DNA from: Mytilisepta virgata | Lineage: Eukaryota; Mollusca; Bivalvia; Mytilida; Mytilidae | DNA: 64,000 nucleotides | Assembly (NCBI GenBank): GCA_028015205.1 | Contig: CM051514.1 | Coordinates: 4,464,001-4,528,000, forward strand | Direction of reading: 5' to 3' | Part shown: piece after piece, positions 1-64,000 of the stretch | Position numbering within the stretch: position 1 is the stretch's first letter | Layout: every line of letters starts with the position of its first letter | Program-made: the position numbers and the translations under genes | The notes under the pieces: generated by a model | Databases searched by the model: none | Seen by the model: only the letters and a program-made list of their open reading frames with translations | What the model was told of the DNA's origin: nothing

Positions 1-528
1 ATTTTACATGAAAGAAACTGTAGTTTTGGCGAAAAATGCAAATTCAGTCATGACATTAAGCAATTTATGGAGAAAAAACCGCCAGACATTGGTGCAGAAT
101 GCCATAATTTTCTGACATTTGGCAAATGTCATTATGGACTAGCTTGTCGATTTGGCAAGATGCACATTTCTGATGACTATAAGAATATTGTGAGCTCTGG
201 ACTTCATGAAAAGGTTTCAAAGGAAAAAATGACCTTGAATGTGTTAGATAAAGAACTTCAAGTGAAACTTTGGAAGAAAAAATATAATTTTTCAAAAAGT
301 AATGAGAATGTTGAAAAGATCAAGAAATGGTGCCAGGAAAAGACACAAGAAAGATTAGCGGCACAGTCAGCAGGAACAGTACAAGAGGAAACAACTCAGA
401 ATGAACAGTGGGAGAAAACTCCATTTACTGAGGACAAATTAGAAAGCTCATTGCCAAATCCATGTGGATCTAACTTAAATGATGTCTGTGATACTGAAAC
501 CAAATTACGAGAGCAAGAAAAGAAAATA
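1..528 (+). CDS. DUS3L: DUS3L exon 1 of window: CCCH zinc fingers and linker
   Basis: Frame 1 is open from the first base. It starts inside a CCCH finger ([12 protein letters not shown], its first Cys lies upstream). A complete second finger follows at residues 34-55 of the partial protein, with spacing C-x8-C-x5-C-x5-H, as in DUS3L homologues. The rest is a Lys/Glu/Gln-rich linker typical of the region between fingers and catalytic domain. The exon ends at 528 (phase 0) with donor gtatgt; continuing the frame runs into intronic AT repeats. Confidence 0.9.
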
Positions 529-3500
529 GTATGTACATTGTATATATATATATCTATGTGGTTAGAAATATTTAAAAAAAAACATTCCTGCTATATGGTT
601 TCTATAAAAAAAATCTATTAAGGTTGAAATGAAAGGATTTTTTTGGTGGGGTTGGGGGGGAGGGGTGGTATTTGTAATCTGTTGCACCAATTGAAAATGA
701 ATAATTTTGATTTTATCAATTTTATGGAAAGACTTTAAGGTCTACAACTCTTATGTTGAAGAAATTTTTATTAAAACATTTTTGGGTCAGAATATCCTAA
801 AACACTTATACATGTATTATATATTTCTTTCTGTCTAGCCAAACATTCTGTGAAATAATGCAAACATTGTTAATAATGTGGAAAAATTAAAAATAAGCAA
901 AGGATAAGGATGTTTTCCGTTAGAGACATAGAGATTATTTTAATAAAAAATGTTGACATACATGTTTTTACAAGGATCATAGTCATAGTATACGTACATG
1001 AACTACATTTGTACTTCTATATACACACATACATATATATATTTGTTGGGGCCTCGGTGGCTGAGTGGTCTAGGTAGTTCATTATGATTACTAATGATCA
1101 CTAGCCTGTCAACACTGAGGTTGTGAGTTCGAATCTCACCTGTGGCGGGGTGTGTTCGACTCCGATCTAAATTGACAAGGATTGCCAATTTTCCTACCGA
1201 AGGTCAGTGGTTCTCTCCGGGTACTCCGGATTCCTCCACCTATAAAAACTGGCCGCCACGATATAGCCAAATGTGCTGAAAACGGCGTAAAACTCCAACT
1301 AAACAAACAATATATATGTGTTGTGTACATGTTGTAACTTGTATGATGCAAATGCAAATTGCAGCATGTACAAAATTGCCCCATACAGATACAAAATTTG
1401 TCAACCAATTGGTTTCAACTTGTACAAAAGAATTGAAATAGATTGTTTAGTGAATTGAATACACCAATTTTCTAAATGGAGTGTACTAGAAAAGAATACC
1501 ATGAACATATTTACAAATAAAAAACATCAAAACAAATTTTTAAAATTTTGACTTACAATTCATTATCTATTCTCAGTACATTTTGTAAGTGTTCATATAA
1601 ACTTTTAAATTTTTTAATCTTTCTCTAATCATTTCAGAATTATTCAACTAATTTGGTGTATCCTAAGATATTATGTTTCGGAATTTCATTTTACATGTAC
1701 CTAGAAAGATGTTTTTACTTTGCTTGGATTTTTTTCACTGGCATGAAGGGGTTTTGTGCCTAGAAGTCATCCACAAAATCCCTTTGCTATATAATTAACC
1801 TCAATATTTTCCATATAACATAATGGGTTCAATGTTTGGGCAAATAGTCTATCCTTGATTTCAGGTGTGTTCTGAATGACCTGACAATTTAATTCATTAT
1901 TCATGGAAGTTAAGGTTTTACCTATATCATGTATATTTTTTTTTCTGTACACTTTACTGATATGGTTGTCAAGGGGGGAGTCCTTGAATTAACAATATCT
2001 TCTTTTAAATTTTAGACCAAAATTCAAATATTCTAAAGTTTGTCATTATATTTTGATTAATCGATCACAAATGTTGATTTTGGTCATTTACTCAAACCTG
2101 TTCATGACCCTGAGTTTTCCAATAAATTCAAATTTCCTGTAATTTTTAATATCACTGAAAAGGAAAAAAAAATTCTTATTCAAAATAGAAACAAATGGAA
2201 ATTCATTAGTAAGATATGATACTTATAATGGCATTTTATTTTTATAAAAATAGTCAGATTCTGTACAAGTTGCAACAATTGTTTTGATACATTCTGTACA
2301 AGTTGAAACCATTTTTTTACAAAATCTGTACAAGTTGAAACTTTTTTCTTTAATACCAATTCTGCAGTCTTTATGGGGTAATTTTTTCCATATTGTAACT
2401 TGTATTTTACATTTTACAAGTTCAACATGTACACAACATACATGTATATATATCATGACAGGTGTTCATTAAAAAAAAAAAACTACATTGTGTAATTATA
2501 CAGTAATTTCTTATTTTACAGATTGATTTTTCAAACAAGTTATACCTTGCCCCACTTACAACAGTAAGTACACATATATCATAGAAAAGTGCCAATATTT
2601 ATAGATTAATACATGGCCTTTTTCATGTTTCCCTTGTTTAGATAATATTATATTTTAGAAAAAATTCACTGTGATATATATCAGCATAAACGACCTACCC
2701 GTGATAAAATCATGATATTTTCAAGCCACTGTGAATTATTTCTGTTCTAATAGGACAGTTTCTACGAAATTTTGTAATGCTGCAACATAGGTATTCAGGT
2801 ACAAAGATGCCGTTGCATAACACAACTTATACTATGATGTCATTAAAGCTTGTGGGAAAGTTTACTATGATGTCATTAAAGCTTGTGGGAAAGTTTACTA
2901 TGATGTCATTAAAGCTTGTGGGAAAGTTTACTATGATGTCATTAAAGCTTGTGGGAAAGTTTACTATGATGTCATTAAAGCTTGTGGGAAAGTTTACTAT
3001 GGCATTGCCAAAAAAGCTGTCTGACATGTGTAACGTTGGAATCAAAATATCCATATTTTACCACATGTGTAGACTAAAAGCATTGAAGCAGGTCATATTA
3101 GAATTGCATTTATACTCTTATGGATTAAGCAATGCATGTAAAATAACATAGAAAATATAATCAAATTTCTTTTAGGTTGGCAATTTACCATTCCGAAGGA
3201 TATGTAAGACATATGGAGCTGATATCACCTGTAGTGAGATGGCCATGGCAACCAATATATTACAAGGTCAAATGTCAGAATGGGCATTGCTCAAACGACA
3301 TTATACTGAAGATTTATTTGGTATTCAGGTATAAGTTTATATAATTATTTTTAATTTTACAATGGTTGAAATTATTTTGTTCCTGGAATATTATATACTC
3401 ATTGACTGGGTATGAGAGCAATGCGTAGCCGATGGGCAATAGTAGGTATCAAGGAACAATAAACTTACTATTCCCCCAATATCTAGTCAGTAAGTTTTTT

Positions 3501-6500
3501 GTTATACAGAAGACAATTTACTGGTGAATAGTTTCCAGTACTATTTAACTGTTACCATTTACTGGTTAAATTTAGAAACTACTGGTATTCAACAGTAATA
3601 GTTTTAGGTTTAGAAATAGGCAAAATAGTCAAATTATATAGAAATAGGCAAAATAGTCAAATTATATAGAAAATGGCAAAATAGTCAAATTAAATAGAAT
3701 TAGTCAAAATAGTCAAATTATATAGAATTCAAATTATATAGAAAAAACATCCTGAGTTAATAATAATCATACTGTGGATTCATTAAAATTTGTTGTATAC
3801 CATTTATTAATCCTAAGTAGGCCTAAACAATACACACTTTCTCATAAATTACAGTAATGACATCTTGTAAAAAGATAATAAAGCAGAAATTATTGAAATT
3901 ATCGTAATCGGATTAAAAATATGGATGTATATGCCCGAGGTATTTGGTGACAAGTGATTGCAATTTTGTCCATATATATTTCACACCTGATTAACCTAAC
4001 AAGTAAATAATTACAGATTTTGTTAATCTTGTTAAATTCATGACAAGCTTTGTTCCGTTAAAAATTTGAAGAATCTGTTTGTTAGACTTTTGTTTTATAA
4101 GCGCTTAAAATCAGTACTTTACTGTACAATATCAATGTCTGATCGGCACATTTTGTCGCAGTTCATGATATCTGATGTGCCAAGCCACGAATTTCAGTAT
4201 TTCAACAACTTTTTATAATTTTTTTCTAGGCCAGCAATCCGAGAATTTACGTATCCCACGAAATTCCTTTTTTTCTCTATCCACGAAAATAAATGAATCC
4301 ACAGTATGTATTTAATTTGTGGATGAAGTTGAGACTTTATTTAGATATTGTTTGAGTGGTGAACACTGCAATTATAAAATGAAGGACTACATTTAAAATG
4401 GTGTGCAATGAGCCTTTTGAAAAGGAAATAAATTAGTGCTCATAATAATTATGATCAGATTGGATAATTTTTTGTTTTCATAGTGTCAGAGAAATGAGAT
4501 TTGTGATGGAGTTTAATTCAGAAAATAGTGTTTTGCTTATTAACATTGCATAGATTTTTTATTTTCATAACAGTCTCAGTGTTTAATCTCAGAAGAGTGC
4601 TAAAAGATTTATATGCATTTATTATTCTAGATCTGTGGAGGCTGGGCTGACACTTTAACACGCTGTTCACAACTGATAAATGAGAATTTAGAGGCAGATT
4701 TTATAGACCTGAACTGCGGTTGTCCCATAGATCTTCTTTATAAAAAGGTAGGTCTGAAGATGTATAGAACAGCATAAACCTGAACTGTGGTTGTCCCATA
4801 AATGTTGTTTATAAAAAGATAGGTCTGAAGATGTATAGAACAGCATAAACCTAATCTGTGGTTGTTCCATAGATCTTCTTTAAAAAAAGGTAGGTCTGAA
4901 GATGTATAGAACAGCATAAACCTAAATTGTGGTTGTTCCATAGATCTTCTTTATAAAAAGGTAGGTCTGAAGATGTACAGAACAGCATAGACCTGGACTG
5001 TGGTTGTCCCATAAATCTTGTTTATAAAAAGGTAGGTCATAAGATATACAGAACAGCATTGACCTGAACTTTGGTTGTCCCATAGATCCTGTTTATAACT
5101 AGAAGTTCGCCTTAGCCTGTAATGCTCACCTGGCTATTACTTGGCCATTATAAAATCTAAGCTCTTGTATCCACAAGGCTGCAAAAGAAACACAAAATGT
5201 CAATAAACCTTGGTCTAAAGAAAGGTGGACAATTTGCATCTGTCCTTCCAAAATGAGATTCCTGCCAACTTTGGTTACAGTTTGCCCATTAGTTCCTGAG
5301 CAAATGACAAAAAAGTCTTTTCCCACATGGTTTCAATGGAAAGTTAACAGCTGCACCATTGGTTGATCAAATGAATCTCAACCAAAAGTGGATCTTTTGT
5401 AGAGGGTACTATTTTCATCAATCCTGCAAAGCTTCAAAACATTTCTTAAGTAGTATTAGAGGAGAAGAATTTTTGAAAATTGGCCAATCAAAATCAGAGA
5501 TGGCCTCTGGTGGCCATGTTGTTCATACAATCGGAATGGAAGGTGGAACGTTTGTGGAGGTCTTTCCATACGTCTTTCCTACTATCTTTGGTCCCTTGGT
5601 ATCGTAAAACTCAACTCTGACATAAAACTTAACCTAAGTCAATGAAGCACATTAGGTAGGTCAGAGTGACCTAATTTTGGTGGGAGGCTGTATTACTCCA
5701 CGAGATGCACCCTCACACCATGTAATATGATTATAGGTATCTTGGTATTGGAGAACTGAACTCGGACGTAAAACTTAACCTATGTTAATGAAGTGCGATA
5801 AGAAGGTCAGAGTGAGCTAATTTTTATGGGAGGCTGTGTTACTAGCTGAGATGCACCCTCACACCAAGTAATATGATTATAGGTCGCTTGGTATCAGAGA
5901 ACTGAATTTGGACGTAAAACTTCACCTAATTCAATGAAGCATGATAAGAAGGTCAGAGTGACCTAATTTTGGTGGGATGCTGTGTTACTCCCTGAGATGC
6001 ACCCTCAAAGCATGTAATATGGGTCAAGTGACCTTCATCGTATGTCACATGGTCCAACTCTTCATCATGCACCTGGACACAAAAATATATGACTCTATGT
6101 CAACTAGTAATTGAGAACTGGCTGTGGACGCTTACACGGACGTGAATACCGGGGGTACTCCATTAGTCCCCCTCAACTTGAACTAAAAATGTATATGTTA
6201 TATAGTTTTTGTGTTAAAAGTAAAAATTGGGTTGTGGAGACATATTTATGTCAAAAATTTTTTTTGAATTATTCTTTCAGGGTGAAGGCTGTGCCTTGAT
6301 GGGTAAATCAAACAAATTTGAACAGATTATTAGAAGTATGAAGTCAGTGTTAGATATACCACTCACCGTGAAAATGAGGGTCGGAATCATGGACAACAAA
6401 AATATTGCACATCTTCTGACCCCAAAGTTACGTGATTGGGGTGTATCCATGGTCACTGTAAGTAATATCAATATATGTCAGCTTTGAAAAGTCAAAAATT

Positions 6501-9500
6501 TTTTATACGCCCGTCAAAATTTTGACGGGACGTATTATGGTATACAAATGTCCGCTGTCCGTCTAACTGTCTGTCCGTCGTTAACGTGTCGCACCGTAAC
6601 TTGAGAACAACTTATCCAAATTTCATGAAACTTAACATAGTTATTTCTTATGATGGTCAAACGATCTGTATACTTTTTGGTGAAAATAAGATTAAAACTT
6701 TTTGAGTTACGGGACTTTGTAACTAAAACGTGTGTGTTTTTTTCAAATGTCGCGCCATATCTCAAAAACGATTTATGATTATTGCTTAAAACTTTACACA
6801 CTTCTTAGTACTTATATTAACCTAAAGATCGGTATACTTTTTGGTGATGATTCAAAATTTTATTTTAGAGTTATTGAGATTTTTGTAAAAAAAGGGGCGG
6901 TTTTCACATGTCGCGCTGTATTTCAGAAACAATTTATGATTATTACATAAAACTTCACACACTTGTAAGTTATATTAATCTGAAGATCTGTATACTTTTT
7001 CATGATGATTCTTTATTTTATTTTTGAGTTACTGAATTTTTATTAAGCTTTTTGGTAAAAAAAGGTAGTCTGTTTTGGTCACATTTCGTGCCGTATCTCT
7101 ATTGCTTAAAAGTTTACACGCTTATGTTTTGCCGGGTTTCCATATACATCCCACCAGCAGCTCCACTAAAAGGGGGATTCCAAAAACATTTATTATGTTT
7201 TTTTCACAAGACGACGGGCGTATCTTGTGCTCGTGTCGCAGCTGTTTATTGTCTTATGCATGCCAAAAATAATTGCTTTTAGATGAACATATAAATTCAA
7301 TAACATATTAATTGACAATGGAGTTAAATACGATGGATCTTTGTTAGTTAGAGGCATTGACTGGTTCTGCAGAATTGAAATCTCTCTGAAGTTACTTAAC
7401 ATTTAATTGCAAAACCTATGGTGTTTGATTTATTTGACCTAGAAAGGTCAAGGTTGAAAATTACCTTAAAAACCACTCTCCAGAAAGCAAATGTTCAGTT
7501 AATTTGTCTTTCATATAATTTAGGACTGACTGGAAAGATTAGTTGCTGAGAGAGAGAGACTTGTTTAAATGAGTAGCTAAATATATTCCAGCCAGTATTC
7601 TACAGAGTAGAATTTACGAATAACTGGAAAGAACAGTTTCCTGGAGAGAATGTAGAGTGTGTATATTCCAGCATGTTTTATTATGGTGTTTTAGATATGT
7701 GAAAAAAGGCAATACAGGATTTATTTTATCATGTAATTAATCTGAATTTATACCACACATTGTTAATATTCACTTATAATCCACTTTTGATCTTATATTT
7801 CCATTGTTTGTCTTGTTTATCTTGCCTGTCTTCATTTTCACATGCTAAATTTTTATACAAAATGATTGAAACAAGTTATTTTGCCATGCAAATACAGATC
7901 TCAAGTCATGCTTTTCAGATTTTCTACTATACATATAATTGTACATCATGGTTACGAAAGAAATGGTGGCCACTATATGCCACGTTATTATACCCCCTGA
8001 AAACGAAGTTTAGGGGGGTATATAGGTTTCAGTCTGTCTGTCTGTCAGTCCGTCTGTCCGAACTACGTGTACATGCTTTGTGTTATCAATTCCCGTTACA
8101 GCTTATTCGGACCTGTTTACCGCTACGATTTTAGCTTTATCACTACGATTTTGACAGACCCCCAAATTACGCCTTCTGCCCTAATAAATGTTTTTCTACG
8201 TCAACTAAGTAAAAAAAGAAAAACGCAAAATTTGCTCAGAACCTTTCGCGACATGTCGATATGCCCAGGCATAAAGATAAAGGACGCTCGAATTAACGTT
8301 GACTTCTCATCAGGGCACTTCGACTGATGGTAGAACTTTCGTCTTTGCAAATGCCCATAAGATTTTGACTCGGCATCATTTAATGGTGGCATGATGAAGC
8401 CAGTAAAAATCATGCCAGCCAAATGTGAATACACTGATCTTTGGAAATTCCTTCAATCTTCATCAAAAGCAAAACCTTTATATTATGCACTACACATATG
8501 TGTCAGTCAATGAAGTCTCACAAATATTTCCATGTGCTCACAGAGGTAATTTTTACTGGTGAAGTCTCACAAGTATTTGGAAAAGTGCCGAAAATCGGAA
8601 GAGGACAAAACGAGGGTGGCTGATGATATGCACAATATTAGCTCAAAATGAATTCCCATTTAGTACAGCTCCGCTCCTAACAATTTGCATTAAGGAAATG
8701 TTTCCAGATTAATGACTTGCTGCAGGTATATAGATCATTTTATCAACTATCAACATAAAAATACTTTCTCACAAAGACAAGTAAGATTTCATTAGGATAA
8801 ATGAAATTTGTCCCAGCTTGTCTTTCACTCTCTCTCTTAATTCCCTCTATTATGGTTGGTGATGGGAAGGGGGGTAAAAAAGCGTATTTTCTAGGGGCCA
8901 CTATGCCCAAATTATTTTCAAGTTTGGAATTAGTCTTTTTTCCAGCATTTTTTCCAGCAAATGTCTCCCATCCCCCACCCCCTTCTTTAAGAACTTTGAC
9001 TTATCCTCAAGGCAATTCGACTGATTGTAGAACTTTCGACTTTGCAAACGCCCATACATTTTGACTCGGCATGTTTTACTGGTGAAGTCTCACAAATATT
9101 TGGAAAAGTGCCGAAATTCGGAAGTGGACAAAACGAGGGGGGCCTGATCATGTGCACAATCATAGTTCAAATTGAATTATCATGTTGATAAAATGATCTA
9201 CATACCTGCAGCAAGTCATTAAGATTTTCTATCATCATTTTTGCATTTTGAACTTGCTCATTTTCCAACAATATTCTATATGAAGAGTACCCATTTTGTG
9301 TAATCAATTCCTCTTACAGCTTTAAATCAATGGTCTGAAACTTTGCAGGGTGTTTCATCTACTCCTCTTACAGCTTTTACTTTTTAAAGTGCAGAGGGCT
9401 CAACAGATGCATGATCAGGGGGTATCAATAGTCCATTAAGGACAGATTATGTGGACAGGTTTACAAAGCAGTTGGCATGGGGGGTATTTGTGGCCCACTA

Positions 9501-12500
9501 GATAACAGTAACTCTAGTTTAACCCTGCAATGCCACTAAATATTGAATTTTAATTGTGATGTTACTGTGGTTGTCAGTACAGTCAATAGAATATTGTGGC
9601 AATGTTTGTTCCAAGAAATATGCATTATTAAGGTCCGTTTTCTCCTTGAGGCAAAAATCTCCATAATTTATTGACCAGTAATAAATAATAAATATGTTTA
9701 CACTATCTTTTTCAGCAAACAGTTTTTAAGATGTTTTTCATCCCAATAAAAAATATACTTACATTTCATGCTGTTAAAAAAAGCAATACATTATACATAT
9801 CAAAATTGATTCTTTCATATAAAAAACATGTAATTTTGGGATCATTCGACCAAACCTTCATGTGAGGTATGTGTAAAAGTCAAGTTTTAATAATCCTAAG
9901 TATCACATACATCCTTGGGCTACCAAATTGAAATGTGTATATCCAACATTATTAAGAAGCATAAAATCTGTGTTGAAAACAAATATAAAGACCTATGTAC
10001 ATGTATTTCTAATTAGTTTATACTCATATTCAATGACATCATGTTGTTTTATATTTCTTTGTGTAAGTGGCTGCACTAGTGAATATAGTGAAAGGTACAA
10101 ATTAACGGAATTGTTCCGACAGTGCATCTGTGTAATGTTATTTTCAATTGTATGTTCACGCAGCATAGGTAACCAATTAATATCACACTGTGATATGCAT
10201 CAGCTGCCATGTTCCATGTCATGACAGTTTTCAGGATACGCCACAAAATCATGGGTTTTTTTTTGTAATAAGACTGTCTAAGACAGGTTCATAAATATAT
10301 ATATTTCTCTAATGTCAATTTTACCCTTTCTGAACCTGTTGTTTATCAAAAATTTAATGAAGGTGTGGTTGCCGATGATGTCAGTCGATGATTGGTTCAA
10401 ACAAAAGGTCATAACTTTTCAGAACGATTTTTACGTTTTGATTTCTCGGAATCTATCATTAACTCCATAGCAACAAATAAACATGTTGAGCAAGCTTATG
10501 AAGTAACTATAATGACTGCGAAGGTGATTTTGGTCGAATAAATATAAAAAAAATGCTTAATAATCATTACAGAAACATATTTTTTACATCGTTACTCAAG
10601 GAATATGCGATTTATCAAATCTCAATAGTTAAATTATCGAATTTTTATTTGTACTTTAAAGTCAGATAATTTAACTATCTCGATAGATAAATCCGGTAAT
10701 CCTCTGGAAACAATGTAAGGATCTATATATATAAATATATTCGCAAACAGAGGAAAACAATTGTTGTGTTGCCTGCGGAACACATGGTCGACACATAGGG
10801 ATCACTATCTGGCATCTTTTGTCATCTTGCGTCGTCACACTTTTCTTCTATCCTCAACTACTCGTAAACCGCTCTAAGGAATTTGATGAAACTTTCTCTG
10901 TGCATTAACCTTAATCCACAGGTTTGCATATATATTTCATTTTTAGAAAATTAAAAATATTGTTTTGTAAAAATTGATGTTTTTGAAAAAAAGGTGGAGG
11001 TCAAAACTTCTATCCTCAACTAGTCCATAACCGCTCAAAGCAATTTGATGAAACTTTCTCTGTGCATTAACCTTAATGCACAGATGTGCATATATATTTC
11101 ATTTTTAGAAAATTTTAAATTTCTTTTTGTAAAAATTGACATTTTTGAAAAAAGTGGAGTCAAAACCTCTTTCCTCAACTACTCCATAACCGCTCAAAGC
11201 AATTTGACGAAACTTTCTCTGTGCATTAACCTTAATGCAAAGGTGTGCATATATATTTCATTTATAGAAAATTTTAATATCTTTTGTAAAAATTGACGTC
11301 CGCAGGTGACACATGTCTTCCTTGGAAGACTCGCACATTTTTTTAGGAAAAAATATGTCCTTTTTTGGCAGGTGGCCTTTACATAATGTTTTTTTTATGT
11401 TGGGCAGAGTGATTTGCTGTATTTTTTTGGCAACCTATTATTAGGTTTCAATATATTAATTCTATAATTATTGATTAGATTCATGGGAGATCAAGAGAAC
11501 AGAGATATACCAAATTAGCAGACTGGGACTATATCAATATGTGTGCTGAAATTTGTAAACCAATGCCTGTATTTGGTAAGATTTATTTCCCTTTATTCAT
11601 TGTTGCAAAATTTTACATAGAGCAAGAGTTAATTTTTTGGTCTTTGAAACTTGAAATGGCATATACAGATATATCCCAGTTATAGGACATATACATTGTA
11701 ATATGAGTTACAGATTGAAAATCAGTGCTGAAATTGAATTTTTCACTGGGTTAATTTACCCTAAGAATAAAACTGAATACTTTAAAGTGATCAAAATCAA
11801 ACATCTAACTCAACAGAACTCATCTGTATACAGCCCAATATAAAAGTAACAGAACTCAGCTGTATACAGCCCAATATAAAAGTAACAGAACTCGGCTATG
11901 TACAGCCCAATATAAAAGTAACAGAACTCGGCTATGCACAACCCAATATAAAAGTAACAGAACTCAGCTGTGTAGAGCCCAATATAAAAGTGACAATATT
12001 TTGTGTACATGAATGATGATATATGATTTATTGTTTGTAACCTTGAAGGTAAATGAATGAGAAGTGTAAAGCACTTGCTCAGTGATAGAATTACCTATGT
12101 GTTTGTATGAAGATTATTTTCTGCAGACCTAAGTGTTTGCATTTGTCAATCAAATATGCAAGGTTTGCAAAAGACCAATGTACAAAAATAGTGGAACTAC
12201 CAGTACTATCAGATGTCAGATGATGTGATGAAAAAGTATACATTGTGTGGTATGAGTCAAGTCAAAGAGTCATATTTCTTAAAAATTTCAATCTATGAAT
12301 TTAAAGTTGGATCTTGAGCCAAATCAAATGGACACCATTACATGTATAAAAAAAATATTTAGAAATAGTTCCTTCTAGAAGTACTGGATCAGATTAGACT
12401 AAATGTAGATGAATAGTTCTAGAATTATCTTTCAAAGTGATTCCTGGAACTTATGTGCTTGGACCAATATTGCCACTGAAACTTGGAACTTCACTAGATC

Positions 12501-15500
12501 ACATGACTTGGTTTCACAGAAATATATTATCCTTTCTAAGCTCACCAGCTGGCCCATGAAAATAGAAAAATCAGCTTAGAAATATTTAAAAAGTGATCTT
12601 AAAAACTACTGGAGGATGTTGGACAAAACGTGGAGGAAAGATCTCATTTCAGAATATATTGAACCAATATGGCTACTTTTACTGAACAAAAATCATTAAA
12701 AAGCATTGCATTACCATGAACGATGTTGTTTAAATCCTCTTTATGGCATTGATAATTATGCACATTAAATGCAGCTTCTTAGAGTATTCTAATTGAAATC
12801 AGATATTGTGTTAGCATTATCAGTACAAGGTGATAGGGACTGTTAGAGGTTTCTAGATTACATAATGTGGAGAGTGTCGGCTATATTATTTAATTTTTTA
12901 TTCATGCATAAAGATTGTGTACTTAAATTATTATATATATTTGCAGGAAATGGGGATATTTTGTCTTATGAAGATTTAGACCGACACATCAAAGAAACAG
13001 AGGTCAAAGGTTGCATGATTGCAAGGTTAGTGTTACATTAATTTATTGTTTCAGGGAGAAAAAATAAAGTTATCTATTTATAATTTCTATAATTTGCAAT
13101 ACTAAGTTTATAATATTTTTTCTTTTTATATGGAAAACATTGTGAAAATCATTTGAAAAAACAGAGGTATTGCAGATATTGAGATATTTCCAAATTTTGT
13201 CGTAATATTGATGTCATGATAATGGAAAACATTTTTGAAAAAAAACAGTAAAACCTACATAAGGGGATTGGTTTACACAGGTTAAATTTAGAAAGTTCTC
13301 TATATTTTGATGCAAAATTCAGTTTATACATTTTTCCATGTTTAGAAAGGATTCACTGTTAAACTTCTCGCTGAGTGACTTCAAATCATCTCTGTTGGGA
13401 GCTCCCTAGTACACATCTGCCTCTTTTGTCGCCTTTCCCCATTCCCACCTGAAATATATTTACCTCTCCTCATGTCAACCTGCCCATGTGCATACCTTTC
13501 CTAATGTCAACCTGCCCATGTGCTCACCTTTCCTAATGCCCACCTGCCCATCTGCTCACCAGCTGCACATGTACATCACCAAACTAATATTCACATTTTT
13601 TTTTCCAATGAAAATTCTGATTAAAAACTTGATGAGATTTCTTCGAAATTTTGCTTGACAGGTCTAGAGATTTCCACTTTTATATTTCCTTTTAAATTTG
13701 AATACAATTTATAATTTATTAAAGATACTCGGTCAGCTTATAAAATATAATTATTTCTGATCAGATTCTGAACAAATTCTAGGTCACACTACATCATTTC
13801 CTAGAATTCTGACACAGAAAAAAACATAAGACATTGTAATTTACTAATAGTGAAAATAAAAGGAAGTATTTGGCATTTTATTAGTGATATATAAGTTTAT
13901 TTTTCACTGATATCTTACAAAAAGCCAATATTGTTGTTCTTCTATAAGATGATATTGTTTCATAAATAAAATGTTTGTCCTTCCGGAGAAAATGAGTCAT
14001 AAAATATATAGTGCAAAATTTTCTGACTTAATCTATTTTAAAGTATATATCTGAAAAAAATCCTGATATCTCAGAATAATTCATTTGTACAAAAAGTATA
14101 CTATGTAGTATATTTACCCCTGATATATCTGTATTTACTCAGGACATGATACTGTAGGGTTATTGCATTGATGTTGAGAAATATTTTCCAAAGCAAAATG
14201 ATATTGCATGAGCTTGGGAGTGCTATGATTAATTTGCAAGGGAAAATATTCCCCAATATTCTAGCAATAACCCTTTTTAGCTTACCTGGCTAAAGCCAGG
14301 GTGAGCTTTTGCCATCACTTTGCGTCAGTCGTTCATCGTCCGTCATCCTTCCGTCCGTCTGTTAACTTTCACATTTCAATCTTCTTCTCCAAAACCCCAT
14401 GGCCAATTGAAACCAAACTTGGTGGGGATGTTCATTGGATGATCCTCTGCAAACATTATGTTTTGCTTCTGATCCAAAATTCAACATGGCTGCCAGGGCC
14501 ATTTATGAACTCTGATTGGCTGAAATTTAAAAAATCTTCTCTGAAACTACAAAAGTAATTGACTTTCAAAATTGTGTTTGATAACCTTGAATGTCAACTA
14601 AGATGGCCACCACAACCTAATTTTGTTTAACATTGTAAAAACCAGCTAAGACATATTTTCAGTCCTGCTGAAGGTGGACAAGTTAAATTCAGGTGAGCGA
14701 TACAGGTTTTGAAACTCCGATTTCTCGAAAAGTCGAACAAAAATTTCGGTCCGTACAACAATAAAAGTGTGTTTTTTCACCTGGGAAAACTAGAACTCAT
14801 TAATTAAATGGACAGGTATTACCTGATGCTTACAGTTACACATCAATAAATCAATATCTGATAACAATAGATTGGCATGACAGGTAGATGTTTACAGATC
14901 GATTTAATAAAGATGTCATGATTAGTGTTTATTAGTTATTAACCTTTTCAATTTTTATTAAAAAGAATTTAATTATTATTACCAGCTATACAAAGCCGTA
15001 ATTATTAAAATAACGGCCAACATTAAAGGTCATAATTCATTTCACTAATTTATGTTCAATGTGTGTTGTGATCAGTTGTGACCTTGTACTATGTAGCATC
15101 ATGATGTAATGGTGTGTATCCAATAAATGTTTAGATATTTTACTTTGAGTTTTATTTACACTTCGATGATTATATTAAAGAAGTAATTCTGTGAACAAAA
15201 CATTCTCGAATCCCAATTTCTGTACACGGAAATTACCAGACAATCGATATCCATTCCAAACTTGGGTAAACAAAGCCAATGCACAACACAATTTGTCTTT
15301 ACACACAAAATATTAAAAACGTGTATCATATAAATTATTTACAATTGTTTTCAAATGAAAACAAACATAGGTCGTCAGTAAAGATACTCCATAGTAGTGT
15401 GTAATATTATTTGTACATACACATACACAGTATGGCACTGGAAAATTTCCGTACTTGAACAAACTTCAATAACTAGAACAACCAATAACTCGAACAGATT

Positions 15501-18500
15501 TCGACGGTCCCTTGGAGTTCACGCCATCGAAGTTCTACTGTATCTCTTATTATTCGTCAGTAAAAAACACCTAATTTTGAGGAAATTTGAAAAACTTATG
15601 AAAAATTAGGTGTTTGTTGTGGGATTGTTGTTGATTTCCAGTAAATTTATTTGTTTATAGAATAGTAATTATAACAAGATGAAATTAAAGCCAGTACCTT
15701 CAGATTTGTTTCTTCATTTGTTTTTCATGAACTCATCATCAATATTCTTGAAAATTTTGATTTTTTAAAATCCAAAACCAACAACGATGACAAACTTCAA
15801 ACGACCCGCCATGTTTTGACATGTGGGCAACAGGTCGTCGTAATCCGGATGCGGAATGGAACCTAAGGAATATTTATTTTATTTGTCTCTTTCTTCTTCG
15901 TTTAAGATCAATGTCAATTCAATTTATAGGTTAAAGAATAGGAATTATAATACTAATTTAAATTTTATCCTCGTTCTCCTCTGAAATCACAGGGCCAAAT
16001 AGAACAAAACTTGACAGGAAACATATATGGGAGGTCCTTTATAAAGTTTCCTCATTTCGTCCCGATTGGACTACAAATATGGACGCCATGGGCCATGGCT
16101 GATAAAAAAAATCATCTCATCTGAAATCGCTTGGCCAAATGGAACGAAAATTGACAGGAAGCATCTATGGGAGGTTCTTTACAAAGTTTCCTCATTTCGT
16201 TCTGATCAGGCAACAAACATGGCAATCTATGGCAATTCTTATTTCTCATTGGTTTATTAAAAAAAATATGTTTTTTGCTAGAACTGCTTGGCCAAATTTG
16301 TCAGCCAAACTTAACAGGAAGCATCTATGGAACGTCTTTTATCAAATTAATTTTTTTCATCCTGATTGGACGAAAAGCATGGCTGCCATGGGCAATTCTT
16401 GTTTCTGATTGGCTGATATAAAGAAAAGTTCTTCTCTGAAACTGCTAAGCCAAATAGAGCCAAACTTGACAGAAAATGTCTATTGCTTATAACAAATATC
16501 TACAGAACCGCATAATTGCTTGAAACCAAACATGGCCTGAACGTTCCTCATAAGGTGCCAATCCCTCATTCAACTGTTCAAGATGGCCATCAGCAGAGGA
16601 TTTAGGTCAACATAATACCCTATGGGAAATACATGCAAAAATATTCTGGAGAACCACTGAATTTTAGAATATGTGACCTGTAAGTAGAAGGACCTTGATG
16701 CAGAAAAATTTGGTCCCTACAAGGCTTTTAATTACCACACTTCATAATGATAGTGAGAAGTGACTTCTCTGAGGTACATCAATAAAAAAACAGCTTTCAT
16801 TCCAGGTGAGCGATACAGGCATTGTTCTTCATTGAGGGACACAGCTGTAAGGTTACAATAAATACTGTCATAATTTGTCCTTTATATATTTTAGAGGAGC
16901 TCTCATCAAACCATGGATTTTCACAGAAATTAAAGAACACAGACATTGGGATGTTTCAGCAAATGAAAGATTTGATATGGTTAAAATGTTTGTTAACAAT
17001 GGACTAGAACACTGGGGCTCTGATCAACAGGGTGTAGAGACAACAAGAAGATTTTTATTGGAATGGCTGTCATTTTTATACAGGTATGAGGGCGGCACAG
17101 GGTTGATATTGTGCAAAGTTTTTGGCAGTTTTTATTACCTGTGTGACCGTGCAAACTGAGAAAAATGCAATGTGCAGGACAAAGTTTTATTTTTCGTTCA
17201 TCGTGAATGACATTTTTATTTCAAGTTCATACGTGTCCATATCCCACCTGTATGACCCTCAGGTATATAAAATGTCGGTTTTTTTGCAACTGTCAGTCCA
17301 ACTGGCCTTGTTTTCAGTAGGCAGTGGAGGATGCTGAACTGCACCACCGGCATTTGGTAGGAATGATTGTCATACTAATATCAAAATGGATCAAGCCAGT
17401 GGTCATTAGACTGGTCACTGCGCACATCTTAATACTCCATGTATCCATTCAATGAAATGAACTGTGGATTCCTAGAAAAATAGGTCATTCTAGCTGAAAA
17501 TCATAAAATTAGAAATTTGGTTATGTTCATTTTGATAATTTACCCAGTATTATTTTGGATCATAATTTTTAGTGTATATTGGAGGCAAAGCATTTTATTT
17601 TGTACATCGACTATAATCTCATGATCCTGGTGTTTTAGGGCTTTTTTCTGTGTAGGAGACACCAAAAGTAGACCAAGAACAAAAAACATTCTTTGAAAAT
17701 GATTGTCCCTGTCTGTAAGTAGTTACCATCCTCCACTTAATAACATTGTCTACTGATTGGTTCGTATGTTGACAGTTTCAATAAAATTTCATTATGTTTT
17801 AAACAGAAATCATTGCAGGATCTCACTTGATACCAATAGTTTTGATAATATGCTTAAGCTTTATTATTTTATGAGAACAAGTATTAGGGGTTTCCACAAG
17901 CATTTTAGCATGGTGCTGCACCATGCCTTCCTTTCTTGGTACAAGGGTACCCTCTTAATCCTCTTTTAAATGTGTCCTGATATATAAAGCTTTTAATTTC
18001 GTCAATAATTTCATATAATAAACCATATATTAAACCATTTCAGTGAGTCGCATTAATGACAAATAATGCAATAGAACATGAATAAAGATAATTGTTATTT
18101 TTTAGGTATATACCTGTTGGACTGCTAGAACAAGTTCCACAGAAAATAAATGAAAGGCCACCAAAATATGTAGGTCGCAGTGATCTAGAAACATTATTGT
18201 TGAGTCCAAATTGTGGAGATTGGATTAAGATAAGGTTTGTAGATGCATTGTGAGATTGCAAAATGCGTGTGTTAGTATCCTGAAAACTAGAGGCTCCCAG
18301 GATCCTGTATTGCTGATTAAGTTTACCATTCAAAGATCATAAAAGTGAACCAAGGCCTGATATCTGTGCTTTCTTCTGTTATTAGCTCACCCGGTCAAGT
18401 GGTCCACATGAGCTATATATTGTCAGCATTAAATGCAACCGCCTCGGCGGTCTCATGGGAGCGTGCTCTCCTCGAGTGCCGAATGTCACAGGTTTGATCC

Positions 18501-21500
18501 CCACCAAGTCAAACGAAAGACATTAAAATTGGTATTTACTGCTTCTCTGCCAAGAACGGGGCATCTAGGAGTAAGAGCAAAGATTGGCTGGGAGTTAGTA
18601 TAATATGTCAGAGTGGGGTGATATGTCTTCCTGCGGACAGTTACCTGTAATATGGTTCAGCGTGTCGATCTAGTACAAAGCAGAAATCATATTTATTATC
18701 ATATCAACATGTTCTCCTCCTGATATGCACCTGGCTGCCACTGGGTGTGAAACAATATTTCATCCATCCATACATCATTAAATGCCTTTGTCATTCATCA
18801 TAAACTTTCCTTGAAAGATCTTCTCTGAAACCACTGGACCAATTGGGTCCAAACTTTAGTAGAATGGTCATTGGAAGGCACCCATCCAAAAATATGTCCT
18901 GTGTCTCCAACTTTTAACTAACTTGGTTGTTACTAAAAATAGGAAAAAGGGGCAATGAATTTTAAAAATATTATATCAAACTACATGGCCAGATGGAACC
19001 GAAGTTTGATGATATAGTCGATGTGAGGTCAACTTTCAAAATTGTGTCCAATAGCAAGATGGATGCGATAGGACACTATGGAAAAATTCATTTCAAAATC
19101 TTCTTGTCTGAAACCATTAAGTAAATTACAATTAAACTTGACAGTAGTGGTCCTTAGTTGGTTTTCTTAGAAATGTTTCTGATTAGAGGACTGTCAACCA
19201 AGATGGCCACCACAGCCAAACAGTTTAACATAGAAAAATTCTTTTAAGGTCTTCTCCATTAAAACCAATCGGCCAGTTGAGACCAAATTGGTAGAATGTG
19301 ACTTCATCTCTTGATGACCCGGTTCACCATCCAAGATGGCAGTCACAAGAAAAGTTAGTTTAATGTTAGACCCTACAGGAAAAAATTCAGTTTAATATAT
19401 TCTTGTCTGAAACCACTTGGCCAATTTGAACCAAACTTTTTTTTAAACTGAAGGACCATGTGAGTTATTGTCATCAATTTGCATCCGTTTTTTGCTGACC
19501 TGGCCAAAGGCCATGTGAGCTTTTGTCATCACTTGGTGTCTGTCGTCCGTCCGTCTGTAAACTTTTACATTTTCATCTTCTCCTCTGAAACCCCTGGACA
19601 TTATTGAACAGAAACTTGGCCTGAAACTTTTATGGAAGGTCCTTTACAAACTTGTTCTCCTCTGAAACTGTAAAGCCAAATGAACTGATTTTTGGTATGG
19701 AGCATCTATGGAAGGTCCTTTACAAAGTTTGCATAAATCAATTTGGTCGGTGAAATAAAATGGCCACCATGAGCATTACATGTTCTGATTGGTCGAAATT
19801 TAAAACTTCTTCTCCTCTGAAACCGTAAAGCCAAATGAACTAAATTTTGGTATGGAGCATCTATGAAAGGTCCTTTATAAACTTTGCATAAATTATCATA
19901 GTCTGTGAAACAAAATGGCCATCAGAAGCCTTTATATGTTCTCATTGGTCAAATTTTTTAATTCTTCTCTTCTGAAACCATTTGGCCAAATAAACTTATA
20001 CTTGGTATGAAGGATCTATGGAAGGTCCTTTACAAAATTTGCATAAATCATCCTGGTCCATGAAACAAAATGGCCACCATGAGCATTACATGCTGATTGG
20101 TCGAAATTTAAAACTTCTCCTCTGAAACCGTAAAGCCAAATGAACTAAATTTTGGTATGGAGCATCTATGAAAGGTCCTTTATAAACTTTGCATAAATTA
20201 TCATAGTCTGTGAAACAAAATGGCCATCAGAAGCCTTTATATGTTCTCATTGGTCAAATTTTTAAATTCTTCTCTTCTGAAACCATATGGCCAAATAAAC
20301 TTATACTTGGTATGAAGGATCTATGGAAGGTCCTTTACAAAATTTGCATAAATCATCCTGGTCCATGAAACAAAATGGCCACCATGAGCAATACATGCTG
20401 ATTGGTCGAAATTTAAAACTTCTCTGAAACCCTAAAGCCAAATGAACTAAATTTTGGTATGGAGCATCTGTGAAAGGTCCTTTATAAACTTTGCATAAAT
20501 TATCATAGTCTGTGAAACAAAATGGCCATCAGAAGCCTTTATACAATGTATATGTTCTCATTGGTCAAATTTTTTAATTCTTCTCTTCTGAAACCATTTG
20601 GCCAAATAAACTTATACTTGGTATGAAGGATCTATGGAAGGTCATTTACAAAGTTTCCAGATTTCAATCTAGTCCATCAAATCAAATCAAAAGTTTGTGA
20701 CTCCCAGGTGAGCAATACAGGCTCAGCTCTCAGAGTATATGTCTTATTCAATTATTAACAGACATGTGAGGTGTATGGTGATCTGTTCTTTTAACATAGT
20801 CTTCTTGACAACTACAGACTGCAGCATATATATTCTAACGACAAGCTTCAAGATAGTACCTGCGGGATTCGATCTAATTAAAATTACATCTTTACACTTC
20901 AACCTTGTTTTCATTCCGTAGTTTTTATGTGGCGAATGGAATAACTTCCTATTGAAGTCCCATCATAGGTCAGCATGAATGTATGATCTTAACTTTTCAT
21001 TGTTCAATCATAATCAGAGTGAATACCGCGGGTAACCAAAACGGGTTTGGGGTAAAGCTTGAAAATGGCAAGTTTGTGATCAATAGATTCCAAAGATATT
21101 TTACCAAAATATTGCCTCAGTCAGTTGAAAAAACAGCAGAGAACAATTCTAGAATAAAAATAAAACTTATTGCCTAGCCATTTTAATAACTGGATATGAA
21201 AAGACAGTTTATTTATCTATAATGTACTTTGATTCTCTATAGCATCATTATCCATTAAACAAGACAGATCATATGGCTTAATGGTCAAAATATTTTGTAG
21301 ACAGCATGCTGATTTGTTGAGGAATTATGCATTCATTCAACCTTCAATGTGATATCCGAAAACAAAGAGCCAGTGTAATTTTAATTAGATTAATGTGTGA
21401 TTATGATTGGTTTAGATTGAAATCTTAGATACCGAAATTACCTTATCTCAGATTAAAAGTAAAAAATATAAAAATTAATATTTTACAATACATATAAAAC

Positions 21501-21615
21501 TAGCTGTGGTAATATACGAGATTGTCTTATTCTGTTTTACAGTGAAATGCTGTTGGGACCAGTACCAAATGGTTTCAGTTTTCTACCCAAGCATAAGGCC
21601 AATGCCTACATGTGA
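1..21615 (+). CDS. DUS3L: tRNA-dihydrouridine(47) synthase DUS3L, ten coding exons, 5' end outside window
   Basis: FMN- and NADPH-dependent enzyme that reduces uridine to dihydrouridine in tRNA (position 47 in the known family). Exons, each flanked by GT/AG and joining in phase: 1-528, 2522-2563, 3176-3328, 4631-4747, 6281-6457, 11479-11575, 12947-13025, 16895-17083, 18106-18234, 21543-21615 (TGA stop 21613-21615). They give about 527 residues; human DUS3L is about 650, so roughly 120 N-terminal residues lie upstream. Visible family motifs: CCCH finger, [31 protein letters not shown] with the catalytic Cys, [58 protein letters not shown] and C-terminal [21 protein letters not shown]. No frameshift or stop interrupts the exons, so the gene looks functional. 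Exon joining is by eye, without transcript support. Confidence 0.95.
529..2521 (+). other. DUS3L intron following exon 1
   Basis: AT-rich intron with one recognisable insertion, the SINE at 1050-1310. The rest shows only simple AT stretches and a few near-identical 'tctgtacaagttgaaac' words around 2260-2340. Confidence 0.7.
1050..1310 (+). mobile_element. tRNA-derived SINE, bivalve type
   Basis: A tRNA-like head contains a Pol III A box (tggctgagtggt, 1058-1069) and B box (gttcgaatct, 1127-1136). The unrelated body runs through 'ggttctctccgggtactccgg' and 'ctggccgccacgat' and ends in an A-rich 'aaacaaacaa' tail. This body plus tail is the common SINE layout I know from bivalves (MetaSINE-like core, from memory). 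AT-rich flanks are similar on both sides, so the exact target duplication is unclear. Confidence 0.75.
2522..2563 (+). CDS. DUS3L: DUS3L 42-bp exon: start of the TIM-barrel synthase domain
   Basis: A 14-codon exon ([14 protein letters not shown]) between acceptor tttacag and donor gtaagt. It encodes the first beta strand and the 'APLT' FMN-contact segment at the start of the DUS domain. It is too short to be found as an ORF and is recognised by family sequence and splice sites. Confidence 0.9.
2831..2995. repeat. 33-bp minisatellite, five identical copies
   Basis: The unit starting actatgatgtcattaaagc repeats five times without a visible mismatch inside a DUS3L intron. Because 33 is a multiple of three it yields a fake repetitive ORF on both strands. 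The perfect identity suggests recent expansion. Confidence 0.9.
3176..3328 (+). CDS. DUS3L: DUS3L exon: [11 protein letters not shown] … [14 protein letters not shown]
   Basis: 51 codons, phase 0 at both ends, between acceptor cttttag and donor gtataag. It carries the conserved VGNLPFRR motif, the CSEMAMATN strand and the WALLKRH…FGIQ segment of the DUS3 subfamily. Confidence 0.93.
3329..4630 (+). other. DUS3L intron before the catalytic exon
   Basis: AT-rich, with a degenerate 28-bp tandem repeat (unit beginning agaaataggcaaaatagtca, about four copies, roughly 3612-3740). I see nothing else recognisable. Confidence 0.6.
4631..4747 (+). CDS. DUS3L: DUS3L exon with the catalytic cysteine (NCGCP)
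   Basis: 39 codons between acceptor ttattctag and donor gtaggt. It encodes [12 protein letters not shown] … [17 protein letters not shown]. The second Cys of NCGCP, codon 4721-4723, is the family's catalytic acid that protonates the uracil ring. The last 42 bases and the donor are the first copy of a 71-bp tandem repeat that continues into the intron. Confidence 0.94.
4706..5100. repeat. 71-bp tandem repeat built from the exon end and splice donor of DUS3L
   Basis: Copy starts are at 4706, 4777, 4848, 4919, 4990 and 5061, exactly 71 bp apart; the last copy is partial. Copy 1 is functional: the last 42 bases of the catalytic exon, the gtaggt donor and the first intron bases. Copies 3, 4 and 5 keep a gtaggt donor-like site after the 'tttataaaaag' block, copy 2 has gatagg instead, and copy 6 ends before it. 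Copies differ by a few substitutions each. Since 71 is not a multiple of three, use of a downstream donor would usually shift the frame. Confidence 0.93.
5101..6175. repeat. Interspersed repeat with three internal 146-bp units
   Basis: The block 'ggtcagagtgacctaatttt…gggaggctg…gagatgcaccctcac' recurs with starts at 5659, 5805 and 5951 (146 bp apart). Its left part includes 'ttcgccttagcctgtaatgc' and its right part ends near 'gggggtactccattagtccc'. It resembles a mollusc interspersed repeat and has no coding content. Confidence 0.6.
6281..6457 (+). CDS. DUS3L: DUS3L exon: [10 protein letters not shown] … TVKMRVG … RDWGVSMVT
   Basis: 59 codons, phase 0 at both ends, acceptor ttctttcag and donor gtaagt. 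The Lys and Arg of TVKMRVG belong to the FMN/uracil pocket in characterised DUS enzymes. The sequence follows directly from LLYKK of the previous exon. Confidence 0.95.
6504..7223. mobile_element. Non-autonomous element with ATACGCCCGTC / GACGGGCGTAT ends
   Basis: It starts with atacgcccgtc, followed by a second inverted copy (cgtcaaaattttgacg hairpin), and ends with the reverse complement gacgggcgtat at 7213-7223. Inside, a unit 'cgcgccatatctcaaaaacg…gatcggtatactttttggtgatgatt' occurs about four times in diverged form. There is no transposase. It lies within the longest DUS3L intron. Confidence 0.65.
7990..9425. mobile_element. Non-autonomous element with 10-bp perfect ends ATACCCCCTG / CAGGGGGTAT
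   Basis: The termini at 7990-7999 and 9416-9425 are exact reverse complements. The interior carries direct repeats (8310-8375 against 9008-9075; 8562-8650 against 9078-9180) and an inverted pair around 'ttaatgacttgctgcaggta' (8709-8748 against 9184-9222). This suggests nested copies or internal duplication. No transposase ORF was found. Confidence 0.6.
9426..10765. other. Intron sequence without recognised feature
   Basis: Part of the long DUS3L intron between 6457 and 11479. AT-rich, with no repeat structure or coding homology that I can recognise. Confidence 0.6.
10766..11335. repeat. Interspersed repeat with three units of about 160 bp
   Basis: The phrase 'actttctctgtgcattaacc' recurs at 10891, 11053 and 11212, inside units that start with 'cctcaacta.tc..taaccgctc'. 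The block opens with 'ttgcctgcggaacacatgg' and closes with 'gtccgcaggtgacacatgtc'. Non-coding, within the DUS3L intron. Confidence 0.65.
11479..11575 (+). CDS. DUS3L: DUS3L exon: [16 protein letters not shown]
   Basis: 32 codons plus one base, acceptor ttgattag, donor ggtaag. HGRSREQRY is the strongest subfamily signature, and its His contacts flavin in the family. The Gly codon of FGNGDI is split across this intron. Confidence 0.94.
11813..12000. repeat. 36-bp minisatellite, about five copies
   Basis: The unit beginning acagaactcatctgtataca and continuing gcccaatataaaagta repeats with small changes in the intron after the HGRSREQRY exon. The multiple-of-three period creates a spurious minus-strand Tyr/Phe-rich ORF. 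Confidence 0.85.
12947..13025 (+). CDS. DUS3L: DUS3L exon: FMN-phosphate loop NGDI
   Basis: 79 bp with both outer codons split. It encodes (G)[30 protein letters not shown] and MIARG line the flavin phosphate-binding end of the barrel in this family. Acceptor is tttgcag and donor is gttagt. Confidence 0.94.
13026..14278 (+). other. DUS3L intron, 5' part
   Basis: AT-rich, with a three-copy 32-bp tandem repeat at about 13462-13557 (units start acctctcctc / acctttccta at 13462, 13494 and 13526, containing 'aacctgcccatgtg'). Otherwise nothing recognised. Confidence 0.6.
14279..14711. repeat. 'gctcacctggc … gtgagcgatacagg' family, copy 1
   Basis: Starts with the hairpin 'cttacctggctaaagccagggtgag', followed by the usual 'ccatcac…cgtc.gtccgtc' and repeated 'tctgaaac…ggccaa.t.gaaccaaactt' phrases. 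It ends with 'caggtgagcgatacagg'. Other copies lie at 15.97, 18.38, 19.49, 25.88 and 48.8 kb. Non-coding. Confidence 0.7.
14703..15540. mobile_element. Possible pogo/Tigger-type non-autonomous DNA transposon
   Basis: Bounded by CAG…CTG and flanked by TA on both sides (14701-14702 and 15541-15542). Left end: caggttttgaaactccga. The reverse-complemented right end reads cagtagaacttcgatggcg, and both ends contain 'tcgaa' phrases, as in pogo/Tigger families whose ends begin CAGT.GAAC.TCG. The 838-bp interior is non-coding. The ends match only partly, so this is tentative. Confidence 0.45.
15965..16820. repeat. gctcac-family copy 2 with internal repeats
   Basis: Three to four diverged internal units 'ctctgaaat…gcttggccaaatggaac…aaacttgacaggaagcatctatgg…tcctgattgga' and the family end 'ccaggtgagcgatacaggc' at 16803-16820. 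It stops just before the DUS3L exon at 16895. Confidence 0.65.
16895..17083 (+). CDS. DUS3L: DUS3L exon: [14 protein letters not shown] … [13 protein letters not shown]
   Basis: 189 bp, entered and left in mid-codon (Arg codons AG|A and AG|G). It encodes the end of the barrel and the start of the C-terminal helical tRNA-binding domain, including [13 protein letters not shown], which is close to vertebrate DUS3L. Acceptor is tatttttag-like (ttttag) and donor is gtatga. Confidence 0.95.
17084..18105 (+). other. DUS3L intron without recognised feature
   Basis: About 1 kb between the 189-bp and 129-bp exons. No repeat, RNA gene or coding homology that I can recognise. Confidence 0.6.
18106..18234 (+). 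CDS. DUS3L: DUS3L exon: C-terminal helical domain
   Basis: 129 bp encoding [31 protein letters not shown]…GDWIKI. The INERPP and GRSDLETL blocks are conserved in DUS3L. Acceptor is ttttttag. The donor gtttgt is weaker than the others but joins in phase with the last exon. Confidence 0.92.
18384..19490. repeat. gctcac-family copy 3, split by a SINE
   Basis: Begins 'tagctcacccggtcaag' and continues after the SINE at 18786 with the usual 'cttctctgaaaccactggaccaattgg' phrases and 'aagatggccaccacagcc' blocks. The SINE's duplicated target shows that the two halves were once contiguous. Confidence 0.65.
18437..18775 (+). mobile_element. tRNA-derived SINE with 10-bp target duplication
   Basis: Head with tRNA-like boxes (ccgcctcggcggtctcatgg; B box ggtttgatccc), body with 'gtgtcgatctagtacaaagcag' and 'cacctggctgccactgg', and tail (atcc)n. 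The target duplication CATTAAATGC lies at 18427-18436 and 18776-18785. Same family as the copy at 27.7-28.1 kb. Insertion would have used a LINE's reverse transcriptase. Confidence 0.88.
19494..20722. repeat. gctcac-family copy 4 with internal amplification of about 306 bp
   Basis: Opens 'ctgacctggccaaaggccatgtgagc' and ends 'ccaggtgagcaatacaggct'. A unit of about 306 bp beginning 'ccgtaaagccaaatgaac' recurs near 19819, 20126 and 20431 with few differences. Located in the last DUS3L intron. Confidence 0.75.
21543..21615 (+). CDS. DUS3L: DUS3L terminal exon
   Basis: 73 bp encoding [24 protein letters not shown] then TGA. LLGPVP…[11 protein letters not shown] is the conserved C-terminus of DUS3L, so the protein end is natural. 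A possible polyadenylation hexamer ATTAAA lies at 21676-21681, about 60 bases after the stop; this is weak because the region is AT-rich. Confidence 0.95.
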
Positions 21616-21739
21616 TGGTTACAAAGATTTTAACGATACAGACATTGCTCTATTTTAATGGAAGTTTTGATTTTAATTAAATTAACACTACAAATTATTG
21701 AATTATAATGTCTCCTTTACCCTGAAGAAGTAGGGTATA

Positions 21740-21935
21740 CTATTTAACATAACAATCCAAAGATACTAATATTAGATATAGTAAATTTATACTATGCTGT
21801 ATACGACACATTTGAAGGAGTTACCTCTCACCAGCAGTATTAAAACTGAAACATTTTGAAGACCAAAAACCAAACTTATTTTAAACAAGAAGTACTCATA
21901 ACCAAAAATACCGAAATAGGTATTTTCTCTAATAT
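21740..21935. repeat. Dispersed repeat just downstream of DUS3L
   Basis: The segment from 'acaatccaaagatactaata' to 'ataaccaaaaataccgaaatagg' recurs with small changes at 50,420-50,600, and its first half again at 50,798-50,870. Reading frames are broken in at least two copies. Identity unknown. Confidence 0.75.
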
Positions 21936-22155
21936 GGTTGATAAATTTCTGACACAAAATCCCTACAGAAATGCATCAAGAACTACTTTTATTGCTGTTC
22001 TAGTTAGGCTAACATGTTGTCACAGTTATGGTTACATGTTGTCACAGTTAGGATTACATGTTGTCACGGTTAGCTGGCATTTTATAATCCTCACCCATAC
22101 CCTTGAAGATTAGAGCATTGGAACATAATTTTGTAAAGTTGTAGAGATTTTAGTC

Positions 22156-22401
22156 ATGTCCATTTTTTGGTCCCGCCACTAAGTGGTTGGGGCCATATAG
22201 TTTTATCCTTGTACATCATTCTGCAACGAACACCTTTCCGGACTCTTTTTTTATACAACTTCAGATATTGAGTTGATTTTTAGTATGTGAGTCTATCATG
22301 ATGAGTAACAGATCAAGTTAAGTTTCGTTCCGCTGATTTTTGCCGAAATAAGGGATATGGACTTTGAAAATTTCATGAAATAACACCTTTCTGGACTTTC
22401 T
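22156..22401. repeat. Mollusc-type interspersed repeat fragment
   Basis: Starts 'tggtcccgccactaagtgg' and contains 'gagttgatttttagtatgtgagtctatcatgatgag', wording I recognise from bivalve interspersed repeats. It is interrupted at 22402 by the palindromic-element derivative. Confidence 0.5.
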
Positions 22402-22526
22402 GGTTTATTGGTTCCTACTAGATACTTAATACCTGTGGATCTTTCAAAGACCAAAGCAAAACCAGAAATGAAAATGAAAATACTTTCAACCAAAGTGGAG
22501 AGAACCAAACGGCTGGACAACACAAG
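22402..22526 (+). pseudogene. Fragment of the zinc-ribbon gene of the palindromic element
   Basis: About 42 codons, matching residues 8-49 of the protein encoded at 36857-37312, with a few substitutions (PTRY for PARY; MKMKILST for MKRKILPT). It stops before the zinc-ribbon cysteines. Confidence 0.85.
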
Positions 22527-23165
22527 ATGTCCATCGTATCACCAGCAGATAAAAAGAGCGGGATAAGGGGAGATAGTCCAATAGTGTACTTCGTATACTC
22601 TCGGACTTTGACATAACAGTCAGAGTATCAGACCCTAGAGACCTATGAAAGATCCAGAGAGGACCGAAAAGTGCGGGAAAAGGGAGATATTTCTATCTGA
22701 GTTCTGATCAAGCATGGCAAATCCGGGTCCGTGACTTACGTCACTTCCGTAAACAAATCATGGGGGAAACCCATCACTTCCGGTTGCACATGCGCGCAAA
22801 TCACTTCCGGGTACTTCCGGTTCCGGTCACGCATGCGCAGACCACACATCCGGGTCCTGGCAGGCTACTTGCGTCACTTCCGTAAACAAATGGCGGGAAA
22901 ATCCACTACTTCCGGTTGCGCATGCGCAGATCACACGTCCGGGTCCTGGCACGTGACTTGCGTCGCTTCCGTAAACAAATAGCGGGAAAATCCACTACTC
23001 CCGGTTGCGCATGCCCGCAAAAACTACTTCCGGTTCCGGTCACGTGACCTCCGGTTCCGGTGACTCACTTCTTGTGGCGTCATTTCCGGTTCCGGTGACG
23101 CCACTTCCGGCTACTCCTAGCTCCTCCTCCACAAATGCTAATTTAGAACCGCATATATACTACTA
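22402..23165 (+). mobile_element. Deletion derivative of the 33-40 kb palindromic element
   Basis: 22402-22526 matches codons of the zinc-ribbon gene (GLLVPTRYLIPVDLSKTKAK…ERTKRLDNT). From about 22545 the sequence jumps to the right-end region of the big element: 'gagcgggata', 'ccaatagtgtacttcgtata', 'gcatggcaaatccgggtccg'. It ends in an expanded set of 'gtcacttccggttccgg' and 'gcgcatgcgcag' repeats and a degenerate terminus near 23165. Most of the coding and arm sequence is deleted. Confidence 0.85.
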
Positions 23166-23169
23166 GTAC

Positions 23170-24900
23170 TAATGAAATAAAAAAAAATAAAATGAAAAAG
23201 AAATAAATATATCCAGAAGTCTGGCCCCTGTGCCTTTTCCCCCAGATTGAATTCCGCCCCCACCCCCCTAAAAAAATCCTAGATTCCCACCTGCCTCCTA
23301 CATCCGGCTATAGACGCAGTGGTAAAATTGATAAGCAAGCTAGGCTAACAAACATGTTTAATTATTTTGCATCTTTTAGAGTATAATCAACATACCGCTA
23401 TAAAAATTTTTATGCGTGTATATTTTTTGTACTGACTTGTCCGAAGATTTTCATGATTTTTCCGAATGTTAACTTTCATTTATTATCTTTTCCCTCTTTG
23501 TCATTTTCTCTTTTATTTACATTCTCACGTTGATGGCTCAGCATCACTTATTGACATATCTGCCAGATCCCGGCAGAGTGTAGGTTTAGCATATTATCAA
23601 TATGCAGAACTATTTATCGTAAACGTACATAGCATGTATTGTGTTTTGATGACGTATTAAACGTGGTAAATGCAATGATGACAATAATATGCCACGTCAC
23701 CAAATTATTTGTTTTATTGTTTTACAGCCGTTTGTTATTACTGGTAAACATCTAGAGACAACAATACACTTTAAAAATGTTCTTTATACATACAAATACC
23801 CCTTTTAATAATTTTTGTATGATTCTTAGCACCCCCCTCTTTTCGACGTTTTTAAAAGTATGGAAAGCAGTTTGTGTCATAATTTGCATACATAATTTTT
23901 TATACTCGACGAGTTTTCAACACACTAAAAGCTGCACATATCATTTTACGCACAATTATGCAACCAAACTTGTTATTGCTTTTATTTTTCAAGTGCATGT
24001 ATGGAACACAATTAGTGTCATAAGTCAACGTTGCATTTTTGTATGTTTTGTCTTACATTTTTGATTGATAGGTTTTATATTGTGTTTTTATTTGTTCTTT
24101 CAGCTTTTTACCGTTCATTTTGGAATTTTACTCACCTGTCATCAATTGTAATCATTCATTGAACACCAGCATACCTTTGTTATTCATGCTACCTTGTGTT
24201 AATAGAGTGGATTATATGACAATAAATAAAACGGTTATCTTTAATGAAGTCCATTATTTGATGCCCAGCAAGAAATAGATGGGAGTCATTACATTTTTAC
24301 TTCTTGGATTCCTAGATGACTATTTTTATCTACAGCAGAATCACACCGCCACCTGGCGTTAATTCGGTTATTGGTTGTTTGACATCGGTAGATGTTTGCA
24401 TTTGTCCGTTGATTTTATTTTAAGCTGTTCGTTTAACATCGACGTTAAAATTCATTAGTTTTGCATTCGAGTCTTTTGATTTTATTTTATGCTCTTCGTT
24501 TAACATCGATGTCCATTAGTCTTGCATTGAAGTCTGTTGATTTTGTTTTAAGCTGTTAATTTTGTTTTGACGTCTTTTTTTACCCTTTTCGCCGCCCATA
24601 CACCTTGGCTTTTGACAGTAATGTTTAATCCGGATTTGTCCGGATATTAAACAACTTCCACTTGGGGTCAAGTGGAGTTAGAATTAAAGGTCACAATAAA
24701 GAGCTGAGGGAAAGGATAACTTTCAAAGGAAAATGGTTTAGGATGATGATAGTTTTGAACCATCATGTTGATACCTAGCTACTAATTATATAAAAACATT
24801 ATTTGAAGTGTTTACCATCATTTAAATATGCCCCCTTGTAAAGTTTATTTCACAATGCCATGTTACAACCGGGAACTAGTTGGTCTCAACTGGTTTGTCA
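23170..24900. other. Region without recognised gene
   Basis: AT-rich. A weak tandem similarity of about 75 bp occurs at 24,360-24,570 ('tttattttaagctgttcgtttaacatcga' variants). Nothing else recognised. Confidence 0.6.
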
Positions 24901-24903
24901 CGT

Positions 24904-25250
24904 CATGAAAAAGTTGTGTAATTTCAGGCTTGTCTGCCTTTCTTGATCACTCCAATTCAAATTTTGTTCTATAATCATGATAATTGAAACTTTCATTTTA
25001 TCAAAGTCCCTAGGATTTTGTCCAGTCTACCGAAAGTGCTGGATGACGGGTAGAAAGTCTTTATTTGTTAGATCACTTCTATGACCGTTCATTCTTTTGT
25101 TGAAAGCTTGCTTACTTTCTCCAATGTACTGCAGATTACAAATCCCACACATCGCGTTGCCTGATTTGCAGTTCACAGTGCAGAATATTTTGTAATCTTT
25201 GGCTGTTGTGTGACTTTTAAAGCTCTGTGTACGTATCATAGCAAGTCTTA
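24904..25250 (-). pseudogene. Penelope-like element, GIY-YIG endonuclease remnant
   Basis: Minus-strand translation reads SFKSHTTAKDYKIF…CNLQYIGESKQAFNKRMNGHRSDL…HFR, then a TAG stop, then in the same frame DFDKMKVSII…NLNWSDQERQ. This order is that of the endonuclease at the C-terminus of Penelope-like retroelements, with the YIG strand, the conserved Arg helix and the downstream DWSD..R block. The stop and missing upstream Cys residues show a dead fragment. No reverse transcriptase lies nearby. Confidence 0.8.
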
Positions 25251-25869
25251 CATCTTTTGTCTGAACAAGCCTGACATTGGTCAGTTGATGAAGACATCTT
25301 GCTAGTGATATCGGCTCGTACAAGAATGTCTTAATTTCATGCTTTTCGGTCGTCGGAACGCTGAACCATCGGTTCGTAGCCTCTGTTTGAGCTCGCCACT
25401 CCCACTCTCCCAAATATGTAACTGAAAACAAAAGAAAACATATTCTAAAATAAATTGGCAACAGCTATTGTTACGTCACTTTCCACGGTAAATATGACAT
25501 TTATCTTCACAAGCGAAATATAAGAATTTTTTTCACAATAACAGTATCTCACCAAACTCAATATAACGATAATATGTCAGACAACAACCCGACCTCAAAG
25601 CATAAAAACAACCCAAGACCACTTTTATGGTTTGCAAGATTGAAATCACACCATTGAGACACTATGGCACCTATTCGCCTAGCGCCCTACACGCGTCTAA
25701 AAAGTTGCAAAAGAACATCAACATAAAACGAAGTGAATTATATTCATCAGTGCTGTCGCGTAATCTGCATTATACATTAAACATGTATTTGCATGACATT
25801 GTAAAGCTTCACGTTTTTTTTCCATTACTTGCCTTCGGTCTTCGTCGGTACACATTTGTATTTTAATCT

Positions 25870-26222
25870 CTTTCTCTGGAACCATTGGGCCAGTAAGGAT
25901 TTAGCTTTGGGAGGAAAGGTCCTTTCAAAAATGCGTCCCTAGGGACCGTTTCTGCCAAGTTTGGTTCCATCTGGCCATGTAGGCCCACAGAAGAAGATTT
26001 TTAAAATTCAGCCCCCTTTTTATATTTTGAGTAACACCAGCCATGTTTGTTGAGGATCGGGAACGCTTGACATTTTTGAAGGGGCCATTCCACCAAAGTG
26101 TGGTCCCAATTGGCCCAGTGTGCTTCAAAGGAGAAGATCTTTTAAAGTAAAGTTTACGACGACGGACGACGGATGCAAAATGATGGCAATAGCTCACATG
26201 GACCTTTGATACTGGTGAGCTA
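25870..26222 (-). repeat. gctcac-family copy 5, reverse orientation
   Basis: The minus strand starts 'tagctcaccagtatcaaagg', runs through 'gagctattgccatcattttgcatccgtcg' and carries the usual 'aaccaaacttggcagaaacgg' phrases. Non-coding. Confidence 0.65.
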
Positions 26223-26481
26223 AAAACGGCAACAGGATGTTTTTAACGATATTGTTTAATCCTTTTATGATGTTTAAATTGCAAACTAATTCTAGGTCTA
26301 GTTTTAAAATAGGATCACCAAGTATGCGTTACAGCATACTATTAACTTAATGTATTTACGCGGTTTCCTCAAGAGTACCTCGAATATTAAGTTTCAAGCT
26401 GGTATCAAAAGTTTAGCAGCTAAAACACTTGTTTTATATGCAAATGAAATGTGTACTTTTCAGACACGGTTGACTATAATA

Positions 26482-26853
26482 TTATGGGTAAAAGAAAGGA
26501 TACAGGGTAAATGTCAAGATTACAATTAACATCCCATTTACGAAGACAAATGTTATAATCCAACTCTTCCGAAGCCAAAGGTGCCTGGAACGATTCCCGT
26601 TTCGAATGAAAATTTCAGGGATCAAATTTGGGAATGTAATCTCGGTAAAAGATGCTAGTCCATCGGAGGGGACGAAAAATGATTGTCCCGAGTTTAGGAA
26701 GAGCAGCACCCTTAGCGCGTTAAAAACTCCCCAGTAGATGTAAAAAAAAAAAGAGTAGGCTAAAATGCCCGCTACAGGGGCCGCTCTGGCATCAGCCAAG
26801 TGGAGAGGGATTAGTATAAGTTGGTATAACTTGTATCCCAATCCACTATAAAT
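26482..26853 (-). CDS. Unidentified ORF, possible terminal exon of a membrane protein
   Basis: I do not recognise this sequence. The minus-strand ORF of about 119 codons has two hydrophobic stretches (around GILAYSFFFYIYWGVFNALR and ITFVFVNGMLIVILTFTLY) separated by a soluble segment. It is less AT-rich than its surroundings and is preceded on the minus strand by a plausible acceptor (ctttttttatttatag). There is no start methionine in good context and no identified upstream exon. It could be a last exon, a decayed fragment or chance. Confidence 0.25.
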   Translation of the reverse strand: MYSGLGYKLYQLILIPLHLADARAAPVAGILAYSFFFYIYWGVFNALRVLLFLNSGQSFFVPSDGLASFTEITFPNLIPEIFIRNGNRSRHLWLRKSWIITFVFVNGMLIVILTFTLYPFFYP

Positions 26854-26859
26854 AAAAAA

Positions 26860-27732
26860 AGTTTAAACTAAGCATACTCTGGCGTTTGTTTACACTTAGT
26901 TCTATATAAGTTAAGAACTTCATATATATGTTGTGTGTGTTCAATAAATACTCAGAACGTGAAGCAAAATCCTTAAAGAAACAAAATACATTTCCCATAA
27001 CGTTGATCAATTATTAGGGTAATAAGTAAAAACCCTCACGGCGAAGTGTTAAAAATTGATCGAATAATGGACAGAAGCTAAATTGAAAATCCGTATATAG
27101 TACATCGTACCATTTAATACACCTTGGGGAACAAAGAAACAGTGCAAATCAAAAGTGATATCAAGAGCTCCAGAGGTATAAAAACACAATGCTTTTGGGA
27201 AAGTTATTCTCGTTTTCTTTATTGGTCATTATACATTATAAGGACTACAAGATCGACAACTTGTGGAAAATCATTTTTGAGGATCCATGCGAAAAATAAT
27301 AGTCATATATTACATGTATTATAGAATAATGGTCAGAAATGGACGCTTTATGGGTCCTTTAGATGTGTCGCACTCTAAACTATTTGTCAACAAGTGTTGT
27401 CAACGTTTCGTTATTTCGTTTCAAAACATGTTTTTCTCTGTACGATTTTAGGTTTTATAGAAAATACGAATGTATAGGACGGGTAATATTATCGATTTGC
27501 GTTTATTACGTTGTATGAAAAACTAAGGGCTCTATAGCAGCTCCCCTCCTCCACCCCAACATGAAGACATTGATCACCACATAAATCTGGAATTGGGAAA
27601 TACGATACTTTTGAAGGATCATGTCCTTTTGGTCAGGTGCAATTACAAATTAATTATCCGGTTCTTCTTCAAAACTATGTTTGTATCCCGTTCTTCAAAT
27701 AGAATTGTCTCGCTTTTTCTGTTGGACCGGAT
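26860..27732. other. Region without recognised feature
   Basis: Moderately AT-rich. No repeat family or coding homology recognised. Confidence 0.55.
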
Positions 27733-27745
27733 GGAATATCTAACA

Positions 27746-28102
27746 TGGATGGATGGATGAATTATTGGTTAACGTCCAGTGGCAGTCAGGTGCATATCAG
27801 GACGAGAACATGTTGATATCATAATGAATATGATCCCTGCTTTGTACTAGACCGACAAGATCAATCGGATTTTTTTTTTAGCTCACGAGGTAATTGTCCG
27901 CAGGAAGACATATCACCTCAGTCGGACACATTATACTGACTCCGAGCCGACCAGTCTTTGCTCTTACTCTTAGATGCCGCGTGCTTGGCGGAGAAGCAGC
28001 AAATACCAATTTTAATGTCTTTGGTTTGACCCGGCCGGGGATCGAACCCGCGCCCTTCCACACTCCGGGCGAGCACGCTACCACAAGACCACCGAGGCGG
28101 TT
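27746..28102 (-). mobile_element. tRNA-derived SINE, reverse orientation, with target duplication
   Basis: On the minus strand: head 'aaccgcctcggtggtcttgt', B box 'gggttcgatcccc', body with 'gccgcctcg' and 'tagtacaaagcag' wording, tail (atcc)n. It is flanked by ggaatatctaaca (27733-27745) and ggaacatctaaca (28103-28115), a 13-bp target duplication with one mismatch. Same family as 18437-18775. Confidence 0.88.
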
Positions 28103-28129
28103 GGAACATCTAACAGATGATAATAGTGT

Positions 28130-28264
28130 AGCCAAAATGGCGTGTCTCAGTCACAGAGTTGTGTAGCCAAAATGACATGTCTTAGTCGCGGAGTAGTTAA
28201 GCCAAAATGACATGTCTTGGTCACAGAATAGTGTAGCCAAAATGACACGTATTAGTTACAGAAA
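28130..28264. repeat. 35-bp tandem repeat, four copies
   Basis: Unit 'agccaaaatgacatgtctta…gtagtta' with period 35, immediately after the SINE target duplication. Copies differ at several sites. Confidence 0.8.
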
Positions 28265-28364
28265 GTGTTATAGTTTTATAACAATTAATTTGTTTTAAGA
28301 TGTTCCTTGGCTGTGTCTTTTGATCCTTTTGATATTGAAATCTGCCCTAGAATAATTTGGTCAC

Positions 28365-28712
28365 CAGGTCGATGGTGTCGTGGTCCAGTATGAGCGATCC
28401 CATACCGGGCTAAGCCAAAGACTTTTAAAAAAATATTTGTTACTTTTCTACTAAGCGCACGAAGAGCAAAGAACTGGTAGGGTCAGAGAATGAAAATTGT
28501 GTCCTGGAGGGGTGTCATGTCTTCCTCTGGATTGTTAAAACGTTAAAAATTGGGTTTGGCGTGTCGATCTTCTACAAAGCAGGCTTATATCACATCACCA
28601 TGTTCTTGTACGATATAGATGTAATAATTGCCACTAGACGTAAATCAATCAATCAATCAATCGATCGATCGATCGATCGATCAATCAATCAATCAATCGA
28701 TTAATCAACAAT
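28365..28712 (+). mobile_element. Diverged SINE ending in an (aatc)n/(gatc)n microsatellite
   Basis: It retains 'ggtcgatggtgtcgtggtcc' at the head, 'gcgcacgaagagcaaagaac', 'ggcgtgtcgatcttctacaaagcag' and 'attgccactagacgtaaatc' in the body. The tail switches from aatc to gatc and back (28647-28712). Older than the two SINEs with clear duplications. Confidence 0.65.
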
Positions 28713-28714
28713 TT

Positions 28715-31590
28715 AGGTCCATGTTTCTTCTTTCATTTTTTTTTACCTATAATACTGCTGGAGAGTTGTAATTCGACATAATACGTAAAGTAAATGCATC
28801 ATATAATATGTGATTTTGATTGCCCGGTTTAGACCCTATGTTTTTTTTGCTGACAGTATAATGCTTACTTGGATTTCCAATATATGTGTTTGATCGAGTA
28901 AATAAGATTCCTCTGACGTCCATGAAGTCAAGCGACTTGTTTTAAAATTGACTGGGGTCGTTGGACACCAGAGCGCATGCGATATTGAACCAAAAGAAAT
29001 AGAAAGATGTAAAACTGGTTTAAATTAAAATTCAAAGAAGAAGGGCCACTTTCTCCTGTATTTGTTTCACTCGTTCGCTTAAGAGAACCATATTTTTACA
29101 TCAGAGGACCGTCAGGGCCTCGGGTGTATTGCCATCGCCTAAATTTCCCGCTTATTTGCATATATGCATATATTTAAATTAGTTTTGGAATGATAACCGA
29201 CCTATAAAAATTATAGACCCGCGGACATTATATAGTGCAAAATAAAATTCCTTATCGCTTCTTTTAAATTCATGTTTTCAATGAATACTCAGATTTTTTT
29301 TTAAATCCAAATTAATAATATGAAAATGTTTTGTCGTTAGAAATATTAGTATATTAATCCAACAATCTTTAATATCAATGACGTACCGAAAAATTGTTGT
29401 TGCGGATGAATATATATGTATATATAGATTTTTGAACTAAAACTGTATGCTATGAACTACTGTTTAGATATATATATATATGTAGACAAGATTGTCAATG
29501 CATGAATAATGCTGTTCTCATTCCCAATGCATCTATACTAGTCATTACAATGTTAATGCCCTTTTTGCTAAGCCGATGGGGGCAGCCAATGTTACCGTTG
29601 TCTGTCTGTATGTAAATCTCTGTTCATCATGAAAGTGATTTCCGTTTTATAATATTAATATGGCTCAACTGAATGTTATTAAATATATAAACAATGTTTA
29701 TTATCACCAAAGAAAACCTGATAAATTTAAAATTTGGATTGTGTCCCTGTTATCATTATAGTTATATTTCCATTTATATGTGGAAATATTTTTACTATCT
29801 TAATAAAATTTCGAACTCTTATTTGCCGCAGACAAATGTTAATCAAAACACTATTTATTTTAAAGTGCTCATTCCCACAAAAAAAAATAATCAAACGCAA
29901 AATTGAATGGTGATTCTTTCACTATTCTAGAGACGTGTCCCATAGTAACTAATATGCAAGCAAGTACCACTGATACATTCACAAATTATTTACTGTTATA
30001 TATAGTTTAGAGTTATGTACAACTATATGTATACATGTATATGCTATGCGATGTGATGAACTTTTTGAAGTTTGATAAATGATTAATTTTTATGAATAAT
30101 GTATATATGTTAGTCCAATGTATATATTTATAGTTTTTTGCATTTTTTACTATTAATAATAGGTATAGATAGTCTATTGAACTGTATTAAATGGAAATAG
30201 CATGAATTCAATGGATAATACAATAATAAATCCAAATGTTTATATATACCAGTTAATATGACATTTTTTAAAGTTATCTAATGGTCAATCCAAAGTTTGA
30301 TTGTAACACATGTGATCCTTTTAATCCATTTTAGAATATTAAGAGACTATACAAATGCTAGCCCAGCATACAGATAAATGATTTGAAAACATAACAGATG
30401 TGCTAAATAAATAATAAAATGCTCAATTCTGTTCATATAATATAGTCCTACATTTGAAAGTCATTTTAACTGTATGCTTAGCATATATATAACTGGATTA
30501 AATCAAATATATGGGATCATGTAAAATGTTTCTCGTTAAATGTAATATAAAAAAATGTATTTTGGTATATGTGAATAGTTTAAGGAATATCAAATAGAAA
30601 TTTACTACATATTATAGGAAAAGAGAGGTTCATGAAGGGTTAGAATGGCCCTAAATTGGTCAAGCGATTACAAATTTCAAATAGAAATACTTGTGATAAT
30701 TCTATTAAGACTAAAATATACTATTTTGGCACCTACTATTAAATATCTTGAAGCTATGACCCCATATTTGTATTTTTGGTCAATTTTGTCTGAAATTTTT
30801 ATGTTTTGGCATAATTAACCATGGCTGCCATACAATTCCCAAAAGTTTTTATTTTGATGAATTCTTTATCAAATTTTGAGTCTTTTGGTTACAAAACATT
30901 TTGGATTGTAAATGGTGGCCAAATTTTCCTAAAGCTTTCATGTCTGAAAATTGCACCAAATCATTATATTTGGACAAAATGGGCCTAATTTGGAGAATGT
31001 AATGTACTATTATGAAAGAACTGGTTTATTGAGCGTTAATACATTTGAAATCGACCAATTTACGAACCAAATTGTGAACTATTTGGAGTTTAATTGTAAG
31101 ATTTATATTTTAGACCGTTTTGGGCTATAAATGAACTGTGTCCTTTGAATAAGTGATATCACAATAACCATAATACTAAGTACCTGTTAGAAAATAGCAC
31201 TTTTACAGTACATTGTTAAAAATGAATACATTCCAACAATGACCAATATTAATGATGTAATATGAGATTATATATATACTGTTTTATATTGTTACATATA
31301 TAAATGAAAATTGAAACCAAACTGTTGTCATTATTAAAAAAAAGAAACGAAAAGGGAGGTATGATTGGTAATCAGACACAGAAACAAAATGATGAAAAAG
31401 AAATAAAGCTAACCATACATTATCTTTACAATCAGAAAAAAACTATACTAAAATCAGTTAGAAATAGCCATGAAATGACAAATATTAAACAATATCAATC
31501 AGAAAACTAATGGCCACATCAATGTACAAACAGAAAATCAAAAGATATACACCAAAGAATTACAAGCCCTGTTTTACAGGCCTCTAAGGA
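28715..31590. other. AT-rich region without recognised feature
   Basis: Long AT-rich stretch with runs of (ta)n. It holds no coding homology or repeat family that I can name. A short segment at 28,905-28,980 (cctctgacgtcc … ctggggtcgttggac … cagagcgca) weakly resembles the end of the MITE at 45.3 kb. Confidence 0.6.
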
Positions 31591-31639
31591 CCGACGCATT
31601 CATATTGTAGTTGTGATCTATATGTATGGTGCAAAATCA

Positions 31640-31815
31640 TCTCATTACTACTACCCATCCAGAGCACTTGAGATCACCCCAACTATTGGTGGGGTTAAGT
31701 TGCTCAGGCTTTAGTTTTCTATGTTGTTTCTAGTGTACTCTTATTTGTCTTTTTCAGTTTTAGACATAATATTATCGATATATGAGTTTACTGTTCATGT
31801 GGTATCTTTCACCCA
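31640..31815 (+). mobile_element. Penelope-type 3' tail remnant
   Basis: 'agcacttgagatcaccccaa…ggtggggttaagttgctcag…tttagttttctatgttgtttctagtgtactcttatttgtc' matches the 3' non-coding tail I associate with bivalve Penelope-like elements. No coding part is attached. Confidence 0.6.
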
Positions 31816-33271
31816 AATATTACAATTTATCTGTTTTAATATGATTGTCTTGACCTCTTTCTCATAATTCAGTGACTAGTCAAAAAAAATATTTGCTATG
31901 TTGATTCTCTGTCATAAGTAATAAGCTAAAGATTTTTGCAAGTGTGCAACTATACGGTCATAATGCCAATCTAGCAGTTCTCATTTGACCACGTCAACAT
32001 TTCATGGATAATTCACACAGATAAGTTTCTTACTATAAGACAGTATCTCAGATATGATAGCAAATTATATTATGTGTACTATATTGTAAGGTGAACATCT
32101 GTCTGGCAGGTACTATATAAACACCTGTCATTTATCAATAATCCAACATAACTTGAGGTCCTCTGATGTTCAGTACTTCAGTACTTTGATTTTAATCGTA
32201 AATGTTTACCCAATTTTTATCGTAAGCGATTGTATGCAATGCATTCTTACGTTAGCAAACAAAACATTTGAATTGACTCATTAATAAGTTTAAGTTTTCT
32301 ACCCGTTTTGTTTGTGAGTGTCCTTCACGTTGAAAAACTGCCCTAAAGACGTTAATTTGGCATATTAGTGTTAAAACTCTCTCTCAAAGCAATGTTCGGG
32401 TGCGTAGAAAAATACCCTGAGAGAATTTGAAAGGCATAACGTGACTTTTTGAGAAAAGGCCCTAATAGTGATATAAATTCAGGGGGTAATGGCCCTACTT
32501 CTTGTACACTGAAATCAGTTATTTATGCGACCTTGAATCCAATATCAAAATTATCACCAGCTTTCTTAACATGAAATTATTAACAATTTTATGTAACTTA
32601 GAATACTTGTGATTTTTTTATTTCACACATGACAATGATAGTTTATCAAATTTCATTAAAATAAGGGTTGTGTATTTGACAAGTGTAAGAATAGTATTTG
32701 TAAATTCATTGAAGGAGGGTGTTCATTATGGAAATGAAGACACCAACCCAATACTTAAATATTTTAACCTTGGTTTATCTAACCTTTTGACAGTAAATGG
32801 GGCTTAATTTTGATTTAACTCGTTGCTTATCTGGAAGTTTATAGATTTATTTAAATCAAAACGTCAATGCGCGACACTGTGTTAACGTCTTCATATGTAT
32901 ACTCGAATTTTTGGGATCTTCACTTTGTTATAAAATAATATTTCTGGACTGGATTCATATTTATTCATGTAAAAATTTAAAGACTGCGAAATTTTAGTAA
33001 ATTAAGGATAATTCTCCTTAAGCATAGCTTTTGACATTTCAGTTTTTAATTGGGGCATTATATACTAGTCAAAATACAAAAAGATAAACAGTAGTGCAGT
33101 TTACATGTATGTAAAAGTTGAAGAAACCACACATATTTCAAAACTTGTCATGTCGGTGTTACACTTATGTGGTAAAACTTTAAATTTGTGTACAAATTTT
33201 GAAATCGATATTATAAACTCAAAAAGCACAATTTTCGTTAAAAAACACAAAATTATATCTTGAACCATTTT
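31816..33271. other. Region without recognised feature
   Basis: AT-rich flank of the palindromic element. Nothing recognised. Confidence 0.55.
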
Positions 33272-33344
33272 TTAAGGCCTAATAATCACTTAAATAAAGG
33301 GTTCAATTTTGTCCAATGTACCCTCCGAATATTAAATCTAAGGG

Positions 33345-33350
33345 TATGTG
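33345..33350 (+). other. Target-site duplication TATGTG, left
   Basis: TATGTG directly abuts the left inverted repeat and matches the right copy at 39895-39900. A second copy at 34385-34390 belongs to a later tandem duplication of flank plus element end. Confidence 0.85.
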
Positions 33351-33408
33351 AGTAGTATATGGGCACAGGCAAATTATTATTTGAGGTGGTGGAAGAGGTG
33401 GAGGTGCT
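33351..33408 (+). repeat. Left terminal inverted repeat, 58 bp
   Basis: Begins agtagtatatgggcacaggc and ends gaggtggaggtgct. It is the reverse complement of 39837-39894 apart from one base. A third identical copy lies at 34391-34448. Confidence 0.9.
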
Positions 33409-34311
33409 CATTTCGCTCCTGCTGCTTGTTGATGTTCGTCATCGCTGCTATTCTCTTGCTCTTTGCTGCTCATCGCTACTCAGGACCTTACTCGCGTGCT
33501 CATTTCGCTCCTGCTGCTTGTTGATGTTCGTCATCGCTGCTATTCTCTTGCTCTTTGCTGCTCATCTCTACTCAGGACCTTACTCGCGTGCTCATTTCGC
33601 TCCTACTGCTTGTTGCTGTTCGTCATCGCTGCTCTTCTCTTGCTCATCGCTGTTTTTCTCTTGCTCTTTGCTGCTCATCGCTACTCAGGACCTTACTCGC
33701 GTGCTCATTTCACTCCTGTTGCTTGTTGCTGTTCGTCATCGCTTATCTTCTCTTGCTCTTTGCTGTTCATCTCTACTCAGGACCTTACTCGCGTGCTCAT
33801 TTCGCTCCTACTGTTTGTTGCTGTTCGTCATCGCTGCTCTTCTCTTGGTCTTTGCTGCTCATCGCTACTCAGGACCTTACTCGCGTGCTCATTTCGCTCC
33901 TGTTGCTTGTTGCTGTTCGTCATCGCTTATCTTCTCTTGCTCTTTGCTGTTCATCTCTACTCAGGACCTTACTCGCGTGCTCATTTCGCTTCTGCTGCTT
34001 GTTGATGTTCGTCATCGCTGCTATTCTCTTGCTTTTTGCTGCTCATCGCTACTCAGGACCTTACTCGTGTGCTCATTTCGCTCCTGCTGCTTGTTGCTGT
34101 TCGTCATCGCTGCTCTTCTCTTGCTCTTTGCTGCTCATCGCTACTCAGGACCTTACTCGCGTGCTCATTTCGCTCCTGTTGCTTGTTGCTGTTCGTCACC
34201 GCTGCTCTTCTCTTGCTCTTTGCTGCTCATCGCTACTCAGGACCTTACTCGCGTGCTCATTTCGCTCCTGTTGCTTGTTGATGTTCGTCATCGCTGCTAT
34301 TCTCTTGCTCG
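33409..34311. repeat. 92-bp minisatellite of the left arm, outer block
   Basis: Units start with ctcatttcgctcctgctgct (33499, 33591, 33704, 33796 …). They are 92 bp long, occasionally 113 through an extra 21-bp 'tcttctcttgctcatcgctg' module. There are no stop codons in any + frame, so it yields several long Leu/Ser/Cys-rich ORFs that I do not consider genes. Confidence 0.9.
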
Positions 34312-34448
34312 TTAAGGCCTAATAATCACTTAAATAAAGGGTTCAATTTTGTCCAATGTACCCTCCGAATATTAAATCTAAGGGTATGTGAGTAGTATAT
34401 GGGCACAGGCAAATTATTATTTGAGGTGGTGGAAGAGGTGGAGGTGCT
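34312..34448 (+). repeat. Second copy of flank, target duplication and left end
   Basis: 34312-34448 repeats 33272-33408: flanking host sequence from 'ttaaggcctaataatcac', then TATGTG, then the 58-bp end. The offset is 1040 bp. The junction lies at a short 'gtta' shared between the minisatellite (…cttgctcgttactgctc) and the flank (…ttttttaaggcc). Confidence 0.9.
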
Positions 34449-34860
34449 CATTTCGTCCTGCTGACTGTTGCTGTTCGTCATCACTGCTCTTCTCTTGCTC
34501 TTTGCTGCTCATTGCTACTCAGAACCTTACTCGCGTGCTCATTTCGCTCCTGCTGCTTGTTGCTGTTCGTCATCGCCGCTATTCTCTTGCTCTTTGCTGC
34601 TCATCGCTACTCAGGACCTTACTCGCGTGCTCAGTTCGCTCCTGCTGCTTGTTGCTGTTTGTCATCACTGCTCTTCTCTTGCTCTTTGCTGCTCATCGCT
34701 ACTCAGGACCTTACTCGCGTGCTCATTTCGCTCCTGTTGCTTGTTGATGTTCGTCATCGCTGCTATTCTCTTGCTCGTTACTGCTCATTGCTACTCATGA
34801 CCTTACTCTCGTGCTCATTTCAGTTTTGGGGCTACTGCTGCTAGTGGGGTCGATTGTTGT
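34449..34860. repeat. 92-bp minisatellite of the left arm, inner block
   Basis: About four more units of the same minisatellite, ending at 'catttcagttttggggctac', where the arm becomes unique. The mirror position in the right arm is about 38160-38215. Confidence 0.88.
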
Positions 34861-35102
34861 TATTCAAAGATTGGATCTGTGCGAGAGCACCCTTACATTC
34901 AGGTCATTTGAAAGGCCACTCTGCATTTATCCAGGCTTGTGACTGGCTATCATAAGATAGGCTGCATTAATCCTCCTCTATTTTTTAAGGCCACTCTGCA
35001 TTTGTCCAGGCTTGTGACTGGCTATATATATGTTTAAACATATATAGGCTGCATTACCCTCCTTCCCTTTTTTTAAAATTTTTTTTAATTTTTTAATTTT
35101 TT
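34861..35102. repeat. Tandem hairpin-bearing spacer of the left arm
   Basis: The phrase 'ggccactctgcattt.tccaggcttgtgactggctat' occurs twice, each followed by a perfect short palindrome (tatcataagata; tatatatgtttaaacatata) and 'ggctgcatta'. A T-rich stretch follows. The mirror copy is at 37980-38130. It sits just after the 3' end of the gene pair, so a role in transcript ending is possible but unproven. Confidence 0.8.
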
Positions 35103-35513
35103 TTATATATTTTTTTGGTTTTTTTTGTAGTATATCAGTCCGAGGTAATGCTTTCGTATTTCGTCTCTGTATGTGTCAAACATGTCTCTATATGCTGCCA
35201 AGCGTGCCTCGTTTTCTTCCATTCCGGCTTCGACTAGTTCGTTTACTTTCTGTGAGTATTCCGATTGATGTACTTGAAATGTTCTATTCAAAATGACTTC
35301 CCATGGGGACTGTTCGCATTGCTCTTCGGAATCTTCGTTGGATTCATTGTCACTGCTTTGTTCCGATTCCTCGTCATCGGCTTCTGTGGTGGTGTCTGAG
35401 ACTGAATCACTATAGTCTGTTGAATCGTCTTCCATACCGTGTGCATTATTTTTGTGTCGCACTAGGTTGAAGTTTCGCTTGGACTGGTATCCACATATGT
35501 CACAGGTATACAT
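35103..35513 (-). CDS. C2H2-finger acidic protein, left-arm copy, C-terminally truncated
   Basis: 136 codons. It matches the first ~127 residues of the protein at 37313-37888 with three differences near the finger (DI for DT, KN for KK, DD for DN), then diverges after HYLGLI into YYKKNQKNI and stop. Comparison of the arms shows that about 215 bp were deleted between two 'atat' words, removing the Lys/Glu-rich C-terminus. It abuts the zinc-ribbon ORF: that gene's stop precedes this ATG without a gap. It probably gives a shortened product, if any. Confidence 0.7.
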   Translation of the reverse strand: MYTCDICGYQSKRNFNLVRHKNNAHGMEDDSTDYSDSVSDTTTEADDEESEQSSDNESNEDSEEQCEQSPWEVILNRTFQVHQSEYSQKVNELVEAGMEENEARLAAYRDMFDTYRDEIRKHYLGLIYYKKNQKNI

Positions 35514-35969
35514 TTAAGACGTCTTTCTTTCCTGGGATTCAATACTAGAATGAGCTCCGGTCGTCCTGCAAGTGCTTATATTAGCTACAGGTTCCTCAAC
35601 GGCTTGTTGATTCATACACAAACGTTTGGCAAAGTATTCGTTTCGATATTGTTGCAGTTCAGATTTCACTTTTCTGATGAGGTCTCTATTAAGTCTTGTC
35701 CACTCGTTGTTAATCCTTCTACACCCCTTGCAGACATTCATGTTTTTGTAGAATTCCCCAAAGCTCTTGTTCATTTGACACTTTGTACATTTCTTGTTTG
35801 GATCCACTTTGCTGGGTCCTCCACTTGTGTTGTCCAGCCGCTTGGTTCTCTCCACTTTGGTTGGAAGTATTTTCCTTTTCATTTCTGGTTTTGCTTTGCT
35901 CTTTGAAAGATCCACAGGTATTAAGTATCTAGCAGGAACCAATAAACCGAGAGGCGTTTTCGACTCCAT
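35514..35969 (-). CDS. Zinc-ribbon protein, left-arm copy
   Basis: 151 codons, intact, with five amino-acid differences from the right-arm copy at 36857-37312 (six nucleotide differences in 456). It carries the same KKCTKC…FY…VCKGCRR ribbon. The start is chosen at the methionine shared by both arms. Function unknown; see the right-arm entry. Confidence 0.75.
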   Translation of the reverse strand: MESKTPLGLLVPARYLIPVDLSKSKAKPEMKRKILPTKVERTKRLDNTSGGPSKVDPNKKCTKCQMNKSFGEFYKNMNVCKGCRRINNEWTRLNRDLIRKVKSELQQYRNEYFAKRLCMNQQAVEEPVANISTCRTTGAHSSIESQERKTS

Positions 35970-36293
35970 TGATACGTGTGTGTTGTTTGACGGTCTTCAA
36001 ACAACTGACGAAATTAAACAAAACCTCTGATTATATTTTTGTTAAAAGCTTTCCATTGGTGTCATGGTGACGAAAATTGCTTTTTTTATTCATTCAGACC
36101 TCACAGTTCGGTGTACGTTGTTCGTTGTTGTTGCTGGTGTGCCAGGGAGAAGGTTACTGTTACTGTTACTTCAAAATCACTTCTTGGTCTCGATGATGTT
36201 ACGATGAACATCAAAGATGGCTGCGGCCATGTAACGCGGACCTGAAAGAGAGCACCCTTATGAAACAGAAATTTTAGAGTCTTTCCGGACGGG

Positions 36294-36529
36294 AACGCCT
36301 GTGGTTCACCTAAGCAAGCGTGACTGTTTGCCTCATGTTTGTAACGCTTGCACCAGTGAACCCCCGACGATGGGGTATGAGTTGTTAGAGTAGGAGTACG
36401 AGACAGACCTACGATAAGGGTTAGAGGCAGGACTAGGGTTAGGGTTAGAACTAGGGTTAGGGTTAGAGTTAGGGTTGGGTTAGGACTCGAGTTAGGGTTA
36501 GGGTTAGGACTGAAATCCGTAAATGTTCG
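36294..36529. other. Unique centre of the palindrome with telomere-like repeats
   Basis: The arms meet at 'gacgggaacg' (36284-36293) and 'cgttcccgtc' (36530-36539). Between them lie a 120-bp unique segment and, at about 36416-36513, some ten degenerate TTAGGG words (agggttagggttag, with interruptions such as aactaggg and gactcgag). TTAGGG is the usual metazoan telomere repeat. All are in one orientation, so they are not part of the inverted structure. Confidence 0.88.
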
Positions 36530-36539
36530 TTCCCGTCCG

Positions 36540-36856
36540 GAAAGACTCTGAAATTTTCATTTCATTAGGGCGCTCTCTTTCAGGTCCGCGTTACATGGCC
36601 GCAGCCATCTTTGATGTTCATCGTAACATCATCGAGACCAAGAGGTGATTTATAACGTAACAGTGAGAATCCCACCTTCTCCCCGGCACACCAGCAACAA
36701 CAACGAACAACGAACACCGAATTGTGAGGTCTGAATGAATGAAAAAAGCAATCTTCGTCACCATGACACCAATGGAAAGCTTTTAACAAAAATATAATCA
36801 GAGGTTTTTTAATTTCGTCAGTTGTTTGAAGACCGTCAAACAACATACACGTATCA
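36540..36856 (+). promoter_or_regulatory. Upstream region of the right-arm gene pair
   Basis: About 320 bp between palindrome centre and the zinc-ribbon ATG, mirrored in the left arm (35970-36283). It contains 'catggccgcagccatctttg', whose reverse strand resembles a YY1-type AAGATGGC.GC site, and 'gtttgaagaccgtcaaac', an imperfect inverted repeat near the start codon. Divergent placement means both gene pairs would be transcribed outward from the centre. Promoter function is inference. Confidence 0.4.
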
Positions 36857-37312
36857 ATGGAGTCGAAAACGCCTCTCGGTTTATTGGTTCCTGCTAGATA
36901 CTTAATACCTGTGGATCTTTCAAAGACCAAAGCAAAACCAGAAATGAAAAGGAAAATACTTCCAACCAAAGTGGAGAGAACCAAGCGGCTGGACAACACA
37001 AGTGGAGGACCCAGCAAAGTGGATCCAAACAAGAAATGTACAAAGTGTCAAATGAACAAGAGCTTTGGGGAATTCTACAAAAAAATGAATGTCTGCAAGG
37101 GGTGTAGAAGGATTAACAACGAGTGGACAAGACTTAATAGAGACCTCATCAGTAAAGTGAAATCTGAACTGCAACAATCTCGAAACGAATACTTTGCCAA
37201 ACGTTTGTGTATGAATCAACAAGCCGTTGAGGAACCTGTAGCTAACATAAGCACTTGCAGGACGACCGGAGCTCATTCTACTATTGAATCCCAGGAAAGA
37301 AAGACGTCTTAA
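36857..37312 (+). CDS. Zinc-ribbon protein of the palindromic element, right-arm copy
   Basis: 151 codons, intact. Residues 1-50 are basic (PEMKRKILPTKVERTKR). Residues ~58-90 form a zinc ribbon, KKCTKCQMNKSFGEFY then VCKGCRRINNEW, i.e. CxxC…FY…CxxC. This pattern is common in small phage and large-DNA-virus proteins, often linked to HNH-type nucleases, but no HNH residues are visible here. A helical basic stretch follows, then a Ser/Thr-rich tail. Its TAA is followed immediately by the ATG of the next gene, so the two probably share one transcript. A fragment of the same gene occurs at 22402-22526. I do not know the function; DNA or RNA binding is a guess from charge and ribbon. Confidence 0.8.
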   Translation: MESKTPLGLLVPARYLIPVDLSKTKAKPEMKRKILPTKVERTKRLDNTSGGPSKVDPNKKCTKCQMNKSFGEFYKKMNVCKGCRRINNEWTRLNRDLISKVKSELQQSRNEYFAKRLCMNQQAVEEPVANISTCRTTGAHSTIESQERKTS

Positions 37313-37888
37313 ATGTATACCTGTGACACATGTGGATACCAGTCCAAGCGAAACTTCAACCTAGTGCGACACAAAAAGAATGCACACGGTATGGAAGACA
37401 ATTCAACAGACTATAGTGATTCAGTCTCAGACACCACCACAGAAGCCGATGACGAGGAATCGGAACAAAGCAGTGACAATGAATCCAACGAAGATTCCGA
37501 AGAGCAATGCGAACAGTCCCCATGGGAAGTCATTTTGAATAGAACATTTCAAGTACATCAATCGGAATACTCACAGAAAGTAAACGAACTAGTCGAAGCC
37601 GGAATGGAAGAAAACGAGGCACGCTTGGCAGCATATAGAGACATGTTTGACACATACAGAGACGAAATACGAAAGCATTACCTCGGACTGATATCTTGGC
37701 ATCAAGACATGAATAAAGACCTCGCACATAGAAAGATCAAGAAAACGGCTAAACGCCTGAGAGAAGAGGAAGACTACGAATCAAAAGAATCATGGGAATA
37801 TGCCGTAGAAAAACGAAAATATCTGGTTAACTGTGTATTGAACGACTACGACCCACCACCATCTGAAGACAGCAATGACTCTATGTGA
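37313..37888 (+). CDS. C2H2-finger acidic/coiled protein of the palindromic element, right-arm copy
   Basis: 191 codons, the complete version of the gene truncated in the left arm. Residues 1-26 form one classical C2H2 finger (YTCDTCGY…LVRHKKNAH). Residues ~27-65 are strongly acidic and Ser-rich (TTEADDEESEQSS…). From ~66 onward it is predicted helical: WEVILNRTF…EYSQKVNELVEAG…YRDEIRKHY, then a Lys/Arg/Glu-rich end with KKTAKRLREEEDYESKESW and a short acidic tail. It starts directly after the stop of the zinc-ribbon gene. I recall similar single-finger acidic proteins in Polinton/adintovirus-type elements, but cannot confirm this here. DNA-binding regulator is the simplest reading. Confidence 0.8.
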   Translation: MYTCDTCGYQSKRNFNLVRHKKNAHGMEDNSTDYSDSVSDTTTEADDEESEQSSDNESNEDSEEQCEQSPWEVILNRTFQVHQSEYSQKVNELVEAGMEENEARLAAYRDMFDTYRDEIRKHYLGLISWHQDMNKDLAHRKIKKTAKRLREEEDYESKESWEYAVEKRKYLVNCVLNDYDPPPSEDSNDSM

Positions 37889-38160
37889 CGGAGGAATTGG
37901 AACATATTACAAAAAAAACAGAAAAAAATATATAAAAAAATAAAAAAATAAAAAAAAAATTAAAAAAATTGGAAGGAGGGTAATGCAGCCTATATATGTT
38001 TAAACATATATATAGCCAGTCACAAGGCTGGACAAATGCAGAGTGGCCTTAAAAAATTGAGGAGGATTAATGCAGCCTATCTTATGATAGCCAGTCACAA
38101 GCCTGGATAAATGCAGAGTGGCCTTTCAAATGACCTCTCGCACAGATCCAATATTTGAAT
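37889..38160. repeat. A-rich and hairpin spacer of the right arm
   Basis: A long A-rich run after the C2H2 stop, then two copies of 'tagccagtcacaagcctgga' type sequence with palindromes (tatatgtttaaacatata; tatcttatgata). Mirror of 34861-35102. Confidence 0.8.
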
Positions 38161-38164
38161 AACA

Positions 38165-39445
38165 ACAATCGAACACCACTAGCAGCAGTAGCCCCAAAAC
38201 TGAAATGAGCACCCGAGTAAGGTCCTGAGTAGCGATGAGCAGCAAAGAGCAAGAGAATAGCAGCGATGACGAACATCAACAAGCAGCAGGAGCGAAATGA
38301 GCACGCGTGTAAGGTCATGAGTAGCGATGAACAGCAAAGAGCAAGAGAAGAGCAGCGATGAGCAAGAGAAGAGCAGCAGGAGCGAAATGAGCACGCGAGT
38401 AAGGTCCTGAGTAGCGATGAGCAGCAAAGAGTAAGAGAAGAGCAGTGATGACGAACAGCAACAAGCAGCAGGAGCGAAATGAGCTCGCGAGTAAGGTCCT
38501 GAGTAGCGATGAGCAGCAAAAACAAGAGAATAGCAGCGATGACGAACATAAACGAGCAGCAGGAGCGAAATGAGCTCGCGAGTAAGGTCCTGAGTAGCGA
38601 TGAGCAGCAAAGAGCAAGAGAATAGCAGCGATGACGAACATCAACAAGCAGCAGGAGCGAAATGAGCACGCGAGTAAGGTCCTGAGTATTGATGAGCAGC
38701 AAAGAGCAAGAGAAGAGCAGCGATGACGAACAGCAGCAAAGAGCAAGAGAAGAGCAGCGATGACGAACAGCAACAAGCAGCAGGAGCGAAATGAGCACGC
38801 GAGTAAGGTCCTGAGTAGCGATGAGCAGCAAAGAGCAAGAGAAGATAAGCGATGACGAACAGCAACAAGCAACAGGAGCGAAATGAGCACGCGAGTAAGG
38901 TCCTGAGTAGAGATGAACAGCAAAGAGCAAGAGAAGATAAGCGATGACGTACAGCACTAGCAACAGGAGCGAAATGAGCACGCGAGTAAGGTCCTGAGTA
39001 GAGATGAACAGCAAAGAGCAAGAGAAGATAAGCGATGACGTACAGCACTAGCAACAGGAGCGAAATGAGCACGCGAGTAAGGTCCTGAGTAGCGATGAGC
39101 AGCAAAGACCAAGAGAAGAGCAGCGATGACGAACAGCAACAAACAGTAGGAGCGAAATGAGCACGCGAGTAAGGTCCTGAGTAGAGATGAACAGCAAAGA
39201 GCAAGAGAAGATAAGCGATGACGAACAGCAACAAGCAACAGGAGTGAAATGAGCACGCGAGTAAGGTCCTGAGTAGCGATGAGCAGCAAAGAGCAAGAGA
39301 AAAACAGCGATGAGCAAGAGAAGAGCAGCGATGACGAACAGCAACAAGCAGCAGGAGCGAAATGAGCACGCGAGTTAGGTTCTGAGTAGAGATGAGCAGC
39401 AAAGAGCAGCGATGAGCAAGAGAAGAGAAACGAAATGCATCATAG
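38165..39445. repeat. 92-bp minisatellite of the right arm
   Basis: The same unit as in the left arm, reverse-complemented (…gagcgaaatgagcacgcgag…), about 13 units with internal 21-46 bp insertions. All minus frames are nearly free of stops for the same arithmetic reason (92 is not divisible by 3). Confidence 0.9.
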
Positions 39446-39836
39446 AGCAATGAAATGGACCGCCGTTGCTAAGGCGGTTGCTAAGGACACCCCTCCATTG
39501 ATCTATTGGTGACAGCATCACTTGGAGGTAAGGGGACATAATCCAATCCTACCTGTGGTCCTCACAGAAAACATCACCCACAAATGAAAAGAGCGGGATA
39601 TGAGGAGATAATCCAATAGTGTACTTCGTATACTCTCGGACTTCGACATAACAGTGAGGGTATCCGTTCCTAGAGACCGACGGGGGCCAAGAGACGACCG
39701 AGAAGTGCGGGAAAAGGGGAGATAATTCAATCTGAGTTCTGGTCAAGCATGGCACATCCGGGTCCGTGACTGACGTCACTTCCGGTTCCGGTGACGTCAT
39801 TTCCGGTTCCGGTGACGTCACTTCCGACACCTCCAC
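39446..39836. promoter_or_regulatory. Right subterminal region with TGACGTCA and CTTCCGG motifs
   Basis: Present only at the right end of this copy but shared with 22545-23100. Ends in a cluster of 'gtgacgtcacttccggttccgg' type words at about 39770-39830, i.e. CRE/ATF-type TGACGTCA palindromes next to ETS-type CTTCCGG. Related copies at 43.3 and 53.6 kb keep these motifs, suggesting a function for the ends (protein binding, transcription or replication). No experiment supports this. Confidence 0.6.
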
Positions 39837-39894
39837 AGCACCTCTACCTCTTCCACCACCTCAAATAATAATTTGCCTGTGCCCATATACTACT
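39837..39894 (-). repeat. Right terminal inverted repeat, 58 bp
   Basis: Reverse complement of 33351-33408 with one substitution. Followed by TATGTG at 39895-39900. Confidence 0.9.
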
Positions 39895-39900
39895 TATGTG
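39895..39900 (+). other. Target-site duplication TATGTG, right
   Basis: Matches 33345-33350 exactly and directly abuts the right inverted repeat. Confidence 0.85.
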
Positions 39901-40043
39901 GTACAAAAAGTTCTGATATTTGTGATTTTGACCACACTGTTAAAGATTTTCTTAATATACATTTTTCGAAAATTCTAGGATTGCAAAAAAATTATAATTT
40001 AGTCAGTAGCTCGATAAAGTCGAACATTTCCTCATAAAAAACT

Positions 40044-40440
40044 GACTACCAGGGAACCAGGCCATGTAAAAGATCCAGATGCGTGACATGCCCCTTCACC
40101 GTGGAGACTAAAGCGATCTTGGGCCCTGACAACAAATACATCTCTAATTTTATAAATTGGTTTACGCAATCGTCTACGAATTGTGATAAGGTTTTTATCG
40201 GAGAGACATATCGTCACCTTAGTGACCGCTTTTCCGAACACTTACCTTCAATAAAGAATGGAACTGATTGTCCAGTTGGCAATCACTTTCGATTGCCTGG
40301 TCACAGCTCGTCAGATGTCCGCGTAATCGTTTTAAGGACAGTTAACGGGGGAAGACAATACAGACAACGCCTTGAACAAAAAATAATTTTTAGCCTGGGG
40401 ACACTCCGACCCCGTGGAATTAATTTAAAAAATTCTTGAT
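40044..40440 (+). pseudogene. Penelope-like element, endonuclease-domain fragment
   Basis: Open for about 130 codons: CKRSRCVTCPF (the Cys cluster before the nuclease), …VFIGETYRHLSDRFSEHLPSI (second half of the GIY-YIG core with the conserved Arg), …GNHFRLPGHSSSDVRVIVL, …RLEQKIIFSLGTLRP.GIN with the conserved Glu. The first GIY strand is replaced by unrelated residues and no reverse transcriptase precedes it, so this is a 5'-truncated remnant. It belongs to a different subgroup from the copy at 24.9 kb. Confidence 0.8.
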
Positions 40441-40648
40441 TTCAAATCATTTTACTAAGTATGCAAACAAATTACTTTCTGCAGTACAGTTATCTTACGA
40501 TAGAAATAGACATGGTCATGACACATAAACAATAATATACAATATAAAGAAAATAATAGGTTGTAATGTAGCAGCGGTGGCAATCGTTCATTATTAAAGC
40601 ATTATTGTCAGGAATCATGCTTATTATGTTTATATAGTATAAATTTCT

Positions 40649-41290
40649 TCACATAATTAAGAATGCTTTAGTGTAATTGAAGAGCCGCCTATTCAAAAGG
40701 ATAGCTAAGTTATGCTCTGTTATTTAATCTACATTTTTAGTGCAATGTTTTAATTTTTTATTTAATTCACTCCGAAATATATTGTGGGTTGGGCAGTACA
40801 GAAAGAAATGGATCTAATCTTCAATTTGTCCTATATTACACAAGGTGCAAATACTACTTGTTCTAGGGATATTCCTATAACGTCCTTTTTCAATCTCCAG
40901 GGAATGTGCACTAATTCTAAATTTACATAATAAGGATCTTACAGCTAAAAATTTGCAAGAATCAACATATGGACGTCTCTTATTTTTGTAAATTCATGAA
41001 AGAAATCTAATTTATTATTTCTGATTATAACTCTGTGTTGATTTTGTAAAGCTTGATCATTTATTCTTTGTTGTATAGCTGCTATTTTTGCTTTTATGTT
41101 AAGTGTGTCAGAAATCAAATATCCAAACCCAAGTTCTCTTACCCAGTATTGAACTTTGGAGATCCATTTACTATTTTGGTCAATATTATTGTAAATTTTG
41201 CTAACCTTTCATGGGATGCTTATTAAGTTCAGCTAAACAGGCAGCATTTGTTACCTTACAAAGTACACCAAGGATTTCTTTAAGAAATTC
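40649..41290 (-). pseudogene. LINE (non-LTR retrotransposon) ORF2 3' end
   Basis: Minus strand, reading downstream: LKEILGVLCKVTNAACLAELN, …IQQRINDQALQNQ…, LLCKFRISAHSLEIEKGRYRNIPR, CTLC.IGQIED.IHFFLYC (the Cys-rich C-terminal block of LINE reverse transcriptases), ELNKKLKH, NLAILLNRRLFNYTKAF, stop at 40649. There are at least one frameshift and two in-frame stops. No reverse transcriptase core is present, so it is a 5'-truncated dead copy. Confidence 0.75.
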
Positions 41291-41296
41291 AATATG

Positions 41297-41690
41297 CAGG
41301 TGGCAGTATCCGTCTACTTGTATGGATACTTATACTTGGCACACATGGCAGTATACCTCTGCTTGTATGGATATTTATACAGGTACACCTGGCAGTATAC
41401 TTCTGCTTGTACAGGTATTTATACTTGGCACACCTGGCAGTATACTTCTGCTTATATGGATATTTATACAGGCACACCTGGCAGTATACTTCTGCTTGTA
41501 GGGATACTTATACTTAGCACACCTGGCAGTATACGTCTACTTGTATGGATACTTATACTCGCACAACTGGCCGTATACTTCTGCTTGTACAGGTATTTAT
41601 ACTTGGCACACCTGGCAGTATACGTCTGCTTGTATGGATATTTAAACTGGCACACCTGGCAGTATAATTCTACTTGTATTGATACTTATA
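41297..41690. repeat. 45-bp minisatellite, about 8.5 copies
   Basis: Unit cagtatacttctgcttgtac continuing aggtatttatacttggcacacctgg. It starts where the LINE fragment begins. Period divisible by three gives spurious Tyr/Leu-rich ORFs on both strands. Confidence 0.9.
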
Positions 41691-41699
41691 AAATCGTGG

Positions 41700-42063
41700 T
41701 ATCCAGTTATATATTTCCTTCACTTACTACAATAACTCAATGCCGAAGAAAAAGAATGGAGCACAAATGTTCCCCATTTTTAATATGGAGTATTTATTTC
41801 AAACCTCTTCTACCTAATGGACCAAATATAAGAAAGATAAAGACACATATAATGCTATCTTCACAATCCAATATACTAATAATGTGTCCTCTTGAATATA
41901 TTTTGTAAGTATAAGAATGTTTAATCTAATAATGTAAATATGCATGCATGCTTTTCTTGAAAAACAAAACACTGCTGGATTGTAGTTGTTTTAACCAATA
42001 CTAGACATATGTTTCCGAAGTATTAAGCTTATACCTAATTAATTATTTCGTCACCTCTTCAGA

Positions 42064-42100
<37 letters not shown>

Positions 42101-43150
42101 AGAGCAGAACTTTGAACAAACGTAATAAAACGAGTAATTTCCAATATTCGCAAAACAAAATGTCAGGAGAGAGCAACAATAGGTGTACGAAATTGAAGTC
42201 AACAATGTTATCAAGCTAACCCAACATTATTTGACAAGAGGTCTGTGTGTGTGAAGTACATTTTTGTAGTAAACTAACCCGTAAAATTACGATCATCTTG
42301 AAACAAAATAAAAATAATACTGAAAAAAAACAATCCATAATTTACAATTTTGATTAATGTATGTACTATAAATCTGTAATATTCTGAAAAAAAAGACGTC
42401 CTCACACTAACTGTAATTACACATTAAAAATCCCAGACAGATATAATCAACCTATGTCATCGTTTCAGATAAAAATCACGTTCAAACAAAAATGTTCACG
42501 CTCTGCTTTTCTCCTTTAATATCTTATTGAATGACATAGTTTAGTTAAATACAAAAGATGTTATATTATAGTGACCAAATTTTATCCAGATTGATTGTTT
42601 TTTTTAAACCATCCGTTTTATTTTTGTTCCCCACTGTACTTCCTATTGACACAATTTAAGCCACCATGCTAATCTTATGACCCATGCGAGAATATGAACA
42701 CGATTTGTTACCTCATAAAGTTGGAGGATCGAACACAAAAATACAAGAAATATTGGTAAAATAAAAAAAAAAAAAAAAAAAAAAACTAAGCAAGAAGATA
42801 GTAAGTAAATTCAGTCAGACCAAAATCTGAAAAAAAAAATCGTGAGAACACTAACACACCCAAAAATACTACAATGACACAAAAATCCAGAGAGAATCAG
42901 AATATCACAAACTCATGCACTATATAAGTGTGAACTCTCATAAAAACAGGTGTGAAATGAAGTGCTACGAAATTGTAAGTGTTCACATAGTAGGAGAGGT
43001 AAATCCGGTATTGTCAAGTCTAGTAAATTGTTATTCCAGCAAAGCGTGGAAGCTAACTGAAAATATAAATATTTTCTTATTTGCGAGATATATGTAGAAT
43101 ATTTGCAATTTGTTATAGTACGAACCCCGTATGTGACCTTTTCACGGGAC
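41700..43150. other. Region without recognised gene
   Basis: AT-rich, with a (ga)n microsatellite at about 42066-42099 and a poly-A run near 42761-42785. Nothing else recognised. Confidence 0.6.
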
Positions 43151-43154
43151 ATAA

Positions 43155-43630
43155 CGTGGAAGTAAGTTGCGCTGCATCATGTCCAGTGTGTTAACAATAA
43201 AACCCTCACAGTACTTCTTAGGAGAAGTGTGGTTTTTGAATCTTGAGTAAATATGTTTAGTTATATATGGGTATAGGAAAAAATATTATTTGTGAAGGTG
43301 TCGGAAGTGACGTCATCGGAGCCGGAAATGACGTCAGAGAAAACGACACAAAAGTTAGGGGAACCAGGGTAATACTAGTACCTGGAAGTGTCGAGTAGAA
43401 TGTCCAGCATGTTAACAACATTAGCCTCAATATTTTTTGTTATAACAGTGTGGTGTTTGACGAAATTAGCTAAAAATTATATGGGGACTGGTCATTTATA
43501 ACTTGTGGAAGTGCGGGAAGTTACGTAACCGAAAACAAAAATACGAAATGCATAAACGAAAGTGATACATTTTCCCGTCATTTGTGATTGTAATGTTAAC
43601 GGAAATGAGGTCAGTCACAAGCCCTGACCC
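43155..43630 (+). mobile_element. Diverged end of the palindromic-element family
   Basis: 'tatatgggtataggaaaaaatattatttgtgaaggtgtcggaagtgacgtcatcgg' at 43264-43320 matches the inward-reading right end of the element at 39.8 kb (tatatgggcacagg…ttattatttgaggtgg…gtcggaagtgacgtcac). Two imperfect ~220-bp direct copies ('atgtccag.gtgttaacaa…gtgtggt.tttga') flank it. No matching opposite end was identified. Confidence 0.55.
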
Positions 43631-43908
43631 GGAAGTGGGTTGAAATGTTTGCGGATGTATAACCGGTTAATGGATTGTGTTTTTCTAAGATTTTCAGTGA
43701 GATATAATACTGCATTGACCTTCAATTCAAAGAAAATTAACAGCTTTTTAAGGAATACCTCTCTAAGAAAAAATAAAACAATCCATGTAAACACCTGTCT
43801 GCGCGTGCGAACAGGTAACCTTGTCAATCGAAAACCCAAAACCCAGCTCGCAGAGAGTGCCAGATATTCTTTTACTTGAATTGGATGCTTACTTTTTGTG
43901 TCTGAATC

Positions 43909-44358
43909 ATGGCGAGCGCTCAGTTCAGGGGGCCACCGCCAGGTCTTTCTACTCCCAGTCGTTTGAATGAAGACGAATCAGCTGATATTCCCAGTTGGGT
44001 CAATATCGAGAACGGTCGTACATCCGCGGGTGGCGGAGGGTATTCCGGGTCCTGCCAGTTCGGTAGTTGAGTCTTTAGACTCTTCACTAGTGACAGGTAA
44101 TGAAGCAGTGGCTACATTAAATAAAGTGTCAACAGTGGACCACACAGAAGACGAAACAGACGAAGGCAGTGGTCAAAAAGGTGGAATCCAGAAACGGAAA
44201 CGGTCGGTTGAATCCGCATCGTGTTCCAGGAAAAAAGCTAAGACAAAGTATTTTAATAACGAATCGGGGTCCTAAAGTAACAGTAAAAGTTGCTCTAGTT
44301 CTAGCTCTAGTTCTGAGTCTGATTTAGGCAGCTTTTCGGACAATTTGGGATTTTCCTG
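43909..44358 (+). pseudogene. Unidentified broken ORF with basic and Ser-rich regions
   Basis: I do not recognise the family. From ATG 43909 the frame reads MASAQFRGPPPGLSTPSRLN…SWVNIENGRTS, then is lost. A second frame continues plausibly as VAEGIPGPASSVVESLDSS…EDETDEGSGQKGG, a bipartite nuclear-localisation-like KRKRSVESASCSRKKAKTK, a TAA stop at 44273-44275, then a poly-Ser/acidic tail (SSSSSSSESDLGSFSDNLGF) and a stop. One frameshift and one stop suggest a decayed gene. A retroelement Gag-like protein or another gene of the neighbouring element are possible. Confidence 0.4.
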
Positions 44359-44663
44359 AGTAAGCAATACTAGAATTATCGACAATTTTGATATATTTTC
44401 CAGTTGTGATTGAACACATTTTAAGCTGGTGATTTTTTTTTATTTGACTTCACCGGAATATGAAATTGCACTTATAATATATTTGTGGTTTTGGGCCTTC
44501 GTATCGGTTGTCTGTGGGTTCTCCGTTGGAGTCTATAGACTTGTTCCTGTCATCGGTAGGTCAATGGCATAGGGTAAGCATGGTAATGGTGTGATGGGAT
44601 CATCTCCGATTTTCCCGTGCTATTCATTCTGGGTTGTCTCCGGCTTCTCAGTCTATAGACTTA

Positions 44664-45025
44664 GACTAACATCGTTACGTCAAGCTCCAAGGAAAGACTA
44701 ACATCGTTAGGTCAAGATCAAATGAAAGACTAACATCGTTAGGTCAAGCTCCAAGGAAAGGCCAACGTCGTTAGGTCAAGATCCAAGGAAAAACTAACAT
44801 CGTTAGGTAAGATCCAAGGAAAGACCAACATCGTTAGGTCAAGATCCAAGGAAAGACTAAGATCGTTAGTTCAAGCTCCAAGGAAAGAATTATATCGTTA
44901 GGTCAAGCTCCCAGGAAAGACTAACATCGTTAGGAGGTCAGATCCAAGGAAAGACCGACATCGTTAGGTCAAGCTCCAAGGAAACACCAAGATCGTTAGG
45001 TCAAGCTCCAAGGAAAGACTAACAT
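44664..45025. repeat. 32-bp minisatellite, about 11 copies
   Basis: Unit gactaacatcgttaggtcaa + gctccaaggaaa with substitutions and two indels. It adjoins the Penelope tail at 45030. Confidence 0.9.
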
Positions 45026-45029
45026 GTTA

Positions 45030-45265
45030 ACTCAAGAAATACCAAAGGGATATTCGAAGGAGGGGAAAATCGAAAATAACTGACAAACTCAAGAGAACAA
45101 CGAAGACAAGACCAAAACAATACAAACACTACACTTAAAAACTAAAACACATATGAGCAACATGGACCCAACAAAAAACCGGGAGTGGACTCCCGAGGAG
45201 TAAGCAATCTCTGAGGAAGGGACAACATCAATGGAACAGGTTCATTTACATTTGGAAAGGGTTTT
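45030..45265 (-). mobile_element. Penelope-type 3' tail, reverse orientation
   Basis: The minus strand reads 'ctcccggttttttgttggg…catgttgctcatatg…tttagtttttaagtgtag…cttgtcttcgttgttctc…cagttattttcgatttt…tccctttggtattt', the tail seen at 31.6 and 47.5 kb in other versions. No coding part. Confidence 0.6.
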
Positions 45266-45340
45266 TTCATACCTGTCAACCAAGTCATGATGACATCCAT
45301 AAAACTTTAATAAGGATGTCTGCAACTTAGGAGCAACTAG

Positions 45341-45650
45341 TCCGAGATTGCTCTGACGTCTGACGACCTTTTTGTGATATGCTGGGGCCGTGGGACGTCA
45401 GAGCGCACTCCGTATAGAAAACATGGAAATTGCCGACCCAGACTTGGGGCGGCAGTTTTTAGACTCGAAATCCTAATATGTCCAATTATCAGTAGATAAA
45501 TCATACATATTCATTTATCACCATTCTTAGAGAAAAATGAATAAGGAATCGATTGATGTATGATGTATCTACTTATAATTGGATTATTACGATTTCGAGT
45601 CTAAAAACTACGGCCCCACGTCTGGGTTGGCAATTTCCATGTTTTCTATA
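45341..45650. mobile_element. Foldback MITE, copy A (right end truncated)
   Basis: Starts tccgagattgctctgacgtc. Inner arms 45407-45507 and 45556-45650 are inverted repeats ('ttctatacgg' to 'gatttcgagtctaaaaact') around a short loop. The left outer segment with ctctgacgtctgacg and cgtgggacgtcagagcgcac has no partner here, but does at 53.2 kb. Confidence 0.75.
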
Positions 45651-45654
45651 CGGA

Positions 45655-47495
45655 TTTGAATACTGCATTTTGATTGGTTCAACAACATAGTTATACAAGT
45701 TATACCGAATAACCAGGTTTGGTCTTGTGTCGTCACCAACGTATTAATCCGCCACTTGTAAAAGTCCCATGTCATTATTGATGCTTGAATAGAGGAATCA
45801 TTGTACTTCTGTTTGGAAATTAAAATATAAGGAATGTTTCCAATTTTTGAACAGGTTATGTTTCAATAACTGAAGTTTGGGTCAGTTTACGGTGACTGTA
45901 TATAACTTTTAAATATGCAGTCAATGCATTTTGGTTACTCATATAGCAGAATTGCAGGATAAAAGCAGGTATAATCCTCTATTGTTTTAGCAATATTTTA
46001 CATTGCCAATAGCCGATTGTTAGCAATATGTCATCACGGGGATAGAGGTAATGGTACCCTTACGACATTAGAAAGATTGATTATGAACTGTAATAGTCAG
46101 GGTATAATACTTTTCAATTAAATTTTCCAACCCAAAAATATTTGGAGTTATTTTTTTGGTGAAAGACGGCGTGCTCCACACACAGTGATGAAAGAAAATC
46201 AAGTTTTCTGTCACTGTGATAGCTTCTTCTTTTTTCTGAACAGGACGAGTCTTCTCTTCCTAAAACTACAGTACGATAACTATATTGACTTATGCACTAG
46301 ACTAAGATAGAATATCGGTCGATCAAAGGGGTATACGGTCCAGTTTTATCTTGTTAAAACAGTTTAATTATATATAATAGATTTGACACATTGACCTACT
46401 TTTATCAAACTTTGATCTTTCAGTTGTTAATTATTGTTAAAGCTAGGTCAATCTTTATTTCCTTTTGACACAGTTTAACTTATTGTTACCATCATGACCG
46501 TGTTAATCTGAAAACATATGATTAGCCATAATTATATATATTTGTGCAATAATTAAACATTTCAAAAACAAACATTTTTTTTTTAAATTAGAAAATTAAA
46601 TAGAAACAAGAATATATGTGTCCATAGGACACTACATGTCCTGGAAATGATGCAAGTATTTAGTAAATATAACTCCTTCATGAAAAACTACCTTACACTG
46701 TGCGGACGGACGTACAGAAGGACGGACACACAGACCGAATAACTATATTCCCGGCATGCCTTAGAGGCGGGACATAAAAATACAGGATCTGATCCATGCC
46801 TCCTGAAAATTAAATGATTGATAGCTATTTCTAAAGTTACCAAAACGTCTCTACAATATATGCAAAATACAGGTGTGTAAAGATTAGCATTGGACATCAA
46901 AGACTTTATACTGTACTCTGGATTAGTTTAAAATTATGAATAAATTTAAATCTCACTTACATTAAATATTTAATTACCATAATTATAATGTTAACATCTG
47001 TCACTTAGATTCATTCATGCCAATGGGGTTCTGAACGGTGTAAAAAATGTAGTAGTCGCCAGGAAGTAGATTTTGAATATGATAAAAATAAATTATCCTT
47101 GTAGCAGATTATAAATTACATATAAGTATCTACTACTGTATTAGAGAAGTCAGAGTTTCCAAACACTTAAAATTTAAATTTTAAATCGGAAACCATTAAG
47201 TCTCATTTTTTCACCTATTTACAAAATATCTAAATATTATCTTTTAACATTAAAAGGTAGTAATGTATAGATTTATAATAAATACACCCTGCATTAACCC
47301 ATATTATTGTGTAATTGCTAATTACTGTTATTACTAATATCACTTACTTAAAACCCGAGGAGGGGGGACTATTCAAATAAAATTGATAGTATGAGTATGC
47401 TGTAGTAAAGAGTCATATTTTCATGAACTTACTGTATGGAAAGGGTTAATAATTTATGTACAGTTGTCAAGATCAGGTATCATAAACTCATTACC
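45655..47495. other. Region without recognised feature
   Basis: AT-rich. No repeat family or coding homology recognised. Confidence 0.55.
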
Positions 47496-47499
47496 GTTC

Positions 47500-47695
47500 G
47501 GGTCACTTGAGTCCTCTCCTGGTTTTTATAGGAGTTCGTGTTGTTCATTGTTTTTTAGTTTTCATTGTATTTTTGTTGTGCTTTTGGTTCGGTTGTCTTC
47601 CCGGGTTTTTCTGTCTAATGGATTGCGTTTGTTTTTGTTTGCTCCTTAGGTATATTTGTCCTCTCTCTCTCAAATATCTTTATACTTAAAACACA
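47500..47695 (+). mobile_element. Penelope-type 3' tail remnant
   Basis: 'ttataggagttcgtgttgttcattgttttttagttttcattg…ttggttcggttgtctt…gctccttaggtatatttgtcc' is the reverse complement, in diverged form, of 60770-60905, which is joined to Penelope coding sequence. The coding part is absent here. Confidence 0.6.
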
Positions 47696-48814
47696 GAAGT
47701 AAATGATAAATTAAGCTTCATTCTATTTTCCATATTGTTGCACGACTTGTTTTAGGTCAAGCTCATTTAGTTAAGGACAAGGTGTGTTTTTAGTTATTTC
47801 CTGTCGTGTATAGGGTATGTATTTGGAAAATGCCTGTCATGAACTGTGTTTGTTTTTCTTTGGGTAATCGACACAGACACACCAAAATTATAAAGTAACC
47901 TTGTAGGGGCACGACACAAGGTCTTAATACACGTAATGATGGTTTCGCATTTACTTTGGTCACTGTCATCGCAGATGTGATCTGTTTGCTGTGAAGCGCC
48001 ATTGTTCAAGGATTTTAATATTAATTAGTTTGACCGGTAATGAACTATAATAAGGTTATGTCGTAAATAACGTCTGCTGATATAATATTTGACAGTCTTC
48101 CACATGTGGGACCTTCTCTGTAACTAGGCTATGGTGCTTATATCTTCAAATTTAAACTTTGCATGGTAAGAGATAATTTCAGTACGTAGGTACGTACAAT
48201 AGAGTCTATATTATTTATCACAATATGGATTAGGGAAATTTAAGTAAACATACTTATCCGTACAATAATTATATGTTTAAGTATCCACAAATGTCATCAA
48301 TTATAACGGCCCATTTAAATTATCACTAACGATAAGTACTGTTAAACAGCCCTATGTCATCTTAACCAACAGTTGGTAATAAGTTTTTATAGATACCTGG
48401 ATAAAATGATGACCACTGTAACTCGATATTGATACTATGACGTCATGAAGGAGTATTAATTGACCTTGTTGATTTTGACTTTCTTTCTTGAGTGGAACGT
48501 TCAAAATTTCAGTGTCTTAGTATTCATTTGGAAAATTTTACTGTGTCATCTGGCGAGATTACATCATATTTAAGTGAAAAGATATTCTATCCTGCTGACA
48601 GCAGTTTGTCGAACACCTCTTAAGTTTAGATGTTACTGGCGGAAATCAGATGATTTTTTATAACAGGAATATATTAACACCTCTCAGTTTTGCCAATGAT
48701 CTCACGACATGATGAAGAAATAAATTAACGCCTGTCCAAGGTATGTTTATGATCGTATATCAAGTTACATAGGTAGACTGTCATAATAAGTGTGTTAAGC
48801 GTCCCACTTTATGA
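47696..48814. other. Region without recognised feature
   Basis: No confident gene. The minus strand from 48009 can encode about 37 codons (MNNGASQQTDHICDD…CRAPTR) up to a donor-like site, but no further exon was found. Confidence 0.45.
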
Positions 48815-49795
48815 TCTCATCTGACCCGAAGAGTCATGTGAGCTATTGTCATCACTTGGCGTCCGTCGTCCGTCCTCTATCGTCTGTCGTTCACATTTTA
48901 ATCTTCTCCTCAGAAACCGCTGGGCCAATTGGGACCAAACTTTTGTGGAATGATCCTTGGGTGGTCTCCCTCCAATGTATCCGGTATCCCCAACCTTCTA
49001 AAAGATGGCAGCCAAGCTAAAAATAGAAAAAAAGGAGGGCAAGATGGCCGCCACAGCCGGAACTTAGTTTAACATAGGACCCTATGCGAAATTCATTTGA
49101 AAATCTTCTTGTCTGAAATTACTTAGCCAATTGCAACCAAACGTACCAGCAATGGTCCTTAGATGTCCCTATTTCAGAATTGTGTCCGATGAACTGGACG
49201 ATCACCACGATGGCCGGCACAGCCGAATTTAGTTTAACAAAGAACGCTATGGAAAATTCATTTAAAAAATCTTCTTGGCCAAAACCACTTGGCCAATTGG
49301 AACCAAACTTGACAGAAATGGTTCATAGGTGGTCCTCCTTCAGAAAAATGTCCGTTGACCCGGAATGTCAACAAAGATGGCCACCACAGCCGAACTAAGT
49401 ATAACATAGTCCTCTACGCAAAAATTCATTAAATAATCTTCTTGTCTGAAACAACTGAGCCAATTAGAACAAGACTTGGCAGCAATGGTCCTTAGATTAT
49501 CCTCTTTCAGAATTGTGTCTGTCAACCGAGATGGCCACCACAGCCGAACATAGTTTAACATTGGACCGTATAAAAAATTCATTAAAAAATCTTCTTGTCT
49601 GAAATTACAGAGAGGTTTGAACCAAACTTAGCAGCAATAATCCTTAGATGGTCCTCATTCAGAATTGTGTCCGTTAACTCAAACTATCAACCAAGATGAT
49701 CACCACAGCCGAACTTTTAACCCCGTGGGAACTGGTCGCTATATGTAATAGGCAATGCTTTACCAGCTGAGCGATACAGGCTCCTGGGAGCCTCT
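48815..49795. repeat. gctcac-family copy 6
   Basis: Opens 'catctgacccgaagagtcatgtgagctattgtcatcacttgg' and 'gtccgtcgtccgtcc'. Four to five diverged units of 'tctgaaa.tacttagccaattg.aaccaaact' and 'aagatggccaccacagccgaac' follow, ending 'ctgagcgatacaggctcctgggagcc'. Confidence 0.7.
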
Positions 49796-50419
49796 GGTTT
49801 TTCATTTCTTACAGTATCTAGTTTAACTTGGTACCTGATAAATATACGTTTTGAATGGTATGAAGGTTGGTCCGTGCAAAGCAGGAGATGCACAACTTTT
49901 AGACGTACGTCATAGTCTCAAAAAAATATGGAGGTAGTGCAGACATACATTGTATTTCTACTTTTATCAATTGATTAATTTTTACAAAGCAACATTTGCT
50001 TGATACAAGATGTAAATATAACTCCCACCTTTATTTTGAATATACAAATTGTGTATGGGAAGAATGTTAAATTCATTCTAGGAAACGGGTGCGGGAAGTG
50101 GGATGGGTCGACTGCCCGGATGGGCTCACTTAATAAGACCAAGATCAATAATTGAGCTCTTTCTGGTTATTTGTCTTTCCTTTTTGCATTGTTGACGTCA
50201 TATGATATTTTGCCAGCTTTTTAAGTATTATCCATATATTCTATAGATTTTGTATAAAGTTGTAAAATCATGTACTAAAACCCAAATACGGAGTCGTATG
50301 GCACGTCAAACGTTTCAATATTAAAAAAAAAAAAAAATAAAATAAAAAATTCATGTTCAAAACTTACAACTATATATGCAATATATTTCTATATATATTC
50401 AAAAAATAAAAATATATGT

Positions 50420-50875
50420 TCAAAATAACAATCCAAAGATACTAATATTAGATATAGTAAATTTATTCTGTGCTGTATACGACGCATTTCAAGGAGTTAC
50501 CTCTCATCAGCAGCATTAAAACCGAAACATTTGGAATACCAAAAACCAAACCTATTTTAAACAAAAAGTACTCATAACCAAAAATACCAAAATAGGAAGC
50601 CAAATTTCAGCTAAGGCCATGTGCAATACAAGGAATGAACCCTTAGTATTTCTATTATTCTTGAATTTTGCCTAATACTGGTAATTACTGTAACAAATCA
50701 ATGAATAATCATGTTAGACATGTCTAACGACTTGGTTGGCGAATACCCTCGGGGACCTAGGATCCCCAATGCAGAGGCATCGTCCCAGGAGTTTCAAAAT
50801 AACAATCCAAAGATACTAATATTAGATACAGTAAATTTATTCTATACTGTATACGACGCATTTCAAGCAGAAACC
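50420..50875. repeat. Two direct copies of the repeat found after DUS3L
   Basis: Copies at 50,420-50,600 and 50,798-50,870 match 21,740-21,935 closely ('acaatccaaagatactaata…gctgtatacgac.catttcaagg'). Between them lies 'gactgg'-less unique sequence including 'ccctcggggacctaggatcc'. The spacing of 378 bp suggests remnants of a longer element. Identity unknown. Confidence 0.7.
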
Positions 50876-50879
50876 ATGA

Positions 50880-51945
50880 TTTGGAATGTAATAATTTTTT
50901 ATGTAAACCATATTTAAAATGTTATCCCGAATAAAATGTCAAAATTAGATATTGTAATTAATTTTAACGAAGGTTGGTCAAAAATCAAAAGATTCCAAAG
51001 TTTGGACATTAAAAACCTGTTTGAACTCCTATATAGACTCTTAAAACCCTTAATTGTGATAAAGTTTGAAGTAAAAGCTACCTATCTAGCTAATAGTTCA
51101 AGAGCAATGTGTATCTTTCCTCATTGCTTTCTTTGTTTTTATTGGCGGCTACCAATTCTTAGGTATTGCGCCGGCCAAAATACCGTATCATTGGATAAGT
51201 TCACATATAATTTTCATATTTATATAAACAAAAGATACATTTTTGATTTGTAATTTTATCAATGAACAACTAAACAAAAATGAATAGCTTGATTTATTTC
51301 CTCATTAAACTTACAAAAGTTTCAATATTTTGCCATATAACTTTTTTTTACACACTAAAAAACTCTATTCTAATTTGCTTTAAAGCAGAAGTTTATTATA
51401 AAATTATTTCATAATCACCTCTCAAAAACAAAATTAAATATGGTAATTACATAGTTTACCATTTTAGATAAAATCCAAAAACTATATTTATATTCAATTA
51501 ATACAATATTTATATAAATCTCATCTAACAAGTGTTTGATACAAAAAGTAATGATAAACGATAATTTCCAAAGATTTTTGTATGTGAACAGAAAAATCAA
51601 CTAGCATTCAAATTCTATTTTTAAAAGATTAAAGAACGATAATTCAAAAAGCATTTCCGTTACATATGAGTCTTAATGATTGTAGTGAAAATCCATTCAT
51701 ACAAGCGCAAACCGGAGGGGTGACTAGTCCTGATAAGAGAGGCCGGGTGACGTGTCTTACAGAGGATGCGACTTATCCTACTACTTAAGGGTGCGAGTTG
51801 TCTTGGGCGCGACTTGTCTACCATTCACACATATTACCCAGAATGCAATTATTGAATATATAGGATAGAAAAATATTACATAAAAAATATATTTGTAAGT
51901 TTTGAAAATATTTTGACAAATTTTTGTGAAAACTAGAGTATCTCC
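50880..51945. other. Region without recognised gene
   Basis: AT-rich. A small GC-richer patch at 51,715-51,830 repeats 'gcgacttgtc'-like words three times (gcgacttatcc, gcgagttgtcttg, gcgacttgtcta). Confidence 0.5.
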
Positions 51946-52043
51946 CTCGTGCATAGCTCTGTCCTTAGATTGTTTTGACTTTAATTTTCTCTTGTCTCAT
52001 TTCTTAAGACACAGGTCATGTTATACGTTTGTAGAATATTAAC

Positions 52044-52798
52044 ATGGAAAATGTAATTCCTTTACTAAAAGAAGCCTTTGAATTAGATAAGGATCTTGAT
52101 AGAGAAGGCTTATATACTTGGCATAGTTTTGCTTGTAATATATTTAAAGAAACTGGGTTAGATATAAAAAAATGAATCTTCTGGTAAATCTTTTGAGAAA
52201 ATAAAACATACCTTAAAGACATGAAAGACAAGGGTTAGAAAATAAATAACATTAAATTTATAGTGAAAAAGTAATAAATAAGGTATTATTGATCGATGAT
52301 AAATCAAAATTATATCTGTAATGTAAACTTAAATCAGAAATAGAAAGAGATAGAAGATCATTTACAATTTTAAAAATAGACAAATGATCACTAAATTTCG
52401 TGTAAGTGATCATATTTTAGAAATTGAACTAGAGCGATTCAAGAATTCTCCGATGGAAAGCATATTCTGTCAAATTTGTAAAGACGGATCATTTCTTCTT
52501 AAAATGTAAACAAAATTGAAGTTTAAGGATCAATTATTCTCAGAGATAAATAAAATAAAGCCACACTTTGTCCAACATCAACCACTAGATAAACTTGCAT
52601 ATATTTTACACAGGAATCTGAACTTTTGCCAGCAATATGCGACTTTATAAAGCAATCATTATAATTCCGTGTCGGTCAAACGTTTTTACATTTATATACT
52701 ATTTGTTCCATTGACTTTATGTTTGTTTCTTTGTTTAATGTATGTATTTGCTTGGCCCAGATGGGCTTAATTTTGCAAATAAAGTTATATTATTATTC
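52044..52798 (+). pseudogene. LINE 3' end with tail
   Basis: 52044-52173 reads MENVIPLLKEAFELDKDLDREGLYTWHSFA…, then frames break. 52382 onward reads ITKFRVSDHILEIELERFKN, CQICK, a frameshift, HFFLKCKQN, then LFSEINKIKPHF…LAYILHRN. This is the Cys-rich C-terminal block of LINE ORF2. The 3' end 'gcttggcccagatgggctta…ttgcaaataaagttatattattatt' is a typical A/TTA-tailed LINE terminus. Multiple stops; dead. Same type as the minus-strand copy at 40.6-41.3 kb. Confidence 0.7.
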
Positions 52799-53184
52799 AA
52801 AAATGTCCTATGACGTTGAAAAATTATAACGTGCGGGCAATATGGGTTCCCCGACGTTAGTGTTTGGACATTAGAACATTTTTTATTTACTATGTAATAG
52901 TAGTTATGTTGTCTAATTATAACAGAACTGAAATAGATTGCTTACTTTTTCTTTTCACTTTTTAAAGTGGCTCCATCTACACAAGTGCATGAATTTGTAG
53001 TACATGTAATAATAATTGCCACTTGACCTTCATGACCTTAAATAGATTTTGTTTCTTTCCTGTCCTTTACCAATCAACACAATTATTATATACATAATCT
53101 ATTACTTCTTTTATCACTTTTTGCTAAGTGAAATGATAAAAATGGTGGGTTGAAGGGAATAAATCTTTCGTTTGTGGTACAAGA

Positions 53185-53395
53185 AATTACATAGTCTTAG
53201 AGAAAAAAGAATAAGGAATCGATTGATGTATGATTTATCTACTTATAATTTGATATATTACGATCTCGAGTCTAAAAACTGCCGCCCCATGTCTGGGTCA
53301 GCAATTTCCATGTTTTCTATATGGAGTGCGCTCTGACGTCCCACGGCCCCAGCACATCACAAAAAAGGCTGTCAGACGTCAGAGCAATCTCGGAT
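53185..53395. mobile_element. Foldback MITE, copy B (left part missing)
   Basis: 53197-53320 matches 45527-45650 (cttagagaaaa…gaataaggaatcgattgatg…ttttctata). It then continues into the reverse complement of the outer segment 45341-45410, ending 'agagcaatctcgga'. Together with copy A it defines the complete element: outer arm, inner arm, loop, inner arm, outer arm. Confidence 0.75.
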
Positions 53396-53554
53396 TATCG
53401 TACAATATAACCCATGTTTTGTCTTAATCGGCCATTTTGCTCTTGTTTATAATTAATCATCTTAATTTTTTTGCACCTTTTTTTTCAAAACAAAAAACCT
53501 ATAGCAAGAAGAATTAAGACATTTGATCTTGCAGTCGTCGAGACAAGTCATCTG

Positions 53555-55450
53555 AGTAGTACATGTATATACATGTAGGAGGTTTTCAGTTAGGATTTGT
53601 GGTGGTGGTGGAGCGAGGTGAAGACGGATATGACATCAGCGGAAGCGGAAATGACGTCATCGGAAGGGGAAGTCACATGACCGGAACCGAAAGTACTCGA
53701 AGGTGGATTGCGCGCATGCGCAACCGGAAGTGCTGGTTTTGCCGCTATTTTTCCATGTTTTGTTTACGGAAGTGACGTCAAACGTGTGACCGGACCCGGA
53801 TGTGTCGTCTGCGCATGCTTCACCGTAATTTGGATTGGATTGTTGCTGTTCGTCGCTGCTCGTCGCTGCTCGTCGCTGCTCGTCGCTGCTCGTCGCTGCT
53901 CGTCGCTGCTCATCGCTGCTGATCGCTGCTCGTCGCTGCTCATCGCTGCTCTTCTCTTGCTCACAGCTGCTCATCACTATTCTCTTGCTCATCACTGCTC
54001 ATCTCTCGCTCCGCGCTGCTCATCGCTGTTCTTTTCTTGCTCATCACTGCTCATCTCTGGCTTATCGCTGTTCTTCTTTTCTCATCTCTTGCTCATCGCT
54101 GCTCTTCACTGCTCTTCTCTTGATCCGTGCTGCTCATCACTGCTCTTCTCTTGTTCAGCGCTGCTCATCACCGCTTAACTCCTACTCATCGCTGCCCATC
54201 GCTGCTCATCTCTACACTTCTCCTACTCAGTGCTGCTCATCACTTTTCTCTTGCTCATAACTGTTCATCTCTCGCTCCGTGCTGCTCATCGTTGTTCTTC
54301 TCTTGCTCATCCCTGCTTTTTTCTGCTCATCTCTTGCTCATCGCTGCTTTTCCCTGCTCATCTCTTGCTCATCGCTGCTTTTCCCTGCTCATCTCTTGCT
54401 CATCGCTGCTTTTCCCTGCTCATCTCTTGCTCATCGCTGCTCTTCAATGTTCTTCTCTTGATCCGTGCTCTCATCACTGTTCGTATCTTGCTCATCGCTG
54501 CTCGTCACCGCTCAACTCTTACTCATCTCTGCCCATCGCTGCTCATCTCTGCTCTTCTCCTGCTCAGTGCTGCTAATCACTGCTTTTACCTTGCTCTGTG
54601 CTACTCATTGCTGCTCTTCTCTTGCTCCGTGCAGCTCATTGCTGCTCTTCTCTTGCTCATCGGTTCTCGCCGATGCTCATCACTGCTCGTCACTGCACAT
54701 CGCTGCTCTTTTCTTGCTCAGAGCTTCTCATCACTGCTCATCTTTTGCTCCATGCTGCTCATCTTTTGCTCATCGCTAATCTTCACTGCTCTTCTCTTGC
54801 TCATCACTGCTCCTATCTTGCTCTTCGCTGCTCATCTCTTGCTCATCGTTGCTCTTCTCTTGCTCCGTGCTGCTCAGGTCTGCTTTTCGCTGCTCATCTC
54901 TTGCTCATCACTGCTGTTCTCTTGCTCATTACAGCTCTTCTCTTGCTCTTCGCTGCTCATCTCTTGCTCTTGGCTGCTCTTCTCTTGCTCATGGCTGCTC
55001 ATTTCTTGCTCATGCTGCTCATCGCTGCTCTTCTCTTTGTCTTCGCTGCTCATCTCTTGCTCATGCTGCTCATCACTGCTCGTCTCTTGCTCCGTGCTGC
55101 TCATCACTGCTCTTCTCTTGCTCATCGCCGCTCTTCTCTTGCTCCTTCTGCTCATCGCTGCTCTTCTCTTGCTCCGTGCTACTCATCACTGCTCTTCTCT
55201 TGCTCTTCGTTGCTCATTGCTGCTCATCGCTGCTCTTCTCTTACTCATCACTGCTCATCTCTTGCTCCATGCTTCTCACGCTGCGCTACTCTTGCTCTTC
55301 GCTACTCTTCTCTTGCTCTTAGCTGCTCAATGCTGGTCATTCCTGCTCTTCTTGTGGTCCGGGCTACTCTTCTATTGCTCCATGCTGCTCTTTGCTGGTC
55401 ATCGCTGCCCAGCACCATGGTCTCGTGCTCCATTCTTGGTCTTAATATTC
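53555..55450. mobile_element. End-type derivative of the palindromic family with giant 'ctcatcgctgct' array
   Basis: The left part (53580-53830) has the family subterminal pattern: ggtggtggtggagcgagg, gaagcggaaatgacgtcatcgg, gcgcatgcgcaaccgg, gtttacggaagtgacgtc, gaccggacccggatgtg. From 53841 to about 55430 runs an array of 11-23 bp words (cgtcgctgct; catcgctgctcttctcttgct), related to but not identical with the 92-bp arms. It has neither gene pair nor matching opposite terminus. Long Ser/Leu/Cys-rich ORFs here are array artefacts. Confidence 0.8.
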
Positions 55451-55454
55451 TAAG

Positions 55455-56810
55455 CTGGTTGTAAAAAACATTTATCTGCATTTAGGTAAGACCAGATCAT
55501 CTTAGGAAATATGCGGACATTTGTTTAAAAATACACTTACACTGTATAATAAAAAAGCTCTTTAGAGTCTTGATTTCTTCCCATATTCCTTTCTTGCCTT
55601 TCCAAAAAAAAAAAAAAAAAAAACAAATAGTTTTTCTACTATGATAGAGCCAAAAGTGAACAATTTAATTGTTCCTACGTAGATAGATGATTTTCCGGAT
55701 ACTTTGCCTCTGGCAGATTCTCATTTCTTAAAAAAAAATGTATAAAAAGTCACAGTAAATTTTTCAGTATCAATTAACGCTAGTATCGGAAAACTAGCAA
55801 CTGAGCCTGTGATATCCTAATGAAGCACCGTGAGTAAGAAAATTGGTACTTATATTAAACTGCTATGGTTTCGGCTTTGGATCATCATGACATAATTACT
55901 TATCAGTCCTTGAAGTACCTGGTAGATGTCTGTCACATGCTACTTTCATTAGGCTTGCTCTTATAATATTGATCTTGTCAACCATACTTGTTTATACTAA
56001 GGACCTGGTCAAAGTGAAAATATCCGAAAGGAATTGAACAAAATACAAGACTTATGTTTTGTCCCCTAAGTTCAACTCAATGAAGTCGAAACTGTTTCAA
56101 TGTATACTAAGAGTTATCTGTAAACATACGATAACCTTTAAATACCCACTTTTCTGTAGGAGGCTCCAGAAAAACGTTTTAATAATATCTAAATTATTAA
56201 AAGGATGGTTATGGCCTGTTAACATGACAGTAATAGTTTATTGGTATTTAGTAAGAAAATATATTTGTTTAGTACAAAATAGGTAAATGTACCGTCTTGT
56301 AACATCGCCGACCAAATCACATCATCACAGGTCAGTCTCACATGAGATCTTTTCCGTGTCAAACATTAACGCTCTTTTACAAAACATTAATATGAATATG
56401 AATGAAATAATTCTTTACATTAAAATTGTGTAATGATGACGAGACGTTATTTGTACATTTTATAATTAACATTATAATACCATCTTTTTTTCGTGTTGAC
56501 CTTGAAGTTTAGTAACCTTATTAAATCGGGTTAATGTTTTATTTGTTAGACGTTCGGAATATAACATTTCACGTTGTTTTGTGCAGGATTTTTTTTCTAG
56601 TTATCAATAATTAAACAAAATTGATTTTTTTTCCCCAAAACTATACAAAATCAATTGGAATACAATGTATTAACGTAGGATCTAACGATCTTTCTCGTGT
56701 TTCTGGAGACGTGCATTTGGTATTCAGGGATTTTTCGAAATATTATCATATTGCAATGCTCTTTGAGGTTTCCTCCATCCGATGCATAACTATGTGCAGA
56801 TCTTATTAAT
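55455..56810. other. Region without recognised feature
   Basis: AT-rich, with a poly-A run near 55,605. No gene or repeat family recognised. Confidence 0.55.
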
Positions 56811-56811
56811 C

Positions 56812-59800
56812 ACCGCTATTGGCTGTTCATTATATGGTTAATACATTGTAATACGGGCATGTTAAGCCTGGAAGCTGTTGGCTGTTCATTATATGGTTCA
56901 TACATTGTAATACGGGCATGTAAAGCCTGGAAGCTGTTGGCTGTTCATTATATGGTTCATACATTGTAATACGGGCATGTAAAGCCTGGAAGCTGTTGGC
57001 TGTTCATTATATGGTTCATACATTGTAACACGGGCATGTAAAGCCTGGAAGCTGTTGGCTGTTCATTATATGGTTCATACATTGTAACACGGGCATGTAA
57101 AGCCTGGAAGCTGTTGGCTGTTCATTATATGGTTCATACATTGTAACACGGGCATGTAAAGCCGGGAAGCTATTGGCTGTTCATTATATTGTTCATACAT
57201 TGTAAGACGGTCATGTGAAGCCGGGAAGCTATTGGCTGTTCATTATATGGTTCATACATTGTAAGACGGGCATGTAAAGGACGGTCATGTGAAGCCGGGA
57301 AGCTGTTGGCTGTTCATTATATGGTTCATACATTGTAAGACGGGCATGTAAAGCCGGGAAGCTGTTGGCTGTTCATTATATGGTCCATACATTGTAATAC
57401 GGGCATGTAAAGCCTGGAAGCTGTTGGCTGATCATTATATGGTTCATACATTGTAAGACGGGCATGTGAAGCCGGGAAGATGTTGGCTGTTCATTATATG
57501 GTCCATACATTGTAATACGGGCATGTAAAGCCTAGAAGCTGTTGGTTATTCATTATATGGTTCATACATTGTAATACGGGCATGTGAAGCCGGGAAGCTG
57601 TTGGCTGTTCATTATATGGTTCATACATGGTAATACGGGCATATAAAGCCGGGAAGCTGTTGGCTGTTCATTATATGGTTCATACATGGTAATACGGGCA
57701 TGTAAAGCCGGGAAGCTGTTGGCTGTTCATTATATGGTTCACACATTGTAACACGGGCATGGGAAGCTGTTGGCTGTTCAGTATATGGTTCATACATTGT
57801 AATACGGGCATGTAAAACCGGGAAGATCTTGGCTGTTCATTATATGGTCCATACATTGTAATACGGGCATGTAAAGCCTAGAAGCTGTTGGTTATTCATT
57901 ATATGGTTCATACATTGTAATACGGGCATGTGAAGCCGGGAAGCTGTTGGCTGTTCATTATATGGTTCATACATTGTAATACGGGCATGTAAAGCCGGGA
58001 AGCTGTTGGCTGTTCATTATATGGTTCATACATTGTAATACGGGCATATAAAGCCGGGAAGCTGTTGGCTGTTCATTATATGGTTCATACATGGTAATAC
58101 GGGCATGTAAAGCCGGGAAGCTGTTGGCTGTTCATTATATGGTTCACACATTGTAACACGGGCATGGGAAGCTGTTGGCTGTTCAGTATATGGTTCATAC
58201 ATTGTAATACGGGCATGTGAAGCCGGGAAGCTGTTGGCTGTTCATTATATGGTTCATACATGGTAATACGGGCATGTAAAGCCGGAAGCTGTTGGCTGTT
58301 CATTATCTGGCTCTTACATTGTAAGACGGGCATGTAAAGCCTGGAAGATGTTGGCTGTTCATTATATGGTCCATACATTGTAATACGGGCATGTAAAGCC
58401 TGGAAGCTGTTGGCTATTCATTATATTGTTCATACATTGTAATACGGGCATATAAAGCCGGGAAGCTGTTGGCTGTTCATTATATGGTTCATACATGGTA
58501 ATACGGGCATGTAAAGCCGGGAAGCTGTTGGCTGTTCATTATATGGTTCACACATTGTAACACGGGCATGGGAAGCTGTTGGCTGTTCAGTATATGGTTC
58601 ATACATTGTAATACGGGCATGTAAAACCGGGAAGATCTTGGCTGTTCATTATATGGTCCATACATTGTAATACGGGCATGTAAAGCCTAGAAGCTGTTGG
58701 TTATTCATTATATGGTTCATACATTGTAATACGGGCATGTGAAGCCGGGAAGCTGTTGGCTGTTCATTATATGGTTCATACATTGTAATACGGGCATGTA
58801 AAGCCTGGAAGCTGTTGGCTGTTCATTATATGGTTCATACATTGTAACACGGGCATGTAAAGCCTGGAAGCTGTTGGCTGTTCATTATATGGTTCATACA
58901 TTGTAACACGGGCATGTAAAGCCTGGAAGCTGTTGGCTGTTCATTATATGGTTCATACATTGTAACACGGGCATGTAAAGCCGGGAAGCTATTGGCTGTT
59001 CATTATATTGTTCATACATTGTAAGACGGTCATGTGAAGCCGGGAAGCTATTGGCTGTTCATTATATGGTTCATACATTGTAAGACGGGCATGTAAAGGA
59101 CGGTCATGTGAAGCCGGGAAGCTGTTGGCTGTTCATTATATGGTTCATACATTGTAAGACGGGCATGTAAAGCCGGGAAGCTGTTGGCTGTTCATTATAT
59201 GGTCCATACATTGTAATACGGGCATGTAAAGCCTGGAAGCTGTTGGCTGATCATTATATGGTTCATACATTGTAAGACGGGCATGTGAAGCCGGGAAGAT
59301 GTTGGCTGTTCATTATATGGTCCATACATTGTAATACGGGCATGTAAAGCCTAGAAGCTGTTGGTTATTCATTATATGGTTCATACATTGTAATACGGGC
59401 ATGTGAAGCCGGGAAGCTGTTGGCTGTTCATTATATGGTTCATACATGGTAATACGGGCATGTAAAGCCGGAAGCTGTTGGCTGTTCATTATCTGGCTCT
59501 TACATTGTAAGACGGGCATGTAAAGCCTGGAAGATGTTGGCTGTTCATTATATGGTCCATACATTGTAATACGGGCATGTAAAGCCTGGAAGCTGTTGGC
59601 TATTCATTATATTGTTCATACATTGTAATACGGGCATATAAAGCCGGGAAGCTGTTGGCTGTTCATTATATGGTTCATACATGGTAATACGGGCATGTAA
59701 AGCCGGGAAGCTGTTGGCTGTTCATTATATGGTTCACACATTGTAACACGGGCATGGGAAGCTGTTGGCTGTTCAGTATATGGTTCATACATTGTAATAC

Positions 59801-60560
59801 GGGCATGTAAAACCGGGAAGATCTTGGCTGTTCATTATATGGTCCATACATTGTAATACGGGCATGTAAAGGACGGGCATGTAAAGCCTGGAAGCTGTTG
59901 GCTATTCATTATATGGTTCATACATTATAATACGGGCATGTAAAGGACGGGCATGTAAAGCCTGGAAGCTGTTGGCTATTCATTATATGGTTCATACATT
60001 ATAATACGGGCATGTAAAGGACGGGCATGTAAAGCCTGGAAGCTGTTGGCTATTCATTATATGGTTCATACATTATAATACGGGCATGTAAAGGACGGGC
60101 ATGTAAAGCCGGGAAGCTGTTGGCTGTTCATTATATGGTCCATACATTGTAATACGGGCATGTGAAGCCTGGAAGCTGTTGGCTATTCATTATATGGTTC
60201 ATACACTGTAATACGGGTATGTGAAGCCGAAAAGCTGTTGGCTGTTCATTATATTGTTCATACATTGTAATACGGGCATGTAAAGCCGGGAAGCTTGTAA
60301 GACGGTCATGTGAAGCCGGGAAGCTATTGGCTGTTCATTATATGGTTCATACATTGTAATACGGGCATGTAAAGGACGGGCATGTGAAGCCGGGAAGATG
60401 TTGGCTGTTCATTATATGGTTCATACATTGTAAGACGGGCATGGGAAGCCGGAAAGCTATTTGCTGTTCATTATATGGTTCATCCTTTGTAATACGGACA
60501 TGTAAAGGACGGGCATGTAAATACATTGTTAGGCGGGCATGTGAAGCCGGGAAGCTGTTG
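56812..60560. repeat. 59-bp satellite array with higher-order duplications
   Basis: Unit gctgttggctgttcattata + tggttcatacattgtaatac + gggcatgtaaagcctggaa (59 bp), about 60 copies. Variant markers reveal segmental duplication: about 57000-57640 recurs at 58820-59460 (offset 1819), a block around 58307 recurs at 59493 (offset 1186), and 57824 at 58634 (offset 810). At 59870-60100 a 74-bp derivative unit repeats three times. The array decays after 60300. Non-coding. Confidence 0.93.
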
Positions 60561-60769
60561 GCTGTAAATTATATGGTATATCAATCAGGGAAGATTTTGA
60601 CTGTTCATTTTATGGTTCATAATACGGGCATACGAAGCAGGGAAACAGTTGACTTATATGAAATGCATTCATATGGGTTAGCTCGAAGTGGTTTTATTGT
60701 GGCTTCATTTAAACTCAGACACGGACAAAATAAGTATTTAGAGGAAAGTACAGTATCTTTCTAAAAAAG
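60561..60769. other. Decayed satellite flank
   Basis: Short degraded satellite words (gaagccgggaagctg, gttcataatacgggcata) grading into unique sequence; nothing else recognised. Confidence 0.5.
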
Positions 60770-61656
60770 GACAAATATACTTAAGGAGCAAACCGAAAAC
60801 CGCAATCCATTAGACACACAAACCCGAGAAGACAAATGAACTACCACAAGCGCAACAAATAAATACTGAAAAGTAAAAAACAATGAACTCCTATAAAAAC
60901 AAGGAGTGAACGCAGGTGCTCCGAAAGGGCAACAAGTTCTGCTCCGTATACGGCAGCCGTCGTGAAGTTCAACAAAGTCAATCCGGTGGTAATCACAAAT
61001 CGGTGGAGGTGCATGAAATGTTACAACAGTGGGAACAGGTTCAACATCATCTTATTAGATATTGGAATATTGTAACAGTCAATGAATTCGTGATAACGAC
61101 TGTAAAATTTCCTAAGTGATGAAATCAACTTATTCGTGATAAAACCCTGGCTAAGAAGCTTCAAATATCCCTCATTGTCTATTTCCAGAAACAAATCCAA
61201 ATATGAAGCAGACTTCGATGTATCTTTAGTATCCTGAATTTCAATCTCACTTGGGTAGATGAGATATAGAAAGTCTTGACCTTGTGGTTATTTAACGACA
61301 AGACGTCATCTATATAACGAAAAGTGAAATTAAAGGATTGGGCTAGTTTCTTTTTGTTTTCCCATTGTAGCCCTTGAATGAAATCTGCTTCATATGAGTA
61401 CAAAAACAAATCGGCGAGGAGAGGAGCATTGTTGGTTTCCATGGAATGCCGATTGTTTGTTGGAAACTTCGACCGCCAAATTCAACAAATATGTTGTCTA
61501 TGAGAAAATCTAACAAGTTTGTAATTTCATCTTCAGAATACTTTTTGCCAGAATCAGAGTGGTTCTTGACGAAATAAATACTACAGTGTGAATGAGACCA
61601 AACTTTGATGAAATCTATAATACTAAATTTACGAATTAGCCGAATAGGCGGCAAAA
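60770..61656 (-). pseudogene. Penelope-like element: reverse transcriptase fragment plus 3' tail
   Basis: Minus strand from 61656: …YFVKNHSDSGKKYSEDEI…LDFLIDNIFVEFGGRSFQQTIGIP, a frameshift, then NNAPLLADLFLYSYEADFIQGL…AQSFNFTFRYIDDVLSLNN. YIDD is the catalytic motif of the reverse transcriptase palm. Then …EIQDTKDTSKSASYLDLFLEIDNEGYLK joins LLSQGFITNKLISSLRKFYSRYHEFID, skipping roughly 80 residues expected between them. A stop near 61020 follows, then the 3' tail to 60770. No intact endonuclease domain. A dead, internally deleted copy. Confidence 0.85.
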
Positions 61657-61659
61657 CGC

Positions 61660-62858
61660 GTGGTTCAAAATAAACGATGTATGGTTCAGATTATAAAGGT
61701 TATTATCGGATTTGACAATCTGCATTTACAAATTTAAACTGCAGTTTTGTTTATGTGCAAATGGAATTTGTATGCACTTTTTTGATATGAATTCTCCCAA
61801 CATATCCCTTAGAAGGTTCTCGAATGCATCATTTTAACACATTGATTTAAATAAACTAGTATGCACATATTTTAAATCTTTTTCTGTTTGAAATTACGGA
61901 AGAAGAATAAAACAAATTAAAAATATTCTCCTTCGAGTGGGATGTTTCCGCATCATGTATTCAGGATTGTTTTTCTACAATAACGCAATTTCTCCTAACT
62001 GTAAAGGTTATGAACTTTGAAGATTATGGAGAAGTAAGGTAACGTTCAGAGGAATTCCTAACTTATAGTTGTTTTTTTGGATTTCTCGGAGGTTTACATT
62101 ATTTGTCATGTGACCTGTCTAAATATATCTCTACCATGCAATTCACTGTAAGCCGTAGATAAACATATTTTTAACAAATGGTAATCTTTATCATTAATGA
62201 CGAAATTTATCTCGGACATCTTTGATAAATATAAACGTGGACAGCACACGCAGCCATACACTAAAAATGCTTTTATCGTCTGATTATTGGATATATTTGT
62301 GAAATTAAGCCTCGCTTGCCCTGCCCATGATGACAATGGAACAATTGGAACAATTATTTTCCAAAAATATGCTCTACCTAACTAACAGCATCTTTTGAAA
62401 AATTCATCCGCCACTAAGGAAATGTTTACATCTACAATTTCATTTTCATATTTATTCTGAAGGAAAAGGGTAATGCATTATGAAATGTGTATTTAATGAA
62501 AGCTTTTCATCAAGTTCCAGTTCAGAATTAATTGTAACAATAAAAATATTGACAATTTATTTAGTTATGTTTTCGTCATAGATTTTGACTTTGATGGAAC
62601 CTTAAGGTCCATTTTGGTAATTCTACGTGGCATACAGTCTACTTCATCAGTGGATACATCTTCGGTAGTAACGAACAGCCATATGACAATTGGGTCACGT
62701 TGACCTACATTTCACGCTTCATTGACTTTGGTTAAAGTTTGCATTAACATCCATTTCTGGAATACTACAGCATATATAGACATGAAACTATCAGTTGATA
62801 CCACCTACTTGACAGGAAAGTTTATGGGAAGCCTGCCATATTGAGTTTCTGTTCCATG
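61660..62858. other. Region without recognised feature
   Basis: AT-rich. No gene or repeat family recognised. Confidence 0.55.
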
Positions 62859-62859
62859 A

Positions 62860-63060
62860 ATGACATGGCCGCAACAACATTTTATAGTCAGTATGGCCAC
62901 CACAAAAAAAAATGCTTATTCTCCCGCGCTCGCGCGGGTTCAATGTCTAGTGGTCCTTAAATCCATAGGTGGTCCCCTATCAAAATTGTGTCCGGAGGTG
63001 CGGATTTGTGACTGAGACAGCTGAGACAATTGAGACCAAACTTTGATGTAATTGTAGTAA
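62860..63060. repeat. gctcac-family fragment
   Basis: 'atggccgcaacaac', 'ggtccttaaatccataggtggtcc', 'attgtgtccgg' and 'caattgagaccaaactttgatg' match phrases of the 48.8-kb copy. A GC-rich 'tctcccgcgctcgcgcgggt' hairpin is inserted. Confidence 0.5.
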
Positions 63061-63075
63061 GTTTCTAATAATTAT

Positions 63076-63165
63076 TTGATTGATTGATTGATTGATTACT
63101 GCTGTATGCCACGTTGACGCAAATATACCATATCGTGACGATATTAGTATTTGAGTAATCTACTT
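63076..63165 (-). repeat. SINE 3' tail fragment
   Basis: The minus strand ends in (aatc)n (63076-63097) preceded by diverged wording of the SINE body seen at 1050-1310 (gccac…atcgtgacg…tatttg). The head is missing. Confidence 0.4.
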
Positions 63166-64000
63166 AATGTAAATTCATGTAACATCTTTTAGTTGAATAA
63201 AGAGAAAAAAATATTTTATAATTTATCGGTATGTACACAAAACCGGTTTAACCCCACCAGTATTCAGTGTCTGTACCATGTCAGACTATCCTGACTCTCA
63301 GTTGTGCTCATATTTGTGTTTTGTGCTGTTTTATGTTCTTTTTTGTCCGGCGTTCTGTCTGTTGGGTTGCTTTGATTGATTGGTTTATCATTGTTGAACT
63401 TTTCTTTTATCCCTATTGTTGTTTACATGATATTTGCACAAGTATTTTAACTACGCATGCTAGACAAATACAAGGTTATAAATTCAAAGTGTCAAAAACA
63501 GGGATACGTGATCTAATGTAGAAATATATTTCATCAGTTACATTAACATTTACTGTCCTTCAGTCAATTGAAATACCACGATTTATGTAACTCAAATAGT
63601 ATAAATTATGTACAGTTACACACATTTGATATGCAGTTTGAAATTACAGTTTTAAAAATTTATTCTGTATATTTAAATGGAGACATTACTTGTGAAATAA
63701 ACCGAATCACACGGGTTACCTAAGATACATCAATGACAAGAATTTGGGTAAATTTATAAAAAAATGTTCAAAACGTGAGACTGTTGTTCAAGTCAAATTC
63801 TTATCAAGCTGAAAACTGTAAATATTCAACAACAACAACAACAAAATAAATAAATAAAACAAAACAAAAAACAAAAAACGACTTAATTTTATGGAGGTAA
63901 CTACTTAAAATCAGAATTTTGGAACCAGAAAAAAAGGTAAAAATGACCGCATTTTAGGACAAGGCAAAGAATAATTTCCGGGAAACTAAAGCACCCGCTA
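63166..64000. other. Region without recognised feature
   Basis: AT-rich to the window end, with a short (caa)n/(aaat)n simple repeat near 63828-63880. Confidence 0.55.

Follow-up and report, generated by a model that had tools for sequence, protein, structure and literature searches.

A palindromic element of probable Polinton ancestry with twister-ribozyme matches in the bivalve Mytilisepta virgata

Polintons are regarded as transposons and viruses at once, and how they replicate has been poorly observed. According to PMC8097293, Mavericks have termini of (AGT)2//(ACT)2 or (AG)3//(CT)3 and 6-bp duplications. Snapback genomes of AAV, in which one end of a linear genome is mirrored head to head, occur in symmetric and asymmetric forms according to sections of PMC8235507. 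No palindromic or ribozyme-bearing Polinton is named in the titles and abstract openings of the open-access papers listed in our searches, among which no paper joining twister and Polinton was found; the ribozyme passages of PMC6431247 concern rotifer Terminons.

The window analyzed here is the whole 64,000-nucleotide stretch of Mytilisepta virgata DNA, and the element of interest occupies positions 33351-39894. Its ends read AGTAGT...ACTACT, a TATGTG duplication flanks it, and its arms mirror each other; it probably represents a decayed copy from a palindromic branch of the resident Polinton (Maverick) family. This family shares with Polintons its (AGT)2//(ACT)2 ends and 6-bp duplications, and its canonical copies carry PolB, an RVE integrase with a chromodomain, an A32-type ATPase, and a cysteine protease, genes treated in parts of PMC8097293 and PMC4028283. 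The window element differs in giving no matches to these genes, in the mirror-image form that it shares with other palindromes, and in the presence of twister matches.

The original prediction of a palindromic element with AG…CT-type ends is confirmed, as are its 58-bp inverted ends with one mismatch and its TATGTG copies on both sides. The duplication lies at 33345-33350 and 39895-39900, and the terminal inverted repeats at 33351-33408 (+ strand, beginning with AGTAGTATATGGGCACAGG) and 39837-39894 (- strand). The 19-bp end AGTAGTATATGGGCACAGG, with a chance expectation of 0.01 matches per window, occurs without mismatch at 33351 (+) and at 39876-39894 (-). Farther in are long inverted arms of 890 nt at 99% identity (35132-36021 and 36805-37694), with further inverted matter consisting of 233 nt at 93% and minisatellite arrays. 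The arm junction is asymmetric: 783 nt separate the long arms (36022-36804), with inverted segments (to ~36290 and from ~36525) flanking a GGGTTA-rich spacer.

Both arms contain the same 92-bp minisatellite, as had been claimed. The left array has an outer part at 33404-34311 (+) and an inner part at 34456-34821 (+), while the right array at 38202-39408 (-) is the reverse complement of the left unit. The left arm also contains a direct tandem duplication with an offset of 1,040 bp, in which 33272-33415 is repeated at 34312-34455 (+) with 144 bp identical. This brings 73 bp of host flank, TATGTG, and the 5' end inside the element, so that the window holds three copies of the 19-bp end. The left end lacks a subterminal segment of ~400 bp that is present at the right end (39430-39835, +) and contains TGACGTCACTTCCGG repeats; parts of this segment recur next to canonical Polinton ends.

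The expectation that each arm carries the same two genes holds for ORF1, which encodes 151 aa on the right (36857-37312, +) and on the left (35514-35969, -, with two CxxC pairs), but not fully for ORF2, which is truncated to 136 aa on the left (35103-35513, -) against 191 aa on the right (37313-37888, +). ORF1 has no relative at E 0.001 in a protein search. Right ORF2 combines a weak C2H2 match with a predicted helical domain; its predicted model has a mean pLDDT of 78, and a fold search with it returned nothing at E < 0.001 and just weak C2H2-finger matches. Across the genome, ORF2 has 2,810 first-look candidates. Among IMG/VR viral contigs, no relative was found of ORF1, the ORF2 alignment, or the capsid-type ORF of canonical copies. 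Ratios of dN/dS are 0.15-0.97 for ORF2 (15 comparisons of small pairs), 0.36-3.2 for ORF1 in 6 of 21 comparisons, the other 15 containing a stop codon, 0.21 for PolB pieces (2 comparisons), and 0.32 for ATPase (1 comparison); these values are too few, and the sequences too close, to give more than a hint.

Each arm also matches a pair of twister ribozymes, and both pairs had been overlooked in the original prediction. At a permissive threshold, a Rfam covariance search places two twister-P1 (RF03160) matches in the right arm, at 37977-38049 (+, E 2.2e-12) and 38064-38124 (+, E 4.2e-13), with scores of 56.6-59.1 bits that are below gathering. The left arm contains the matching DNA (34901-35059, -), with a twister-P5 match at 34931-35000. 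Twister-P5 (RF02684) has one match per arm at 38.0 bits, against a Rfam gathering score of 37.6, and it reaches its gathering score in 10 of 15 further loci. All twister-P1 scores are below the gathering score of 67.2 bits, at 44-66 bits with one more at 29.8. In two canonical copies, twister matches lie beside the protease (E 3e-12 and 3e-10). By sequence and fold, the arm sequences match self-cutting ribozymes of the P1 and P5 types and are predicted to act as such; they differ from known twisters in sitting behind ORFs of a Polinton-type DNA element and, for P1, in scoring below gathering. MicroRNA matches at another locus (L059) fall far short of the gathering scores of their models and were discounted.

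Copies with the same ends were expected elsewhere, and they are abundant. With up to 3 mismatches, the 19-bp end has 955 + 1,070 = 2,025 matches in the 1.03-Gb genome, against 62 + 152 = 214 for a reversed-pattern control. Among 100 places listed, 20 further end pairs were found, 19 of them with exact 6-bp duplications (2/2 and 17/18 in two sets); such duplications are also present in the window element and in three short copies (L016, L019, L024). Four of these 20 pairs are canonical Polintons and 10 are palindromic. In three of the four canonical pairs the duplication is exact, and in the fourth it matches at 5 of 6 bases.

The predicted Polintons with the same ends were thus found, at 12.7-15 kb and with 6-bp duplications. 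Their pieces carry PolB, an A32-type ATPase (Pox_A32, E 3e-5, above cut-off), an adenain-like protease (Peptidase_C5, E 0.0035, below cut-off; PDB ASFV S273R, E 1e-3), and a capsid-type ORF. The latter, by its sequence pattern a candidate for the double jelly-roll major capsid protein, has 119 matches and none in Pfam or PDB. The integrase stretch was read in one canonical element (L096, inside C7:44929873-44944833), where it matches RVE (PF00665, E 6e-15) and a chromodomain (8e-10). PolB has 1,468 homologs, many of which, among the 120 listed, carry a precomputed PF03175 annotation; the C-terminal piece itself matches PF03175 at E 0.025, below cut-off. Among the best 150 of 636 PolB candidates, a single PolB lies inside two of the four canonical pairs, and in single-PolB elements it reads inward from one end. 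Two canonical elements read at one end (L058 and L059) show capsid-type, protease, and twister sequence, with CARD/PC4 in L058 and no ORF1/ORF2.

Within the window there is no match to PolB, integrase, ATPase, capsid-type ORF, or protease, which marks the element as a derivative rather than a canonical Polinton. The proposal of a non-autonomous element is supported, with a Polinton-type identity; the gene-bearing canonical copies have the same ends. Integrase, ATPase, capsid-type ORF, and protease also have no match in the copies L009-L028.

Palindromic copies fall into more than one form. Some of ~15 kb have two mirror-image PolB genes, and others have ORF1/ORF2 with twisters. Among the best 150 of 636 first-look PolB candidates, 76 matches form 38 convergent mirror pairs and no divergent pair, spaced 4.6-5.5 kb apart in 28 and 2.1-4.5 kb apart in 10. 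In the same set, ATPase lies downstream of 0/76 paired and 50/74 single PolB matches (Fisher p 9e-22), so the PolB palindromes differ from described Polintons in having two PolB genes and no ATPase match downstream. One copy (L038) is self-complementary through its center over 1,916 bp at 98.9%, L039 and L015 are likewise self-complementary, and self-matching windows were found at 6 of 18 midpoints. L038 and L039, which are ~15-kb palindromes of the ORF1/ORF2 type, retain a PolB relic (residues 167-242).

In 6 of the 7 copies that could be tested, the two arms group as sisters, with strong support at three forks, the window element included, in a tree whose bootstrap had not settled. One arm (L012_R) is nearer another copy's arm (97.5%) than its own mate (96.8%), and the arms of L022 are placed without resolution. 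Sister arms could alternatively come from gene conversion. The centers of PolB palindromes and ORF1/ORF2 palindromes have partial sequence homology, and modules resembling the centers are also present within arms (L022, L026, L027) and upstream of PolB (L029). Such modules mean that homologous centers are no proof of a common junction, and they lower confidence in a palindromic sub-lineage. The partly homologous centers nevertheless point to an inherited palindromic form without proving it; together with the mostly clustered PolB-pair spacing, they favor inheritance, and a one-off snapback for each copy looks less likely in comparison.

Under the snapback alternative, each palindrome would have arisen independently from a canonical Polinton as a defective copy-back genome and been captured when it integrated; the model is AAV, which forms 5' and 3' snapback genomes according to PMC8235507. 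This is rather unlikely, although several observations agree with it: the PolB that points inward from one end of single-PolB elements is mirrored, without ATPase, in the 38 pairs, arms within a copy are mostly sisters, and the shorter spacing in 10 pairs is expected from different breakpoints. Against it are the narrow spacing of the other 28 pairs, as in an inherited form, a canonical copy whose 2.1 kb behind PolB match neither center nor spacer, and the center sequence shared by PolB and ORF1/ORF2 palindromes, an argument weakened by the centre-like modules elsewhere. The M. virgata palindromes also differ from AAV snapback genomes in being chromosomal, in many copies, and with partly homologous centers. 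The original suggestion of a head-to-head duplication of one genome end is thus only partly supported: the mirrored PolB fits it, but ORF1/ORF2 were found in 0/7 canonical pieces, which span the capsid ends of two elements and 2.1 kb behind PolB.

Internal deletion of Polintons with very long TIRs, through chromosomal gap repair or recombination with no special replication, is similarly improbable. It fits the short copies, whose arms meet at different ORF2 residues (132 in L010, 93 in L011, and 7 in L018) as later internal deletions would leave them, and both C1 pairs, whose arms match for at least 1.5 kb inward from the end. It does not fit the single PolB of canonical copies or the read end of L058/L059, which is of the capsid-type, protease, and twister kind rather than ORF1/ORF2. 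It is very unlikely that the element is a cut-and-paste transposon of foldback type from a different superfamily (P/Galileo, Mutator) whose arms hold minisatellites, and this reading was set aside, because an end-sharing element encodes an RVE integrase. The long, internally repetitive inverted arms do resemble those of Drosophila Foldback and Galileo, as portrayed in parts of PMC3573991, but the M. virgata element has genes within its arms and the ends and duplication length that passages of PMC8097293 give for Mavericks. A false inverted duplication in the assembly is very unlikely: the left-arm tandem duplication might reflect a haplotype or an error of assembly, yet the window arms differ by ~1%, and palindromes recur at numerous sites where the flanks differ and the duplications are exact.

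On the favored reading, the 5' ends would serve as protein-primed origins and integrase substrates, and the window copy, without PolB and integrase, is presumably mobilized in trans. PolB from canonical or PolB-palindrome copies would replicate the DNA by strand displacement, and the single strand displaced from a palindrome would fold into one long hairpin in which one arm is a template for the other, so that the two stay similar from generation to generation. Integrase from canonical copies would then insert the product and make the 6-bp duplication. Transcripts may run outward from the center through ORF1-ORF2 and be cut by the twister pair, and the 6.5-kb form may be what remained of larger palindromes after PolB and a large part of the outer arm were lost.

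Other palindromic members with two face-to-face PolB copies suggest that palindromic genomes may persist as their own lineage. Tentatively, and with some doubt, palindromic Polintons might form a self-maintaining satellite class: full-length mirror-image linear genomes with their own polymerase pair, arms homogenized by single-strand hairpin replication, integrase and perhaps capsids borrowed from canonical copies, and transcripts ended by twisters. The smaller forms without PolB, the window element among them, would then be satellites of that satellite.

In one genome, matches to the family's end number well over a thousand, and the family sets twister ribozymes in the context of Polinton transcripts. 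Two-polymerase palindromes beside canonical copies in a single genome make the mode of replication testable from sequence, by how homogeneous the arms are, by the junctions, and by how far the palindromes depend on canonical copies. Palindromic Polintons would supply the Polinton counterpart of defective or satellite genomes.

The element at window positions 33351-39894 is real: it is bounded by inverted copies of AGTAGTATATGGGCACAGG and flanked on both sides by TATGTG. Its mirror-image arms match over 890 nt at 99% and 233 nt at 93% and include 92-bp minisatellite arrays. Both arms carry ORF1 (151 aa) and ORF2, as the original prediction stated, but the left ORF2 is truncated (136 versus 191 aa). 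Reading inward, the order is the end, a subterminal segment (right side only), the minisatellite, a twister pair, ORF2, ORF1, and the centre. Within the left arm, a direct duplication at an offset of 1,040 bp brings TATGTG and an end, together with 73 bp of the host flank, inside the element. The palindrome centre includes telomere-like GGGTTA repeats (36417-36508), and the spacer there matches repeatedly in another stretch of the genome (L025:1049-1242). Nothing in the element matches PolB, integrase, ATPase, the capsid-type ORF, or protease.

Twister ribozyme matches, overlooked in the original prediction, are present in both arms. Rfam twister-P5 scores 38.0 bits in each (gathering 37.6), and the right arm contains two twister-P1 matches at permissive thresholds (E 4e-13 and 2e-12); DNA corresponding to this pair is found in the left arm at 98.7%. 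The twister-P5 gathering score is reached in 10 of 15 further loci (11 matches), the five below it being L015, L016, L023, L026, and L027. These ribozymes would cleave outward transcripts. In one related locus, a histone 3′ stem-loop (L032:893-937; RF00032, 42.4 bits, gathering 34) has a twister match (440-497) on one side and the element end, C1:9987783, on the other.

The ends are abundant in the assembly (1.03 Gb, 109 contigs). With up to three mismatches, the 19-bp end occurs 955 + 1,070 times genome-wide, compared with 62 + 152 for its reversed control. A 556-bp query spanning the end and minisatellite has 180 genome matches, many in clusters facing opposite ways. Here and below, counts taken from match lists are minimum values. 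Comparison of 20 ~10-kb stretches, as we read it, places opposite-facing arms inside 16, with none within L017, L023, L025, or L026. Both ends are visible in L016, L019, and L024, with 6-bp duplications of ATCGCT, GACGTA, and AACAAC, respectively. Neighbouring + and - places, paired by eye among 100 exact end places listed, yield 20 end pairs besides the window element, spaced 2.6 to 15.7 kb. An exact 6-bp duplication flanks 19 of them (2/2 in one set, 17/18 in the other); the exception, C8:210285-222979, agrees at 5/6 bases. The 20 pairs comprise 4 canonical, 10 that are palindromic on present evidence, and 6 shorter derivatives.

Two right ends ~52 kb apart on contig C1 (L030 and L031) share the flank CACAAT, probably because a segment that includes the element was duplicated. 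The window itself contains a one-ended fragment of the same superfamily (22402-23164), with an ORF1 piece, the subterminal segment, and the end CGCATATATACTACT. Another one-ended relative (53556-55440) has the end AGTAGTACATGTATATAC, followed by repeats of the TGACGTCA/CCGGAAGTG kind and then a 21/31-bp minisatellite. A large 59-bp tandem array of 58 copies occupies 56815-60295.

The canonical copies, defined by ATPase and capsid-type matches inside an end pair, are C7:44929873-44944833, C8:29310662-29325292, and C8:210285-222979, all read in pieces, and C4:833780-847139, which has both matches. The C7 element contains the end of PolB, a Bcl-2-like ORF (L060:1110-1337; below cut-off at E 7e-4), a double-PC4 ORF (1.5e-18), an ATPase (Pox_A32 3e-5), a small basic ORF presumably of minor-capsid or core type, and an integrase with RVE (6e-15) and chromodomain (8e-10) matches. 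It also has the capsid-type ORF, a stretch of protease sequence, a twister match (E 3e-12), and, ahead of the end, a CARD-PC4 ORF (L058:1305-2270; CARD 5e-11). Judging from sequence matches, the CARD-PC4 and Bcl-2-like ORFs would place apoptosis- or immunity-type domains within a canonical Polinton. The C8:29310662 element contains an ATPase, a capsid-type ORF, a twister (3e-10), and a protease ORF, which is matched by Peptidase_C5 at 0.0035, below cut-off, and by the PDB entry for African swine fever S273R at 1e-3. Some canonical copies are damaged, with a stop within the C7 capsid-type match.

The original prediction proposed looking for elements with the same ends plus integrase, PolB, and capsid genes. 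Integrase (in the C7 element) and PolB are borne out; the capsid-type ORF matches nothing in Pfam or PDB and is a putative capsid gene by its sequence pattern. PolB has 1,468 homologs, with precomputed PF03175 on many of the 120 listed. The family's termini and 6-bp duplications fit the (AGT)2//(ACT)2 termini and 6-bp duplications that PMC8097293 reports for vertebrate Mavericks, and the canonical genes fit the Polinton gene set in PMC4028283.

PolB is frequently mirrored. Among the best 150 of 636 candidates scored, 38 pairs (76 hits) are convergent (+ / -) with under 8 kb between their members, and none is divergent. The distance from start to start falls within 4.6-5.5 kb for 28 pairs and within 2.1-4.5 kb for the other 10, with a median of 4,875 bp. 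A same-strand ATPase lies 0-6 kb downstream of 0/76 paired versus 50/74 single PolB hits (Fisher p 9e-22, using the first 94 of 153 ATPase matches), and those 94 include no ATPase mirror pairs under 15 kb. The family therefore exists in two genome forms, the palindromic PolB elements and the canonical elements. Of 18 midpoint windows, 6 match themselves in reverse complement, across nearly all 801 bp in L040, L048, and L052 and in the outer parts but not the middle in L044, L046, and L056. Self-complementarity runs through the centre in both C1 pairs (L038, 1,916 bp at 98.9%; L039, 622 bp at 94.4%), and C7:12237185 and C7:32057841 have mirrored PolB hits though their midpoint windows lack a self-match. 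Among 119 capsid-type matches, the sole opposite-facing pair under 8 kb found by eye (C12:88854934-88861215) is possibly a palindrome of the far end.

The window element belongs among the ORF1/ORF2/twister palindromes. ORF1 and ORF2 have no match in the seven canonical pieces compared. ORF2 has 2,810 first-look genome candidates, and the 150 scored include many divergent pairs ~2-5 kb apart. The ~15-kb palindromes of this kind that were read, L038 and L039, retain residues 167-242 of PolB as a relic some hundreds of bases away from the twister, so these two probably descend from PolB-bearing forms. The centres of PolB palindromes L044 and L046 have segments of about 90-330 bp, 76-90% identical, in common with ORF1/ORF2 palindromes. 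These shared centres call for caution, since centre-like modules also lie inside the arms of L022, L026, and L027 and upstream of PolB in L029.

A tree built from 25 arm pieces, whose bootstrap had not settled and from which L009 was omitted as too short, makes arms of the same copy sisters in 6/7 testable copies. Support is strong for the window element (95/95), L015 (100/99), and L013 (98/92) and weaker for L019, L028, and L012; the sister relation is not recovered for L022. Over 838 nt the two arms of the window element share 98.9% pairwise identity, with the nearest other copy at 97.8%, but the right arm of L012 is nearer to an L013 arm (97.5%) than to its own mate (96.8%). Sister arms may arise when one arm serves as the template for its mate, though gene conversion between the two would have the same result. 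Under the template model, protein-primed strand displacement would copy the element, the displaced palindromic strand would fold into a hairpin, and an integrase supplied in trans would integrate it. The original prediction suggested a snapback, with one end of a linear genome duplicated head to head, and this is a likely origin of the palindromes. The spacing of the PolB pairs and the partly shared centres nevertheless argue, without proving it, that the palindromic form is now inherited.
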